The notes below the pieces were generated by a model. That model made no database searches and was not told the origin of the DNA. It worked only from the letters and a program-made list of their open reading frames with translations. The position numbers were made by a program, and so were the translations under genes. DNA of 64,000 nucleotides, taken from contig NZ_CP060007.1 in the NCBI RefSeq assembly GCF_014168535.1, forward strand, positions 2,356,001 through 2,420,000, written 5' to 3'. Position 1 is the stretch's first letter; the number at the start of each line of letters is the position of its first letter. Of this stretch, positions 1 to 64,000 are shown in pieces. This DNA is from Lacibacter sediminis (GTDB taxonomy: Bacteria > Bacteroidota > Bacteroidia > Chitinophagales > Chitinophagaceae).

Positions 1-2392
<2,392 letters not shown>

Positions 2393-2449
2393 AACCCAAA
2401 TGAAAAGATTTCAGCATTTAAATTGGCCCTAAACCAAAGAAACAAAGAA

Positions 2450-4486
2450 ATGAAAACGTATTTTCTTAGAATGAAAATGATTCGATATTGTCAATTAACA
2501 ACATTCGTAATTGGCTCAATATTCTTTAGTGCCAATACTTTTTCACAAACAAAAAATATAAGTCCTGCTGGAAGCAGAATGATCAGCAGCGATATATTCG
2601 GTTTATTTTTTGAAGACATCAACTATGCAGCCGATGGTGGGTTGTATGCAGAGCTGGTGCAAAACCGTTCGTTTGAATACAGCCCGACAGATAACAAACA
2701 ATGGCAGGCACTTTCGTTTTGGGAATATATCACACCCGGATTTTCGTATGGCTCATTGCAAATAGAGACCAATACGCCCGTGCATCCAAACAATCCGCAT
2801 TATGCCGTACTTAACAGTGAGCATGTAGGAACAGTACCGCAACAAAACAATGGGCAGCCATTGCCTTCCTCCATTACAACAGGTCGCCCCGGCGTTGGTA
2901 TTAAAAATCCGGGCTTCGGTAACATCATTACAAAAAAAGGCGAACGTTTTCATGTTGCATTTTTTGCGAAACAACTTTCTGTTCAGCCGGTTGATCTGTT
3001 TGTGAGTCTGCAGGATCCGAAAGGAAATATACTTGCAGAACAAAAATTAACCATTGACAAAAAAGAGTGGAATAAATATACAGCCACACTTTCTGTAACT
3101 GCCGGTCATGATAGCACGCAGGTTGTATTGCTCGCAACAAGTAAAGGAAAAATTGCGTTGGATGTTATTTCAGTTTTTCCGGAACATACATTTAAGAATC
3201 GACCAAATGGCTTACGTGCAGATCTTGCACAACTGCTGGCTGATATGAAACCATCATTCATTCGCTTTCCCGGCGGTTGTTTGGTACATGGTGATGGGTT
3301 AGGAAATATGTATCGCTGGAAAACAACTATTGGCCCCATTGAGCAACGTACTGAACAAAAGAATATCTGGGGTTATCATCAAACAGTTGGACTTGGCTAT
3401 TATGAGTATTTCCAGTTTTGTGAAGATATCGGCGCTAAACCACTACCAGTTTTGCCAGCGGCAGTAAGTTGTCAGAACTCCGGTGGTACATGGCGTATTG
3501 GTGGCACTGGTCAGCGTGCAATACCATTGGAAGAAATGCAGGAGTATATTCAGGAAGTATTGGATCTGATTGAATGGGCCAACGGACCTGTTACATCAAC
3601 ATGGGGAGCAAAACGTGCAGCAGCAGGCCATCCTGCTCCGTTCAATCTTCAATATGTTGGTATTGGTAATGAAGATAAGATCACACCTGAATTTGAACAA
3701 CGGTTCACCATGATCAATAATGCTGTAAAAGCAAAGTATCCAAACATTATTCTTGTTGGCACAAGCGGACCTTTTCATTCGGGTGAAGATTTCGAAAAAG
3801 GTTGGGCTGTTGCCAATCAACTGAAAGTTGATGTAATTGATGAACACTATTATGTACAGCCGGAATGGCTCATCAGTAATCAATACCGCTATGACAAGTA
3901 CAATCGCAATGCCAGTAAAGTGTATTTGGGAGAATACGCTTCATGGGGAAACAAATTATATAATGCCATTGCCGAAGGATTGTATATGACAGGTCTTGAA
4001 CGTAACGGCGACGTTGTAAGCATGGCATCGTATGCACCTTTACTGGCAAAGGATCAATTTACACAATGGAAAACAGATATGATCTTCTTTAGCAACAGTA
4101 CTTATTATCTTACACCCAACTATTATGTACAAAAACTCTTTTCAACAAATGCAGGTGATCACTACGTTGACAAAGTGATTGTAAAGAACAATGCTGATTC
4201 TTTACAGGCTGGTTCCTGTGTATACGATAGTAAAACGGGTGATATTATTTTAAAGCTGGTAAATGCCGGTAAGCAGGCCAGGCAATTTCAGTTGAACCTT
4301 GCTGCATTCAAAAAAACAGCTTCCGTTGCAACAGTTACCCAATTGAGTGGTGATGCTGATGCTGAAAATTCGTTCCGGTCGGCTAATGCAGTTGCACCGG
4401 TAACATCAACTATCAACGTCAGTAAAAAATTCAATTACGAATCACCTGCAATGTCGCTTACAGTGATCAGGATCAAAACAAAATAA
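2450..4486 (+). CDS. GH51 alpha-L-arabinofuranosidase, exported
   Basis: 678 aa from the ATG at 2450; another ATG at 2471 is also possible and keeps the signal peptide that ends near ANTFSQ. An earlier TTG at 2423 is less likely. An N-terminal CBM4/9-like beta domain (about 60-220) precedes a (beta/alpha)8 barrel and a C-terminal beta domain (alpha-L-AF_C). The acid/base Glu is E408 in GIGNED and the nucleophile is E495 in YLGEYASWG. The family removes terminal arabinofuranosyl residues from arabinoxylan and arabinan. Many GH51 enzymes are cytoplasmic; this one carries an export signal, as is usual in Bacteroidota loci. It is followed 8 bp later by the first GH43 gene, so translation is probably coupled. 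Confidence 0.93.
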   Translation: MKTYFLRMKMIRYCQLTTFVIGSIFFSANTFSQTKNISPAGSRMISSDIFGLFFEDINYAADGGLYAELVQNRSFEYSPTDNKQWQALSFWEYITPGFSYGSLQIETNTPVHPNNPHYAVLNSEHVGTVPQQNNGQPLPSSITTGRPGVGIKNPGFGNIITKKGERFHVAFFAKQLSVQPVDLFVSLQDPKGNILAEQKLTIDKKEWNKYTATLSVTAGHDSTQVVLLATSKGKIALDVISVFPEHTFKNRPNGLRADLAQLLADMKPSFIRFPGGCLVHGDGLGNMYRWKTTIGPIEQRTEQKNIWGYHQTVGLGYYEYFQFCEDIGAKPLPVLPAAVSCQNSGGTWRIGGTGQRAIPLEEMQEYIQEVLDLIEWANGPVTSTWGAKRAAAGHPAPFNLQYVGIGNEDKITPEFEQRFTMINNAVKAKYPNIILVGTSGPFHSGEDFEKGWAVANQLKVDVIDEHYYVQPEWLISNQYRYDKYNRNASKVYLGEYASWGNKLYNAIAEGLYMTGLERNGDVVSMASYAPLLAKDQFTQWKTDMIFFSNSTYYLTPNYYVQKLFSTNAGDHYVDKVIVKNNADSLQAGSCVYDSKTGDIILKLVNAGKQARQFQLNLAAFKKTASVATVTQLSGDADAENSFRSANAVAPVTSTINVSKKFNYESPAMSLTVIRIKTK

Positions 4487-4494
4487 AGTACTAC

Positions 4495-5448
4495 ATGAAA
4501 AAAATTGTTTCATCATCAATCCTATGTCTTGCAAGCATGATGTCGTTTGCACAAAATCCCATCATCAAACACATCTTCACAGCCGATCCTTCGCCCATTG
4601 TGCACAAGGGCACTTTATACTTATACACAGGTCATGACACCGCATCTGTAACAGCCACCAATTATAAAATGCCCGACTGGCATGTGTTCTCTACAACCGA
4701 TATGAAGAACTGGAAAGATCATGGCACATTGCTTTCGCCACACACATTTTCATGGGCAACGGGTGATGCTTATGCAGCACAGTGTATTGAACGTGATGGA
4801 AAATTTTACTGGTTTGTTTCAACGTTTCATAAAAAAGACAGTGTAAGTGGTGGCGGTGCTGCCATTGGTGTTGCAGTATCTGATAAGCCAACAGGCCCGT
4901 TTAAAGATGCAATTGGTAAAGCATTGATCACAAACGAAATGACAACTGATAAAAAACATAGTTGGGATGATATTGATCCTACAGTAATGATCGATGATGA
5001 TGGACAGGCATATATGTATTGGGGCAACGGAAGTTGTAAGTGGGTAAAGCTGAAAAAAAACATGATCGAAATAGATGGGCCGATCAACATTGCACCTATT
5101 AAAAATTTCATCGAAGGCCCATGGATCTATAAACGCAAAGAGTGGTACTACCTGGTTTATGCAAGTGTGGGCACCAAACCCGAAATGATCGAATACTGCA
5201 TGGCCAAGAGTCCAACAGGTCCATGGGAATACAAAGGTATTATACAGGAAAATGTACCGAATAGTTTTACAACACATCCCGGTATCATTGATTACAAAGG
5301 CAAATCGTATTTCTTTTACCACAATGGTACATTACCAACAGGTGGCAGTTACAGACGCTCCATTTGTGTTGACTATATGTATTATAACGAAGACGGAACG
5401 ATTCAAAAAATTATTCAAACAACAGAAGGTGTGAAACCAATTAAGTGA
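4495..5448 (+). CDS. GH43 glycosidase (arabinofuranosidase/beta-xylosidase type), exported
   Basis: 317 aa, with a signal peptide MKKIVSSSILCLASMMSFAQ. The single five-bladed propeller domain fills the mature protein. The three GH43 acidic residues are in place: D31 in TADPSP (general base), D161 in WDDIDPTV (pKa modulator) and E207 in FIEGPW (general acid). There is no accessory module, in contrast to the two GH43 genes that follow. It sits 8 bp after GH51 in the same run. Activity on arabinosyl or xylosyl linkages is typical for the family; the precise bond cannot be read from sequence. Confidence 0.9.
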   Translation: MKKIVSSSILCLASMMSFAQNPIIKHIFTADPSPIVHKGTLYLYTGHDTASVTATNYKMPDWHVFSTTDMKNWKDHGTLLSPHTFSWATGDAYAAQCIERDGKFYWFVSTFHKKDSVSGGGAAIGVAVSDKPTGPFKDAIGKALITNEMTTDKKHSWDDIDPTVMIDDDGQAYMYWGNGSCKWVKLKKNMIEIDGPINIAPIKNFIEGPWIYKRKEWYYLVYASVGTKPEMIEYCMAKSPTGPWEYKGIIQENVPNSFTTHPGIIDYKGKSYFFYHNGTLPTGGSYRRSICVDYMYYNEDGTIQKIIQTTEGVKPIK

Positions 5449-5491
5449 TTAAAAAAATACAGTATAACTTTCTATAAAACTACCGGGTGAA

Positions 5492-7069
5492 ATGATGAAG
5501 AAATATTTATTTGTTATAGGACTAATGGTTTGTGTAAGTTCTAATGCAGTTGCACAAACTAAGCAGGCAATCAACCCTGTTATTCATGCTGACGTACCCG
5601 ATCTGTCAATGATACGTGTGGGTAAAAATTATTACATGAGCAGTACCACCATGCACATGAGTCCCGGTGTGCCTATCATGAAATCGACTGATCTTGTAAA
5701 CTGGAAACTGATCGGCTATGCTTATGACACGTTAGTGAGCAATGATGAGATGAATCTTGTAAATGGTAAATCAACTTATGGCCGTGGCTCATGGGCCAGC
5801 AGTATCCGTTATTACAAAGGCACTTATTACGTTTCAACATTTGCGGCAACCAGCGGCAAAACACATATCTACAGCACAAAGAATATTGAAAAGGGCCCAT
5901 GGAAAGAAATTACGTTCCGTCCCGACCTGCATGATCATTCCTTGTATTTCGATGATGATGGCAAAGTGTACATGATCTATGGCAACCGAAAGTTGACATT
6001 GGTTGAATTAAAAGATGATCTGTCAGGTATTAAAGAGAATGGCATCAAGCAAGTGATCATTGAAGATGCAACACAATCCAGTCAATCTATTGGACAAAGT
6101 GGTTTAGGCGAAGGTTCGCAACTCTTCAAAGCAAACGGCATGTACTATCTGTTCAACATTACATGGCCAAGAGCTGGTATGCGCACAGTGGTGATCCATC
6201 GTGCAAAACAACTTACCGGTCCGTGGGAAGGCAGAATTGCATTGCAGGATCTCGGTGTTGCACAAGGCGGATTAATTGATATGCCCGATGGCAGATGGTT
6301 TTCTTATTTGTTTCGTGACTACGGAGCAGTAGGTCGCATCCCCTATCTCGTTCCTGTTAAATGGGAAGATGGTTGGCCGGTATTAGGTGAAAACGGAAAA
6401 GTTCCGGCAAAACTTAACTTACCTGCAAGCAAAGGATTGATTCCGGGTATTGTTGTATCTGATGAATTTAATCGAAAAAAAGGCGAAGCTGTATTACCAC
6501 TTGCCTGGCAATGGAATCACAACCCTGATAATCGCTTTTGGTCGGTTACTGCACGCAAAGGTTTTTTACGATTAACAACCGGTAGAGTTGATACAAGTTT
6601 TCTTTCAGCAAGAAATTCATTAACGCAACGCACCATTGGTCCTGTTTGTACCGGTGTTACGGCATTGGATGTATCAAACATGAAAGATGGTGATATTGCA
6701 GGATTGGCTTTGTTGCAAAAAAATTATGGATTGATTGCTGTGCTTGTAACAGGTGCTACTAAAGAATTGGTGATGATCAATGCAAGTACAGGGCAACCGG
6801 AGGAAGCAAAGCGTATTCCTCTTGCACAGTCAACTGTTTACCTGAAAGCAGAATGCAATTTTACCGACAGGAAAGATGTGGCCGATTTCTTTTACAGTGT
6901 TGATGGAACGAACTGGACACCATTCGGCACACAATTGAAAATGCGCTATACACTTCCGCATTTTATGGGCTATCGTTTTACATTGTTCAACTATGCAACA
7001 AAAGAAGCAGGTGGCTTTGTTGATTTTGACTATTTCAGGATCAGTGATAAGGTTTCTAAAAAAGACTAA
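5492..7069 (+). CDS. GH43 (subfamily 12-like) glycosidase with C-terminal lectin-like domain
   Basis: 525 aa; ATG at 5492, with a second ATG at 5495. The signal peptide ends near SSNAVAQ. The catalytic propeller covers about residues 28-320 and begins with ADVPDLSMI, where D37 is the likely base, a signature of the GH43_12 group. DDDGKVYMIYGN and GEGSQLF hold the other two acidic positions. Residues about 335-515 form a concanavalin-like beta-sandwich (GH43_C2/DUF1349-like), starting at VSDEFNRK. Enzymes of this type cleave arabinose from arabinoxylan or terminal xylose from xylo-oligosaccharides. It lies 43 bp after the previous GH43 gene. Confidence 0.88.
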   Translation: MMKKYLFVIGLMVCVSSNAVAQTKQAINPVIHADVPDLSMIRVGKNYYMSSTTMHMSPGVPIMKSTDLVNWKLIGYAYDTLVSNDEMNLVNGKSTYGRGSWASSIRYYKGTYYVSTFAATSGKTHIYSTKNIEKGPWKEITFRPDLHDHSLYFDDDGKVYMIYGNRKLTLVELKDDLSGIKENGIKQVIIEDATQSSQSIGQSGLGEGSQLFKANGMYYLFNITWPRAGMRTVVIHRAKQLTGPWEGRIALQDLGVAQGGLIDMPDGRWFSYLFRDYGAVGRIPYLVPVKWEDGWPVLGENGKVPAKLNLPASKGLIPGIVVSDEFNRKKGEAVLPLAWQWNHNPDNRFWSVTARKGFLRLTTGRVDTSFLSARNSLTQRTIGPVCTGVTALDVSNMKDGDIAGLALLQKNYGLIAVLVTGATKELVMINASTGQPEEAKRIPLAQSTVYLKAECNFTDRKDVADFFYSVDGTNWTPFGTQLKMRYTLPHFMGYRFTLFNYATKEAGGFVDFDYFRISDKVSKKD

Positions 7070-7115
7070 TTCGAAAATCAATTTTCTCATGATTGTTCAC
7101 TCCAACTCAATTGAA

Positions 7116-8465
7116 ATGACAAGGTTAAAAAGAATATTTTTCGTTTGTGTGATTTTTTACTTCACTGCAAATACGTTGCTTGCCCAAAATCCATTTATCA
7201 GGGATCAGTTTACAGCCGATCCTACTGCAAGAGTATTCAACAACAAAGTATATGTTTTCCCCTCGCATGATATTCTTGCGCAGGAAGGCAAAGGACGTGT
7301 TGGTTGGTTTTGTATGGAAGATTATCATGTCTTCTCTTCCGAAAACTTAGCCGACTGGACAGATCATGGTGTAATTGTTACGCAGAATAAAGTGCCGTGG
7401 GTGCGTCCTGACAGTTACAGCATGTGGGCACCCGATTGTATTGAACGCAATGGAAAATATTATTTCTATTTTCCTACAGCTGCAAAAGATACGGTTACTT
7501 ATGGCAGAGGGTTTACCATCGGTGTTGCTGTGGCTGATAAACCGGAAGGTCCATACATTCCACAGGAAACCCCGATAAAAGGCGTTCGTGGAATTGATCC
7601 GAATGTGTTTATTGATAAAGATGGCCAGGCTTATCTGTACTGGTCTGCAGGAAATATTTATGGCGCCAAACTGAAAGCAAATATGCTGGAGCTGGATTCG
7701 GAAGTAAAAACATTAGGTGAACTTCCAACAAAAGGATTGAAAGAAGGTCCGTTTGTATTTGAACGGAATGGAATTTACTACATGACCTATCCGCATGTAG
7801 AAAATAAAATTGAACGCCTGGAATATGCCATTGGCACAAATCCGCTTGGCCCTTTTAAAATTGTGGGTGCAATTATGGATGAATCACCAACGGGCTGCTG
7901 GACCAATCATCACTCGATCATTGAATTTAAAAAGCAATGGTATTTGTTTTATCATCACAACGATTATTCACCCAAGTTTGACAAAGCACGTTCGATCAGT
8001 TTAGACAGTTTATCATTTAACGCAGATGGTACTATTCAAAAAGTAATTCCTACATTACGTGGTGTTGGTGTTACTGCTGCAAACAAACAAATTCAGATCG
8101 ATCGCTATACCCAGCTGAGTGAACAGGGAACATCGATTGCATTTCATGATACGGTTAATACTTTCAAAGGGTGGAAAACGTTGTTTGCAGCCGCCGGAGC
8201 ATGGATACAGTATAATAGTGTTGATTTTGGAAAGAAAACTCTGAAAACAATTACTGCAAACGTCTTGTCAACAAATGGAGCTGTATTACAAGTACGTACT
8301 GATGCTGTTGATGGCCCTGTTATTGCAGAAATAAAAATCCCACCAACTAAAGAATGGACAATTGTAAACGCACCGGTTCTGAAATTTCAAACCGGCGTTA
8401 AGAATCTCTTCGTTGTCTTAAAGGAGCATGGACTGTTTGAAATTGACTGGGTAAGGTTTCAGTAG
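7116..8465 (+). CDS. GH43 glycosidase with C-terminal CBM6-like domain
   Basis: 449 aa from the ATG at 7116, chosen because MTRLKRIFFVCVIFYFTANT begins a proper signal peptide; the in-frame ATG at 7089 would put a charged tail in front. The catalytic acids are D35 in TADPTARV, D161 in GIDPNVF and E210 in LKEGPF. Residues about 320-449 resemble a CBM6 module, with aromatic-rich strands and the ending FEIDWVRFQ. GH43/CBM6 enzymes commonly act on xylan or arabinoxylan. This is the last gene of the plus-strand glycosidase run; no clear terminator follows before the convergent regulator at 8606. Confidence 0.9.
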   Translation: MTRLKRIFFVCVIFYFTANTLLAQNPFIRDQFTADPTARVFNNKVYVFPSHDILAQEGKGRVGWFCMEDYHVFSSENLADWTDHGVIVTQNKVPWVRPDSYSMWAPDCIERNGKYYFYFPTAAKDTVTYGRGFTIGVAVADKPEGPYIPQETPIKGVRGIDPNVFIDKDGQAYLYWSAGNIYGAKLKANMLELDSEVKTLGELPTKGLKEGPFVFERNGIYYMTYPHVENKIERLEYAIGTNPLGPFKIVGAIMDESPTGCWTNHHSIIEFKKQWYLFYHHNDYSPKFDKARSISLDSLSFNADGTIQKVIPTLRGVGVTAANKQIQIDRYTQLSEQGTSIAFHDTVNTFKGWKTLFAAAGAWIQYNSVDFGKKTLKTITANVLSTNGAVLQVRTDAVDGPVIAEIKIPPTKEWTIVNAPVLKFQTGVKNLFVVLKEHGLFEIDWVRFQ

Positions 8466-8605
8466 CAACAAAAATTAAAATGAATAATTAAATGTTTGGA
8501 ACCATACAAATTCGGACAGCTTTTATTTAGTAAAGGTTTGAATTTGTAAGACAATTTTCCAATGTTTTAAACCGCACAGAGTCCGGAAAAATCGTTTTTT
8601 ATTGC

Positions 8606-9313
8606 TTACGAGTAATAGATATCCGGATTTGGGATAATCGTTGCAACAGCATGAAAGTTCGCTTTGTATTTCTTGCTGTTCATTTTATAGTACCATGCAC
8701 CTCTTTTTGAGTTTTCCTTATCCTTTTCATTCAATTTTTCCAACAGGTTCATCGAAAGTATTTTCCTGCTGAAGTTGCGGTTGTCCATTTCAATATTATA
8801 TACTTCTTCATACAGACTTTTCAATTGAGGTAAAGTGAATTTCGCAGGAAGTAATTCAAACAGGATGGGGTGGAAAGCAGATTTGTAGCGTAACCTAGCT
8901 TTGGCTTTCGCTACCATTTGTTTATGGTCGAAAATGAGTTTTGGGTGCTTATTGATATCAAACCATTCTGCATGGAAATCGTCGGTAATTTGTTTTTTAT
9001 ACTTATTGATATCGATCAACGCAAAGAAGGCTACTGAAACTGTTCGTTCAACAGGGTCACGGCCCGGCTCACTAAAGGTTGATAATTCTTCTAAATAGAC
9101 ATTCGATAAACCCGTGCGTGTGTGTAGCACACGTGCAGCTGCCTGCTCAACATTTTCGTTGGCAAAGACAAATCCGCCCATTAAACTCCAGCTGCCCATT
9201 TCCGGTTCCAGTGCCCGCTGTACAAGGAGTATTTTTAATTGCTTTCCATCAAAGCCAAAGACGATACAGTCGACAGCTAAGAAAACCCTGGCTTGGTCAG
9301 GATAACGGCTCAT
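8606..9313 (-). CDS. Nudix-fold transcriptional regulator, NrtR/AraR type
   Basis: 235 aa. Residues about 10-145 form a Nudix domain; residues about 150-225 form a winged helix of the NrtR kind (LPQLKSLYEEVYN..., NFSRKIL). The Nudix signature is broken: after G47-x5-E53-x7 the expected REUXEEXGU reads RVLHTRTGL (residues 61-69), so the metal-binding glutamates are gone. Hydrolysis is therefore unlikely and a ligand-sensing role likely. In Bacteroides thetaiotaomicron a protein of this type (AraR) is an arabinose-responsive regulator; that is family knowledge. Here it faces away from galK and converges with the arabinosidase cluster, so arabinose or galactose is the probable ligand. A 21-bp palindrome lies 30 bp upstream of its start. 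Confidence 0.88.
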   Translation of the reverse strand: MSRYPDQARVFLAVDCIVFGFDGKQLKILLVQRALEPEMGSWSLMGGFVFANENVEQAAARVLHTRTGLSNVYLEELSTFSEPGRDPVERTVSVAFFALIDINKYKKQITDDFHAEWFDINKHPKLIFDHKQMVAKAKARLRYKSAFHPILFELLPAKFTLPQLKSLYEEVYNIEMDNRNFSRKILSMNLLEKLNEKDKENSKRGAWYYKMNSKKYKANFHAVATIIPNPDIYYS

Positions 9314-9342
9314 AGTATTAACGGTTATTAGTAAGATAAAAA

Positions 9343-9363
9343 TAACTGTAATTTTGACAGTTA
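9343..9363. promoter_or_regulatory. Operator-like 21-bp palindrome between regulator and galK
   Basis: TAACTGT, 7-nt spacer, ACAGTTA: a perfect 7-7-7 inverted repeat. It overlaps the TTTG (-33) element of the proposed galK promoter and lies 30 bp from the divergent regulator gene, so one bound dimer could control both genes. The length fits the roughly 21-bp operators I recall for NrtR-family regulators; the link to the neighbouring regulator is inference. Confidence 0.6.
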
Positions 9364-9383
9364 AAAAATTTTATTTTACTTTG
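9353..9383 (+). promoter_or_regulatory. Bacteroidota-type promoter for galK-galT
   Basis: TTTG at 9353-9356 is followed after 20 nt by TACTTTG at 9377-9383, close to the phylum consensus TTTG-N19-21-TAnnTTTG (one T short in the -7 box). Transcription would start near 9387, giving a leader of about 145 nt. Confidence 0.55.
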
Positions 9384-9386
9384 TTA

Positions 9387-9443
9387 GACCCGAAAGGGTC
9401 ATAATCAATAGTCGGCGGGTGGTTTCCACTCTCCGCCCTTTTT
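9387..9443 (+). promoter_or_regulatory. galK leader RNA: GAAA hairpin followed by terminator-like hairpin
   Basis: Just past the predicted transcription start lies GACCC-GAAA-GGGTC (9387-9400), a perfect 5-bp stem with a GNRA tetraloop. After 13 nt comes a second stem, GGCGG/CCGCC plus GTGG/CCAC with a TTT loop and a TCT bulge (9414-9437), followed by CTTTTT. The second hairpin looks like an intrinsic terminator placed about 90 nt before the galK start, so it may be an attenuator. I cannot assign it to a known RNA family. Confidence 0.5.
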
Positions 9444-9463
9444 AAAATCTTTATTTTAAACAA

Positions 9464-9513
9464 CAGTTTATTTCGTTTGAGGTTGACATTTTTTTATCAA
9501 ACAAATAATACTG
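9464..9513. repeat. Imperfect 17-bp inverted repeat just upstream of galK
   Basis: Arms 9464-9480 and 9497-9513 pair over CAGT, TTATTT and GTTTGA with two single-base bulges, around a T-rich 16-nt loop. It could fold in the galK leader or bind a regulator. A TTGACA-N17-TAATAC sequence overlaps it, but that pattern is not the usual promoter in this phylum. Confidence 0.4.
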
Positions 9514-9531
9514 AACGAAACTGAATGCTAT

Positions 9532-10683
9532 ATGAAAGAAAAATTAAAGGCTCAATTTATTGAGCAGTATCAAACAGAGCCTTCTGTTATTGTACGTTCT
9601 CCCGGTCGTGTAAACATTATTGGTGAACACACAGATTATAACGAAGGTTTTGTATTACCCGCAGCAATTGATAAAGCTGCTTACATTGCTTTATCTCTTC
9701 GTGATGATGATGAAATTCATCTTACTGCTTCCGATCTTAATGAAACATTCTCTACAACTGTTGCAGAGTTAAAACCGGTTGGCGATATCAGCTGGCCCAA
9801 CTATATTCTCGGTTCGGCAGCGCAATTCATAAAGCGTGGAGTTAAGTTACCGGGATTCAATGCTATTCTTTCAAGTGATGTGCCGATAGGTGCAGGTTTA
9901 TCTTCATCTGCAGCGGTTGAATGTGCAACGGTATATGCATTGAACGAATTGCTGCAAACAAATATCGATCGAGTTGCAATGGTGGAGATGGCACAAAAAG
10001 CCGAACATGAATATGCCGGTGTAATGTGTGGTATCATGGATCAGTTTGCATCAATGATGGGAAAGAAAGATCATGTGATAAAACTTGATTGCCGTTCGTT
10101 AGCTTATGAATATGTTCCGTTTAAACTTGACGGAATAAAGATCTTGTTGCTGAATACAAACGTAAAGCATTCTCTTGCTTCATCTGAATATAACACAAGA
10201 CGCAATGAATGTACACAGGCAGTTGATTGGATAAAAATTCATCACCCTGAAGTAACATCGCTGAGGCATGCAACCATCGCAATGTTAAATGAACATGTGT
10301 TACCGAAAGATAAAACCATTGATGATCGCAGCCGTTTTGTTGTGGAAGAGATCGAACGCTTGATTACAGGTTGTGCCGATCTTCAGAAAGGTGATATTGC
10401 AGCACTAGGCAAAAAAATGTTTGCCACACATGATGGTCTCAGCAAAATGTATGAAGTGAGTTGTAAAGAACTCGACTTCCTGGTTGATTTTGTTCGTAAC
10501 CGTCCGGAAGTAATTGGTGCACGCATGATGGGGGGTGGTTTTGGTGGCTGCACCATCAACCTGGTAAAAGAATCTGCTATTGAAGAATTGGTCAAGGCAA
10601 TTAAACCGGCTTACGAATCTGAAATGGGTTTACAACTCGATTATTACATCGCTTCTATTGAAAATGGAACAGAAATTATATAA
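9532..10683 (+). CDS. galK: Galactokinase
   Basis: 383 aa, normal length. A GHMP kinase that phosphorylates galactose at C1 with ATP, the first step of the Leloir pathway, in the cytoplasm. The galactose-binding signature [16 protein letters not shown] (about residues 24-39), the ATP loop [11 protein letters not shown] (about 120-130) and the third GHMP motif [12 protein letters not shown] near the C-terminus are all intact. galT follows after 2 bp. The gene is divergent from the Nudix-type regulator and has a long leader with a palindrome and hairpins, so it is probably sugar-controlled. Confidence 0.96.
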
Positions 10684-10685
10684 TT

Positions 10686-11729
10686 ATGTTTGACAGTAAA
10701 GAACATTCACACACACGTTTAAACATTCTTACAGGCGACTGGATACTTGTTTCACCACATCGCATGAAACGTCCATGGCAAGGTAAAGTTGAAACAGTGC
10801 CGGCTGATAACAGACCTTCATACGATCCTACCTGTTATCTCTGCCCGGGAAATAAACGTTCTGACGGAAGTATGAATCCTGCTTATACAGATGCATATGT
10901 TTTCGTCAATGATTTCTCTGCGTTGTTACCTGAAACACCGGATGGCGGAGAAAGCGATCAGGGCTTACTTGTCAGCAAAAGTGAAACAGGTATTTGTAAA
11001 GTCATTTGTTTTTCGCCTGATCATAGTCTCACGCTTCCTGTGATGCAGGAGGATGCAATCGTAAAAGTGATCCATTTGTGGAAGCAGGAGTTTGAAGAAC
11101 TTTCTAAGCATAAGCACATCAGGTATATCCAGATATTTGAAAATAAAGGTGAGATCATGGGTTGCAGTAATCCGCATCCGCATGGACAAATATGGGCTTC
11201 ATCTTCGTTGCCATTGGAACTCACAAAAGAAACCACGCAACAAAAAAAATATTACACACAACACGGAAAGAGTTTGTTAAGCGCCTACCTCGATCTTGAG
11301 TTGGAAAAACAAGAACGTATTGTTGTGGAAAATGAACATTTTGTGGCACTGGTTCCATATTGGGCAGTGTGGCCTTATGAAACAATGATCATCAGCAAAC
11401 GTCATGTGCAAACTATTTTGCAATTCACTCCTGAAGAAGAAAAAGCATTTGCTGCTATTTTGAAGCAACTTACTACCAGGTATGATAACCTGTTCAATAT
11501 CTCTTTCCCTTATAGCGGAGGTATGCACCAGGCTCCTGTAAATGATGGTGAAGATCATGCCGAATGGCATTGGCACATGCATTTTTATCCGCCTTTATTG
11601 CGAAGTGCAACGGTTAAGAAATTCATGGTTGGTTATGAAATGCTGGCGAATCCGCAACGGGATATTACACCAGAAGCAGCCGCTGCCACTTTGCAGCAGT
11701 TATCTGAAATTCATTATTCGCTTCGTTAG
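10686..11729 (+). CDS. galT: UDP-glucose--hexose-1-phosphate uridylyltransferase
   Basis: 347 aa, the usual size for GalT. It exchanges UMP between UDP-glucose and galactose-1-phosphate. The active-site HPH motif is in [14 protein letters not shown], and CYLCPGN near residue 55 supplies cysteines of the metal site. The C-terminal half has the second HIT-like domain ([11 protein letters not shown]). It starts 2 bp after galK stops, so the two are co-transcribed, and it is followed by a strong terminator. No epimerase (galE) or mutarotase gene is present nearby in the window. Confidence 0.95.
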
Positions 11730-11750
11730 AGTAAATTCATTCAAGGAAGA

Positions 11751-11789
11751 AAACAACTGTTTGTATGCAGACAAACAGTTGTTTTTTTA
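11751..11789 (+). terminator. Intrinsic terminator after galT
   Basis: A perfect 14-bp stem (11751-11764 with 11771-11784), 6-nt loop ATGCAG, followed by a run of T. It ends the galK-galT unit. Confidence 0.9.
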
Positions 11790-11876
11790 TGCATACTATG
11801 TATTGGTCATAGAGTTTTTTAGCTTTAGTTTGAATTAATGCAATCGTTTTCTCAGCTCATTTCAAAACGGATTGAA

Positions 11877-11884
11877 TATATTTG
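11877..11884 (+). promoter_or_regulatory. Possible -7 element for nagB fusion gene
   Basis: TATATTTG matches the Bacteroidota -7 consensus TAnnTTTG exactly and lies 27 bp upstream of the ATG. No convincing TTTG is found at the expected distance upstream, so support is partial. Confidence 0.35.
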
Positions 11885-11911
11885 GGCTCTTATTTAAAAA
11901 ATTTAGAAAGT

Positions 11912-13840
11912 ATGGCCAGAAAGACTGCTTCCATAGATCTGCTCGATAGTTTTGAGAAAATCCCTACCAAGATTTTTACTGATGCAAAAGAAGGTTCAGC
12001 CTATGCTGCATCACAGATCGCTGCATTAATTCGTGAAAAACAGTCGAAGAATGAAAAATGTGTGCTTGGTCTGGCTACAGGCTCAACTCCAAAATCATTG
12101 TATGCTGAACTGGTGCGCATGCACAAAGAAGAAGGACTCAGCTTTAAGAATGTAATTACATTCAATCTCGATGAATATTATCCCATCGAACCTGATGCCA
12201 TCCAGAGCTATCATCGTTTTATGAAACAGCAGTTGTTTGATAAAATTGATATTGATCAGAGCAACTGTCATATTCCTGACGGTACAACAGCCAAAGAAAA
12301 TATCAAACAACATTGCTCTGCTTACGAACAAAAGATTGCAGATGCGGGTGGGGTTGACTTACAGGTTTTAGGTATTGGTGTGAACGGCCACATTGGATTT
12401 AACGAACCGGGTTCGAGTGTTTACACCAAAACAAGATTGACTACACTCACCAACTCTACACGATTAGCAAACAGCTACGAGTTTGCCAATATCAGTGAAG
12501 TGCCACGTTTGGCCATCACAATGGGTATTGGTACAATTCTGAAAGCAAAGAAAATTATACTCATGGCATGGGGCCCTACAAAAGCTCCGGTTATTCAGCA
12601 ATCAGTTGAAGGTGATGATACAGAACATGTGCCTGCTTCTTTATTGCAGAATCACGATGATGTAACATTTGTAATTGATGAGATGGCTGCGGCTGAGCTT
12701 ACCCGTTATAAAAGTCCATGGCTTACCGGTGAATGTGAGTGGACGGATAAGATGATCAAGCGTGCGGTGGTGAACATGGCACTTAAGCTCAATAAGCCAG
12801 TCTTAAGTTTAACCAATACAGATTATAACGAATACGGTTTAAGTGATCTGCTGGTAGAGAAGGGTGATGCATATGAAATTAACCTGCAGGTTTATTATAT
12901 GTTGCGTGACAGTATTACGGGCTGGCCCGGCGGTAAACCCAATGCGGTAATACCAAATCATCCTGAGCGCAGCAATCCTTACCCCAAAAAAGTGATCTTG
13001 TTTTCGCCTCATCCTGATGATGATATTATTTCGATGGGTGGAACCTTCCAGCGTTTACACGATCAGGGACATGAGGTGCATGTTGCTTATCAAACAAGCG
13101 GCAACATTGCAGTAACTGATGAATTTGTTACACGCTTCCTCGATTTTGCAGTGGGCTTTGAGCAGATGTTTGGTATTGATGCCGATAAATCGAAGAAGAT
13201 ATTAAGCGAAGCAAGAGGCTATCTTGAAAAGAAAAAGTCGAATGAAGTTGATACGCAGGCAATACGTGAGATAAAAGGATTGATCCGCCGTTGTGAAGCA
13301 GCAGCCACCTGTCGTTATGTTGGATTGAAAGAAGGGCAATGGCATTTTCAAAACCTTCCTTTCTATGAAACAGGTACCGTTGAGAAAAATCCGATGGGTG
13401 AAGAAGATGTAAGATTAACCATGGAGCTGTTCCGAAAAATAAAACCACAACAGGTGTATTGTGCAGGGGACTTTGCAGATCCCCATGGAACACATCTTGT
13501 ATGCTTCAACGTTGTGCTTGAATCTTTGAGAAGAATTAAAGCCGATGGTGATGAGTGGATCAACGATTGCTGGTTGTGGTTATACAAAGGCGCATGGCAG
13601 GAGTGGAACATGGAAGAAATTGAAATGGCCATCCCCATGAGTCCTGAACAGGTGATGAAGAAACGCTTCGGCATTTTTATTCATCAATCACAAAAAGACA
13701 TGGTGCCGTTCCAGGGTAGCGACAGTCGTGAGTTTTGGCAACGTGCTGAAGAACGCAATGCAGCCACTGCTGATCTGTATGGTAAGCTTGGCTTAACACA
13801 GTATGCAGCTATGGAAGCATTTGTGAGGTGGCACTATTAA
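11912..13840 (+). CDS. nagB: Glucosamine-6-phosphate deaminase fused to a PIG-L-type deacetylase
   Basis: 642 aa from the ATG at 11912 (a TTG 10 codons upstream is less likely). Residues about 15-265 are a NagB/6-phosphogluconolactonase-fold deaminase: FNLDEYY and GIGVNGHIGFNEPGSS mark the active site. Residues about 355-590 are a GlcNAc-PI de-N-acetylase (PIG-L) domain with the zinc motif SPHPDDD (His near 367). This two-domain form is a recognised conserved family in Bacteroidota. The N-terminal reaction turns glucosamine-6-P into fructose-6-P and ammonia; the C-terminal part could supply substrate by removing an N-acetyl group, which is inference. The gene stands alone between two terminators. 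Confidence 0.9.
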   Translation: MARKTASIDLLDSFEKIPTKIFTDAKEGSAYAASQIAALIREKQSKNEKCVLGLATGSTPKSLYAELVRMHKEEGLSFKNVITFNLDEYYPIEPDAIQSYHRFMKQQLFDKIDIDQSNCHIPDGTTAKENIKQHCSAYEQKIADAGGVDLQVLGIGVNGHIGFNEPGSSVYTKTRLTTLTNSTRLANSYEFANISEVPRLAITMGIGTILKAKKIILMAWGPTKAPVIQQSVEGDDTEHVPASLLQNHDDVTFVIDEMAAAELTRYKSPWLTGECEWTDKMIKRAVVNMALKLNKPVLSLTNTDYNEYGLSDLLVEKGDAYEINLQVYYMLRDSITGWPGGKPNAVIPNHPERSNPYPKKVILFSPHPDDDIISMGGTFQRLHDQGHEVHVAYQTSGNIAVTDEFVTRFLDFAVGFEQMFGIDADKSKKILSEARGYLEKKKSNEVDTQAIREIKGLIRRCEAAATCRYVGLKEGQWHFQNLPFYETGTVEKNPMGEEDVRLTMELFRKIKPQQVYCAGDFADPHGTHLVCFNVVLESLRRIKADGDEWINDCWLWLYKGAWQEWNMEEIEMAIPMSPEQVMKKRFGIFIHQSQKDMVPFQGSDSREFWQRAEERNAATADLYGKLGLTQYAAMEAFVRWHY

Positions 13841-13861
13841 TAAAACAAAAATGATTTTTCG

Positions 13862-13894
13862 AAAAGCTGATCAATTCATTGGTCAGCTTTTTTT
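13862..13894 (+). terminator. Intrinsic terminator after nagB fusion
   Basis: A 14-bp stem (13862-13875 with 13878-13891) with one T-G wobble and a TC loop, followed by further T residues. Confidence 0.85.
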
Positions 13895-14029
13895 GCTGTA
13901 ATAATTTAAGTTTCCGTTTGTCAGTTTTAATTTCCGTTCATGCAGGTAAAACAACTTGCGGGAGAGAATACATAAATATGTCAACACGTAGAAAATAGTT
14001 TTGCTCCACAAAACAAAACCTTATTATCT

Positions 14030-15142
14030 ATGCGTTTCACATCTATCGCAATGGCAGCATTACTTCTGCAATTGTTCATTTTTTCAGGTTGTAAAAAAAA
14101 TACACAACCACAACCACAAACACCAATTGATATTTCAACAATCAAGATTAGTGACTTTCGTTTTTCGGAGGTGAATTATTCTTCAATCGATATTGATCAT
14201 CCAACTGTTGTTAATGGGATTGAAACCGAACCTGGTCGCATTACCATCAAAATTCCAAGAGGTACTACGGGATTACAGTTGACACCCCTTGCAACAAATT
14301 TTCAAAAGCAAGGGTTCAGCATCGCTCCGCAGTTGGGTGTAAAAACTGATTTTCTGTTTAAAGAGTTGTTGTACAGCATCACATCTTCAAGCGATCCGCA
14401 GAAAAAAATAAATTATCGGGTAACAGTGCAGGAAGAACCGGTAGCCGGCACACTGGCAATTACGAATTTTCGTTTTTTAAAATCTATGAATGCCCAACTT
14501 TCAGAGGATATCTCTGCGGTTCAAATTATTCATGAAAGTAGTTCGATCGGTAAAATACATGTGATTGTTCCGGCAGGCACTCACTTTGGAGCATTAACAC
14601 CTGTGATCGATCATAACGGAGAACAATTACGGTATACACAAAATGCATTTGAAGTGCCGGCGAATAGTGCAACTATTTATCCGCATACGGGTTTGTCAAT
14701 TGATTTCACTTATCCCAAAGGTTTTTACATTGCTGTGAAGAGAGGTGAAGAAGTGAAGACCTACAGTGTGATTGTGGATGTTGAAAAACCAATCGTGTTT
14801 GTGAACGATCATGTGATCATCTCTGGTTTGCGAAGTGGTATCACCCAAACGGTAAAAGTAAGCGAGTTGTATAATCGTGGTAACAGGCCCATATCAATTA
14901 CACAGATCGCTCATAGCGATCATATACCCTATGGATCAGACTTGCGCACTTTTGCAGCAGTACCCTCAATGGGACTGTTGCCAGGTGAGAAAACAGATGT
15001 AACAACAACCATAACAGAAGGATTCTTTTTTAGCGGCACATACGAAGTAAAAGCCAGCATGCGGCCAAGCTTTTTTCAGGAACCTGAAATGCAGAGTTTT
15101 TTGCAGCCTTCATTCTTTAATCTGAAAGTGCAGTTGCAATAA
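14030..15142 (+). CDS. Lipoprotein of unknown function with tandem beta-sandwich domains
   Basis: 370 aa. The N-terminus has a lipobox (FIFSGCKK, Cys about 21), so it is predicted to be lipid-anchored. The mature part appears to hold two related domains (about 33-140 and 145-245), each ending in a strand with a xYxVxVxxE pattern (NYRVTVQEEP, TYSVIVDVEKP), followed by a third segment. The pattern recalls DUF5018-like repeats of surface lipoproteins, but I do not recognise a named family. It lies between two terminators, so it is probably expressed alone. Confidence 0.7.
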   Translation: MRFTSIAMAALLLQLFIFSGCKKNTQPQPQTPIDISTIKISDFRFSEVNYSSIDIDHPTVVNGIETEPGRITIKIPRGTTGLQLTPLATNFQKQGFSIAPQLGVKTDFLFKELLYSITSSSDPQKKINYRVTVQEEPVAGTLAITNFRFLKSMNAQLSEDISAVQIIHESSSIGKIHVIVPAGTHFGALTPVIDHNGEQLRYTQNAFEVPANSATIYPHTGLSIDFTYPKGFYIAVKRGEEVKTYSVIVDVEKPIVFVNDHVIISGLRSGITQTVKVSELYNRGNRPISITQIAHSDHIPYGSDLRTFAAVPSMGLLPGEKTDVTTTITEGFFFSGTYEVKASMRPSFFQEPEMQSFLQPSFFNLKVQLQ

Positions 15143-15148
15143 AAAAAT

Positions 15149-15182
15149 AAAAGGAACTGCATTAAGCAGTTCCTTTTATTTT
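15149..15182. terminator. Bidirectional terminator between convergent genes
   Basis: A perfect 12-bp stem (15149-15160 with 15166-15177) with loop ATTAA, A-rich on the left and T-rich on the right, placed between the stops of two convergent genes. Confidence 0.85.
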
Positions 15183-15200
15183 CAATACGGTAAAACGAGA

Positions 15201-16121
15201 TTAATCTTTTATTTCAATTACCCGTTCTTCAACATTTTCCATTCCTTCTGCAGTAACTTTTTTGGTTGACACACTGTAAATAACCCAACCATAATCGTGT
15301 ATACGTGAACCTATCTGTAGTTCATTCACAAGGTTTTTAATGCCAAGGTCTTTAGGTGCAGTTTTTCCGGCTGTTTTTGCAATTTTGCTGACATATTCTG
15401 TTACTGCAGCCAACAGTTGTTTTTCATCAACAGTTTGTTCATAGCGTAGAATATAGTTTTCATCTTTTTCATTGATCTCATCAAGATAAAGTAAGGCGTC
15501 TGCATCAAATGGCTTCCCGCCCATTACGTTTGGTACTTGTATTGTGGCTTCTATTGTTTCACCTTTGATGTATTTGGCACCATAAAACAAATAAAACTGT
15601 TGAATATCATTAATGGCAAGGGCTTCAATATTTTCTTTGCTGTTATAAATCTTTCCCACTTCGGCCATGACCTCCATTAGTTTCGGTTCGTTTTTAAATT
15701 CCTGCAGTAAAAGGGTAGTTGTCTTTTTTATGTGATCCCTTACTTCCTGCCAGTTGAGCAATTCGTCGAAACCTCCCATTTCATCTGTTTTAAAACGGAT
15801 AGTAAGGTCCTGGAAAAAGGCATCAATTTTTTGCCTGATGAGTTCACCACCGGTAACTCTGTAATTACTGTACTTCCATTCGATTACATATGAATTTGCT
15901 GTTGAATCAACGATGGTAATATCTACATCATAAGTGAGTTGCGATTTAGAAATGGTGTCGCCTTCTCTTATTTTAAATTTATCAGTAGTGATGATATAGC
16001 TCTGCTTTTCATTTTTATCCCAATAACCAATGGCCTGCACACTTGAATCTTTGAGATTGATTTGTGCAGAAGCAATTACAGTTATAACTATTGAAAATAG
16101 CAGGAAGGCGGTTTTCTTCAT
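15201..16121 (-). CDS. Exported protein of unknown function
   Basis: 306 aa with signal peptide MKKTAFLLFSIVITVIASAQ. The mature protein is soluble, charged and free of further membrane segments. It contains no cysteine pairs or catalytic motif that I recognise. Alternating strand-like and helical stretches (for example DELLNWQEVRDHIKKTTTLL) suggest a mixed alpha/beta fold. It is alone on its strand, facing the upstream lipoprotein gene across a shared terminator. Probably periplasmic. Confidence 0.7.
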   Translation of the reverse strand: MKKTAFLLFSIVITVIASAQINLKDSSVQAIGYWDKNEKQSYIITTDKFKIREGDTISKSQLTYDVDITIVDSTANSYVIEWKYSNYRVTGGELIRQKIDAFFQDLTIRFKTDEMGGFDELLNWQEVRDHIKKTTTLLLQEFKNEPKLMEVMAEVGKIYNSKENIEALAINDIQQFYLFYGAKYIKGETIEATIQVPNVMGGKPFDADALLYLDEINEKDENYILRYEQTVDEKQLLAAVTEYVSKIAKTAGKTAPKDLGIKNLVNELQIGSRIHDYGWVIYSVSTKKVTAEGMENVEERVIEIKD

Positions 16122-16307
16122 GAATGCTTTTTTGCAAAAGATAGGAAATATTTTATGAGTTCGACTATACTTCTCTGACCTGTGTATGTATGTTACTAAA
16201 GTAATTGTGTTGGTAGGAAAGGAGAAGTAACGGATGGTATCAGGTCAGAAACCTGCACCAGAAAAAAAGGTCAAACACCCACGTCAGAAATGACAACAGT
16301 TTATTAA

Positions 16308-16655
16308 TCAATCAATATACCAATTTAACTTTCCTTCAACTTCAGAACATAACCCAATTCCAGCCTTTCCAAAATCATCGAATGCAATGTGATATTCTAT
16401 TGTCAAATCGTTTCTTGTTACAATGTCATTTAATTCAGTGAATGCTTTTGATAAGTCCGAAAATGAAGATTTTAAATCGGCAAGCTCCTGAAGTATATTT
16501 TCTTTCGAAATGTTATTGAAATTAATGGTGCTTGTCCAGCCAGTCACTAAAAGTTTACCTGAATCTTTCGTTCGAATAGTCATGTTATCCAGCTTAAGTG
16601 GAATGCCGTCTGCAATTAGCCAGATTCTTTTTCTTATATTTTCGTCTGAATACAT
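16308..16655 (-). CDS. Small cytosolic protein of unknown function
   Basis: 115 aa, with no signal or membrane segment. The N-terminus MYSDENIRKRIWLIADGIP and the amphipathic middle (ENILQELADLKSSFSDLSKAF) look like a genuine protein with a short helical or coiled region. I do not recognise the family. The gene has open flanks of 186 bp and 127 bp with nothing identifiable; codon use is like that of its neighbours. Confidence 0.55.
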   Translation of the reverse strand: MYSDENIRKRIWLIADGIPLKLDNMTIRTKDSGKLLVTGWTSTINFNNISKENILQELADLKSSFSDLSKAFTELNDIVTRNDLTIEYHIAFDDFGKAGIGLCSEVEGKLNWYID

Positions 16656-16782
16656 TTTAAAATTGCTGCTCTCAAGCCTATATATGCAACTTTTAGTAGG
16701 CGGCCTGTGTAATAAATTTATGAATACGTAGTTTGCTAGATAGTTATAAAGATTGAAATTGATACAATTGTTCTACATGCAA

Positions 16783-18615
16783 TTACCCAATCCCCTCCAA
16801 ACTTCCTCCCTTCGCAAACAACCGATCAATCTTGTTTTCAACCGCAGGATCTTTTTCCAGCGCCGGTGCATTATGCGGCTTCATGCGTACATCAAATACA
16901 ACAGGTCCTCTGCAGCCCCAGTGTTTGTGTGTAATAAATGAATCAATACCATACACGTCATGACTTGGATTGCAACGTGTGTACGTTACCCATAAATAGT
17001 TTTTCAACGTTGCAGCTGTAAAACTGCTATCGTCACAAACAATGATCTGTGCTACGGTATTTAATTCGCCATTCACTATTGACAACTGACCATTCAGCAT
17101 TTCCATTTCTTTCACCGCTTCTTCATACGTTGTAAACTTTTTCGTTTGTAACGCAACAACACCCGGCATACAGAGTTGCGGATTTTCGAACTGTTGTAAT
17201 TCTTTTAATGCAGAAGGTACTTCCCTGCACAATTCCCGTTTTTTATCACCATAAGCTGCCAATACTAATTTGCTCCCGCTGTTTAAACCGGTTCCGGAAT
17301 AATCCAATGTATCGATCGTTGTGTTGGTGTGAAAGTGAAGATCTCTTGTAAGATCGATGCGTTCAAAAATATATTCTAAATAAGGCTGTACCTGGTGTGT
17401 GTGCAGTTGATTGCTTTCATCTGCAGTTATAAATAAAAATTTTGCTAAGCTTAATTGCCCGGTACCAAGCACATGATTGGCGATGGTTAATAATTCTGCC
17501 GGTTGTTTGGTGGGCATGTAAGGTGTGTAACGTTCGCTGCCGATTGCCAATAACAACGGATGTACACCCGCTGCATCAACTGCATGCACTTCTTTCAATC
17601 CCGGTACTTCCTGTGGAATAGCATTGCCCGTTAGTTCATGTATCAGTTCGCCAAAGCTGGTATCTTCCTGTGGAGGACGACCAACAACGGTAAAGGCCCA
17701 GATAGCATTCTTCTTTGCATACACATTGTTCACCTTCATCAACGGAAAGGGATGTGTTAAACTGTAGTAACCCAGGTGATCACCAAAAGGCCCTTCAGGT
17801 TTATTCTGCAGCGGATCAACTTCACCGGTAATCACAAAATCAGCATCGGTGCTGATGGCATTGCCCAATGCATCATACGCATAACGAAAACGTCGTCCGC
17901 CTAATACTCCTGCAAATGTCATTTCGCTGATACCTTCAGGTAAGGGCATTACCGCACTTAAGGTATGCGATGGTGGTCCGCCAACAAAACAACTTACTTT
18001 CAGCGGTTGTCCTTTTGCGTTAGCTTTTGTTTGATGAATACCAATTCCACGATGTAGCTGGTAATGCAATCCAATTTCTTTATTCAATTCATATTCATTA
18101 CCGCTTAGCTGAATGCGATACATACCAAGATTCGATTTCATAATGCCGGGCTTATCTGCATCTTCAGTATACACCTGTGGTAATGTAACAAAGGCACCGC
18201 CATCCATTGGCCAATGTTGAATGAGTGGAAGATCACTCACCTGTATTTTATCAAACGAAAACGAAGATTGTTTTTTGGGTAATGCTTTCAGCGCTGCCAA
18301 TCCCGTGCTGAGGTTTTGAATCGGACTCTTTAAAGCTTTCATGGGATCGCCTTTCAGTTCAATGAGCTTTTGCACTGATTGCAATGTGTCACGAAAGATG
18401 AATTTACTGCGATCGAGTGTGCCGAAGATATTGGAAGCAGCACGGTATTTTGATCCTTTCACATTTTCAAACAAAAGTGCAGGGCCTTTTGCTTCGTACA
18501 CACGGAGATGAACAGCCGCCATTTCCAGGTGCGGATCTACTTCTTCTTTAATACGAACAAGATGACCGTTCCGTTCAAGATCAAGTAAACATTCTTCGAG
18601 TGAGCTGTATGCCAT
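16783..18615 (-). CDS. UbiD-family prenylated-FMN-dependent decarboxylase
   Basis: 610 aa. UbiD-family enzymes use prenyl-FMN to remove carboxyl groups from aromatic or unsaturated acids; in bacteria the commonest roles are in ubiquinone or menaquinone (futalosine) biosynthesis. Typical segments are present: the N-terminal SLEECLLDLERNGHLVRI, the cofactor region (CFVGGPPSHTLSAVMPLPEG, AGVLGGRRFR) and EGPFGDHLGYYS with the active-site Glu. No ubiX-like partner is nearby. An in-frame stretch, LNGQLSIVNGELNTV (DNA about 17058-17100), looks like an inserted low-complexity repeat rather than conserved family sequence. A menaquinone role is likely but unproven. Confidence 0.88.
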   Translation of the reverse strand: MAYSSLEECLLDLERNGHLVRIKEEVDPHLEMAAVHLRVYEAKGPALLFENVKGSKYRAASNIFGTLDRSKFIFRDTLQSVQKLIELKGDPMKALKSPIQNLSTGLAALKALPKKQSSFSFDKIQVSDLPLIQHWPMDGGAFVTLPQVYTEDADKPGIMKSNLGMYRIQLSGNEYELNKEIGLHYQLHRGIGIHQTKANAKGQPLKVSCFVGGPPSHTLSAVMPLPEGISEMTFAGVLGGRRFRYAYDALGNAISTDADFVITGEVDPLQNKPEGPFGDHLGYYSLTHPFPLMKVNNVYAKKNAIWAFTVVGRPPQEDTSFGELIHELTGNAIPQEVPGLKEVHAVDAAGVHPLLLAIGSERYTPYMPTKQPAELLTIANHVLGTGQLSLAKFLFITADESNQLHTHQVQPYLEYIFERIDLTRDLHFHTNTTIDTLDYSGTGLNSGSKLVLAAYGDKKRELCREVPSALKELQQFENPQLCMPGVVALQTKKFTTYEEAVKEMEMLNGQLSIVNGELNTVAQIIVCDDSSFTAATLKNYLWVTYTRCNPSHDVYGIDSFITHKHWGCRGPVVFDVRMKPHNAPALEKDPAVENKIDRLFAKGGSLEGIG

Positions 18616-18636
18616 AGTGCAGCAAAGTTAGGGGAG

Positions 18637-18800
18637 GATAGTTTGTAGTTTATGGTTTGTTGCAGGTTACAGTTTACAGGTTTCAGGTAGGGCACGCTAC
18701 ATTGTTATACAACTAAACAAGTAAGGGTAAAAGTTATAAGTACCAGCAACTGGTAACTTGCAGCCTGCAACGTTCTTCTACCCGTAACTCCTGACACTTA
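18637..18800. repeat. Low-complexity word-like intergenic DNA upstream of ubiD-type gene
   Basis: This 249-bp gap holds short recurring words such as GGTTACAGTTTACAGGTTTCAG and AAGTTATAAGTACCAG. They resemble repeats found in other gaps of this window (19656-19710, 20205-20335, 39725-39765, 57165-57250, 61085-61114). No ORF or clean hairpin explains them. Confidence 0.5.
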
Positions 18801-18864
18801 ACTTCCTCTTTTCTAAACAAAATCGTCTCCTCCTTGTTTAAACAACTTCACACATCTTTGCAGT

Positions 18865-19656
18865 ATGGTTCAGGCGTATAATTTTTTAGCATCATGGCAG
18901 TTGTTCCCGGAAAAATGCAGTTACGAATTTGGCGAAACACCCAAGAGTGGCAACTGTAAAATTGAATCGGTGAAGAACGGGGCGGCATTGATGATGAGCA
19001 CCAACTGGGTTACACATCTTAACGAAGCGTTCTATACCTCTTACAACTTTGTACCGGATGGCGCTCTGCATCCGTTTGAAAATACAGAAGTGGCGCAGCA
19101 GATCCGTTCAGAGATTCCTAATTCTTCCACCATGATCGTGGAGTTACTTACGAACGGACAGGTGAAAGTTTCTGCTACACATGAAATACTTTCCAATGGT
19201 TTTTTAAAGATCACACACCAGGGGTTTACACCGGAATACAAACGGTTCACCAATGTGGAAGTGTATCACAAGCAGATGAGTGTGTTGCCTTACGCATCGA
19301 GCATTAGTGGTGTGGCTATACGTCCAACAAAGGAAGGTGTTATCCGTCACCAGGCATTAACAGCCATGGAAGAGCAAACCAATATGCAGCTCGACCAGAT
19401 CAAACAACAAATTGAATTACTGGCAAGGCAGGCTCAGGAAATAGTCAAGCGAAAAGAATTGTCGTTAATGATCTATGATGCAAAACTGAACTTCCGTCCT
19501 GTTATCGGACAGGTGTATCATTTGTATCAGAAAAACGATGACAGTTATTTGTTGTCGATGGTGAGTCCGAAAGAGTGGGGCGGTACCGGGCCGTTTAAGC
19601 AGTTTGTTGCTTCTGCAAAATTGTTAGCTGATCATACGTGGATGGAAGTGAGTTGA
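18865..19656 (+). CDS. DUF2452-containing protein
   Basis: 263 aa, cytosolic. Residues about 150-263 match my knowledge of DUF2452: IRHQALTAMEEQTNMQLDQI followed by a Gln/Arg-rich helix and GQVYHLY...MVSPKEWG. The first about 140 residues form a separate beta-rich, lipocalin-like domain (FLASWQLFPEKCSYEFG...). Function is unknown. A CATCTTTG element sits only 5 bp before the ATG, so the transcript may have almost no leader. The stop codon at 19654-19656 runs directly into a repeat block. Confidence 0.75.
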   Translation: MVQAYNFLASWQLFPEKCSYEFGETPKSGNCKIESVKNGAALMMSTNWVTHLNEAFYTSYNFVPDGALHPFENTEVAQQIRSEIPNSSTMIVELLTNGQVKVSATHEILSNGFLKITHQGFTPEYKRFTNVEVYHKQMSVLPYASSISGVAIRPTKEGVIRHQALTAMEEQTNMQLDQIKQQIELLARQAQEIVKRKELSLMIYDAKLNFRPVIGQVYHLYQKNDDSYLLSMVSPKEWGGTGPFKQFVASAKLLADHTWMEVS

Positions 19657-19790
19657 AGTACGAGGTAGGAAGTACGAGGTACGAAGTAAGAAGTATGAAG
19701 TATGAAGACTCCGAAAGCGGTAAGGTTGTTTGGAATTTGGTTTTTGGGTTTTGGTTTTTCTTGTGCCTTGTACCTTGATTCTTGTATTTT
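19656..19790. repeat. Word-like repeat block (AAGTACGAGGT units and others)
   Basis: Units of the form AAGTACGAGGT, AAGTAAGAAGT and ATGAAGT follow the stop codon. The 27-mer at 19669-19695 occurs exactly, in reverse orientation, at 39733-39759. The right half (19732-19775) shares the 13-mer TTTCTTGTGCCTT, in reverse orientation, with 57169-57181. Confidence 0.75.
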
Positions 19791-19796
19791 TAATCT

Positions 19797-20204
19797 ATGA
19801 ACTTTCCCATTGAAGTAAAGAAAAGCAAGGTGGCAGGCAAAGGTGCGTTTGCATTAAAAGCGATTCCTGCAAAAAAGAAACTCGGCAATATGGCCGGCGA
19901 AATTATCAGTTACAAAGAAGCGCAACGAAGAGTGAAACAACAGCATGCCGGTGAGTTGCTGATGGTGGAATTTGATAATGATCCGGTTGCTCTCGATGCA
20001 AGCATCAACCGTAACGCATTATCCTACATTAATCATTCCTGCGATCCCAATACGTATATGCGTCGTGCATACAGGCAAGTAGAGTTCTACAGCAAACGAC
20101 CCATCAAAAAAGGAGAGGAGCTTACTTGTGATTATGGTGAAACACATCATGATGGTAAGCTGCCTTGTAAATGTGGGGCGAAGAATTGCAGAGGATTTAT
20201 TTAG
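19797..20204 (+). CDS. Small SET-domain protein (putative protein lysine methyltransferase)
   Basis: 135 aa, essentially a bare SET domain. GKGAFA near residue 15 is part of the S-adenosylmethionine site; NALSYINHSCDPN (about residues 75-87) is the NHSCxPN motif; GEELTCDYGE (about 108-117) is the ELTxDY motif. A compact post-SET tail CKCGAKNCRGF supplies a zinc-binding Cys cluster. All key residues are present, so it should be an active methyltransferase, but the target is unknown. Small SET proteins occur in scattered bacteria, and the neighbours give no hint. Confidence 0.88.
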   Translation: MNFPIEVKKSKVAGKGAFALKAIPAKKKLGNMAGEIISYKEAQRRVKQQHAGELLMVEFDNDPVALDASINRNALSYINHSCDPNTYMRRAYRQVEFYSKRPIKKGEELTCDYGETHHDGKLPCKCGAKNCRGFI

Positions 20205-20335
20205 AAGGCGCAAGAAAGAAAACAAGGGACAAGATTAATACATCGAACTGTGCGAATAAATGTTGAGACGTAAATCTTGAACCTTGTCCTTGTCCCTTGT
20301 TACTTGCGCCTTGTCTCTTGTTCCTTTTGTATTCT
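20205..20335. repeat. Inverted word-like repeat between SET gene and pdxJ
   Basis: GGCGCAAG (20207-20214) and ACAAGGGACAAG (20222-20233) are matched in order by CTTGTCCCTTGT (20289-20300) and CTTGCGCC (20303-20310). Two halves of a repeat block thus face each other. Shorter CTTGT words surround them. Confidence 0.7.
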
Positions 20336-20350
20336 TCTTACCTTTACACC

Positions 20351-21073
20351 ATGACGAAGCTCTCCGTTAACATCAACAAATTTGCCACGCTCCGCAATAG
20401 TCGTGGTGGTAACAGGCCAAACGTTTTGCAGGCTGCTATTGATGCACAAAAATTTGGCGCTGATGGTGTAACCGTTCATCCACGACCTGATGAGCGGCAT
20501 ATCCGTTATGATGATGTGCGACAGATCAAACAGATTATCACTACTGAATTTAATATTGAAGGTAATTGCCGTGAGCAATCATTTGTTGATCTGGTGCTGG
20601 AAGTAAAACCCGATCAGGTAACACTGGTGCCCGATACATTGGGACAACTCACCAGCGATCATGGTTGGGATACCATTCAGAATAAGAAGTACCTGATTGA
20701 TATGATTGCGGTGTTTAAAAACGCCGGCATACGCACTTCGATTTTTGTTGATCCTGAAATAAGAATGATCGAAGGTGCAGTTGAAACCGGAACCGATCGC
20801 ATTGAACTTTATACCGAGGGGTATGCCAAACGTTATACAACCGATCCCCGAGAAGCTGTGCAGCAATACCTGGTTGCGGCTACTCGTGCCCGTTCGATGG
20901 GCTTAGGTATCAATGCCGGTCATGATCTTGATCTGCAGAATCTGCATTATCTCGTGCAAACCATTCCCTGGATCGATGAAGTGAGTATTGGTCATGCATT
21001 GGTTTGCGATGCATTGTATCTAGGTTATGAAAATGCTGTGCAGTTATACAAGCGACAGTTGAATGTGGAGTAG
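20351..21073 (+). CDS. pdxJ: Pyridoxine 5'-phosphate synthase
   Basis: 240 aa from the ATG at 20351; an upstream in-frame TTG would add residues translated from repeat DNA. PdxJ condenses 1-deoxy-xylulose-5-P with 3-amino-2-oxopropyl phosphate to make pyridoxine-5-P (deoxyxylulose-dependent vitamin B6 pathway). Typical segments are SVNINKFATLRNSRGG at the start, GVTVHPRPDERHI with the active-site His, and GLGINAGHDLDLQNL near the C-terminus. It stands as a single gene; TACCTTTA lies 11 bp upstream of the ATG and may serve as a -7 element. Confidence 0.95.
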   Translation: MTKLSVNINKFATLRNSRGGNRPNVLQAAIDAQKFGADGVTVHPRPDERHIRYDDVRQIKQIITTEFNIEGNCREQSFVDLVLEVKPDQVTLVPDTLGQLTSDHGWDTIQNKKYLIDMIAVFKNAGIRTSIFVDPEIRMIEGAVETGTDRIELYTEGYAKRYTTDPREAVQQYLVAATRARSMGLGINAGHDLDLQNLHYLVQTIPWIDEVSIGHALVCDALYLGYENAVQLYKRQLNVE

Positions 21074-21418
21074 AGATGACAGGGTACTGGTCACGGGTTC
21101 TAATCAATCATCAATAGTAACACATTATACAAATTATTTAAATTTTCTCTGTGACTGATCCGGTATCATGAAGAACCGGCAACACAGGGTAGCGGTTAAA
21201 AGTTCTGCTGCAAACAACATTAAATTTATTCAGGCGAATTTCTTAGCTTTATTTCACAATCGATTCTGCACGTTTATCATAAAATCTCCCCTTGCAAACT
21301 CGATAAGCTTTACCTCGTAGTTTTTGTAGTAAGATGTTCCTGTGAACAAACTTCGTATTACATTATTCCATCCCTGGCTTGCTGATACAATTATTTATTT
21401 ACAATAAAACCAACGATT
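21074..21418. other. Intergenic region, 345 bp, no gene seen
   Basis: It contains a short hairpin, CCGGT/ACCGG, near 21161-21181 that has no T-tract, and otherwise AT-rich DNA. I see no convincing ORF, RNA gene or promoter match. Confidence 0.5.
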
Positions 21419-22039
21419 ATGCGTAAGTCATATTTATCGCTTATCATGGGCTTGGTATTCATTACCATTTCGTTTAGTAAATGCGCTGATAACGAACAAT
21501 CCCAAACAGTGGGTGAGTCTGCCACAGGATCAGAAAAAAACAAATTCGGAGGTTATGAAACAAAGGAAAAATGGGGGGAGCATCTCGTTACCATTGCCGG
21601 TTGCAATGATTGTCATACACCAAAGATTATGACACCCCAAGGGCCGGTTGATGACAGCAGCTTGATGTTATCGGGTCACCCTGCCAGTTTGCCTGCACCG
21701 GATGTTGACAGGAAGCAAACGGAAAGTAAAGGGCTGGTGGTTACCGCTGATTTTACCGCCTGGATAGGTCCATGGGGAATTTCTTATTCAGCTAATCTTA
21801 CGCCACACGAAACAGGAACCGGCAATTGGACCGAGCGGCAATTTGTTTATGCTATCAGGAACAGTATCAGTAAAGGAATTCCGGGATCACGGTCATTGAT
21901 GCCACCCATGTCTATGATGCCCGTTAAACATATGACAGATGATGAGCTGAAAGCAATATTTGCTTACCTGAGAACAGTTAAGCCTGTTGAGAATAATTCG
22001 GTTCAGCCAACGCCTCCTGTGTTAGCAGCAAAACATTAA
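21419..22039 (+). CDS. Exported monoheme cytochrome c
   Basis: 206 aa. The N-terminus is hydrophobic and contains ISFSKC, a possible imperfect lipobox. One heme-attachment motif CNDCH lies at about residues 62-66, and MPPMSMMP near residue 160 offers the Met axial ligand. The C-terminal helix MTDDELKAIFAYLRTVKP is typical for class I cytochromes c. It should carry electrons in the periplasm or at the membrane. No oxidase or dehydrogenase gene adjoins it, so its partner is unknown. Confidence 0.88.
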   Translation: MRKSYLSLIMGLVFITISFSKCADNEQSQTVGESATGSEKNKFGGYETKEKWGEHLVTIAGCNDCHTPKIMTPQGPVDDSSLMLSGHPASLPAPDVDRKQTESKGLVVTADFTAWIGPWGISYSANLTPHETGTGNWTERQFVYAIRNSISKGIPGSRSLMPPMSMMPVKHMTDDELKAIFAYLRTVKPVENNSVQPTPPVLAAKH

Positions 22040-22171
22040 CAACGTACTGCAAACAGCTGCAATAAACAGCATTCAGGCGCAAAGTCATTAACGCAGAAAT
22101 AAATAAACTGCCGTTAATGTGTTTTCTTTGTGCCATAGCCAGCGCCTTTGAGGCAAAATAATTTTATTCAT

Positions 22172-23053
22172 ATGTCAAACATCAATCTCATTATCGAAGA
22201 ACGTGCAGTTAACATTGGAAAGTTTATGGTGGGCAGGTTGCTTCCGTTCCGTCAAAAAAGAATGGTGGGCCCGTTTATTTATATCGATCATATGGGTCCG
22301 GTACAAATGAACGAGCGTGAGAACGTTGATGTGTTTGCGCATCCGCACATCGGACTTAGTACACTCACGTTTTTATTTGAAGGAAGCATGATGCACCGTG
22401 ATACCATTGGTACAGAAGTGGAAATTAAACCAGGTGCGGTGAACTGGATGACGGCCGGCAAAGGAATTGTTCATTCAGAACGTACACCTGAATACCTGCG
22501 ACATTCAAGTAAATCAATGCATGGCTTGCAGATATGGGTGGCTTTGCCGAAAGAGCTCGAGCAAATGGAACCTGAATTTTTTCACATTGAAAAAGAACAG
22601 ATACCTGCCTGGGAAGAAGATGGGTTGCAGTATAAATTAATTGCCGGTGAAGCATGCGGCAGAAAATCGCCTGTGCCCGTTTACAGTAAATTGTATTTGA
22701 TCGAGATCAAAGCTGACACTACACAAACCGTGAAGTTAGGAAGCGAGTTGTATGGCGAATCGGGTTTGTATATTCTTGAAGGGAGTATCGAAAGCGAAGA
22801 CAATGTGTTTGCCCCAAAACAATTACTGATTGCAAAAGACAGCAAGCTATGCGAGTTTACCATTAGAGCAGGCAGCAGCATTTATATTTTTGGAGGCGAA
22901 ACTTTTCCTGAAGAACGTTTTATTGATTGGAACTTTGTATCATCCGATAAAGCACTCATTGAAGAAGCAAAACAAAAATGGATCGCACAGAAATTTGATA
23001 AAATAAAAGGAGAGGAAAATGATTTTGTTCCTTATCCGGCACCGAAGAGATAA
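22172..23053 (+). CDS. Pirin-family bicupin protein
   Basis: 293 aa from the ATG at 22172. The N-terminal cupin holds the pirin metal site in FAHPHIGLSTLTFLFEGS and KGIVHSER (three His and one Glu, all present). The C-terminal half is the second, metal-free cupin. Some bacterial pirins act as quercetin dioxygenases and others bind enzymes or regulators; which applies here cannot be told. It is followed by another cupin gene 157 bp downstream on the same strand. Confidence 0.9.
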   Translation: MSNINLIIEERAVNIGKFMVGRLLPFRQKRMVGPFIYIDHMGPVQMNERENVDVFAHPHIGLSTLTFLFEGSMMHRDTIGTEVEIKPGAVNWMTAGKGIVHSERTPEYLRHSSKSMHGLQIWVALPKELEQMEPEFFHIEKEQIPAWEEDGLQYKLIAGEACGRKSPVPVYSKLYLIEIKADTTQTVKLGSELYGESGLYILEGSIESEDNVFAPKQLLIAKDSKLCEFTIRAGSSIYIFGGETFPEERFIDWNFVSSDKALIEEAKQKWIAQKFDKIKGEENDFVPYPAPKR

Positions 23054-23210
23054 TTGTTAATGGTGAAGTCTTCTCATCACTGATCATTTATTGCTTTCAC
23101 GGTACTCATAACTCAATCTCCACATTTGATTCACTGTTTCTGCCATTACATGCATCCTGTTGTTTCACATTGTTTGAAAGCAAAATAGTTTTGATGAAAA
23201 ATAAAACATC

Positions 23211-23765
23211 ATGAACTACATCTTGCCACATGCCATTGAAAATGTACTGGGTGAAAAACTTGTATTCCTATCAGCCGAAAAAGGAGAGGAAGGAGATAAA
23301 CTGATCGTTGAGAATTTTGTAGATCCGGGTTTTGGTCCCATCATGCATACACATTGGTTGCAGGATGAAAGTCTTACTGTTGTAAAAGGACGTATCGGTT
23401 ATATGGTAAAAGGCGGCACTGAACAATTTGCCGGCGAAGGAGAAACAGTGCTGTTTAAACGTGGAGTAGCGCACCGGTTTTGGAATGCAGGCGAAGAAGA
23501 ATTGCATTGCAGGGGATGGATCTATCCTGCCCATAACATTGTGTTTTATCTTACTTCCATTTTTGAAGCGCAAAACAAATCGGGCAAAGCACAGCCCGAA
23601 GCATTTGATGGCGCTTATCTCATCACCCGTTATAAATCAGAATTCGATGTAGATATTATACCGCCGTTTGTAAAAAAAGTGATTCTTCCCGTTACCTGTT
23701 TTATTGGTAAGCTGTTGGGCAAGTACAAACACTTTGAGCATGCACCGGCGCCGGTAAGAAAATAA
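23211..23765 (+). CDS. Cupin-domain protein
   Basis: 184 aa. A single cupin barrel: PIMHTHWLQDESLTVVKG supplies two His and a Glu, and GVAHRFWN supplies the last His, so a metal site appears intact. Residues about 145-184 form a helical tail with a hydrophobic stretch (VKKVILPVTCFIGKLLGKY) that may touch the membrane. No substrate can be assigned. It ends at a strong palindrome before a convergent gene. Confidence 0.8.
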   Translation: MNYILPHAIENVLGEKLVFLSAEKGEEGDKLIVENFVDPGFGPIMHTHWLQDESLTVVKGRIGYMVKGGTEQFAGEGETVLFKRGVAHRFWNAGEEELHCRGWIYPAHNIVFYLTSIFEAQNKSGKAQPEAFDGAYLITRYKSEFDVDIIPPFVKKVILPVTCFIGKLLGKYKHFEHAPAPVRK

Positions 23766-23806
23766 GCAGGTATTTGTAAAACCTATTTAAGGACAAGCCA
23801 AAATTG

Positions 23807-23845
23807 TCGACGCCTTGATTTGTGAAACACAAATCAAGGCGTCGA
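23807..23845. repeat. Perfect 18-bp palindrome with triloop
   Basis: Arms 23807-23824 and 23828-23845 pair fully around AAA. There is no T-tract on the plus side; on the minus strand the stem is followed by CAATTTT, so it might act as a weak terminator for the convergent gene, or be a mobile palindrome. Confidence 0.7.
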
Positions 23846-23913
23846 TACAAAAATGAATATCTAGATAAAACCAACTGTCCGGCAACTTAAAACTCAGAAC
23901 TTAAAAATTTCTA

Positions 23914-24663
23914 TCATCCCCCCGTTTGCCCTGTTCTCACTTTTATCTTTTTCTTGCCGGCATTCTTTTTTTCGTAATCGAGTATCTCTTTGGGTTTTAC
24001 TTTTTCTTTGGGTGTTTCCTTCTTTGTTGTGTTGGCATCGGCAGGATCATTAGGATCTTTTTTGATGATGCCGTTTGCTGAACCTGTGCCATCATCAAGC
24101 TTGCCGAGTATGAAATTTTCTTTACGTAATACTTTGCCTGTACCCGGTTCATAAATGGTCCAGAAACCGTGTGCAACTGAAGAAGCTTCCAGCTTTACTT
24201 CTACGAGGTAAACTTTTTTGGGATCGTTTACATCATACACTTCAATAGTTTCAGTAGGTTTCTCCGGATTTTGTGCAAGCCAGCTTTCTTCACGTATCAT
24301 ATCGCCCATGGCATTAAAGTATTGTTGTTTGCCGTGCTTATTTCCCCAGCGGTAATATTCTATGGCCAGCACATCGCCCATGAGTGTGTACACACGCCAT
24401 GGACCTTCTTTTTTCCCATTACGGAATTCACCTTCTTCTTCATAGCCGGGTTCGCCACGCACTTCTTCGTAACGCACTATCCATTTACCTTGTTTCATGT
24501 CTTTCATGTCGGTACAGTTCAAGGTATCGCCTTTTACACTAATGGTATAGTCTTTACATTGTGCCGAACCGTTCATCCAAAAAAGGAACATCGCCACAAC
24601 AGTTAAGGCGGGTATTCGTAAGTTTGAAAGGTTGAATAGCTGATTCATTTGTTTATTTTTCAT
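23914..24663 (-). CDS. Exported MORN/YwqK-like repeat protein
   Basis: 249 aa from the ATG at 24663 (24648 is an alternative); the signal sequence ends near FWMNGSAQ. Residues about 70-150 contain toxin-antitoxin YwqK/MORN-variant repeats of the form G-x-x-x-G-x-W (EFRNGKKEGPWRVYTLMGDV, WGNKHGKQQYFNAMGD). The C-terminus is a Lys-rich, low-complexity tail (TKKETPKEKVKPKE...). Role unknown; such repeats are common in Bacteroidota surface and periplasmic proteins. It is divergent from the VPS10-type gene, with 77 bp between starts. Confidence 0.8.
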   Translation of the reverse strand: MKNKQMNQLFNLSNLRIPALTVVAMFLFWMNGSAQCKDYTISVKGDTLNCTDMKDMKQGKWIVRYEEVRGEPGYEEEGEFRNGKKEGPWRVYTLMGDVLAIEYYRWGNKHGKQQYFNAMGDMIREESWLAQNPEKPTETIEVYDVNDPKKVYLVEVKLEASSVAHGFWTIYEPGTGKVLRKENFILGKLDDGTGSANGIIKKDPNDPADANTTKKETPKEKVKPKEILDYEKKNAGKKKIKVRTGQTGG

Positions 24664-24740
24664 TTGATGTTGGCCAGTTCTTCTATCAAAACATGAGATT
24701 AAAAAACCAAAGCTGTATGCTCTATTACAAAACGACCGCA

Positions 24741-27284
24741 ATGTTCAAAAATTGCCTGCTCAAAGTTACCCCTGTTCTTTCGTTTCTGCTCTTTGTTCTT
24801 ACAACTAATGCACAAATTAAGCCAACCCCTGCCGATGAAAGACTGAAAGGCATGCAGGTGCGTAAGGAAATGGAGAAGAAATCTTTGTTAAAAGATGTAA
24901 AGTTCCGCAATATCGGTCCGTCGGTCATGAGCGGAAGGGTAAATGATGTGGAAGTGAACCCTGAAGATCCTACTGAATTTTATGTGGCTTATGCCAGCGG
25001 TGGTTTGTGGCATACCAAAAACAACGGACAATCTTTTACACCCATTTTCGATAACGAAGATGTGATGACCATTGGCGACATTGCTGTAAAATGGTATGGT
25101 AGTCGTGTGATATGGGTGGGCACTGGTGAAGTAAACAGCAGTCGTTCATCTTACGCAGGTAATGGTGTGTACAAAAGCAGCGATAATGGAAAAACATGGG
25201 AATACCTTGGTTTGCCTGAAAGTCATCATATAGGTAAGGTGCAGTTGCATCCAACCGATCCTAATACTGCATGGGTGGCAGCACTGGGTCATTTATATTC
25301 AGCAAACAAAGAACGTGGTGTGTATAAAACAATTGATGGCGGTAAAACATGGAAACTCACATTAGCTGTTGATGATAACACAGGTGCTGTTGAAATGGAA
25401 ATGAATCCTAACAACCCGAATGAATTGTATGCAGCGATGTGGCACCGTACCCGTCGTGGCTGGACGTTTACAGAAAGCGGCCCTACAAGTGGTATTTATA
25501 AAAGCATGGATGGTGGTAATACCTGGAGCAACATTACAGCACCCGGCAGTGGATTTGCAGAAGGAAAGAAACTCGGCCGTATTGGATTGAGTGTGTTTGC
25601 CCAAAATCCAAATATCGTTTATGCAGTTATTGACAACTATAATCCATTACCTGATACGGCAAAGAAAAAACTCGTGAGTGATACTGTTCTTCAGCTCGAT
25701 CAGTTTAAAACAATGACCATTGATAAGTTTCTGGCCATTGATGATAAAAAGCTGGATACGTTTATGCGCAGGCAACGCTATCCTGCAAAGTATACAGCAG
25801 CATCAGTAAAAGAAATGGTGCGTGCAGGAAAAATTCAACCTGTTGCCATGTGGGATTATTTTGATGCCGGTGATGATGGTTTCAGCAACAGCGGTATCAA
25901 AGGATGTGAAGTATACCGCAGTGATGATGCCGGTAAAACATGGAAACTGGTGAATAATAAATTGCCGCAGGTGTTCAGCACCTATGGTTATTACTTCGCA
26001 AAAATTTACGTGTCGCCAACAAATGCAGATAAGATAGTGATACTTGGTGTAAATGCATGGATGAGTACCGATGCAGGAAAGAGCTTTAAAAATATTGAAG
26101 GAAGAAATGTGCATTCTGATCATCATGCGTTGTGGATCAATCCCAAAAAAGATTCACACATGATCAATGGAAATGATGGCGGTATAAATATTACTTACGA
26201 TAATGGTGCAAACTGGTTTAAAGCTAACTCCGCTTCGCTTGGTCAGTTTTATGCCATTGCGGTTGATGATGCAAAACCTTACAATGTATATGGCGGTTTG
26301 CAGGATAACGGTACATGGTTTGGCCCAAGCAACAACCGTGAAACAGTTGACTGGCATGATAACGGCAGCTATGCGTTTAAATCAATTGGTGGCGGCGATG
26401 GTATGCAGGTGCAGGTTGATACAAGAGATAACACAACTGTTTATGCAGGTTCACAATTTGGTGCTTATAGTCGTGCTAATAAAAATGCTCCGTTTGCCGG
26501 TCGTGTAAGTGTGCGTCCGCAACATGAGCTTGGCGAAAAGCCATTGCGTTTTAACTGGCAGTCACCCATCCTCTTATCAAGACATAACCAGGATGTATTT
26601 TATTTTGGTACCAATCGTTTTCACCGCAGCTTCAACAAAGGTGAAAACAGTGTAAATCTCAGCAGCGATCTTACCGGTGGAAGAAAAGAAGGCAATGTCC
26701 CCTTTGGTACATTGGTAACCATGAGTGAATCGCCTTTACGTTTTGGTTTGATCTACACGGGTAGCGATGATGGCTTTATCCATATAACAAAAGATGGTGG
26801 TTATAGCTGGAGTGCTGTTCATACAAAATTACCCAAGAATGTACAGGGGCTTTATGTAAGCCGTGTCATTGCATCGAAATACAAAGAGAGCAGGGTGTAT
26901 GTTACATTGAATGGTTATCGTAACGATCATTTTGCAGCATGGGTATTTGTAAGTGAAGATTATGGCATCACCTGGAAACAGATCTTTACTGATCTGCCTG
27001 CAGAACCGGTGAATGTGATTCGTGAAGATCCGAAGCAGGAGAACCTTTTGTATGTTGGAACTGATCATGGATTATATGTATCGTTTGATGGTGGTGCAAG
27101 CAGCCAGGCATGGATGAGTGAGTTGCCACGTGTGGCCATTCATGATATTGCTATCCAGGAAAGAGAAAATGAAATTGTGCTGGGAACACATGGTCGCAGT
27201 ATTTATATTGCTTCTCTTAGCGAAGCTCAAAAACTGGCTGCCGACAAGGCTTATTACGACAAGAAAAAAGCAGATTTAAAATAA
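24741..27284 (+). CDS. Secreted VPS10/sortilin-type beta-propeller protein
   Basis: 847 aa from the ATG at 24741; the signal peptide ends near LTTNAQ. The body is built of BNR/Asp-box repeats (SxDxGxTW types such as SSDNGKTWEY, TIDGGKTWKL, SDDAGKTWKL, SEDYGITWKQ), forming sialidase-like propellers. The N-terminal block FRNIGPSVMSGRVNDV is characteristic of a widespread Bacteroidota family annotated as VPS10-domain or glycosyl-hydrolase-like. No sialidase arginine triad is evident, so enzymatic activity is doubtful. Many relatives are longer; this one ends soon after the propellers and lacks a sorting domain that I can see. Confidence 0.85.
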   Translation: MFKNCLLKVTPVLSFLLFVLTTNAQIKPTPADERLKGMQVRKEMEKKSLLKDVKFRNIGPSVMSGRVNDVEVNPEDPTEFYVAYASGGLWHTKNNGQSFTPIFDNEDVMTIGDIAVKWYGSRVIWVGTGEVNSSRSSYAGNGVYKSSDNGKTWEYLGLPESHHIGKVQLHPTDPNTAWVAALGHLYSANKERGVYKTIDGGKTWKLTLAVDDNTGAVEMEMNPNNPNELYAAMWHRTRRGWTFTESGPTSGIYKSMDGGNTWSNITAPGSGFAEGKKLGRIGLSVFAQNPNIVYAVIDNYNPLPDTAKKKLVSDTVLQLDQFKTMTIDKFLAIDDKKLDTFMRRQRYPAKYTAASVKEMVRAGKIQPVAMWDYFDAGDDGFSNSGIKGCEVYRSDDAGKTWKLVNNKLPQVFSTYGYYFAKIYVSPTNADKIVILGVNAWMSTDAGKSFKNIEGRNVHSDHHALWINPKKDSHMINGNDGGINITYDNGANWFKANSASLGQFYAIAVDDAKPYNVYGGLQDNGTWFGPSNNRETVDWHDNGSYAFKSIGGGDGMQVQVDTRDNTTVYAGSQFGAYSRANKNAPFAGRVSVRPQHELGEKPLRFNWQSPILLSRHNQDVFYFGTNRFHRSFNKGENSVNLSSDLTGGRKEGNVPFGTLVTMSESPLRFGLIYTGSDDGFIHITKDGGYSWSAVHTKLPKNVQGLYVSRVIASKYKESRVYVTLNGYRNDHFAAWVFVSEDYGITWKQIFTDLPAEPVNVIREDPKQENLLYVGTDHGLYVSFDGGASSQAWMSELPRVAIHDIAIQERENEIVLGTHGRSIYIASLSEAQKLAADKAYYDKKKADLK

Positions 27285-27366
27285 GATTAATAGCCATTTG
27301 TCAATCAGGCAACAATATTGCTGGGAATTTGTTTTAACTTGAAACCTTAATAAAAAACAGAAGAAC

Positions 27367-27870
27367 ATGAAACGTATAACAAGTCTATTGTCTGCCTTTA
27401 CGTTATTCGTAGCGTTTACAGCTTGCGCACAAAATCAGAAACCTAGTCCTCCTGCATCAACCGAATTTAAAGCAGGTGGAGCAAACATCAAGATCAGTTA
27501 CAGCGCTCCTTCCGTAAAAGGAAGAGAGATCTGGGGCAAACTGGTTCCTTATGGCGAAGTGTGGCGCACAGGTGCTAACGAAGCAACCGTTTTTGAAACC
27601 GATAAGGATATTAAAGTAGAAGGTAAAACATTGCCTGCCGGTAAGTACGGACTGTTTACAGTACCGGGTAAAGATGAGTGGGTGATCGTTTTCAACAAAA
27701 CATGGAAACAGTGGGGCGCATACCAATACAAAGCAACAGATGATGCTTTGCGTGTAACAGTGAAACCTGCTGCAGGGGAAATGACAGAAACACTTAAGAT
27801 CGATGGTGCCACTGACGGTGTTACCATCAAATGGGAAAAATTAAGTGTACCATTTAAGATTTCACAATAA
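27367..27870 (+). CDS. DUF2911 protein, probable lipoprotein
   Basis: 167 aa. AFTACAQ at residues about 16-22 is a lipobox. The mature protein matches DUF2911: ISYSAPSVKGREIWGKLVPYG, WRTGANEATVFETDKD and GKYGLFTVPG. The family is common in Bacteroidota and of unknown function. It lies 82 bp after the VPS10-type gene and before a terminator, so the two may be co-transcribed. Confidence 0.88.
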   Translation: MKRITSLLSAFTLFVAFTACAQNQKPSPPASTEFKAGGANIKISYSAPSVKGREIWGKLVPYGEVWRTGANEATVFETDKDIKVEGKTLPAGKYGLFTVPGKDEWVIVFNKTWKQWGAYQYKATDDALRVTVKPAAGEMTETLKIDGATDGVTIKWEKLSVPFKISQ

Positions 27871-27894
27871 GTATAAACCATCAATGTGTGATCG

Positions 27895-27922
27895 ATCCCC
27901 TGAGCAATCGGGGGATTTTTCA
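27895..27922 (+). terminator. Terminator after DUF2911 gene
   Basis: ATCCCC (27895-27900) pairs with GGGGAT (27911-27916), with a 10-nt loop, followed by TTTTT. Confidence 0.75.
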
Positions 27923-27992
27923 TTTCACAGCTTATCCACAACCAGCAAGGGTTTCAACGCAGCACTGTAATTAATGAGTAGTTTGCACGGGA

Positions 27993-28853
27993 ATGAAGGA
28001 TACAAGGAACATACTGCTGGTGATCGTTTCGCTTTGTTTGATCGGCACATGGGTTTATCATCTCTATGATAAAAATAAATATGCCAATACAGATGTGTTG
28101 CTGCCGGTAAAAGATTCGTTGGCAGAGCAAACAAAAGTGAATGATTCGCTCCGTGTTGCCTACAACGGCTTGTTGCAGCAGATCGATTCATCACGCTCAG
28201 TTGCAGTTGTTGATACGGCATTTGTTCCACTCGATTCGACCAGTAATGCCATCGACAGTTTACGCAATGAAATAGCTGCCATCCTCGCCATCAATAATAT
28301 CACCAAAGAAGATCTGCGCAGGGCAGAAGAAAAGATCAAACAGTTGCAGCAACGTTTATCTTCTTCAGCTTCAACGCCTGTTACAACTTCAACTGAAATA
28401 AAAAATACAACTACTCCGGTAACAAACCGTGTGGAGACTATCAGCAAACCAATAGCAGAAGAACCGGTGTTTACGGCATCAGCTATCAGTTTCCGTGCCA
28501 TGCAATCGGGCAAAGAGCAGGTAACAGCCAATGCAGATGCCACGGGTTATTTCAGCATTGCCTGCACGGTGCAAAATCCAACAGCTTCCTTTAGCGATAC
28601 AGAAGTATACATGGCCTTGATCGATCCTTCAGGTGATGTGGTGCAGGATGATCCCTGGCAATCAGGGATGTTAACTACTTCAGGCAATGATCGCATTCCT
28701 TATACACGCAAAACAAAATTATCCTATGCAAAAGGAGATGCAAGCCGCATTGCCATGAACCTGAAACTGCCTGCTTATGATAAGGGTATGTACAGTGTTC
28801 AATTCTATCACAATGGGGTGCGGATTGGCAGAGGCAATCTTCGTCTCAATTAA
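27993..28853 (+). CDS. Membrane-anchored coiled-coil protein of unknown function
   Basis: 286 aa. A single N-terminal membrane segment (about 7-24, LLVIVSLCLIGTWVYHLY) is followed by a helical, coiled-coil region (about 40-125, with DSLAEQTKVNDSLRVAYNGL and EDLRRAEEKIKQLQQRL), a Thr/Ser linker, and a C-terminal beta domain (about 155-286). The layout suggests a periplasmic protein held at the inner membrane. I do not recognise the family. Its stop codon overlaps the left arm of a 21-bp palindrome. Confidence 0.7.
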   Translation: MKDTRNILLVIVSLCLIGTWVYHLYDKNKYANTDVLLPVKDSLAEQTKVNDSLRVAYNGLLQQIDSSRSVAVVDTAFVPLDSTSNAIDSLRNEIAAILAINNITKEDLRRAEEKIKQLQQRLSSSASTPVTTSTEIKNTTTPVTNRVETISKPIAEEPVFTASAISFRAMQSGKEQVTANADATGYFSIACTVQNPTASFSDTEVYMALIDPSGDVVQDDPWQSGMLTTSGNDRIPYTRKTKLSYAKGDASRIAMNLKLPAYDKGMYSVQFYHNGVRIGRGNLRLN

Positions 28854-28913
28854 CAACACCTATAAGGTTTGCCGGGTTGAAATTGCTGCGCTGCAAACCT
28901 TATAGGTGTTGTT
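28852..28913. repeat. Palindromic element, copy 1 (21-bp perfect arms)
   Basis: Arms 28852-28872 and 28893-28913 are perfectly complementary, with a 20-nt centre containing GCTGCGCT. The reverse complement shares GTTTGCAGCGCAGCAA and CCCGGCAAACCTNATAGGT with the element at 57733-57791. The left arm covers the stop codon of the preceding gene. It may also act as a transcription terminator. Confidence 0.8.
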
Positions 28914-29010
28914 GTTAATCACATTTTTTTCACAGTTGTTCAAATGCGCATCATTATTGGGTTTAACAGAGTTCCTTTGTGTTACTTTTACCCAAAGCAC
29001 AACCTACATT

Positions 29011-30153
29011 ATGTTGAAGAAGCAAGTTTTGTTACTGATGTCCCTCGTTATAATGTGGGGTTATCAGTCATCTGCTCAAACCAGCACCCAAACCAAATAC
29101 ACAAGTGTTCCTGATCTGTACGCAGGCATTGAAGTGGGATCGAAAGGCGTTAAGCTGAGTGTGATTGAAATGAAAAAGAATAAAGAGACCGGTAATAGTT
29201 TCTCCATTGTTAAGGATACCTCTTTCAATACCGATTTTATTTCTTTCACACAACCAACCTTTGATGCAACGGCCAACAGTTTTGCCGGTATGTTTCAAAC
29301 AGCGCTCACAAAATTCAACATTCCATCTAAAAGAGTTTTCACCGTTATCAGCAGTGGTGTAAAGATTCAGGCCGAGAAAGAAAATAAAAAAGACTGGGTG
29401 GAGAAACTCATCAAAGAGTTTCGTTCAAAAGTAAATGAACCGCAACGGAAAGTAGAAGTGGTGGATGTGCAGCAGGAAGCAAAATTATCGCACCAGGGAA
29501 TTGTGCCGGTGAACCGTCGTTACAATACATTCTTGATTGACATAGGCAGCGGCAATTCAAAAGGTGGCTTCTTTCCTTATGGCAATGATAGTTATTTCTA
29601 TCTCTTTCAATTATCATGGGGCACCAAGAGCACAGCCAATGCAACTGAAAAAATGTGTGGCGATGATAAGTCGCATGAAAATTATACACGCCAATTGTTA
29701 CGTGTAGCAGCAGGGGCTGAAAATTCGGAGATCGCTTATACTGTTAATACAAGTGGCAGTTATCCGGTGAGTGATCATATTGCATTCAGTGGTGGTATTG
29801 CATGGGCAACAGCAACATTGTTGTACCCTGAATTAAATAATAATCCTGTTGTGCCCGTTACATACGAAGATGTTGAGCGTTTTCACAAACGTGTTACAGA
29901 GAATTATTCTTCTTTTTCAGAAACCTATTTAATGAGTAAGCTCACGAATGGCAAGTGGGATAAAAAAACAATCTCAACTGAAATAAAACGTGTGCATGGT
30001 GTGTTCGATCAGCGTTCACTCATGGCCGGTAGTGCTTTATTACTTCGTATTATGCGCCAGTTTAAATCGGTGAACGAAGCCAAACAGTTTTACCTCATCA
30101 AGAACGGCCAGGTAGGCTGGGTTTCAGCATATGTTGATAATGCTGTTGATTAA
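29011..30153 (+). CDS. Exported actin-fold (Ppx/GppA-like) protein
   Basis: 380 aa from the ATG at 29011, with signal peptide MLKKQVLLLMSLVIMWGYQS-SAQ. The mature part begins with a phosphate-1-like loop LYAGIEVGSKGVKLSVIE and later has a phosphate-2-like loop FLIDIGSGNSKGG, in the spacing expected of ASKHA-fold proteins such as exopolyphosphatase/GppA. The export signal is surprising because this fold normally uses cytoplasmic ATP or (p)ppGpp. An extracytoplasmic polyphosphate- or nucleotide-binding role is possible but unproven. It stands alone, with a terminator 25 bp after its stop. Confidence 0.7.
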   Translation: MLKKQVLLLMSLVIMWGYQSSAQTSTQTKYTSVPDLYAGIEVGSKGVKLSVIEMKKNKETGNSFSIVKDTSFNTDFISFTQPTFDATANSFAGMFQTALTKFNIPSKRVFTVISSGVKIQAEKENKKDWVEKLIKEFRSKVNEPQRKVEVVDVQQEAKLSHQGIVPVNRRYNTFLIDIGSGNSKGGFFPYGNDSYFYLFQLSWGTKSTANATEKMCGDDKSHENYTRQLLRVAAGAENSEIAYTVNTSGSYPVSDHIAFSGGIAWATATLLYPELNNNPVVPVTYEDVERFHKRVTENYSSFSETYLMSKLTNGKWDKKTISTEIKRVHGVFDQRSLMAGSALLLRIMRQFKSVNEAKQFYLIKNGQVGWVSAYVDNAVD

Positions 30154-30177
30154 AGTGTACTTCTACTCCATTATATA

Positions 30178-30206
30178 AAAGCTCCGGCATTTGCCGGAGT
30201 TTTTTT
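30178..30206 (+). terminator. Intrinsic terminator
   Basis: CTCCGGCA (30182-30189) pairs with TGCCGGAG (30192-30199) around TT, preceded by A-rich and followed by T-rich DNA. Confidence 0.9.
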
Positions 30207-30356
30207 ATTGGGGCATTAAACCGCTGTATTTTCTCAGGGTCTATGCATCCGGCCTTTGTATTATTTCGTAAAGTAGAAGGGCATTTAATCCGTCACCATA
30301 ACAATCGTAATAATAGTTTGGCATGGTGTTTGGCAATCATCAAAAAAATTACGTTT

Positions 30357-31049
30357 ATGAAAATCAAACTTATTTGTCTTGCTTTTTTTGCTGTAACGAT
30401 CAGTAGCGTGTCAGCACAAAACTCTTCAGTATTTATTAAAGCCGGCTATAACATGGCGAATATCTCTGTTACTGAAAGTGGAAATATTGATGAAGCACGA
30501 ATGCTTTCCAGTTTCCATGTAGGTTTACAAGGTGATATTCCGGTAATTAAAAATATTCTTTCTATTCAACCCGGTCTCCTTTTTACAGGAAAAGGAGCAA
30601 AATTTCAACAAGGCAGCACCAGCGATGCCAGTTACTATCGTGAGTCTACAAACCCAATGTATCTGGAAGTGCCTGTTAATGTAGTTGTGAAAGCACCATT
30701 AGGTGATGGAGCAAAGTTTTTTGCAGGCGCAGGTCCTTATGTAGCTATGGGAATTGCGGGGCGCAATAAAGTGGAGGGTAAGTTATTTGGAGTTGCGTTC
30801 GACAGCAATGAGAAAATTAATTTTTCAAACGACGATCCAACCACATCTGGAGAAGAAGGTGCAGGTTATGGCATTCTTCGTCGTTTCGATTATGGTTTAA
30901 ATGGCACCATTGGATTTGAAGGTGAAAAAGCAATGTTCTCTGTCAACTATGGATTGGGATTGGCTAAAATTCAATCGGGCACTAACAGTAATGCGGATGA
31001 TAAAAATAAACATAGAGTCCTGAGTTTTACAGTCGGTTTCCGTTTGTAA
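30357..31049 (+). CDS. Outer-membrane beta-barrel protein (PorT-like)
   Basis: 230 aa from the ATG at 30357, with signal peptide MKIKLICLAFFAVTISSVSAQ. The mature protein is a series of amphipathic strands with Gly/aromatic girdles (FIKAGYNMANISV, FHVGLQGDIPV, LSIQPGLLFTGKG, VLSFTVGFRL) and a C-terminal strand ending in L, typical of the outer-membrane beta-barrel family often labelled PorT. Function unknown. Terminators lie on both sides. Confidence 0.85.
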   Translation: MKIKLICLAFFAVTISSVSAQNSSVFIKAGYNMANISVTESGNIDEARMLSSFHVGLQGDIPVIKNILSIQPGLLFTGKGAKFQQGSTSDASYYRESTNPMYLEVPVNVVVKAPLGDGAKFFAGAGPYVAMGIAGRNKVEGKLFGVAFDSNEKINFSNDDPTTSGEEGAGYGILRRFDYGLNGTIGFEGEKAMFSVNYGLGLAKIQSGTNSNADDKNKHRVLSFTVGFRL

Positions 31050-31066
31050 TAACCTGCCGGACTGAG

Positions 31067-31097
31067 AAGGGCGCATTGCTTAGCAATGCGCCCTTTT
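31067..31097 (+). terminator. Intrinsic terminator after barrel gene
   Basis: A perfect 13-bp GC-rich stem (31067-31079 with 31083-31095), TTA loop, then TT. Confidence 0.85.
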
Positions 31098-31207
31098 GTA
31101 TTTAACCACTGATGAAATAATTTTTTTGATTCGAATGAGTTAGCCACAGATGGGCACTAACGAACACAGATTATCAAATGGGTAATGTATTTGCTTACCA
31201 CTTTTTT

Positions 31208-33448
31208 CTATTTCTTAAACTTATTCTTCAAAGCCGCCAAAGCATCATTTACACTAAGGTTGCTTAAATCTTCTTCCTTCTTTTGGAATTTGGCGCTTGG
31301 GTTTTTATTCAGCCTTGTGCCTCTTGCAGGTGCTTCCTGTGTTTGTTTGATGGATAAAGCAATCCGTTTACGTGGAATATCTACCTCAACCACTTTCACC
31401 ATTACTTTATCATTCAATTTTAATTTTTCTGCAGGATCAGTAATGTAATCATGTGAAATTTCAGATACGTGTACTAATCCATCCTGCTTCACACCAATAT
31501 CAACGAATGCACCAAAGCGTGTAAGGTTAGTAACAATACCCGGTATCACCATGCCTGCCGTTACTTCTTCAATTTTGAATATGTTAGCATATTCAAATGC
31601 CTGTACTTCACTACGTGGGTCAAGACCGGGCTTCACCAATTCTTTCAGGATATCAGTAATTGTTAATTCACCAATTGTTTCACTCACATATTTTTTAGCA
31701 GAGATCTGTTTGATGGTTGTTTCATTACCGATCAGTTCTTCCACTTTCAATTGTAAATCATTGGCCATTTGTTCAACCACAGAATAGGCTTCAGGATGTA
31801 CGGCGCTTTTATCCAATGCATTTTCTCCATCAGTGATGCGTAAGAAACCTGCACATTGTTCAAATGCTTTGTCGCCGAGGCGAGGCACTTTTAATAATTG
31901 CTTACGTGATGAGAAGCGGCCGATCTCATTTCTGTACTTCACAATATTTTCTGCAATGCTGCTATTAATACCACTTACATAGCTTAGCAAATGTTTGCTG
32001 GCTGTATTTAAGTTAACGCCTACCTGGTTTACACAACTCACTACTGTCTGATCGAGACGTTCTTTTAAACGCACCTGGTTTACGTCATGCTGGTATTGTC
32101 CAACGCCAATACTTTTCGGATCGATCTTTACTAATTCAGCCAATGGGTCCATCAAACGCCGACCGATACTTACAGCACCACGTACCGTTACATCTTTATC
32201 AGGGAATTCTTCACGTGCCACTTCGCTTGCACTGTAAACAGATGCACCATCTTCATTCACCAAAAAAATCGGCAAACCAAGATTTAATTTTTTAATGAAC
32301 TGTTCGGTTTCTCTTCCTGCAGTTCCATCACCAATGGCAAATACCTGTGTCTGGAATGCATTCACCAAATGACGGATGGTCATTTCAGAAGTATAAAGTT
32401 TACCAGGCTCATGAATAAAAATGAGATCAGTTGTTTGCAGTTCGCCTTTTTCATCTAAGCACACAACTTTACAACCGGTGCGGTAACCGGGATCAAGTGC
32501 AAGAATACGTTTGCTGCCCAGCGGACTGCTCAACAACAATTGGCGAAGGTTTTCTGCAAATACAGTAATCGCTTCTTCATCGCCTTTTTGTTTTAACAGC
32601 GAACGGAATTCTGTTTCCAGACTTGGTTGCAGTAAACGTTTATAAGCATCTTTGATTGCTTTCTTTACATGCGTAGTGCTTTCGCTCATGCCTTTTACAT
32701 ACTGTGCATCGATCAACTCAATAGCCAGTTCTTCTTCAGGTTCAATACTCATCTTTAAAATACCTTCTGTAAATCCACGGAGAATTGCAAGTATTCGATG
32801 TGAAGGAATTTTATGCACGGGCTCACTGAAATCAAAATAGTCTTTGAATTTAACGCCATCGGCTTCTTTGTCTTTCATCACAGTGCTCTTCACCAACGCT
32901 TCATCTTCAAAGAACTTACGCAGCTTGGCACGCACATTCGCATCTTCATTCACCATCTCCGAAATAATATCCCTTGCACCTTGCAAGGCATCATCTGCTG
33001 TTGCCACTTTATCATTAATAAAAGTAGCAGCCTGTTCGGCTACCGAAATATCCTTTTGCTCAAGTAACAACAAAGCCAAAGGTTCTAAGCCATTTTCTCT
33101 TGCAGTTTGCGCTTTTGTTTTGCGTTTGGGTTTGTAGGGGAGGTAAATATCTTCCAGTTCATTTAGGGTTGTTGCTTTATCAAGCTTTGCCTGCAAAGCA
33201 TCCGTCATCTTACCTTGTTCAGTAATTGTTTTTTCAATAAAGGTTTTACGTTCGGTAAACTCTTTCAGAAATTTTGCCTGGTCCTGTATCTGTTGAATAG
33301 CCACCTCATCGAGGTTGCCGGTTTTGTCTTTACGGTAACGGGCAATAAACGGAATAGTGGCTCCTTCGTTCAATAATTCGATCACGGCCTCGACCTGCTG
33401 CACACGCAGGCTCAGTAAGCCTGCGATCTTTGATGAAAATTCTGTCAT
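31208..33448 (-). CDS. tex: Tex-family RNA-binding protein
   Basis: 746 aa, full length for the family. Order: N-terminal Tex helical domain (about 1-190), YqgF-like RNase H fold (about 315-440, ILALDPGYRTGCKVVCLD), helix-hairpin-helix (about 480-560, VGVNLNTASKHLLSYVSGI) and an S1 RNA-binding domain (about 635-710, GIVTNLTRFGAFVDIGVKQD). Tex binds nucleic acids and influences transcription and translation in several bacteria. It is divergent from susC with a 345-bp gap. Confidence 0.95.
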   Translation of the reverse strand: MTEFSSKIAGLLSLRVQQVEAVIELLNEGATIPFIARYRKDKTGNLDEVAIQQIQDQAKFLKEFTERKTFIEKTITEQGKMTDALQAKLDKATTLNELEDIYLPYKPKRKTKAQTARENGLEPLALLLLEQKDISVAEQAATFINDKVATADDALQGARDIISEMVNEDANVRAKLRKFFEDEALVKSTVMKDKEADGVKFKDYFDFSEPVHKIPSHRILAILRGFTEGILKMSIEPEEELAIELIDAQYVKGMSESTTHVKKAIKDAYKRLLQPSLETEFRSLLKQKGDEEAITVFAENLRQLLLSSPLGSKRILALDPGYRTGCKVVCLDEKGELQTTDLIFIHEPGKLYTSEMTIRHLVNAFQTQVFAIGDGTAGRETEQFIKKLNLGLPIFLVNEDGASVYSASEVAREEFPDKDVTVRGAVSIGRRLMDPLAELVKIDPKSIGVGQYQHDVNQVRLKERLDQTVVSCVNQVGVNLNTASKHLLSYVSGINSSIAENIVKYRNEIGRFSSRKQLLKVPRLGDKAFEQCAGFLRITDGENALDKSAVHPEAYSVVEQMANDLQLKVEELIGNETTIKQISAKKYVSETIGELTITDILKELVKPGLDPRSEVQAFEYANIFKIEEVTAGMVIPGIVTNLTRFGAFVDIGVKQDGLVHVSEISHDYITDPAEKLKLNDKVMVKVVEVDIPRKRIALSIKQTQEAPARGTRLNKNPSAKFQKKEEDLSNLSVNDALAALKNKFKK

Positions 33449-33793
33449 TCTTCTTCAGTTATACTTGTTAAAAGGGGATGCAATATAGTTGTGCTTCAGT
33501 AGAAAAAAAATTTGTTCATTTCAAACAGCAGAACAAAAAAACAACTAAAGAGCGATGACGTTATCATGACAAAACACATGCAAAATAAAGATGTTATGTA
33601 AAAAACGTACAATTGATGTTTCGTTCAACCCGACTTTTTTGCCACTCTTCAAAACAAATACGTTAAAACGCAGCATCACATAAATATGTGTTGTCAGTTA
33701 ATTCATAGTGTACGTTATTCGCACACTTTTAATTGATCTTAACAAAGAGAAAGGATCAATCAATTTATTCATCACATCAAAACCTTATCATTC
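33449..33793. promoter_or_regulatory. tex-susC intergenic region with small palindromes
   Basis: CACATA-AA-TATGTG (33677-33690) is a perfect short palindrome. AGTGTACG-ttatt-CGCACACT (33707-33727) is a nearly perfect one. Either could bind a regulator of the susC-susD pair. I find no clear TTTG/TAnnTTTG promoter and no gene. Confidence 0.3.
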
Positions 33794-36793
33794 ATGACAA
33801 GAGAAAACCTCCGGGTTCTCTTTGCATTTGTGATTGGTCTGTTCTCCGTTGCCTTTGTGCAGGCACAAACAGTAACGGGGAAGATCACATCACAAACAGG
33901 AGAGCCGCAACCTTTTGCTACTGTTCAGGTAAAAGGCACACAAACCATCACCACTGCTGACGCACAAGGAAATTTTTCAATCAAAGCAAAACAAGGCGAT
34001 GTGCTTATTTTCACAAGTACTTCTTTTGAACGTAAAGAAGTGCCTGTTGATGGCGCAGTGATGAATGTAACTGTAACCGCTACGGTTAACGCATTAAAAG
34101 AAGTGGTGGTAACGGGTTACACCACACGTTCAAAACGTTCTAACATTGGTTCAGCCTCAACGGTTGTGATCGACGACATCCGCACACAACCCATTGCATC
34201 ATTCGATCAGATTTTACAAGGACAGGCGCCTGGATTGAATGTAAAAACAGGTTCGGGTCAACCCGGTCGTAATGCGGATGTGATCATTCGTGGACGTACA
34301 TCTGTAAATGGTTCTGTTGATCCATTGTATATCGTTGATGGGGTAGAAGTAAGAGCCGGTGATTTCAGCACTATGAACCAAGGCGATTTTGAAAGTGTAT
34401 CTGTATTAAAAGATGCTGCATCAACAGCTATCTATGGTTCACGTGGTGCAAATGGCGTGATCGTTGTTACTACCAAAAAAGGTAAAAGTGGTAAAGTCCG
34501 TTTTGCCTATGACGGTCAGATAGGTGTTTCAACATTGCCAGAGAACAAGTTGAAACTGATGAACACGCAGGAGAAACTTGATTTTGAAATGAACATTGCA
34601 GGTAATCCATGGGGTTGGTCGCCTGCAGAAGTTGCTGAATTCCGCAATGTAAATACAGATTGGAACGATGCTGTTTTCCGTGATGGCAAAATGCAATCGC
34701 ACCAGGTAAGTGCAAGCGGTGGTAATGAGAAAACAACGTTTTACACATCGTTCAATTATTTCGATCAGGAGGGTGTAACCATTAACACTGGTTTAAAACG
34801 TTATAACGGACGTTTAAATCTTTCACACGCAGAACGTAATATTAAGTTTGGTGTAAACTTAGCCGGCGGTTGGTCTAAATTCAGAGGAACATTTGAAGGT
34901 GATCAAAGTATTGGTTCACCGTTGAACACCGTTATCTGGGCATTGCCTTATGAGAAAGTGTACAATGATGATGGTACTTATGCCGGTTCGGTACAATTCC
35001 CGTTCTGGTTAAACCCGGTTGAAGAATTGGTTGTAAATGGCGACAACAGCTGGCAATTAAAATCAACAGGTAATGTGTTTGTGGAATACAATATTCCATG
35101 GATCAAAAATCTTACTTATCGCTTAAATGCCGGTGGTGATTATTCTCAAACCGAAGCATTTGGTATTACAAAGAATGGCACACAATCGGCTCAGCAAAAT
35201 GCAGCATTCGGAAGTGCATTTGCAGGAGAAGGCGCATTGGCAAGAAGTCTTGATCGTCGTTTCCGTTCAACGATCACCAATAGTCTTACTTATAAAACAA
35301 CCTTTGGCGCAAATGATGATCATGAGTTAACTACTTCTTTATATACTGAGTATATCAGACGCAGAGGTCGCAGCTTTAATTTTACAGGTTATGGTTTATT
35401 GCTGCCGTTTGATAATGAAGCAGGTCTTGTTACAGGTACTGCTGCCAATGGGTATATTCCTGTAGTTGGTGGTGGTTTTCCTGAAAACAGTTCATTGCTT
35501 TCTTATTTCGGTACAGCAGATTATTCTTTCCGTAACAAGTACTTCCTTTCACTTTCCGGAAGAACAGATGGGTCATCACGTTTAAGTCCTGCAAATCGTT
35601 GGACACAGTATGGTTCAGTTGGCGCAGGTTGGATCATTTCAGAGGAGAAATTCTTTAATGTAAATGCGATCAATTACCTCAAGTTAAGAGCAAGTTTTGG
35701 AGCTGTTGGTAATCAAAATGGTATTGGTGAGTTCCCATATATACAACAATACGGACGTGGTACTTATGGCGGACAAGGAACATTAAGTATCAATAGTCTT
35801 GGGAATTCTGAACTTACCTGGGAAAAGAGAAGAACTGCAAACGTTGGTGTTGAAATGGAATTCTTTAAAAGCCGTATCAGAACATCTGTTGAATACTATA
35901 ACAGCTTAACAACAGGTTTATATTTCCAACCTACTGTACCTGGAACAAGCGGTGGTAACGGTACTATTCTTGCAAACAATGGTAGTATGGAGAACCAGGG
36001 TATTGAAGTAAATCTTTCGGTGAAAGTGATAAATGCAAAAGATTTTAAATGGATCATTGATGCAAACTATGCATACAATAAGAATACCATCAAATCATTG
36101 CCAGATAATCAAACCTTCCAATTGTTCAAGAGTTTTCAGGCATTGCAGGTGGGTAAACCTTTGAACAGTTTTTATCTCGTTCAATATGCAGGTGTAAATC
36201 CTGCCAATGGTAATTCACAATACCTGAAAGCTGACGGAAAAACCATCACAGAAGATTATGATGCAAATGATCTTACTGTATTAGGAGGAAGCGATGCGCC
36301 TCATAACGGAGGTCTTACAAATACATTCAACTTTAAAGGCTTGGAGCTTTCTGCCTTCTTTGTTTATTCACAAGGTAACTATGTGTATAACAATGCACGC
36401 TATAATGTTGAGTATTATGCATACACTACATCAGGTTTTGCACGCAGTGGTTTAACTGCATGGACAACTCCCGGTCAGCAAACAAACTTCCCTCGTATTG
36501 ATGAAGCTACACAAGGACAAACAACACGTTTCCTGGAAAAAGGAGATTTCCTTCGTTTGCGTAATGTGATGCTTTCTTATTCACTACCAAGAAGTGTAAC
36601 AGAAAAACTGAAGATACAGGGCTTGCGTGTGTTTGTACAAGGCCAGAATCTTTACACATGGCACAAGTTCCAGGGATGGGACCCGGAAGTATCAACTATT
36701 GTTAACTCCGATGCTAATTCCAATGCTGCGGTAAGTGGTGCGCAATATCCATCCTTACGTAGTGTAAACTTTGGTTTGAATTTAAATTTTTAA
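33794..36793 (+). CDS. SusC/RagA-family TonB-dependent transporter
   Basis: 999 aa. Signal peptide (LFAFVIGLFSVAFVQAQ), then a carboxypeptidase-regulatory-like domain (about 24-100, VTGKITSQTGEPQPFATVQV), a plug domain (about 115-225, including VVVTGYTTRSKRS and DAASTAIYGSRGANGVIVV), and a large C-terminal outer-membrane barrel ending in NFGLNLNF. With the SusD partner encoded next door it should import an oligomer across the outer membrane, driven by TonB. The substrate is unknown: no glycosidase, protease or anti-sigma gene adjoins the pair. Confidence 0.95.
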   Translation: MTRENLRVLFAFVIGLFSVAFVQAQTVTGKITSQTGEPQPFATVQVKGTQTITTADAQGNFSIKAKQGDVLIFTSTSFERKEVPVDGAVMNVTVTATVNALKEVVVTGYTTRSKRSNIGSASTVVIDDIRTQPIASFDQILQGQAPGLNVKTGSGQPGRNADVIIRGRTSVNGSVDPLYIVDGVEVRAGDFSTMNQGDFESVSVLKDAASTAIYGSRGANGVIVVTTKKGKSGKVRFAYDGQIGVSTLPENKLKLMNTQEKLDFEMNIAGNPWGWSPAEVAEFRNVNTDWNDAVFRDGKMQSHQVSASGGNEKTTFYTSFNYFDQEGVTINTGLKRYNGRLNLSHAERNIKFGVNLAGGWSKFRGTFEGDQSIGSPLNTVIWALPYEKVYNDDGTYAGSVQFPFWLNPVEELVVNGDNSWQLKSTGNVFVEYNIPWIKNLTYRLNAGGDYSQTEAFGITKNGTQSAQQNAAFGSAFAGEGALARSLDRRFRSTITNSLTYKTTFGANDDHELTTSLYTEYIRRRGRSFNFTGYGLLLPFDNEAGLVTGTAANGYIPVVGGGFPENSSLLSYFGTADYSFRNKYFLSLSGRTDGSSRLSPANRWTQYGSVGAGWIISEEKFFNVNAINYLKLRASFGAVGNQNGIGEFPYIQQYGRGTYGGQGTLSINSLGNSELTWEKRRTANVGVEMEFFKSRIRTSVEYYNSLTTGLYFQPTVPGTSGGNGTILANNGSMENQGIEVNLSVKVINAKDFKWIIDANYAYNKNTIKSLPDNQTFQLFKSFQALQVGKPLNSFYLVQYAGVNPANGNSQYLKADGKTITEDYDANDLTVLGGSDAPHNGGLTNTFNFKGLELSAFFVYSQGNYVYNNARYNVEYYAYTTSGFARSGLTAWTTPGQQTNFPRIDEATQGQTTRFLEKGDFLRLRNVMLSYSLPRSVTEKLKIQGLRVFVQGQNLYTWHKFQGWDPEVSTIVNSDANSNAAVSGAQYPSLRSVNFGLNLNF

Positions 36794-36812
36794 TGAACGA
36801 AATTTTTAAGAT

Positions 36813-38252
36813 ATGAAGATGACACTAAAACCGGTTTACATCATGCTTGCCCTGCTGCTCACAGGATTCATGGCATGTAAAAAACCATTAGACACAATAC
36901 CTGATACTTCATTAACGGATCTAAAAACCTTTGATGATGTACGCAGTGCTTTACGAGGAGCGTATGATGGTTTCCAGAGTAATAATTACTATGGTAGCCC
37001 AGCAGCTTCCGGTACCGCCAGCGCATGGAGTGCATTACCTGAATTGATGGGTGATGATTTTGTAGAGGCATTGGAAAGTTTAGGCAACTGGAATATCATG
37101 AGCGAAATGAGTTATGCTTCAGATAACGGAGCAGTTGCAGCCGCTTTTATTCAACCGTATGAAATTATTTCAAGGGTGAATAATCTGCTGAAGTTTGTTG
37201 AGAAATATGAAACAGGTTCAACTGAAGCTGAAGCAAAACGCATCAAAGCACAGGCATTGGCTATTCGTGCACATGCGCATTTTGATCTCATGCGTTATTT
37301 CGCACAAGATTTTGGTCGTAACTCAACGGCACTTGGCGTGCCATTCGTAACTGTTTTCGATCCGCAAAAGCCGTTTGCTAACTTACCTGCCCGTAACACC
37401 GTAAAAGAAAACTATGATGCCATTCTGAAAGATCTGGGTGATGCACTGGTTGCTTTTCGTGCCGGCGGTAACACTACAGGAAATGGTTCACGCAATTATA
37501 TTGACAGTGTGGTTGTATACGCTATGCGGGCACGTGTAAACTATTATGCGTCTGATTGGGCAGCTGTTATTGCAGATGCAAATATTGCATTAGCATTGAG
37601 ACCTGTGGGTACTGCCGCCAATTATATTTCCACATTTGCAACAGCCGGAGAAGCTGCTCCTTCAAGTGAAGTGTATTGGGCTGTTCCTTCTGATAATGCT
37701 TTACGTCCCGGTGGTGCTATTAGCGGCACTAGTCCAAACTATCGTGTAACTGCCGCTATGAGTGCAATCTTACAGGCACAAGGTGGAGCTTATGTTGATC
37801 CAGGTATAAACCGTTTCAACCAGGCAGGCTCAGGCGGTATTCAACGCACACTTTGCTGGAAGTATCCCGGCATACGCAGCTTCAAAGTTTTCCGTGCAGG
37901 AGAACTGTTATTGATGCGTGCGGAAGCAAAACAACGTACCAATGATCTTTCTGCATTAACTGATCTCAACAGCTTGCGTACAAATCGTGGCGTAGCTATT
38001 GGTGCTGAAGTTGGCGCTGCATTGCTTGATGCCATTTTATTGCAACGCAGGGTTGAATTATTGGGCGAAGGTCATCGCTGGTTCGATCTGCGCAGATCAA
38101 CCAAAACAATTGTACGTGCTGAATGTGGTGTTGCCAACGGCTCACGTGCCGACAATTGCAACATCCTGCCCACATCAAGGTCATGGACATTCCCGATCCC
38201 TTTCAATGAATTAAAAGTTAATCCGAACCTTGTTCAAAACCAAGGTTATTAA
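36813..38252 (+). CDS. SusD/RagB-family substrate-binding lipoprotein
   Basis: 479 aa. Lipobox in LLLTGFMACKK (Cys about 22). The N-terminal SusD-like TPR region and the C-terminal RagB/SusD domain (FRAGELLLMRAEAKQRTNDL, LLQRRVELLGEGHRWFDLRR) are clear. It would cap the SusC barrel on the cell surface and capture substrate. It lies 19 bp after susC and is followed by a strong terminator, so this is a two-gene operon. Confidence 0.95.
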   Translation: MKMTLKPVYIMLALLLTGFMACKKPLDTIPDTSLTDLKTFDDVRSALRGAYDGFQSNNYYGSPAASGTASAWSALPELMGDDFVEALESLGNWNIMSEMSYASDNGAVAAAFIQPYEIISRVNNLLKFVEKYETGSTEAEAKRIKAQALAIRAHAHFDLMRYFAQDFGRNSTALGVPFVTVFDPQKPFANLPARNTVKENYDAILKDLGDALVAFRAGGNTTGNGSRNYIDSVVVYAMRARVNYYASDWAAVIADANIALALRPVGTAANYISTFATAGEAAPSSEVYWAVPSDNALRPGGAISGTSPNYRVTAAMSAILQAQGGAYVDPGINRFNQAGSGGIQRTLCWKYPGIRSFKVFRAGELLLMRAEAKQRTNDLSALTDLNSLRTNRGVAIGAEVGAALLDAILLQRRVELLGEGHRWFDLRRSTKTIVRAECGVANGSRADNCNILPTSRSWTFPIPFNELKVNPNLVQNQGY

Positions 38253-38272
38253 TTACAGTAAGGCTTTATAAG

Positions 38273-38306
38273 AAAAAGCTGTTCAGGTAATACTGAACAG
38301 CTTTTT
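38273..38306. terminator. Bidirectional terminator after susD
   Basis: A perfect 14-bp stem (38273-38286 with 38293-38306), loop GTAATA, A-run on the left and T-run on the right; it serves both susD and the convergent small gene. Confidence 0.9.
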
Positions 38307-38309
38307 TCT

Positions 38310-38615
38310 TTACGATTGTTGCTGTTGCTCTTCCTGTTGTGGAAGATGCGCATTCATCACTTCTTCGATCTTCTCGTGCAACACCGTAGTTGAAGAGGTC
38401 ACCCAATCGGGCAGATCATGGTTTTCCAATATTTTCCACCTGTTATCTTCTTTGTGCATTTTGAAGAGTAACCTGTTCCCACGTTCATCGGCCACATCTA
38501 CACTAAAGGTGCCTTCCTGTAAGCCACCAAGCTTTCTGAAGTTGAATTCACGTAAGCGTCCGTCTGCTTTGATCAAACGGGTGAATTGAATGTTTTTTAC
38601 GACTTGTAGTTTCAT
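38310..38615 (-). CDS. Small conserved-looking protein of unknown function
   Basis: 101 aa from the ATG at 38615; a longer in-frame version starting at 38687 has an unlikely N-terminus. The sequence is soluble and acidic/basic mixed (MKLQVVKNIQFTRLIKADGR...), beta-rich in the first 70 residues, then helical, ending in a Gln/Glu tail. No family recognised. It converges with susD over a shared terminator. Confidence 0.6.
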   Translation of the reverse strand: MKLQVVKNIQFTRLIKADGRLREFNFRKLGGLQEGTFSVDVADERGNRLLFKMHKEDNRWKILENHDLPDWVTSSTTVLHEKIEEVMNAHLPQQEEQQQQS

Positions 38616-38914
38616 CTGCTCAAATTTTGTGGTTTTTGATTGCCAGATGTTATTCGTCCTGAAAATGATCATTGATTTGATGTACAAATTGACCGATCAT
38701 TTTTATGACTCATTTCATCAGTAAGTTTTTAAAAGTTGTGCGTTCAGTGATTTACTGATGCGGATATGGGATATTTTATAGAGCAAAACTCATGCACAAA
38801 TGATTTTTTGTGGAAAACTTGCCTTTTACAGCTGTTAAAAAAACAGATTGTTGTTGATCTGTTTTCAAGGTTGATTGCTAAATGAATATTTCAGTGCAAT
38901 AATTAAACAAACGG
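38616..38914. other. Intergenic region, 299 bp, no gene seen
   Basis: AT-rich DNA upstream of the small gene and downstream of the exported cyclophilin gene. No hairpin with a T-tract, no ORF and no repeat stands out. Confidence 0.4.
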
Positions 38915-39553
38915 TCAGTCTTTAATGATCCGTGCTTCTTTGATGATATCGATCTGCGGAAATTTGTTGATGAACCATTTATTGCCTTTGAAGTAGATGG
39001 TATCAGCAGGTTTCATGGCATCATTACCATAACCTGAAAAGAACTGCCTCACCACGTCCATACCAGTGATCACTTTTGCGAAAGGTACAAAACCTTTAAC
39101 GCCTCCGGCATTTAATGTGTCGTAGGTGAGATTATTACGCAGGTTGATGAAGATGGATGTTTTACGGGTGTTGGGAGCGCCACGTGAAAAGCAAATGGTG
39201 CTGTCGGTATTGGAGCCAACAACGGGTTCGTCTTTGAGATTCTTTCCCTGCCAGAAAATATTCTTCTGTTTGTCTTCGCTAACGCCAAACTGCACCAAAA
39301 AATCTTCCACCACACGGAAAATGATGGTGTTGTTGTAATAACCGCTGCGGATGAGTTGATAAAAACGATCAGCTCCCAGCGGCGACCAGCTTCGATATAC
39401 TTCAACAGTGAAGTTTCCTTTGCTGGTAAAAAACTCTGCTTTGAAGGTTTCCGGTGCTTTTAGCTTCAAAAGGTTGGCATCTGTTTTTAATATCTGTGCG
39501 TGGGTTTGTGCAAACAAAAGAGAACCGAGTATCAAAAATAAAAGCGATTTCAT
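38915..39553 (-). CDS. Exported cyclophilin-type peptidyl-prolyl isomerase
   Basis: 212 aa, signal peptide MKSLLFLILGSLLFAQTHAQ. The cyclophilin fold spans about residues 35-195: FTSKGNFTVEVYRSWSPLGA, GYYNNTIIFRVVEDFLVQFG with the catalytic Arg, and SIFINLRNNLTYD. It should help fold exported proteins in the periplasm. Some active-site positions differ from eukaryotic cyclophilins, as is usual in this bacterial branch. Confidence 0.88.
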   Translation of the reverse strand: MKSLLFLILGSLLFAQTHAQILKTDANLLKLKAPETFKAEFFTSKGNFTVEVYRSWSPLGADRFYQLIRSGYYNNTIIFRVVEDFLVQFGVSEDKQKNIFWQGKNLKDEPVVGSNTDSTICFSRGAPNTRKTSIFINLRNNLTYDTLNAGGVKGFVPFAKVITGMDVVRQFFSGYGNDAMKPADTIYFKGNKWFINKFPQIDIIKEARIIKD

Positions 39554-39607
39554 GTTGAATAGTTGATACCGAAAATTACAAAGCTTTCAGTAAACAGGCG
39601 GCAATAA

Positions 39608-39638
39608 AAAATCCTCACAATTTAGTTGTGAGGATTTT
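39608..39638 (-). terminator. Terminator between M14 peptidase and cyclophilin genes
   Basis: A 13-bp perfect stem (39608-39620 with 39626-39638), loop TTTAG. On the minus strand it is followed by a T-run (complement of ATAAAAA), so it ends the upstream M14 peptidase operon. Confidence 0.8.
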
Positions 39639-39649
39639 CTTTGTGTTCA

Positions 39650-39764
39650 TTGTGAAAATCTTTGTTACATCTGTGCTACTTAAAAATTACACAAAGAGCA
39701 CGAAGAATTCACAAAGAAAACGGAGCGTGTCGTACTTCTTACTTCGTACCTCGTACTTCATTCA
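39650..39764. repeat. Word-like repeat block
   Basis: It contains ACACAAAGAGCACGAAG and ATTCACAAAGAAAACGGAG words, then, at 39733-39759, an exact reverse-orientation copy of the 27-mer at 19669-19695. It abuts the stop codon of the M14 peptidase gene. Confidence 0.75.
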
Positions 39765-41501
39765 TCATTTCTTAGCAACACCACCCTTCTTACTATCAAC
39801 ACTGATCGTGTACTTTCCGCTCCCTTGCACCACCCAGCGAACAGTAACAGTTGATAAGCCCGGGATGTTCTCTACTTCAATTTTCTCAGGATTACTTGTT
39901 TGTTCTGTTGTGATGTTGAGATCAGCATTTTCAACGATCATTCCTGCAATTGCTTTTACACCGCTGATTGAAATACAATCGGGACGTTCGATCTTGTACT
40001 TTAAATCATGACTGCTGTGTGTTGGCATAATGCGACTGTTAGAAATAACAGCCGTCACTTCTTTCAACCCATTGCCCAAATCTTTTTCTGTAACCGTATC
40101 TACTTTCAGCAACGGAGTATGGTATGCATGGTAGATAGTGAAGGCCATGTTCCGGTGCGCATCGCTTTCTAACAAAAAGCCCGGATGTGCACGGCCAAAA
40201 TTTTTCTTGAAACCACCAATTTCAATTTTACCGTATTGCGGATGATCGTATTCATGCCAGTCAACAAATGCATCTTTAAACAAGAGGTAGGTGTCAAAAT
40301 TGAAGTTGGTATTATCCTGCGGGTTACGTGTTGCATCTTTATTGAACATCAAATACGGTGTCCATAATTCATTGGAGTAGGTGTAGATACCACGACCACC
40401 ATAAAACCAATCGAGCTCACCACCATAAGCAGGGTAGAGATCTTTGTGTACAACGAGATAACGATAGCCTGGAATCAATTCTTCACCTTTCTTTGCAATG
40501 ATATCATACACCTGTATGTCTTGTGGATTGTATGTAACCTGGTCGGTAGGATCGCCGGGGCCACGTAAGATCATGCCACCTGCATTGTGATACGATTGTG
40601 CACCTGCAATATTCGGATGCTTCATAACAAAGTCCATCACCGCTCTTGTTTCAGGTAATGAGAACGGATATTTATAGGCACCATTCTGTATATAGTTTGG
40701 TTGCCATCCCCAGCCCCAGTCACGATTGGGATCGTATTGAAACGTATAGCCATCTTCATTTACCACACCATCACCATCATTATCTTTTCCTTCAAGTCCA
40801 AGCATTTCATATTCACCTTTTTCATCCGGACCAACCTGGATCATCCTGCGTGGATCAGAAGGATCAATACGTAAACGTCCATTTGGATTTTTGCGACGCA
40901 TGATCAACACTTCATTATCGCCATCAAGATCATCATAACCATCTTCATCAACTAAACCATCACGATCATTATCAACAGGCAATACACCCGAACGTGGTGA
41001 ACTTCCGGTGTTAGGTTCATGAAAATAACTGTCACGACCATCAGGATTAATTGTTGGAACGATGTAAAAAACTTTGTCAGCCAATAATTCTTTGATGAAA
41101 CGTGTATCTTTGAATGACTCGGTTAAGTACCATGCAGTGTACATGGAGAACTCAGCACCTTGTACTTCATTGGAGTGAATATTCCCATCGATGTACATGC
41201 CGGGTTTCTGATCTGCATTTCCTTTTTTGAAATCAGTGATCGTAAGACACCAGATATCACGGCCTTTAAATGATTTGCCAATGGATTGCAGTTTCGCTAA
41301 TTCGGGATGTGCTGCAGCAATCTTTTTTAGGATATCTGTTATGCCTGCATGATCGTAATAACGGTTCCAGCTAACCGTAACTTTCGGATTGGCTGGCGAG
41401 CCTGCTGCTTTAAATATCTGATCAGCAGTTTGTGCTGTCGCAAATAGTGCTGTAACGCTGAGTGCAGTTACTGCGATGAATTGTTTTATCTGAAGTTTCA
41501 T
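39765..41501 (-). CDS. Secreted M14 zinc carboxypeptidase, catalytically intact
   Basis: 578 aa from the ATG at 41501, with a signal peptide ending near LFATAQ. The M14 fold begins at about residue 45. Zinc ligands H109 and E112 lie in DGNIHSNEVQG and H305 in AQSYHNAGG; a conserved Glu in KIEIGG may be the catalytic one. Two Asp-rich loops resembling calcium-binding DxDxDG motifs (177-195 and about 240-251) are inserted between the zinc ligands. A small C-terminal beta domain follows. It starts 23 bp after its degenerate paralog, so they are co-transcribed. Confidence 0.9.
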   Translation of the reverse strand: MKLQIKQFIAVTALSVTALFATAQTADQIFKAAGSPANPKVTVSWNRYYDHAGITDILKKIAAAHPELAKLQSIGKSFKGRDIWCLTITDFKKGNADQKPGMYIDGNIHSNEVQGAEFSMYTAWYLTESFKDTRFIKELLADKVFYIVPTINPDGRDSYFHEPNTGSSPRSGVLPVDNDRDGLVDEDGYDDLDGDNEVLIMRRKNPNGRLRIDPSDPRRMIQVGPDEKGEYEMLGLEGKDNDGDGVVNEDGYTFQYDPNRDWGWGWQPNYIQNGAYKYPFSLPETRAVMDFVMKHPNIAGAQSYHNAGGMILRGPGDPTDQVTYNPQDIQVYDIIAKKGEELIPGYRYLVVHKDLYPAYGGELDWFYGGRGIYTYSNELWTPYLMFNKDATRNPQDNTNFNFDTYLLFKDAFVDWHEYDHPQYGKIEIGGFKKNFGRAHPGFLLESDAHRNMAFTIYHAYHTPLLKVDTVTEKDLGNGLKEVTAVISNSRIMPTHSSHDLKYKIERPDCISISGVKAIAGMIVENADLNITTEQTSNPEKIEVENIPGLSTVTVRWVVQGSGKYTISVDSKKGGVAKK

Positions 41502-41524
41502 ACTTGAAAATTTTGGAGTGAACA

Positions 41525-43162
41525 TTAAAGCGTTACCTCAATTGTTTTTGTTCCGGTGGTAGGACTGCCGGCTTCAATTGTGATCTTGCCGCTTCCTTTG
41601 ATCAGCCAGCTCAATTGTTTAGAAGTATAACCTTCCAGTGTATTCAGCAGTTGAATTTTCTTACCACTGATGATCGATTGAGCATTACTGCTGTTCACTT
41701 TTACATTGATGCGTTTAACCCAATAGCTTCGTTCGCCCAATTTTGAATGTGAAGGCAATGCAGATTTATTAATCACATCAAGCGTTACTCTTGTTAAACC
41801 GTTCGCCAGTTTTTCTGTTTTGATATTTACGATATCAATCTCTGGTTGTGTTGCGGCAAGTTTTATTAAAAAGCTGCTGTGTTTCTTCACCAGATCAGCA
41901 ACAAGTGAGTAGGGAGGTGTGTGCAATGCAAACGGATCAACGCCGCCCACTTCTACTTTTTGATTGGGGAAATCAGGATGTTGAATCGTCTTCCATTCCG
42001 TATAAACATTGCTGCTATTTTGTTGCGATGCCCAACGCAGGTAATTCGCTGAAGGATCTTCTACTGTAAATGCTTTTTCATTCTTAGCTGTATCAGGTTT
42101 TGTTTTCGGCACCCACCAGCCCGGTGTACTGAAGCTGAAACGGCCATAGTGATAATAACCCCACGATAACAGATCGCCACCAGTTGCTGATGATGCAGGT
42201 GCATCTTTCAAACCAACTGTTTTGTTATACAGATCACTCACCATGCTGTTCACTTTTGTATCGGGCATTAACCAGCCTGCAAGAATAGGAGCCGTTGCAG
42301 CTTGCGGGTTAAATGCATAAGGGGTACTTAAATTATTGTTGCTGCTGAAACTGATGACCGCATATACATTGAACCGATCGAACAATTCATCTAGCAATGC
42401 TCTTGTTTCTTTTTCTGATGCAGGAAATTCGCCGGCGCCTTGTGAGAAAGACGGATGTTTGAAAGTTAAGTTCTTGTTGAACCATACACCGCCTTCACCA
42501 TCTTCATTAAAACTACCATCTTTATCATTGTCTTTTCCTTCAGCAAAAACAAGATAGTTTCCTTTTTCGCCTTTGCTTACATCAGCTTTGATTAATACTC
42601 TTGGGTCATTCGGATGAACACGATGCGTGCCAATTGGTGATTCAACACGCATCCAGGTGATCTTTCCGTTTCCATCGAGATCATCATATCCATCTTCATC
42701 ACTACTGCCATCACGGTCATCATCAGTTGCAGTTGCATTGCCCATTCGTTCGTAACGAAGCGATGCAAAATATTGTTCCATTGCATCAGGACTCATATTC
42801 GGAAAAATGTAGAAGGTTGTTTTGTTGAGCAGGTTTTTAATGCTGTCGGTTGCAATGCCCTGCATTAATTGTTCTGCAAAACCAATGGCGAGCTCTGTAC
42901 TCAAAGGTGCATTCCCTTCCACGCCACCAATCACTGCAATCGCAGGTTTTGTTTCTGTGTTGCCCGAGCCAATGGTGATTTGCCAAATGTCTTTGCCGCC
43001 GTTTGTTTTCGCAAGCGATTTTACTTTCACCCATTGTGGATTTGCTTTTACCAATGCATTGATGCGGTTGGTTTGCTGGGCGAAATTGCTGTAGCCGGTT
43101 TGTGCAGTTATGCTGTTGTAACATAACAGGCACAGCAGATAAATACCTATTCTTTTCATCAT
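41525..43162 (-). CDS. M14-like protein lacking zinc ligands (predicted pseudopeptidase)
   Basis: 545 aa; ATG ATG at 43162/43159; signal peptide ends near YNSITAQ. It is collinear with the downstream M14 peptidase, including the Asp-rich loop DDDRDGSSDEDGYDDLDGNG and the C-terminal beta domain. The zinc motif HSNE is replaced by EGNA (82-85) and the third ligand His by Ser (ISFSSNN). All three ligands are therefore missing, while the Glu in KVEVGG is kept. It is probably a binding or regulatory partner of the active paralog rather than an enzyme. Confidence 0.85.
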   Translation of the reverse strand: MMKRIGIYLLCLLCYNSITAQTGYSNFAQQTNRINALVKANPQWVKVKSLAKTNGGKDIWQITIGSGNTETKPAIAVIGGVEGNAPLSTELAIGFAEQLMQGIATDSIKNLLNKTTFYIFPNMSPDAMEQYFASLRYERMGNATATDDDRDGSSDEDGYDDLDGNGKITWMRVESPIGTHRVHPNDPRVLIKADVSKGEKGNYLVFAEGKDNDKDGSFNEDGEGGVWFNKNLTFKHPSFSQGAGEFPASEKETRALLDELFDRFNVYAVISFSSNNNLSTPYAFNPQAATAPILAGWLMPDTKVNSMVSDLYNKTVGLKDAPASSATGGDLLSWGYYHYGRFSFSTPGWWVPKTKPDTAKNEKAFTVEDPSANYLRWASQQNSSNVYTEWKTIQHPDFPNQKVEVGGVDPFALHTPPYSLVADLVKKHSSFLIKLAATQPEIDIVNIKTEKLANGLTRVTLDVINKSALPSHSKLGERSYWVKRINVKVNSSNAQSIISGKKIQLLNTLEGYTSKQLSWLIKGSGKITIEAGSPTTGTKTIEVTL

Positions 43163-43290
43163 AAAGAAATTGTTTTGGAAACCGAATATACTGAAAACAA
43201 CACCCCGCCAAATTGCTTTTGATGAATGGTGGAATAGGGGGATAGAGAGTGGTAGTGAAAACAGGAATTCGGAATCAGGAGTTAGTAGTT

Positions 43291-43326
43291 GATAGATTAG
43301 ACTGCATTTAGCAGGTCTAATCTATC
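43291..43326. repeat. Palindrome overlapping a stop codon
   Basis: Arms 43291-43305 and 43311-43326 pair with a single-base bulge around ATTTA. The word AGGTCTAATC in the right arm recurs in inverse form (GATTAGACCT) at 57733-57742. It overlaps the last codons of the minus-strand lipoprotein gene and may act as its terminator, although no T-tract follows. Confidence 0.65.
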
Positions 43327-43930
43327 TGAATTTTGCAGAGATGGTATAACAAACCTTTTCGTTAATACGATAAAATATTTCGTTGTTTACTTTTCTTTGC
43401 CGCCGTAGGTTGCGTCTGTCGAGCAACACTCCTTTTTCATCGTAGTATTGTGGCTGATTATAAAACGTAAGAATAAAATATTTTTCGGGAGCAAAAGGTG
43501 CACGAAGCGATTTATTGCGGATAGACATAAATGTGAGCAAGCGTTTTTGCCCATCAACATAATAGTCGAGCTTGTTTACCCAGGTGCAATGTGCTTGCTT
43601 CATATACTGCAATAAATAAGCAGTTGCGGTTGTATCGTAGCCGTACTTAAATAAGCTGTCGTACAATGACGGATCATTGAAATTAAATTCATACACATAA
43701 CGTATGCTGTCGGTTTTCATTTCGATCAATACATGTCTGTAGTCTCTATCGGTAAAGCCAAGCGAAAGTAATTTTGGTTGTGCAATATGGCTATAGACAG
43801 CTTCAATTCCTACAATATCTTTTTCGTGTTCGTTGTAATAAGTTATGGGGAACTGTCGTGATACCGAACAGGAGCTCATAGTTACAATGAGCAATAAGAA
43901 ACAGATGATATGTTGTAAGCGGTTGTTCAT
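43322..43930 (-). CDS. Lipoprotein of unknown function
   Basis: 202 aa. Lipobox in VTMSSCS (Cys about 21). The mature part is rich in Tyr and basic residues (YYNEHEKDIVGIEAVYSHI, DRRNLRRQRKVNNEIFYRI), with no recognised domain. Its start overlaps the stop of the upstream gene by 4 bp (ATGA), so the two are translationally coupled and may work together. Confidence 0.7.
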   Translation of the reverse strand: MNNRLQHIICFLLLIVTMSSCSVSRQFPITYYNEHEKDIVGIEAVYSHIAQPKLLSLGFTDRDYRHVLIEMKTDSIRYVYEFNFNDPSLYDSLFKYGYDTTATAYLLQYMKQAHCTWVNKLDYYVDGQKRLLTFMSIRNKSLRAPFAPEKYFILTFYNQPQYYDEKGVLLDRRNLRRQRKVNNEIFYRINEKVCYTISAKFR

Positions 43931-44817
43931 TTCCTGTTTCTTACGCTCCAGCTAACGCCATAGAGTAAACGTTTAAAAGTGCTCAATTCAATTTGCCGCA
44001 GCGTAGTGAAGCCTGCATCCCAATAGGTCATGGTGACGATACCGTTTTCTTCTGTCAGGCTTTTTAGAATGACGAAGTGAGTGGGGATGTGTTTTTTTAC
44101 TTTTCCATGATTCTTGCGACGAAGAACTGCGTTGTTGAGATAAAGAAACACATCGCCGATCTCTAATTTTTCCTGCAGGAACTGCACCGTCTGTTTTAAT
44201 TTAAGCCGTGTAAGATCGTAACCACGTGATTGTATTTCTGCTTTCATGGTTACACGCAGCATATCATTAAACTTCGAAAGATTGGTTGCGGCCCAAAGAC
44301 CAAGTTCTCTCCCTTCTTTGTAACGAAGGTGAAAAAGATTGATATAACCTTTGAAATGATCGGCCAACGTAAAGAAGAGCATCTGGTCGGCATCGTTACG
44401 ATCGAGCTCTCCTTCATATAAAACCAAGCCCACCTGTTTTCGAACCGCATCAGATGGTTTGTACATCACACCTGCATATTCAGCTTTGCCATTTTTGTAA
44501 AGACTGATCATAAATTTTACATACCCCAATGGATCTTGCCTAGACATAACATAACCAACTGCTGCAAATGCACAGAAATTGGTGTTACGGCCTGCATAGA
44601 GAAAAACCGGTTGCTCAATATTCCGTTCAAGATTCTGTAAAAATAATTGCTGACTCACCGAAGTCCATTGGCTGCTGGCGCTAAGGGTAGTTTGTTTCAG
44701 AAAGGCTAAAGCCTGCTTCTGTTTGCTGACAACAGGACTCGCATTTGTTTGTGAATGGGAACAAATGGGTACAATGGAAATGAAGCAGAAATAAATAAAA
44801 ACCGTTGATATTCTCAT
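43927..44817 (-). CDS. Exported protein with papain-like Cys/His/Asp pattern
   Basis: 296 aa from the ATG at 44817, which gives signal peptide MRISTVFIYFCFISIVPICS. NTNFCAFAAVGYVM places a Cys (C82) at the start of a hydrophobic helix; THFVILKSL and YWDAG near the C-terminus place a His and an Asp in strand-like context. This order resembles papain-like or C39-type cysteine peptidases and related transferases. It is a weak pattern match, not a family assignment. It is coupled by a 4-bp overlap to the lipoprotein gene. Confidence 0.6.
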   Translation of the reverse strand: MRISTVFIYFCFISIVPICSHSQTNASPVVSKQKQALAFLKQTTLSASSQWTSVSQQLFLQNLERNIEQPVFLYAGRNTNFCAFAAVGYVMSRQDPLGYVKFMISLYKNGKAEYAGVMYKPSDAVRKQVGLVLYEGELDRNDADQMLFFTLADHFKGYINLFHLRYKEGRELGLWAATNLSKFNDMLRVTMKAEIQSRGYDLTRLKLKQTVQFLQEKLEIGDVFLYLNNAVLRRKNHGKVKKHIPTHFVILKSLTEENGIVTMTYWDAGFTTLRQIELSTFKRLLYGVSWSVRNRK

Positions 44818-45064
44818 CCTTGAGCGCTGTTGGCGGGTAAATGTAACGAGAAACTTGTTATGACGAATTTCTATTAAAAGCCATTTTCTATTCAGAATTT
44901 TTGGCTTCAGTGCTTGCATTTCGTACATGAAATGTTTATTTTAGGATACTTACTTCCTGTTGTCCGCCTCTATCAATTCTAATTGCTGCTTAATCGATCT
45001 TCATAATTAATAGCAGCATATGTTCTTACCCTTCGTATTATTTAAAATCTTAAAACAAAAAGCA

Positions 45065-45769
45065 ATGAAAGAGAAAACGCAAGAACATGTACCGGCACGC
45101 AGAAAGTTTTTAACTGCGGTTGCTGCAGGTGCTGCTGCATTAGGGTTGGCTTCTTTGCCAAAAGCAGTTCAATCAGCACCGGTATTAAATGAAGACTTTG
45201 TAACCGATGAAAGTAATCCTGACGAATGGTTTAAACAGATCAAAGGAAAACACAGGATCGTGTTTGATGCCACACAGCCGCATGAGCTATTTCCGTTTGC
45301 ATGGCCTAAAGTTTTTCTTTTAACGAATGAAGCTACGGGAACCGGACCTAAAGACTGCAGCGTTGTTGTGGTGTTAAGGCATACCGCAATTGGTTATGCT
45401 ATGGAAGATAAACTCTGGGAAAAGTATAAGCTTGGTGAATTATTTAAAGCGAATGATCCGAAGACAGGTACAGCAGCTACACGCAATCCTTTCTGGCAAC
45501 CAAAACCAGACGATTTCGTTATTCCAGGTATTGGAGCAATACCACTCGGTATTAATGATCTGCAGAAAGAGGGGGTGATGTTCTGTTATTGCCAGGCTGC
45601 ATTTGGTGTTTATTCAGCCGCTGTGGCTGCTAAGATGAATATGGATGTGGAAGCTGTTCGTAAAGAATGGTCTGCAGGATTGTTGCCGAATATTCAACCT
45701 GTACCTTCAGGTGTTTGGGCTTTGGGCCGGGCACAGGAACATGGATGCGGTTATATTTTCGCTGGATAA
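45065..45769 (+). CDS. Tat-exported protein, possibly DsrE-like
   Basis: 234 aa from the ATG at 45065. The N-terminus has a twin-arginine signal, RRKFLTAVAAGAAALGLASL, so the protein is probably exported folded. The rest has an alternating alpha/beta layout with CSVVVVLRHTAIGYAM and a Cys pair in GVMFCYCQAAFG; this resembles the DsrE/DsrF-like sulfur-relay fold, but I am not certain. Tat export suggests a cofactor or a need to fold in the cytoplasm. Single gene with a terminator directly after it. Confidence 0.7.
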   Translation: MKEKTQEHVPARRKFLTAVAAGAAALGLASLPKAVQSAPVLNEDFVTDESNPDEWFKQIKGKHRIVFDATQPHELFPFAWPKVFLLTNEATGTGPKDCSVVVVLRHTAIGYAMEDKLWEKYKLGELFKANDPKTGTAATRNPFWQPKPDDFVIPGIGAIPLGINDLQKEGVMFCYCQAAFGVYSAAVAAKMNMDVEAVRKEWSAGLLPNIQPVPSGVWALGRAQEHGCGYIFAG

Positions 45770-45774
45770 AAAAC

Positions 45775-45806
45775 AAAAACCCGTTTCAATTGAAACGGGT
45801 TTTTTA
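45775..45806. terminator. Bidirectional terminator between convergent genes
   Basis: A perfect 13-bp stem (45775-45787 with 45792-45804), AATT loop, A-run left and T-run right; it serves the Tat-exported gene and ahcY. Confidence 0.9.
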
Positions 45807-45837
45807 TAAAGCCTAAGCCAGTAGCTTTCTGCTTCTA

Positions 45838-47166
45838 TTAATAACGATACAATTCAGATTTGAAAGGACCATTCTGCGGAATGCCGAGGTACTCAGCTTG
45901 TGCAGCTGTTAACTCGTCTAATGTAGCACCAACTTTTGCAAGGTGTAAACGTGCAACTTTCTCATCCAGATGTTTAGGAAGAACGTACACTTTGTTTTCG
46001 TACTTGCTGTGGTTCTGCCATAATTCAATTTGCGCCAATGTTTGGTTGCTGAAAGAGTTACTCATCACAAATGATGGGTGACCTGTTGCGCAACCTAAGT
46101 TTACCAAACGGCCTTCAGCTAACAGGATGATATCTTTACCATCGATGTTATAAAGATCAACCTGTGGTTTAATAGTGTCTTTTGTGTTACCGTAGTTAGC
46201 ATTCAACCAGGCAACATCAATTTCAATATCAAAGTGGCCAATGTTACAAACAATAGCTTTGTCTTTCATTGCTTTGAAATGTTCAGCAGTGATCAGATCA
46301 CGACAACCAGAAGCAGTAACAATGATGTCAGCTTCTTTTACTGCATCGATCATACGCTTAACTTCAAAACCATCCATAGCAGCTTGCAACGCACAGATAG
46401 GATCGATCTCAGTTACAATAACACGGCAACCGGCACCACGTAAACTCATGGCGCTTCCTTTACCCACATCACCGTAACCACCAACTACGGCTACTTTACC
46501 AGCCATCATTACATCAGTTGCACGACGGATCGCATCAACTAAACTTTCCTGGCAACCATATTTATTATCGAACTTCGATTTTGTTACAGAATCGTTTACA
46601 TTGATCGCAGGCATTGGTAATGTACCTTTCGCCATACGCTCATATAAACGGTGTACACCTGTTGTCGTTTCTTCACTCAAACCTTTGATACCGGCAACGA
46701 GTTCAGAATAGTTATCTAATACGATGTTGGTTAAATCACCACCATCATCAAGGATCATGTTTAACGGACGGTCAGGTGAACCAAAGAACAATGTTTGTTC
46801 AATACACCAATCAGCTTCTTCCTGCGACTGACCTTTCCAGGCATATACGCCAATACCTGCAGCAGCAATTGCAGCAGCAGCCTGATCTTGTGTTGAGAAG
46901 ATATTGCAAGAACTCCATTTTACTTCAGCACCCAATGCGATCAATGTTTCGATCAACACAGCTGTTTGAATGGTCATGTGCAAACAACCGGCGATACGTG
47001 CACCTTTCAAAGGTTGTGAAGCACCATATTCTTCACGAAGACTCATTAAGCCGGGCATTTCTGCTTCAGCCAAACGAATTTCTTTGCGGCCCCATTCAGC
47101 CAGTGTGATATCTTTTACTTTGTACTTCAGATCGAAGTCAATTGTGTTTCTTGTGAGCGTTGACAT
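45838..47166 (-). CDS. ahcY: Adenosylhomocysteinase
   Basis: 442 aa from the ATG at 47166; a longer frame to 47187 is less likely. It hydrolyses S-adenosylhomocysteine to homocysteine and adenosine with bound NAD, recycling the product of methyltransferases. Family landmarks: [32 protein letters not shown], the NAD motif [13 protein letters not shown], and the C-terminal KSELYRY, which closes the NAD site. An AsnC-type regulator is divergent, 116 bp away. Confidence 0.97.
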
Positions 47167-47282
47167 ATGTAATGTTTTAGATGGCAAAGGTAGTTTTTCA
47201 GGATAAAATAATACGAATGTGAATAAATTCAGGAAATCATTCTAATTTGGTGGTTGACGGGAGGATAAAAACCTGTTTACCC

Positions 47283-47780
47283 ATGGCAAAAGCAACGAAA
47301 ACAGAACAAATCACTAAAGAACCGGTTACGCTCGATAAAACTGACCTCAGTATTCTACGTCTTTTGCAGCAAAATGCAAGGATGACGGTGAAAGAGATCG
47401 CCGATAAAGTACATTTAAGTACCACGCCAGTTCATGAGCGTATCAAGTGGCTCGAACGAAGCGGTGTGATCAAACAATATGCGGCATTGATCGATCATGC
47501 AAAAGTAAAGAAGGGATTGATGGTGATATGCTATGTATCATTAAAAGAGCACAGCAAAAATGCGGGCACGAAATTTATTAAACATATTAATGAGTTGCCG
47601 GAAGTGATCGAGTGTTACAACATCTCAGGTGAGTTTGATTTTATGTTGAAAGTGGTGGCGGAGAATATGGATGATTATTATAACTTTCATGTAAACAAAC
47701 TGAGCCAGAGCGAAAACATGGGCAATGTGCAGAGCGTATTTGTGATGGGTGTGCTGAAGGAGACACATGTGATGGTGTAG
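47283..47780 (+). CDS. Lrp/AsnC-family transcriptional regulator
   Basis: 165 aa from the ATG at 47283. The N-terminal helix-turn-helix (about residues 18-75: LDKTDLSILRLLQQNARMTV, HLSTTPVHERIKWLE) is followed by the RAM ligand-binding domain (about 85-160). Family members usually sense amino acids. It is divergent from ahcY, so regulation of sulfur-amino-acid recycling is a reasonable guess, but no operator was recognised. It is followed by short repeat words (47781-47830). Confidence 0.92.
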   Translation: MAKATKTEQITKEPVTLDKTDLSILRLLQQNARMTVKEIADKVHLSTTPVHERIKWLERSGVIKQYAALIDHAKVKKGLMVICYVSLKEHSKNAGTKFIKHINELPEVIECYNISGEFDFMLKVVAENMDDYYNFHVNKLSQSENMGNVQSVFVMGVLKETHVMV

Positions 47781-47897
47781 AAAAAAGTGGAAAGTGGGAA
47801 GTTGAAAATAGGAAATAAGTAGTACGATAGCTCAGACACCCTCGTAGGACGGTTAACAATAAGCAATTATTATTTATCAACTATAAATTAAACATCT

Positions 47898-48206
47898 ATG
47901 TACAACTACGATACAGTAACGGAAGCGATCAGCGATTTAAAAGCAAGAGGCTTTACACTTGATTTCAATTTGCAGACAAATGCTTTGCAATGTTTCAACC
48001 CTGATATCAATCTTGAGCCCGAAGAATTCGAGATCAAAGAGATCTATCGGTTTGAAGGTGATACCAATCCTTCTGATGAAGAAATTGTGTATGCTATTGA
48101 ATCGAAAGACGGGCATAAAGGTGTGTTTGTAAATGGCTATGGTGCTTCAGCTGATGTGGTGGGATCTGAAATGATGAAGAAGCTGGTTGATCATCATAAC
48201 CAATGA
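47898..48206 (+). CDS. Small conserved Bacteroidota protein of unknown function
   Basis: 102 aa, acidic and cytosolic (MYNYDTVTEAISDLKARGFT...). I have the impression that similar short proteins are often labelled phosphoribosylpyrophosphate synthetase in this phylum, but the PRPP-synthase motifs are absent, so that label should not be used. Two predicted helices flank a beta core with GVFVNGYGASAD. Single gene. Confidence 0.7.
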   Translation: MYNYDTVTEAISDLKARGFTLDFNLQTNALQCFNPDINLEPEEFEIKEIYRFEGDTNPSDEEIVYAIESKDGHKGVFVNGYGASADVVGSEMMKKLVDHHNQ

Positions 48207-48208
48207 TC

Positions 48209-48502
48209 TTATTCCATTTTTGGAAGCAGGTAAACAATGAAGCTGAAGAATATGATGAGAGCCGATACATGAATAGCAACAAATGGTTTTGCTTCAGGTT
48301 CTCCTTTTGTCAATTTGATAAAGTATCGTGCAGCAAATAACAGGCTTATTACCGGGAAAGTCCAAAATGCATAAACAAGAATTGCATTACGATAAGGGAA
48401 ACCGGGTGTCATGTAAACATTGAACAAATTAACGATGTAGAGCAAATAGGAGACGATGGTAATGCTGATGTTTAGAAACCGGTCGGTGAAATTGAGCTTC
48501 AT
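48209..48502 (-). CDS. Small integral membrane protein, three membrane segments
   Basis: 97 aa with hydrophobic segments at about 9-28, 40-60 and 75-93, and a charged loop TKGEPEAKPF. No family recognised. It lies 36 bp downstream of the PrsW-type gene on the same strand and may be co-transcribed with it. Confidence 0.7.
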   Translation of the reverse strand: MKLNFTDRFLNISITIVSYLLYIVNLFNVYMTPGFPYRNAILVYAFWTFPVISLLFAARYFIKLTKGEPEAKPFVAIHVSALIIFFSFIVYLLPKME

Positions 48503-48538
48503 GTTGACTTGTATACTTAGCTTGAGTTTGTTGTAAAT

Positions 48539-49252
48539 TTAAATGTCGGGGTGAAACATATTCTTTGAAAGATTATGATGCTCTTTAATGGCTTTCTTTG
48601 AAAGCCATACTGCAAAGATGAAGGAAGCAACTGCACCAACAAACAGCAAACTATCACTCAGGTATTTGTTTACCGTTGGATTGCCTTGCAGGAACAAAAA
48701 GAAATCGTATGTTCCATGAAAGAATGCGGCCCAGAAAATCCCCGTGAATAAATAAAACTTTCGTCGTTCAGGTTTAAATTTTGCTTTGCCTGCAAAATAA
48801 CCCATGAGAACTGCAAAAGTTGCGTGGGCAGGTACACTTAAAAACATCCTCAGAATAGCTGTGCCTAAACCATGTTGCTGCACGTATAAAATATTCTCAA
48901 CTGTAGCAAAGCCCATCCCGATCATGACACTGTACACAATGCCATCAAAGGGTTCGTCAAAACTTTTCCTGGGATAAGCATAAGAACGAAGCATAATGTA
49001 TTTACTCCATTCTTCGCTCAGCCCGACAATGAGGTATGCAAATACTGCTGTATATAAAATTCCTTCGCCCATCAACCTTTCAACAGGTTTTACCGTTAGT
49101 AGTTGAATGATAATTGCAGGGATGATACTGAGGCAGCCCAGCAGAAAACATACAAGCAGGTTGAGATGCGGCTCACGGTTAAACCGGTCTTTCAGAAAAA
49201 TATAAAGACTGATAGCAATACCGGGTGCAATGGAAAGGGCGAGCAGGAGCAT
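48539..49252 (-). CDS. PrsW-family intramembrane metalloprotease
   Basis: 237 aa, polytopic (about seven membrane segments). The family motifs are visible: SEEWSKY (EExxK), FATVEN (FxxxEN), and two His-containing helices, PAHATFA and FFHGTYD. In Bacillus PrsW starts cleavage of an anti-sigma factor; other members have unknown targets. No sigma or anti-sigma gene is adjacent here. Transcription proceeds toward the three-helix protein gene. Confidence 0.88.
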   Translation of the reverse strand: MLLLALSIAPGIAISLYIFLKDRFNREPHLNLLVCFLLGCLSIIPAIIIQLLTVKPVERLMGEGILYTAVFAYLIVGLSEEWSKYIMLRSYAYPRKSFDEPFDGIVYSVMIGMGFATVENILYVQQHGLGTAILRMFLSVPAHATFAVLMGYFAGKAKFKPERRKFYLFTGIFWAAFFHGTYDFFLFLQGNPTVNKYLSDSLLFVGAVASFIFAVWLSKKAIKEHHNLSKNMFHPDI

Positions 49253-49321
49253 AGCGGTGAAATTGCTTAAAGATACTTGCAGAAGATGATTTTATTTGCT
49301 CAGTTCAATTTATTTTTAAGT

Positions 49322-52147
49322 ATGAATCGGAAATCTTTTAGCACAACGATTGTATTTTTTGTTTTATCGATTTGCCAGTTAAATGCCCAGCGTTTTGGTG
49401 GTAATCCATCTTCACTTAAATTTTACCAGTTGAATACAGATACGGTGCGTATCATCTTTCCAAAAGGACTGGAAAAGCAGGCGAGGGAAGCAGCCTGGCT
49501 ATCGCATCAGTTGGTGCGTGATTCCTTCTCTTCATCACTTGGAAATAAACTGCGGAAGTTTAATGTAGTGCTGCAAAACCAAACCACAACATCCAATGCA
49601 TATGTTGGTCCGGCTCCATGGCGCAGCGAATTTTATATGATGCCCGATCTTACTAATCTTGGCAGCGGTGCAGTTCCCTGGCACCAGTATCTTTCATTGC
49701 ATGAGTTCAGACATATTGAACAGTTCTCCAACTTCAATCGAACGATTCCGAAAATCGCAGGTTTCTTTTTTGGTCAGGAAGGGCAGGCTGTTGCTATGAA
49801 CCTTGCTGTGCCCGATTGGTTTTGGGAAGGCGATGCAGTATGGCAGGAAACTGTGAACAGCAGACAGGGGCGTGGCCGTTTGCCTTCGTTCTTTAACTCT
49901 TACCGTTCACTTTGGCTGGCTGATAAAAATTATTCTTACCAGAAATTACGCAATGGTTCTTATCGTCACTTTGTTCCTAATCATTACGATCTCGGATATC
50001 TCTTGGTGAGTTACGGTCGTGAAAAATACGGCAATGATCTCTGGACAAAAGTGAACAATGATGCACTTGATTTTAAAGGTTTGTTCTATCCTTATCAAAA
50101 AGCAGTGAAGCGACATACAGGTGTTGCCTACAAACAGTTTGTAAACGATGCGTTTGCCTGGTACAAAAATGAAATGAAAACAAAGGAAACATCTGTGTTT
50201 CAATCATTGCAATCGATCAACAAGCCTGTAAAGAACAGTGTGGTGAATTATGATTATCCATTTATTACAGATGATGGAAGTGTGTTGGTGTTGAAATCGG
50301 GTTACAGGCAAATACCAAGATGGGTGCGTATTCATACAAATGGTGAAGAAGAAAAGTTGAGAGTGAAGGATATTGCTGAAGACAGTTATTATTCTTACAG
50401 AGATGGAAGAGTGGTGTACACAGCTTTCAACACGGATGCCCGTTGGGGATGGAAAACTTATTCGGTACTCAAGGTATGGGATACAAGAGTAAATGAAGTA
50501 AAAAAGATCAGCAGCAAAACTAGATTGTTTCAGCCAGATATTTCACCTGATGCAACTACAGTTGTTGCGGTGAATGCAGGAACTGATCAGCAAACAAACC
50601 TCAGGTTAATACAATTAAACGACAGCGGCGCTGTTGATCTGCCGAATCCTAATCAATACGTTTACACCTATCCACGTTTTTCTGCTGATGCTTCTTCAGT
50701 CATCAGTGCTGTTCGAAATGCAGAAGGAAAGATGACATTGCTGCAAACGGATCTGTCATCGAAACAGGAAGAAGTTTTATTTCCCTTCAGCAATGCAATA
50801 CTTTCCTATGTGCAAGTTGCAGGTGATACTGTGTTGTTTACTTCATCACAAAAAGGAACAGATGTATTGTACCTGTATGATGTAAAAAGTAAACAGCTAT
50901 TACGTGCAGCCGATTTGCCCAATGGAAATTACCAGGCAAGTCTTGATACAAAATCGCAAACAATTATCTGGAACACGTTCACTGTTGATGGCAATATGTT
51001 GCTGAAACAAAAGTTAAGTGAAACGAAACTTGTTGAGGAAAAATCAGTGGCCCCATTAAGTGATCTGTATTTCTCTGCTAAAACATTTGCAGCAACTGAC
51101 CTGTTGAAGAATGTCCAATCTCAGCCGGGTGAAGTGCAACGTTATCGTTCAGGCAAAGGGTTGTTGAATATTCACAGCTGGCGGCCATTTGCTCAAGACC
51201 CTGATTATGGTATTACATTCTACAGCCAGAATATCCTGAATACATTCATTGGCGAATATGGATATACCTACAATCGAAATGAAGGTTATAACCAGGTGTC
51301 GGCGGATCTGGTTTATGGAGGTTGGTATCCGCAATTGTCAGTTGGTGCATCGCAAACATGGAACAGAAATTTTGCATTGAACGAGGATACAACGATCACA
51401 TTCAACCAAACAAACCTGAATGCAGGATTTAGTATTCCGCTCAACTTTACGGGAGGTATGACGTATAAGAATCTTACACTCTCTGCTTCCTACAATACCG
51501 AGCGGTTTAATTTTACCGGTATTGCAAAGAATATTTTAAAGGATCAACAATTTAACTATATCAATACAGGTCTTAGTTGGGTAACACAAAGTCAGCAGGC
51601 GAGGCAACAGATATTTCCCAAGTGGGCCAATGTTATATCGTTGCGATACAGGCGAACAACAGATGGTCAGTTAGGTAATCAGTTACAAGGCAATATTGGA
51701 TTTTATGTTCCCGGTTTGTTCCGGAATCACAGCGTTGCATTTTTTGCTACTGGATTTGTACGTGATACCTTACGGGGTTCTGTGTTCAGCAACAACTTTC
51801 CTTTTGCAAGAGGATATGCTGCTTACAACTATCCACGAATGTGGCGTTTCAGCACCAATTATCATTTTCCGATTGCTTATCCTGAATTTGGAATTGGACA
51901 GATGATCTACATCATGCGGGTTAGAGCAAATTTATTTTATGATTATACGGCTGTAAAAAGTTTGCGGACTGGTAATGTGTTTCCGTTTGAATCGATTGGG
52001 GGAGAGTTGTTTTTTGATACACGTTTGTGGAATGTGCAGCCGTTCTCGTTTGGTGTGCGGTACAGTTATTTGCTGAGTGTGGATGATCTTGGATTAAACC
52101 GGAACCCGCATCAGTTTGAATTAGTGTTGCCGTTGGATTTGTTTTAA
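49322..52147 (+). CDS. Gluzincin-like metallopeptidase fused to a propeller and an outer-membrane barrel
   Basis: 941 aa from the ATG at 49322, signal peptide ending near QLNAQ. Residues about 30-270 are a peptidase MA-like domain: HEFRH (127-131) is an HExxH zinc motif and E169 in WFWEGDAVW is the third ligand, as in gluzincins. Residues about 290-590 look like a TolB/DPP6-type propeller (FQPDISPDATTVVAV, YTYPRFSADASSVIS). Residues about 620-941 are beta strands ending in FELVLPLDLF, typical of an outer-membrane barrel. The order implies a peptidase tethered to, or passing through, its own barrel. Substrate unknown; a terminator follows. Confidence 0.82.
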   Translation: MNRKSFSTTIVFFVLSICQLNAQRFGGNPSSLKFYQLNTDTVRIIFPKGLEKQAREAAWLSHQLVRDSFSSSLGNKLRKFNVVLQNQTTTSNAYVGPAPWRSEFYMMPDLTNLGSGAVPWHQYLSLHEFRHIEQFSNFNRTIPKIAGFFFGQEGQAVAMNLAVPDWFWEGDAVWQETVNSRQGRGRLPSFFNSYRSLWLADKNYSYQKLRNGSYRHFVPNHYDLGYLLVSYGREKYGNDLWTKVNNDALDFKGLFYPYQKAVKRHTGVAYKQFVNDAFAWYKNEMKTKETSVFQSLQSINKPVKNSVVNYDYPFITDDGSVLVLKSGYRQIPRWVRIHTNGEEEKLRVKDIAEDSYYSYRDGRVVYTAFNTDARWGWKTYSVLKVWDTRVNEVKKISSKTRLFQPDISPDATTVVAVNAGTDQQTNLRLIQLNDSGAVDLPNPNQYVYTYPRFSADASSVISAVRNAEGKMTLLQTDLSSKQEEVLFPFSNAILSYVQVAGDTVLFTSSQKGTDVLYLYDVKSKQLLRAADLPNGNYQASLDTKSQTIIWNTFTVDGNMLLKQKLSETKLVEEKSVAPLSDLYFSAKTFAATDLLKNVQSQPGEVQRYRSGKGLLNIHSWRPFAQDPDYGITFYSQNILNTFIGEYGYTYNRNEGYNQVSADLVYGGWYPQLSVGASQTWNRNFALNEDTTITFNQTNLNAGFSIPLNFTGGMTYKNLTLSASYNTERFNFTGIAKNILKDQQFNYINTGLSWVTQSQQARQQIFPKWANVISLRYRRTTDGQLGNQLQGNIGFYVPGLFRNHSVAFFATGFVRDTLRGSVFSNNFPFARGYAAYNYPRMWRFSTNYHFPIAYPEFGIGQMIYIMRVRANLFYDYTAVKSLRTGNVFPFESIGGELFFDTRLWNVQPFSFGVRYSYLLSVDDLGLNRNPHQFELVLPLDLF

Positions 52148-52165
52148 TACTGATCAGGTAAAAAT

Positions 52166-52197
52166 AAAAAGCCGGTTGAAAACTCAACCGGCTTTTT
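52166..52197. terminator. Bidirectional terminator between convergent genes
   Basis: A perfect 14-bp stem (52166-52179 with 52184-52197), loop AAAC, A-run and T-run on the two sides. Confidence 0.92.
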
Positions 52198-52214
52198 ATT
52201 TTCTGAAGTATAAA

Positions 52215-52685
52215 TTACATCACCTTTATCTTGATTTCCGGTGCAGTATAATAATAACCCCACTTGTCCTTTACTATAATATCTGTGATAATGATCTCGT
52301 CTTCTTTTTTAATGATCTCGTAAAGATTCTTTTGCCAGATTTTTGGTAAATAGCCTGAATTTCTGACGTTGGTAGCAGTTGAATTGTACTTGCTTTTTAT
52401 TTCACCGGTTTTTTCATCTTCATACTTATCCTTGCTGCGATGAACTACAATAAAACGGGATACATGATAACGACTTTTTTTGTCATCGATCACCCATATT
52501 GCAGAATCGATCGTTGTTAAGACCATTTCAAGTGGAAGGTCGCCGCCTTTTGTTTTACCCCAAAAGCTCTGGAGTGGTGGTGGTTTTAAGGTGGTGGGCT
52601 TCGGTTTGTCCTGCGCCTTTGTTTGTACGCTAAAAAACAGCACAAACAATAGCAAGAGTAAACGGAACGGTCTTTTCAGCAACAT
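52215..52685 (-). CDS. Exported protein of unknown function
   Basis: 156 aa with signal peptide ending near VQTKAQ and a Pro-rich mature N-terminus (KPKPTTLKPPPL). The C-terminal strands (IIKKEDEIIITDIIVKD, YYYTAPEIKIKV) resemble the closing strands of the GldM C-terminal domain, but the match is weak. It lies 18 bp downstream of valS and is likely co-transcribed with it. Confidence 0.65.
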   Translation of the reverse strand: MLLKRPFRLLLLLFVLFFSVQTKAQDKPKPTTLKPPPLQSFWGKTKGGDLPLEMVLTTIDSAIWVIDDKKSRYHVSRFIVVHRSKDKYEDEKTGEIKSKYNSTATNVRNSGYLPKIWQKNLYEIIKKEDEIIITDIIVKDKWGYYYTAPEIKIKVM

Positions 52686-52703
52686 GGATCAAATTGATTT
52701 GTG

Positions 52704-55328
52704 TTATAACGACGCAAGGCTTTCTTCTATTGCTTTGATCTTGGCTTCTGCATCGGCTTTCTTTTTCTTTTCAATATCCACCACTTCTGGTTTTGCATTC
52801 TGCACGAAACGTTCGTTGCCGAGTTTCTTTTCAACCGATAGAAGAAATCCTTTCAGGTACTCAAGGTCTTTGAGCATCTGTTCTTTTTGAGAAGACGTGT
52901 CAATTGCCTGTTCCGTTGCAATGTAGAATTTATCCTTTTGTATAACAGCTGAAATAGTGCCTGCTACAGAGGCCGATACATAAGAAATGCTCTCGGCATT
53001 CAGTTGTTTGGCAAGTATTGTTTCAATTGATTTATAGGATTTTTGCTGATCTGTTTCAATTGAAAGTTTGATGGCTTCTTTGGGTTTGATCTGGTTCTTC
53101 ACCCGAATATCACGCAGAGCAGTGATCACTTCTTTCAATTGTATAGCAAGTTGTAATACTTCTTTATCTGTTTTCGCAGCTGTTGAAAGTTGTTTGATGG
53201 TGATGTCATCGCCTGCAGCTCTTTCTTTTAATGCATGATAGATCTCTTCCGAAATAAACGGCATGAAGGGATGAAGTAATTGCATCAGCTCCTCAAAGAA
53301 ATCAACTGTTTTGTTATACACTGCAGCATCGATCGGTTGTTCAAAGCCGGGCTTTACCCACTCTAAATACCAACTGCAGAAATCATCCCATATAAGAGAG
53401 TAGATCGTTTTCAACGCTTCACTCAAGCGGAATTCATTGAACAGTTGCTCGATCTCTCCTTTCGCTTCATTCAATCGGTTTTGAAACCAGTTGGTCGCAA
53501 AGTTTGCTGTTTGTGGCTCGTTGCTTGCAGCTTGTCTTCCTTCCCACATCTTCACCAACTTCAACGCATTCCACAATTTGTTATTGAAGTTGCGGCCTTG
53601 CTCATTGCTGCTTTCATCCCATAACAGATCGTTACCTGCAGGGGAGGAGATGAGAATGCCGAAGCGGCATGCATCAGCCCCATATTTATCGATCAACTCA
53701 AGTAAGTCCGGAGAATTACCGAGGCTCTTGCTCATCTTGCGTCCTTGCTTATCACGTACAATGCCTGTGAAGTAAACTTCCTTGAATGGAATTTCTTTCT
53801 GGTATTCCATACCCGCCATGATCATACGTGCTACCCAGAAGAAAATAATTTCAGGAGCCGTTACCAATGTATTGGTTGGATAGTAATACTGCACGTCTGC
53901 ATTGCCCGGATTGCTGTAGCCTTTAAACACTTCAAAAGGCCAGAGCCAGGACGAGAACCATGTGTCGAGGCAATCTTCGTCTTGCGAAAGTTTATTACCG
54001 GCAGGAGCTTTGCCGAATTTTGTTTGATAATGTTGCAAAGCATCTTCATGTGTTGTGGCAACAACATAATTTCCATCTGCATCATACCAGGCAGGAATAC
54101 GATGCCCCCACCACAACTGGCGACTGATACACCAGTCTTTGATGTTCTCCATCCAATGGCGATAGAGATTTTTGAATTTAGCAGGATAGAATTTTATTTC
54201 ATCATTCATCACGACATCCAACGCAGGGCCGGAGATCTTTTTCATATCTACCCACCATTGCAAACTCAAACGTGGTTCAACCACTGCATCGGTACGTTCG
54301 CTGTAACCAACTTCACTGGTATAATCTTCCGTTTTAATCAGGTGACCTTTTGCTTCCAGTTCAACCACAATTTTCTTTCTTGCTTCAAAACGGTCTTCAC
54401 CAATTAATATTTGTGCCTCTTCATTCAGGGTTCCATCTTCATTGAAAATATCAACTACTTCCAGGTTGTGTTTTTGACCCAACTGGTAATCGTTCATATC
54501 ATGAGCCGGTGTAACTTTTAATGCACCAGTTCCGAAATCCATTGTTACATATTCATCGGTAATAATTGGAATGCGGCGATTGATCAACGGAACAAATGCG
54601 AACTTGCCATGCAGGTGTTTGTAACGCTCATCTTTTGGATGTACACAAATCGCCGTGTCACCCATGATGGTTTCAGGACGAACAGTGGCAATGATGATAT
54701 GATCATCAGTTCCTTCAATTTTATATTGAAGATGATAGAGTTTCTGATTGGTTTCTTTACGGATCACTTCTTCATCACTCAAAGCAGTTTTTGCTTTCAC
54801 ATCCCAGTTGATCATGCGCTTGCCACGGTAGAGAAAGCCTTTGTTATAAAGATCAACAAACACACTGATCACAGATTGATAATAATCAGGATCCATCGTA
54901 AAGCTGGTGCGTTCCCAATCTAAACTGCAACCCATCTTTTTCAACTGCTGCAAAATGATGCCACCGTATTTCTCTTTCCATTCCCAGGCGTAGCCGAGAA
55001 ATTCATCACGACTGATAGAAGCTTTCTGAATTCCTTTTTCACGGAGCATCTGTACCACTTTTGCTTCAGTGGCAATCGAAGCATGATCGGTACCGGGTAC
55101 CCAGCAGGCATTTTTGCCCTGCATGCGTGCACGACGAACAAGTACATCCTGGATGGTATTGTTGAGGCAGTGCCCCATGTGCAGTACACCTGTTACGTTG
55201 GGCGGAGGGATGACAACAGTATACGGCTCTCGGTCATCAGGAGTGCTGTTGAAATACTTCTGTTCGTTCCAGTAACTGTACCATTTTTCTTCGGATGCTT
55301 TATGCTCAAAATTCTTGCTCAGTTCCAT
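52704..55328 (-). CDS. valS: Valyl-tRNA synthetase
   Basis: 874 aa from the ATG at 55328; a TTG nine codons upstream is less likely. It attaches valine to tRNA-Val and edits mischarged threonine. The HIGH motif is HMGH (50-53) within PPPNVTGVLHMGH; KMSKS is in GRKMSKSLGN (near residue 540); the editing domain sits between them. The C-terminus carries the ValS coiled coil (KEQMLKDLEYLKGFLLSVEK). No T-box leader is seen, as expected for this phylum. Confidence 0.97.
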   Translation of the reverse strand: MELSKNFEHKASEEKWYSYWNEQKYFNSTPDDREPYTVVIPPPNVTGVLHMGHCLNNTIQDVLVRRARMQGKNACWVPGTDHASIATEAKVVQMLREKGIQKASISRDEFLGYAWEWKEKYGGIILQQLKKMGCSLDWERTSFTMDPDYYQSVISVFVDLYNKGFLYRGKRMINWDVKAKTALSDEEVIRKETNQKLYHLQYKIEGTDDHIIIATVRPETIMGDTAICVHPKDERYKHLHGKFAFVPLINRRIPIITDEYVTMDFGTGALKVTPAHDMNDYQLGQKHNLEVVDIFNEDGTLNEEAQILIGEDRFEARKKIVVELEAKGHLIKTEDYTSEVGYSERTDAVVEPRLSLQWWVDMKKISGPALDVVMNDEIKFYPAKFKNLYRHWMENIKDWCISRQLWWGHRIPAWYDADGNYVVATTHEDALQHYQTKFGKAPAGNKLSQDEDCLDTWFSSWLWPFEVFKGYSNPGNADVQYYYPTNTLVTAPEIIFFWVARMIMAGMEYQKEIPFKEVYFTGIVRDKQGRKMSKSLGNSPDLLELIDKYGADACRFGILISSPAGNDLLWDESSNEQGRNFNNKLWNALKLVKMWEGRQAASNEPQTANFATNWFQNRLNEAKGEIEQLFNEFRLSEALKTIYSLIWDDFCSWYLEWVKPGFEQPIDAAVYNKTVDFFEELMQLLHPFMPFISEEIYHALKERAAGDDITIKQLSTAAKTDKEVLQLAIQLKEVITALRDIRVKNQIKPKEAIKLSIETDQQKSYKSIETILAKQLNAESISYVSASVAGTISAVIQKDKFYIATEQAIDTSSQKEQMLKDLEYLKGFLLSVEKKLGNERFVQNAKPEVVDIEKKKKADAEAKIKAIEESLASL

Positions 55329-55419
55329 GCAGGATGTATCTTTTTTGGTGGGCAAAGTTAAGGAAAGCAGGGCTGATTGGCCGAAGGAATCCAGTGCTTG
55401 AAAGAGTGATAAAAAGGAA

Positions 55420-55441
55420 AAAGCTCCGTTACCGGAGCTTT
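55420..55441 (-). terminator. Hairpin terminator downstream of the 34-aa gene
   Basis: A 9-bp stem (55420-55428 with 55433-55441), loop TTAC; on the minus strand it is followed by CCTTTTT. A smaller hairpin, GCTGTTC/GAACAGC, lies at 55467-55484. Confidence 0.6.
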
Positions 55442-55515
55442 AAAAATAAGGTGAATAAGGTACTTAGCTGTTCTTACGAACAGCAATTGAGTAAATTTCT
55501 TATCATAGGCAATGA

Positions 55516-55620
55516 TTAACCGAACATTAATAAGGTAATCAATGCAATCGCTGCAAAAAATACAATTACAAAAATTGTAGTTTTCACTGTGTCACTCATT
55601 TGTGATGAATTTGATGCCAT
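55516..55620 (-). CDS. Small single-pass membrane protein (34 aa)
   Basis: From the ATG at 55620 the product is 34 residues: a short polar head (MASNSSQMSDTVKTT) and one hydrophobic helix (IFVIVFFAAIALITLLMFG). A start at 55599 (MSDTVKTT) is also possible. The frame stays open upstream to 55749, but that extension is implausible protein. A terminator-like hairpin about 75 bp downstream supports a small transcribed gene. No homolog is known to me. Confidence 0.5.
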   Translation of the reverse strand: MASNSSQMSDTVKTTIFVIVFFAAIALITLLMFG

Positions 55621-55799
55621 AACTTTTAAGTTTAGAAGGTTACAAATTACTTCACAGGAAATACGGAATTCTAATCGTACTGTTGAGTTCTTACAGGAGT
55701 GGTTGAGGTAAATCTTATACGAATTTACTTTAGTTTTCGCAGCCGACAAAAAATCTGCCCTTTTTATTTTAATTTGCCAATACGTGTTTTTACGTGGTT

Positions 55800-57164
55800 A
55801 TGCTTTACGCTATTACAGATACTGAGACAACAGGGGGGTATGCAGCTTCAAACGGTATAACGGAGATAGCAGTTTATATCCATGATGGCCAGCAGATTGT
55901 GGATAGCTTTGAAACGCTGGTGAACCCTCATCAGCCCATTCCCAGGTTCGTACAATCCTTAACAGGAATTACAGATGAGATGGTGCAACTGGCTCCTTCT
56001 TTCGAGGAAATTGCTCCACGATTGATGGAGCTTTTCCAGGGAAAGGTATTTGTGGCGCATAACGTGAACTTCGATTATTCGTTTGTTAATCATCAACTAC
56101 AATCGCTCGGTTATAATCTGAACTGTAAAAAGCTATGTACCGTCCGGTATGCAAGAAAGATCTTTCCAAAACTGGCATCGTACAGCCTCGGGAACTTATG
56201 CAGGCATTTTGAAATTCCGCTTTATAACCGACACAGGGCTGCAGGTGATGCAAGAGCAACCGTTCAACTGCTGGAATTGTTGCGAAAAAATGATGTGAAT
56301 AATCATTTGCATACCATGCTTGGGAAGCAATCGAAAGAGCAATACCTGCCACTGCATTTGAACAAAGAAGATATTGATCAGTTGCCACTCACGCCCGGTG
56401 TATATTATTTTCATGATGCAAAAGATAAAATTGTTTATGTGGGCAAAGCATTGCAGTTAAAGAAGCGTGTAACAAGTCATTTTTCCAATAATAAGCCTTC
56501 ACGACAGAAACAGGAATTTCAACGAAACATTCATCGTATTTCTTACCAGCAATGTGGCACAGAGTTGATGGCTTCGGTGCTGGAGACAATCGAGATCAAA
56601 CGACTATGGCCAAAGTATAACCGGGCCATTAAAGGGTATGAAGCCAGCTACGGTTTGTATGTATATGAAGATGGAAATGGGTATATGCGGTTAGCTGTTG
56701 ACAGGAAGCATAAACATCTCCCGGCTGTGCATTTGTTTTACAGCAGATACGAAGGTGTAACAGAATTAAAGCGATTAGTAAAGGAATTCGAGTTGTGCAA
56801 TAAACTTTGTTTTATTGATCGGTCAACCGATCCTGTTTGCAGTGCTGAAGGATGCAAAGGGGCTTGCCATGGTACCGAAACTGCAACTGACTACAATCAA
56901 CGGGTACAAAAAGCGGTTGACCAGTTAAAACAGGAATTGCCAAGTTTCGCTATCAGGGAGCGATCTTATTTTAATGAAAAAGACAGTTGCATCTTAATGG
57001 AAGGTGGCCGTTTTTACGGAATGGGATATGTACCTACAGAATTTGATTTTGCTGCAAAAGATGAACTGCGTAATCAATTGCAGGAATATCCTGAATATGA
57101 TTTTGTGCGAAACATCATTAAACGATATGCTTTAGAGCAACCGGATAAAGTGGTTTGGTTGTAA
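55800..57164 (+). CDS. DEDDh exonuclease fused to UvrC-type GIY-YIG nuclease
   Basis: 454 aa from the ATG at 55800 (a GTG two codons earlier is in frame). Residues about 1-165 are a DnaQ-like 3'-5' exonuclease: DTETTG (acidic pair), HNVNFDYSF (Asp) and HRAAGDARA (His and Asp) are complete. Residues about 195-280 are a GIY-YIG endonuclease domain (TPGVYYFHDAKDKIVYVGKA, here GVY-YVG). The C-terminal part follows UvrC/Cho relatives and includes CSAEGCKGAC. This is a known fusion in several bacteria, presumably for DNA repair. Single gene. Confidence 0.9.
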   Translation: MLYAITDTETTGGYAASNGITEIAVYIHDGQQIVDSFETLVNPHQPIPRFVQSLTGITDEMVQLAPSFEEIAPRLMELFQGKVFVAHNVNFDYSFVNHQLQSLGYNLNCKKLCTVRYARKIFPKLASYSLGNLCRHFEIPLYNRHRAAGDARATVQLLELLRKNDVNNHLHTMLGKQSKEQYLPLHLNKEDIDQLPLTPGVYYFHDAKDKIVYVGKALQLKKRVTSHFSNNKPSRQKQEFQRNIHRISYQQCGTELMASVLETIEIKRLWPKYNRAIKGYEASYGLYVYEDGNGYMRLAVDRKHKHLPAVHLFYSRYEGVTELKRLVKEFELCNKLCFIDRSTDPVCSAEGCKGACHGTETATDYNQRVQKAVDQLKQELPSFAIRERSYFNEKDSCILMEGGRFYGMGYVPTEFDFAAKDELRNQLQEYPEYDFVRNIIKRYALEQPDKVVWL

Positions 57165-57255
57165 TTGTAAGGCACAAGAAAGAAAATCCAAAAACCAAAA
57201 CACAAGGAACAAGTGTAAAGGATTAAACCACAAACTGAGAACTTACGACTTCTTA
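57165..57255. repeat. Word-like repeat block
   Basis: AAGGCACAAGAAA (57169-57181), then runs of CCAAAAACC-like words and ACAAGGAACAAG. It is related in reverse orientation to 19732-19775, and its CCAAAA words recur inside trpG (59800-59829). Confidence 0.65.
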
Positions 57256-57261
57256 TTTGTT

Positions 57262-57711
57262 TTACTGCCTTGTCCAGGTATCTGTTCTTCCGATCAGCGA
57301 AACACCAATGTATCCCCGCACTTTGATTGAGTTGTTATTTTCCATGGAAATTTTGCAGGAGTAGGTTTTACCATTTTTTGGATCATAAATTTTTCCACCC
57401 GTCCATTCGTTTGAAGAACTGTATTTGAATCCCCACATGTTTACCAAACCCAAAACAGGTCGTGCATGATTCTTTTCGTCGGGGTGATTGATATCTGTTT
57501 TTGGTTTGCCTGTTTTAGGATCGTTGGGTTCTTTTAACCAGGTGATCTTTCCCTGGTACTTGTCGCCATTCTTGTAGATATTGATGATGCCTGTTCCTTC
57601 GCCATTTTTCCAGCTACCAACAATTGCATCAGGGTTATCTTGTTTTACACTAAAAGAAGAGATGGCCACCACAAGGCAAACAGACAATGTTGCAAGAAGG
57701 ACTTTTTTCAT
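57262..57711 (-). CDS. DUF2147 exported protein
   Basis: 149 aa, signal peptide ending near ISSFSV. The mature protein matches DUF2147: IVGSWKNGEGTGIINIYKNG, YQGKITWLKEPNDP and the closing KVRGYIGVSLIGRTDTW. A small secreted beta-barrel of unknown function, common in Proteobacteria and Bacteroidota. Its upstream region carries the palindromic element at 57733-57791. Confidence 0.9.
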   Translation of the reverse strand: MKKVLLATLSVCLVVAISSFSVKQDNPDAIVGSWKNGEGTGIINIYKNGDKYQGKITWLKEPNDPKTGKPKTDINHPDEKNHARPVLGLVNMWGFKYSSSNEWTGGKIYDPKNGKTYSCKISMENNNSIKVRGYIGVSLIGRTDTWTRQ

Positions 57712-57732
57712 ATGACAAATTTTTAATTGTTA

Positions 57733-57791
57733 GATTAGACCTAGACGTTTGCAGCGCAGCAAACCGGCCCGGCAAACCTCATAGGTCTGAT
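57733..57791. repeat. Palindromic element, copy 2
   Basis: Arms starting GATTAGACCTA and ending TAGGTCTGATC pair imperfectly around a GC-rich centre. GTTTGCAGCGCAGCAA and CCCGGCAAACCT are shared with the reverse complement of 28852-28913. It lies between the DUF2147 gene and the trp promoter. Confidence 0.75.
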
Positions 57792-57852
57792 CACTCAAAA
57801 GTAAACAACCATTAGTATAATTTGTTACATGTAATGCTTCTTTGAAAAAAAA

Positions 57853-57884
57853 TTTGATTATTTAACTGTCATACAACATCTTTG
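57853..57884 (+). promoter_or_regulatory. Predicted trp operon promoter
   Basis: TTTG (57853-57856), 20-nt spacer, CATCTTTG (57877-57884): one mismatch to TTTG/TAnnTTTG. Transcription would begin within a few bases of the leader-peptide ATG at 57892. Confidence 0.55.
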
Positions 57885-57891
57885 CAACACA

Positions 57892-57951
57892 ATGAACAAA
57901 GCAATTGTAAATAATCAGTGGTGGTGGCATACAACTCTAAGGGGTCTGTAA
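57892..57951 (+). CDS. trp operon leader peptide (19 aa, three consecutive Trp codons)
   Basis: The reading frame encodes MNKAIVNNQWWWHTTLRGL and ends in TAA. Three TGG codons in a row (57919-57927) in such a short peptide, just ahead of an antiterminator/terminator pair and trpE, are the mark of ribosome-mediated attenuation. When charged tRNA-Trp is scarce the ribosome would stall here and favour the antiterminator. A conserved trp leader RNA of this kind has been described for Bacteroidota (Bacteroid-trp). Confidence 0.88.
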   Translation: MNKAIVNNQWWWHTTLRGL

Positions 57952-57989
57952 TGCTATTACTGTGATTGTTCCAATCATATTCAGACCCC
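57941..57989 (+). promoter_or_regulatory. trp antiterminator hairpin
   Basis: GGGGTCTG (57941-57948, inside the leader peptide frame) pairs perfectly with CAGACCCC (57982-57989). Between them, TGATTG-TTC-CAATCA forms an inner hairpin (57963-57977). The right arm overlaps the left arm of the terminator, so the two structures exclude each other. Confidence 0.85.
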
Positions 57990-58009
57990 GAAGTTTTTCG
58001 GGGTTTTTT
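57986..58009 (+). terminator. trp attenuator terminator
   Basis: CCCCGAA (57986-57992) pairs with TTCGGGG (57997-58003), loop GTTT, followed by six T. It lies 33 bp before the trpE start. Confidence 0.9.
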
Positions 58010-58041
58010 ATTTGCTGAAACTGAAAAGAATTAAACGGATC

Positions 58042-59457
58042 ATGAAGAAAATTAAGATAGAAACGACCTGCAAAAAAATGCTGGCAGATGTATTTACACC
58101 TGTTGGCATTTACCTGCGGCTAAGGGATCGGTTCAGAGATACCATCTTGCTCGAAAGTACAGATCATCATGCAGCAGAAAATAGCTGGTCGTTTATTGGC
58201 ATTAACGCCATTGCGGGAATGGAGATTACTTCAACAACCAGCATTGAATTTAAACTGCCGGGACAAAAACCTGAACGTATTGCAATCAAGCAACCAACCG
58301 AAGTGCCACAGCAGTTGTTTGACTTCATGAATCATTTTGAAGCAAGTGGTGATTGCAAGGAAGCAAAGTTTGCACAAGGGCTTTATGGTTACACCACCTA
58401 CGATGCTGTTCAATTCTTTGATACCATCAAACTGAATGCAGAGCGAAAAGATCCAGCTGCAATTCCATTAATGCGTTATCGTCTTTACCAATACATCATT
58501 GCCATCAATCATCATAAAGATGAATTGTTCATTTGTGAGAATAAGATCGCAGGTATTGAAAGTGATGTGGCTGTTGTTGAAAGTTTGATCCGCAGTAAAG
58601 ATGTTCCTGTTTATCCGTTTGCGGTGAAAGGAGAAGAAAGCTCCAATGTTACCAATGAGGAATATGTAGAGATGGTGAAGAAGGGCATTGCCAGTTGTCA
58701 CAGAGGCGATGTGTTCCAGATCGTATTGAGCAGAAGATTTCAGCAATCTTTCACTGGTGATGAATTTAATGTGTACCGTGCATTGCGCAGCATCAATCCT
58801 TCTCCTTACTTGTTCTTTTTTGATTATGGTGATTATAAGCTGATGGGTTCATCACCTGAATCCCAGATTATCATTAACAATGGAAAAGCAGTTGTTCATC
58901 CGATAGCCGGGACATTCAAACGTACAGGTGATGATGAAATTGATCAACGTGAAGCCGCTCGTTTGCTGGAAGATGCAAAAGAAAATGCAGAGCATGTAAT
59001 GTTGGTTGATCTGGCAAGAAACGATTTGAGTCGTGTGTGCGATGATGTAAGTGTGGCACATTACAGACAAGTACAGTATTACAGTCATGTGATTCACCTG
59101 GTGAGTGAAGTGATTGCAAAAGTTCGTCCTAATTCGAATCCGTTTGAATTATTAGCTAAAACATTTCCTGCAGGTACATTAAGTGGTGCGCCAAAGATCA
59201 AAGCCATGCAGTTGATCGATGCAAATGAACCAACTGCACGAAGTTATTATGGCGGTGGCATCGGCTTCATGGGTTTTGATGGAAGCTGTAATCATGCGAT
59301 CATGATCCGTACGTTCATGAGCCGACAAAATAAATTGGTGTATCAGGCGGGAGCAGGTGTAGTTGCTGCAAGCAAACCTGAAAGTGAATTGCAGGAAGTG
59401 AATAATAAATTGGGAGCGTTGAAAAAGGCAATTGAGTTTGCAGTAAGTATTAGTTAA
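58042..59457 (+). CDS. trpE: Anthranilate synthase component I
   Basis: 471 aa from the ATG at 58042, the first ATG after the attenuator; a TTG at 58012 lies too close to the terminator. It converts chorismate and ammonia (from TrpG) to anthranilate, the first step of tryptophan synthesis. LLES at 36-39 is the tryptophan feedback-binding motif. The chorismate-binding domain fills the C-terminal half (IAGTFKRTGDDEIDQ, LVDLARNDLSRVC, GTLSGAPKIKAMQ, GGGIGFMGFDG). First structural gene of the operon. Confidence 0.97.
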   Translation: MKKIKIETTCKKMLADVFTPVGIYLRLRDRFRDTILLESTDHHAAENSWSFIGINAIAGMEITSTTSIEFKLPGQKPERIAIKQPTEVPQQLFDFMNHFEASGDCKEAKFAQGLYGYTTYDAVQFFDTIKLNAERKDPAAIPLMRYRLYQYIIAINHHKDELFICENKIAGIESDVAVVESLIRSKDVPVYPFAVKGEESSNVTNEEYVEMVKKGIASCHRGDVFQIVLSRRFQQSFTGDEFNVYRALRSINPSPYLFFFDYGDYKLMGSSPESQIIINNGKAVVHPIAGTFKRTGDDEIDQREAARLLEDAKENAEHVMLVDLARNDLSRVCDDVSVAHYRQVQYYSHVIHLVSEVIAKVRPNSNPFELLAKTFPAGTLSGAPKIKAMQLIDANEPTARSYYGGGIGFMGFDGSCNHAIMIRTFMSRQNKLVYQAGAGVVAASKPESELQEVNNKLGALKKAIEFAVSIS

Positions 59458-59478
59458 TAGTTGATGAACATTACAATA

Positions 59479-60060
59479 ATGAAAATTTTAGTATTCGATA
59501 ATTACGACAGCTTTACTTATAACCTTGTTCACCTGGTGGAGAAGATCACACATATAAAAGTGGATGTGCATCGCAACGATCAGATTCCATTAGAGAAGGT
59601 GAAGGACTATGATAAAATTATTTTATCCCCTGGTCCGGGTATCCCTGAAGAAGCGGGATTGTTATTGCCGTTGATCAAAGAATATGCTGCAACAAAATCA
59701 ATTCTTGGTGTTTGTTTAGGTCACCAGGCAATTGGCGAAGCATTCGGTGGAACGTTGACGAATCTTTCAACCGTATTTCATGGAGTAGCAACACCGATTA
59801 AAATCCAAAATCCAAAAAATCCAAAACCCAATGGCGTGTTGAATGGACTTTCAGATACAATTGAAGTCGGTCGCTATCATAGCTGGGTGGTGAATAAAGA
59901 AGGTTTTCCTGTTGATCTTGAAATTACAGCTGAAGATGAAACAGGAATGATCATGGCCTTGCAGCATAAAACATTTGATGTGCAGGGTGTGCAGTTTCAT
60001 CCGGAAAGTGTGTTGACGCCAGTAGGAGAGACAATACTTCGTAATTGGTTGAAGGCTTAA
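59479..60060 (+). CDS. trpG: Anthranilate synthase component II (glutamine amidotransferase)
   Basis: 193 aa from the ATG at 59479, giving the canonical start MKILVFDNYDSFTYNL; an ATG at 59464 is an alternative. Class I amidotransferase triad: Cys in GVCLGHQAIGEAFGG, His and Glu in VQFHPES. It supplies ammonia to TrpE. Residues about 108-117 (KIQNPKNPKP) are encoded by repeated AAAATCC words (59800-59829) like those in intergenic repeats of this window, and appear to be an insertion in a surface loop. It lies 21 bp after trpE. Confidence 0.95.
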   Translation: MKILVFDNYDSFTYNLVHLVEKITHIKVDVHRNDQIPLEKVKDYDKIILSPGPGIPEEAGLLLPLIKEYAATKSILGVCLGHQAIGEAFGGTLTNLSTVFHGVATPIKIQNPKNPKPNGVLNGLSDTIEVGRYHSWVVNKEGFPVDLEITAEDETGMIMALQHKTFDVQGVQFHPESVLTPVGETILRNWLKA

Positions 60061-60091
60061 TTTGAAAATGAGTGAATTTGAAAATTTGAAA

Positions 60092-61084
60092 ATGAAAAAA
60101 ATACTTCAGTTACTGTTTGAACATAAAAGCCTCGATCGTCATCAGGCGAAAGATGTACTGTTGAATATCGGGAAAGGTGTTTACAACGAACATGAGATCA
60201 CTGCTTTCATGACGGTGTATCTTATGCGCAGCATTACCATTGAAGAGCTGCAGGGTTTCCGTGATGCATTGCTGGAGCTTTGTGTGCCGGTTGATCTCAA
60301 TGGACATGCGGTGCTCGATATTGTTGGTACAGGTGGTGATGGAAAAAACACCTTCAACATTTCTACGCTTTCCTGTTTCATTGTGGCAGGTGCCGGACAA
60401 AAAGTTGCCAAGCATGGTAACTACGGCGCATCAACCATCAGTGGTGCAAGTAATGTGATGGAGCAATTGGGTTATAAATTCAAAAACAATGTTGATCAGT
60501 TGAAACGTGAAGTGGAAGAAGCCAATATCTGTTTCATGCATGCACCGATGTTTCATCCTGCATTAAAAACAGTTGGGCCTATCCGTAAGAACCTCGGCAT
60601 GCGTACCTTTTTTAATATGCTTGGGCCAATGGTGAATCCTGCAAGTCCGGCGTATCAACTGGTGGGAGTATTTAGTTTAGAGATGGCAAGGGTCTATAAT
60701 TATTTGTTGCAACAGACAGGTGGTGCATTCACCATCATTCATAGTCTGGATGGATACGATGAAATATCATTGACGAACGATACCAAAGTGATCACAAATA
60801 AAGGTGAATTTATCATGACGCCTGAACAGTTGGGCAAACGCATGGTGCAGCAAACCGATATTCACGGTGGTAACAGTATTGAAGAAGCAGCAAAGATCTT
60901 TACAAAGATTTTGAGTGGTGAAGGAACATGGGCACAAAATGCAGTGGTGATGGCGAATGCAGCAATGGGTTTGTATTGCACCGGTGCTTATAAAACCTAT
61001 GATGATGCGTTTGGAGCTGCAGTAGAAAGCTTAGAAAGCGGAAGAGCAAATGATTGTTTGAAAAAGTTAATTGAATTGCAATAA
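60092..61084 (+). CDS. trpD: Anthranilate phosphoribosyltransferase
   Basis: 330 aa from the ATG at 60092 (MKKILQLLFEHKSL). An in-frame ATG at 60068 would add MSEFENLK, encoded by GAATTTGAAAATTTGAAAATG-like repeat words, so it is probably not the original start. The enzyme joins anthranilate to PRPP. The PRPP loop GTGGDGKNTFNIST, the anthranilate loop KHGNYGASTISGASNV and the MRTFFNMLGPMVNP segment are intact. It follows trpG closely. Confidence 0.95.
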   Translation: MKKILQLLFEHKSLDRHQAKDVLLNIGKGVYNEHEITAFMTVYLMRSITIEELQGFRDALLELCVPVDLNGHAVLDIVGTGGDGKNTFNISTLSCFIVAGAGQKVAKHGNYGASTISGASNVMEQLGYKFKNNVDQLKREVEEANICFMHAPMFHPALKTVGPIRKNLGMRTFFNMLGPMVNPASPAYQLVGVFSLEMARVYNYLLQQTGGAFTIIHSLDGYDEISLTNDTKVITNKGEFIMTPEQLGKRMVQQTDIHGGNSIEEAAKIFTKILSGEGTWAQNAVVMANAAMGLYCTGAYKTYDDAFGAAVESLESGRANDCLKKLIELQ

Positions 61085-61114
61085 GTACCAGGTAGTAAGT
61101 ATTAAGTTATAAGC

Positions 61115-61912
61115 ATGAATATTCTAGATAAAATAATAGCACAGAAACGGATTGAAGTAGAGGAGCGGAAATCAAAGACGAGCGTAGCAGAATTGCAGCA
61201 GCGACCATTGTATGCAAGGCCGGTTCTTTCATTAAAGCAGTTTCTGCTCGATGATTCGAAGACGGGTATTATTGCAGAGTTCAAACGTCAGTCGCCATCA
61301 AAAGGTGTGATAAATGGTGAAGCAGATGTGGTGGATGTAACAACTGCTTACACAAACAATGGAGCATCCTGTTTAAGTGTGCTGACTGATGAAGAGTTCT
61401 TTGGTGGCAGTACAGATGATCTGCTGAAAGCAAGGGTGAATGAAATTCCTGTCTTAAGAAAAGACTTCATCGTTGATGAATACCAAATTACGGAAGCAAA
61501 AGCAATGGGTGCTGATGTAATTTTGCTCATCGCTGCCTGTTTAACGCCTGCAGAAGTGAAACGATTGGCGACATTTGCCAAATCGCTTGGACTGGAAGTG
61601 TTACTGGAACTGCATGCAGAAGAAGAGCTGGAGCATATTTGTGAAGAAACAGAGATCGTTGGTATCAACAACCGTAACCTAAAAACATTTGAAGTGGATA
61701 TTGAACGTAGCTTGCGGATGGCAAAACAGATACCGTCAGATAAAATAAAAGTAGCAGAGAGCGGTATCAGTTCCGTTGAAAATATATTGTTGTTCAAAGC
61801 AAACGGCTTCAGGGGATTTTTGATTGGTGAGAATTTTATGAAAGAAGAAAACCCCGGACAGGCATTTGAACAATTCACACAACAATTAAAAAAGCAGAAG
61901 CATGAATATTAA
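61115..61912 (+). CDS. trpC: Indole-3-glycerol phosphate synthase
   Basis: 265 aa, a TIM barrel that closes the indole ring from CdRP. Landmarks: IIAEFKRQSPSKGVI (catalytic Glu and Lys), VLTDEEFFGGSTDDL, LRKDFIVDEYQI, LLELHAEEEL, VGINNRNLKTFEVD and KVAESGI. The end overlaps trpF by 11 bp, so translation is coupled. The 30-bp gap before it contains AGTACCAGGTAGTAAGT-like repeat words. Confidence 0.96.
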   Translation: MNILDKIIAQKRIEVEERKSKTSVAELQQRPLYARPVLSLKQFLLDDSKTGIIAEFKRQSPSKGVINGEADVVDVTTAYTNNGASCLSVLTDEEFFGGSTDDLLKARVNEIPVLRKDFIVDEYQITEAKAMGADVILLIAACLTPAEVKRLATFAKSLGLEVLLELHAEEELEHICEETEIVGINNRNLKTFEVDIERSLRMAKQIPSDKIKVAESGISSVENILLFKANGFRGFLIGENFMKEENPGQAFEQFTQQLKKQKHEY

Positions 61913-62528
61913 AGTTTGCGGTATTACCCAATTGAAACAGGTACAACAGTTAGAAGGATTGGACATTGATTTTGTCGGGTTTATTTTCGACAAGGATTCT
62001 CCACGTTATGTTGAAGGGAAGTTGGATAAGAAAGAGATCAAGAAAGCGGATTACGACATGAAGAAAGTAGGTGTGTTTGTAAATCCTTCTTACAGTGACA
62101 TCCTTGATGCGATAGAAGATTATGGTTTGGATGTAGTGCAATTGCATGGTGAAGAAACACCTGAGTTTTGTTCTGACCTGAATGAAGATGTGGAAGTGAT
62201 CAAAGTATTTCATATTGATGAATCAGTAAAAGATATTGATGCATTGGTAGCGCCTTATGACGAAGCATGTGATTATTATTTGTTTGATACGAAGAGTGGT
62301 AATCAGAAAGGTGGCACAGGCAAACAATTCGACTGGGCTGTAATTGAAAAAAGCAAAATTGAAAAACCGTTTTTCCTGAGTGGTGGTATCGGTATTGAAG
62401 ATGTAAAACGGATCAAAGCATTCAAGCATCCTGATTTTTATGGCGTGGATATTAACAGCAAAGTGGAGAAAGCACCGGGTGAAAAAGATATGAGTTTAGT
62501 GCTGCAGTTTAAGTTGGGAATGAAATAG
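61902..62528 (+). CDS. trpF: Phosphoribosylanthranilate isomerase, first copy
   Basis: 208 aa. It isomerises PRA to CdRP. The general base Cys is in MNIKVCGIT, the phosphate-binding and active-site Arg in DSPRYV, and the general acid Asp in YYLFDTKSG, followed by GGTGKQFDW and FLSGGIGIEDV. All catalytic positions are present. It overlaps trpC by 11 bp. Confidence 0.95.
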   Translation: MNIKVCGITQLKQVQQLEGLDIDFVGFIFDKDSPRYVEGKLDKKEIKKADYDMKKVGVFVNPSYSDILDAIEDYGLDVVQLHGEETPEFCSDLNEDVEVIKVFHIDESVKDIDALVAPYDEACDYYLFDTKSGNQKGGTGKQFDWAVIEKSKIEKPFFLSGGIGIEDVKRIKAFKHPDFYGVDINSKVEKAPGEKDMSLVLQFKLGMK

Positions 62529-62623
62529 TGAGTTCTGCCGTCTGACGCCCTAGTCTTACGGATTGGAGATGGCCATTCGAAACGATTGCTTTTGTTTACA
62601 ACCAACCCTTTAAAGCAGAGCTT

Positions 62624-63256
62624 ATGAGAATTAAAGTTTGCGGCATGACGGATCTTGCACAAATGCAACAATTGGGCGAGATGGGTGTTGAATTTGCCGG
62701 TATGATCTTTTATCACAAGTCACCAAGGTTTGTGTTGAAACATTTAACCGGTGTGCAGGTGAAACGGGCAAAGCTGAAAGTGTACAAGGTGGGTGTGTTT
62801 GTCAATGCGTCGTATGATGAGATCATTAATCATGTGGAGAATTTCGGGTTGGACATGGTGCAGTTACATGGTGATGAAACACCGAAGTTCTGTGAAAAGG
62901 TGAGTGATTATATTTCGCTGATCAAGGCATTTCGTATCACAGAGGATGATAATATTCCCTGGAAGATCAAAGATTATGTGGAAGCGGTGGATATGTATAT
63001 GTTTGATACGATGGGTGCCGGTTATGGGGGAACAGGAAAGAAGTTTGATTGGAATATGCTGAAGGGATTGACTATCGGTAAACCGTTTTTTTTAAGCGGT
63101 GGCATTGAGCCGACCGATGCAGCAGCCATCAAAGAATTTGTAAAAGAGGAGGTAGCGAAGGATCTCTTTGCATTGGATATGAACAGCAAGTTTGAAACGA
63201 TGCCCGGTGTGAAGGATATGGAATTGGTGAAGAAGTTTGTGGGAGAGTTGAGATGA
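62624..63256 (+). CDS. Phosphoribosylanthranilate isomerase, second copy
   Basis: 210 aa, a clear paralog of the preceding trpF. The key residues are also kept: Cys in MRIKVCGMT, Arg in KSPRFV, Asp in YMFDTMGAG, then GGTGKKFDW and FLSGGIEPTD. The two proteins differ at many other positions, so this is not a recent duplication. The 95-bp gap between them has no promoter I recognise. It may be a back-up isomerase or act on a related Amadori substrate. trpB and trpA do not follow inside the window. Confidence 0.9.
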   Translation: MRIKVCGMTDLAQMQQLGEMGVEFAGMIFYHKSPRFVLKHLTGVQVKRAKLKVYKVGVFVNASYDEIINHVENFGLDMVQLHGDETPKFCEKVSDYISLIKAFRITEDDNIPWKIKDYVEAVDMYMFDTMGAGYGGTGKKFDWNMLKGLTIGKPFFLSGGIEPTDAAAIKEFVKEEVAKDLFALDMNSKFETMPGVKDMELVKKFVGELR

Positions 63257-63344
63257 CAAGGTTGAAACACAGAGATACGGAGGCGCATAGCATGAATCTA
63301 TGTAAACGAAGGTTTTTGGACATCAGCTTTGATAAACAACTATT
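63257..63344. repeat. Word-like sequence after second trpF
   Basis: ACACAGAGATACGGAGGCGC lies at about 63270-63289, resembling the ACACAGAG-type words that recur in intergenic DNA of many bacteria and related words at 31140-31175 and 39690-39720. Confidence 0.4.
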
Positions 63345-64000
63345 ATGAAAAAGACTATTTGTTTGTTGATCTTGTTTTACGCCAATTATGCGGTTGCTCA
63401 ATTAAGAGTCGAAGAGTTGACCAACGATTCTTTGTTGAAACTATTTATTTGTCAGCAAACAGGAAAGCAATATAAGAATGTGCATTTTGTAACTGGAAAG
63501 GAGTTGAAAGAAAAGAAACAGATTGCCGAGAATTCAATATTTGATTCCATACAAAGCATACAAAAAATAACTACTGACTTTAATAATGATGGTAAGTTGG
63601 ATTTGGTTGTTAGTTATGCTGAAAGAATGCTGTTTCAAAAGTATTTCGATGGGTTTAATATCACGGCAATTGTATCTAATCCATCGGGTAATTACGATGT
63701 AAAATATCTTTGGCAACGATATGAGCATTTTATTGGGAGTGTTGTTAGATTGTTGAATGGGGATAATCATTTCATTTTGGCAAGACTTTTCCAAGAAAAA
63801 AGGAAAGAAGTTGTTCGGTTTGATACGCTTAATTATTATCAAGGGGAGTTCGTGAATGTGGGTAGTAAATGTAACAAAGGGTTTGATAGCATTAAGTATT
63901 ACACTTCCTCAAATTGGGTTTCATCGTCGTATCGGTACAGCCATCTTACTTTGTTTGCTAATGGAGTCATTCGAAGGGAAGATTTTGAAATGGGTAAAAA
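63345..64000 (+). CDS. Exported protein of unknown function, 3'-truncated by window edge
   Basis: Translation from the ATG at 63345 is open to the window end (218 complete codons). The start MKKTICLLILFYANYAVAQ is a signal peptide. FNNDGKLDLVVSY, at about residue 80, resembles the DxNxDGxxD calcium-binding motif of FG-GAP/VCBS repeats, which suggests a surface or periplasmic beta-propeller-like protein. No named family recognised. Its presence means trpB and trpA do not directly follow trpF. Confidence 0.75.
   Translation, partial: MKKTICLLILFYANYAVAQLRVEELTNDSLLKLFICQQTGKQYKNVHFVTGKELKEKKQIAENSIFDSIQSIQKITTDFNNDGKLDLVVSYAERMLFQKYFDGFNITAIVSNPSGNYDVKYLWQRYEHFIGSVVRLLNGDNHFILARLFQEKRKEVVRFDTLNYYQGEFVNVGSKCNKGFDSIKYYTSSNWVSSSYRYSHLTLFANGVIRREDFEMGK

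Follow-up and report, generated by a model that had tools for sequence, protein, structure and literature searches.

What is made by a bacterium whose genome appears to place a zinc-peptidase motif, a propeller, and an outer-membrane barrel in one reading frame, and what would such a protein do? The question is raised by an ORF in the stretch of Lacibacter sediminis DNA analyzed here (64,000 nucleotides in full length, hereafter designated as the window), for which an earlier note had proposed a peptidase built into its own outer-membrane anchor. The ORF opens with an ATG at 49322, and an alternative TTG-started frame starts 45 bases earlier. Inspected by eye, its product begins with a hydrophobic stretch followed by NA-Q, and the mature chain has no Cys at its start. 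The gene is single-copy in the genome, and the window belongs to a single contig of 5.12 Mb. In the Pfam scan, none of the three parts of the protein scored above a cut-off, and phmmer found no match to it in the PDB at an E value of 1. The features assigned to the gene are given in Table 1.

Table 1. Coordinates of the gene, its predicted domains, and its motifs in the window, with the evidence for each.
Feature	Position	Strand	Evidence
Coding sequence, 941 aa, stop included	49322..52147	+	ORF listing and translation
Signal-peptide-like start, residues 1-22	49322..49387	+	Translation by eye
Predicted gluzincin-type peptidase domain (N-terminal), residues about 24-296	49391..50209	+	Profile comparison and invariant residues
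HEFRH, residues 127-131, putative two zinc ligands and catalytic Glu	49700..49714	+	Roles inferred from gluzincins
EGDA, residues 169-172, E169 as putative third zinc ligand	49826..49837	+	Conservation; role inferred
TolB-like beta-propeller, residues about 300-592	50219..51097	+	Profile, model, and NCBIfam evidence
Predicted beta-barrel of Omp85 type, residues about 615-941, last residue F941	51164..52144	+	hhalign, model, Foldseek, and VIA-align
RGY, residues 830-832, at the Omp85 loop-6 position	51809..51817	+	Between predicted strands 804-814 and 839-852
FYD, residues 872-874, aligned with Omp85 FxDaG	51935..51943	+	End of predicted strand 861-874

The order of the three parts is seen most directly in distant relatives. 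Peptidase_MA_2 (PF13485) had no match in the genome carrying the window but matched 57 of 99 genomes of the phylum, in 55 of them above the cut-off. We fetched 20 Peptidase_MA_2 regions and aligned 19 frames (alignment A3). In a Pfam scan of A3 at an E value of 0.001, PD40 was found in 19/19 and Omp85 in 7/19, besides Peptidase_MA_2, the selection criterion, in 19/19. Five of the A3 proteins were inspected singly. Two of them, L160 and L148, bear Peptidase_MA_2, PD40, and Omp85 in one protein and in that order, all above the curated cut-offs; for L144, L159, and L163, Pfam made no Omp85 call, and Peptidase_MA_2 in L159 was under the cut-off. When the domains of the window family were compared with those of the A3 relatives by hhalign, mismatched pairs of domains scored at most 0.7%. 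The order of gluzincin, propeller, and barrel put forward in the earlier note is thus supported part by part, above all by the Pfam calls in L160 and L148.

We analyzed the peptidase part with two alignments, namely A2, which contained 34 full-length sequences whose identity to the window protein goes as low as 20%, and a second one of 44. The gluzincin hallmark, HExxH and a downstream Glu, was present in 44/44, and H127, E128, H131, E169 (which sits within WFWEGDAVWQET), G170, A172, and E176 were identical in all 44 full-length homologues, bearing out as more than chance the HEFRH motif and E169 that had been singled out from the ORF beforehand. In A2, H127, E128, R130, H131, E169, G170, D171, and A172 were all invariant. 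H127, E128, H131, E169, G170, and A172 were also invariant in the 19 more distant relatives, albeit this count is partly built in because those relatives were gathered with the Peptidase_MA_2 model.

By hhalign, the peptidase profile of 33 sequences matched the whole N-terminal domains of the A3 relatives at 98.4% with an E value of 8e-15, and the comparison with bare Peptidase_MA_2 stretches (n = 30) gave 62.3% for the 33-sequence set and 97.4% for the 44-row set. The window family shares HExxH and the downstream EG.A with Peptidase_MA_2; on the other hand, the window protein is below the Pfam cut-off of the model, and R130, D171, and G183-R184-G185 are kept in all of the 33 closest members. 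As judged from these comparisons, the window peptidase is a divergent relative of Peptidase_MA_2 rather than a member, the two being related by profile only. The M48 profile (PF01435) left the window gene unmatched and had four matches elsewhere in the genome. Searched against the PDB with E values up to 10, the peptidase profile retrieved collagenase G alone, at a non-significant E value of 0.13. The alignment spans the HExxH and EG.A motifs, with EGDA paired with WFDEGTA of collagenase G, and we regard this match as a hint at most.

Structure prediction had been suggested as a check of the three-domain order. The full-length AlphaFold2 model, computed from five sequences, had a mean pLDDT of 46.3, with the propeller and the strand pattern alone usable. 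Residues 1-220, which cover both HEFRH and E169, were modeled at a pLDDT of about 21-32, and therefore it is conservation and homology that argue for the zinc site. The peptidase part of the model was unusable. The conservation of the motif argues that the enzyme is live, and on these sequence data we consider it very likely that the protein binds zinc and acts as a peptidase.

The repeats that had been described as propeller-type are now assigned to a TolB-like propeller. The A2 profile matched TolB chains in the PDB at E values of 1.4e-18 and weaker over the positions about 400-550, and a TolB entry ranked first in the Foldseek search with the full-length model. The NCBIfam TolB model matched residues 382-556 of the window protein with an E value of 2.9e-8, which is below the curated cut-off of that model. 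The propeller of the window family (n = 44) matched that of the A3 relatives at 99.9% by hhalign. In contrast to this part of the window protein, TolB is a free periplasmic protein. The gap of approximately 22-50 residues between the propeller and the barrel is too short for POTRA and Pfam finds none either; thus, we regard POTRA as absent from the window protein.

The C-terminal part looks like an Omp85-type barrel in both the profile comparisons and the model. Of the three parts it is supported least firmly, and its case is made mainly via relatives, as the direct comparison is weak and the model middling. Neither the window protein nor the A2 profile had a PDB sequence match in this part, and the window protein has no match at the PF01103 cut-off, which we take as a detection limit rather than a structural feature. 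In hhalign, the barrel of the window family matched 17 PF01103 domains from the same bacterial family at 24.1% (33 sequences) or 45.1% (44 sequences) over 60-61 C-terminal columns, against 1.7-2.2 for TonB, 0.2-0.6 for FadL, and 0.1-1.0 for the reversed sequence. The options -glob 0 -nocontxt raised the match of the barrel to Omp85 to 85.5% and gave 98.1% for the peptidase, but the plain runs, in which the direct barrel match is lower, are preferred here. The same barrel matched that of the A3 relatives at 75.7% (33 sequences) or 95.5% (44 sequences), and the barrel of the A3 relatives in turn matched the 17 PF01103 domains at 98.0% over 148 columns (0.3 for TonB barrels and 0.8 for FadL).

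The model of residues 596-941, computed from the same five sources, had a pLDDT of 65.2 and a pTM of 0.56 and displayed 17 strand segments; without a segment of only four residues close to the start, the number is 16. Omp85 barrels have 16 strands and bear an RG[YF] motif in loop 6, between strands 11 and 12. In the 16-segment count, RGY 830-832 lies between strands 11 and 12 and FYD 872-874 ends strand 13, which are presumably the positions where the Omp85 signature motifs occur. The loop-6 motif is partly kept across the family (R830 in 26/44 and G831 in 42/44), and the last residue is F in 23/44. Foldseek returned 77 matches to this model at E values up to 0.001, and the best 50 of the 77 were all BamA or BAM, TamA, FhaC, CdiB, or SAM entries (the chain within the SAM complexes being unnamed), with TM-scores between 0.38 and 0.56 and an rmsd of more than 7 Å. 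In VIA-align, BamA of F. johnsoniae came top with a Z of 18.0 (277 residues at 4.1 Å), but a TonB receptor came next with 17.4, so that this Z cannot tell the barrel classes (Omp85, TonB, and AlgE) apart. The outer-membrane barrel expected from the sequence can be named more precisely as one of Omp85 type. Separately, the genome has five PF01103 matches (L222-L225), of which L222 is a protein of 370 aa in which Pfam finds an Omp85 barrel alone. Elsewhere in the window, a TonB-dependent receptor barrel was matched at 35039-36457 (E 1.7e-9) within the ORF 33794-36793.

The family is widely but unevenly distributed. Among named genomes, four loci with relatives of the window protein were detected, with identities in the best segment of 73% (a Chitinophagaceae MAG), 69 and 68% (two Lacibacter species), and 58% (a second Chitinophagaceae MAG). 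BLAST with the window protein found a match in 66 of the 296 genomes drawn evenly across the phylum; the gene was carried, in one copy each, by 9 of the 11 listed genomes of the same bacterial family as the window, but none of the genomes searched from another family (f5), at least 11 in number, gave a match. Thus, the gene is not essential to the phylum. The profile built from the N-terminal domains of the 33 close members reached 160/296 genomes at an E value of 1e-5. This count is of the peptidase profile alone, and the frames among the matches listed were of 933-1282 aa throughout, long enough for all three parts. The design had been thought uncommon, which is at odds with this spread of relatives of the peptidase part over the phylum. 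In a tree of the peptidase domain with 63 rows, the 33 close members occupied one side of a branch with a support of 96/96. No relatives of the window protein were found in the viral contigs searched or on the plasmids searched. Altogether, we conclude that the three-part family is real and widespread.

The gene itself seems to stand alone. A gene for a PrsW-family intramembrane metalloprotease (48539-49252, minus strand; PF13367, 8.8e-38) lies 69 bases upstream in divergent orientation, and its cluster was near the target gene at 3 of the 44 loci. No conserved neighbor was found across the 44 clustered target loci: the most frequent one, ValS as judged by eye, occurred in 8 of the 44 fetched stretches, the next two in 5 each, and the others in 4 at most. 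We therefore rejected gene neighborhood as a pointer to function or pathway. The scan for promoters and terminators gave no more sites than were found in shuffles. On the other side of the gene, an ORF of 156 aa (52215-52685, minus strand) begins, as judged by eye, like a signal peptide and was unmatched by Pfam at 0.01, and its cluster also adjoins the target in one Lacibacter locus (L004). The GC skew reached up to 0.275 over the window positions 60001-64000, the next highest value in the window being 0.110.

Does this layout correspond to a known kind of protein? Heinz and Lithgow (2014) defined ten Omp85/TpsB subfamilies, one of which, WD40-Omp85, has TolB as the nearest propeller and was likened to a BamA-BamB fusion (PMC4104836). 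As in the window protein, a TolB-like propeller precedes the Omp85 barrel there without POTRA; in contrast, no peptidase is named for that subfamily and the word peptidase is absent from the main text of the paper, whereas a gluzincin precedes the propeller in the window protein. The layout of the window protein fits that of WD40-Omp85, and the two sets may be identical. The same paper defined "Omp85-metalloproteases" on PF00149, and this label was repeated in two papers in 2024 (PMC11116518, PMC11014939). In Pfam naming, PF00149 is a calcineurin-like phosphoesterase, and all three of the proteins of this layout that we scanned (L219:3093-6488, L220:2415-6041, and L221:2236-5913) had PF00149 and PF01103. 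That subfamily thus resembles the window protein in having an N-terminal enzyme and an Omp85 barrel, but the enzyme is a phosphoesterase instead of a peptidase.

The PlpD-type patatin-Omp85 proteins likewise have an enzyme domain ahead of the barrel, but PlpD is a lipase with POTRA and no propeller is named in the account consulted (PMC11116518); its enzyme domain was placed in the periplasm by protease and crosslinking tests (PMC11116518). BepA, LoiP, and YcaL are zinc metalloproteases tied to outer-membrane protein biogenesis (PMC13067283) but are separate M48 proteins without a barrel. In the literature searched, supplements, preprints, and subscription journals excepted, no description of a gluzincin in an Omp85 protein was found, including in the accessible text of PMC12419801, and no function of the three-part family turned up. 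Thus, the peptidase is, in that literature, an unnoted part of an otherwise known kind of protein, and it may be noted elsewhere.

The three-part anatomy is established, the barrel less firmly than the other parts. The N-terminal part of Omp85 proteins hangs in the periplasm. As this holds for the enzyme domain of PlpD as well, the peptidase and the propeller of the window protein would lie beneath the barrel, and we consider the periplasmic side highly probable for the peptidase by analogy. Taken as a whole, the data are explained best, and rather probably, by an outer-membrane-anchored zinc metallopeptidase that cuts polypeptides at the membrane. The protein would be exported by Sec, and BAM would fold its C-terminal barrel into the outer membrane, while the gluzincin and the TolB-like propeller would remain on the periplasmic side directly beneath it, at the place of the POTRA domains of BamA. 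The propeller would hold or gate a polypeptide, and the peptidase would cleave it at the membrane. The purpose could be the removal of proteins that stall while entering or crossing the membrane, or else the maturation of an envelope protein. That the clients are outer-membrane or secreted proteins is a tentative suggestion, somewhat short of probable. We thus favor roles in the quality control of outer-membrane proteins or the maturation of exported proteins, with the barrel as a mere anchor close behind. The four M48 matches in the genome, which are possible quality-control enzymes, count against this explanation; the window gene is not necessarily the one that takes the place of BepA.

The barrel as an anchor only, holding a housekeeping peptidase on the periplasmic face with substrates unrelated to outer-membrane assembly, is a possibility to be taken seriously though we lean against it. 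It shares the anatomy and the side with the explanation favored above, so that the likelihoods of the two overlap. It fits the lack of a conserved partner around the 44 loci, and the words metallo, peptidase, and zinc are absent from the accessible text of the paper on the Bacteroidota BAM structure (PMC12578637). However, until PlpD, every characterized Omp85 protein was one that acts on proteins (PMC11116518), and the loop-6 motif, partly kept as described above, speaks against a mere anchor.

A placement on the other side of the membrane is improbable in our view. The barrel would then act as an autotransporter-like translocator that delivers the peptidase and the propeller to the cell surface for the digestion of external protein. 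Collagenase is a secreted enzyme, and the sole PDB match of the peptidase profile, non-significant as it is, would agree with such a role. PlpD was long believed to work in this way (PMC11116518, PMC4104836), but its enzyme domain proved solely periplasmic and its homologue FplA was undetected at the surface (PMC11116518). Furthermore, a folded peptidase of approximately 270 residues together with a propeller appears large for such a pore. We give even less credence to a peptidase domain that has lost its cleaving activity and now binds peptides on behalf of an Omp85 foldase or translocator. No Pfam peptidase model matches the window protein and its activity is so far predicted; nevertheless, HExxH, the downstream Glu, and their neighbors are invariant in 44/44, and dead domains usually lose such catalytic residues. 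Finally, that the three-part reading is an artefact, produced by the general similarity of barrels and of propellers to one another, is hardly credible, as the barrel evidence of the window protein is weak when taken alone but the TonB, FadL, and reversed-sequence controls score at most 2.2% and L160 and L148, with all three Pfam calls above the cut-offs, largely refute it.

We return to the outer-membrane-anchored metallopeptidase as the preferred explanation. A bolder extension of it, which we hold to be rather unlikely, is that the entire WD40-Omp85 subfamily consists of zinc proteases integral to the outer membrane, forming one family across the phylum. One chain would then unite a barrel machine, a client holder like BamB or TolB, and a protease like BepA, so that a polypeptide could be gripped and cut at the membrane, and surveillance or maturation would be built into the Omp85 machine. 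Omp85 proteins build or cross the outer membrane. If true, a protease built into one Omp85 branch would couple assembly or export with cleavage in a new way, in a branch common in a large phylum. The map of the superfamily would also need to be corrected: the "metalloprotease" subfamily of 2014 bears a phosphoesterase domain, and the peptidase belongs to the propeller branch.
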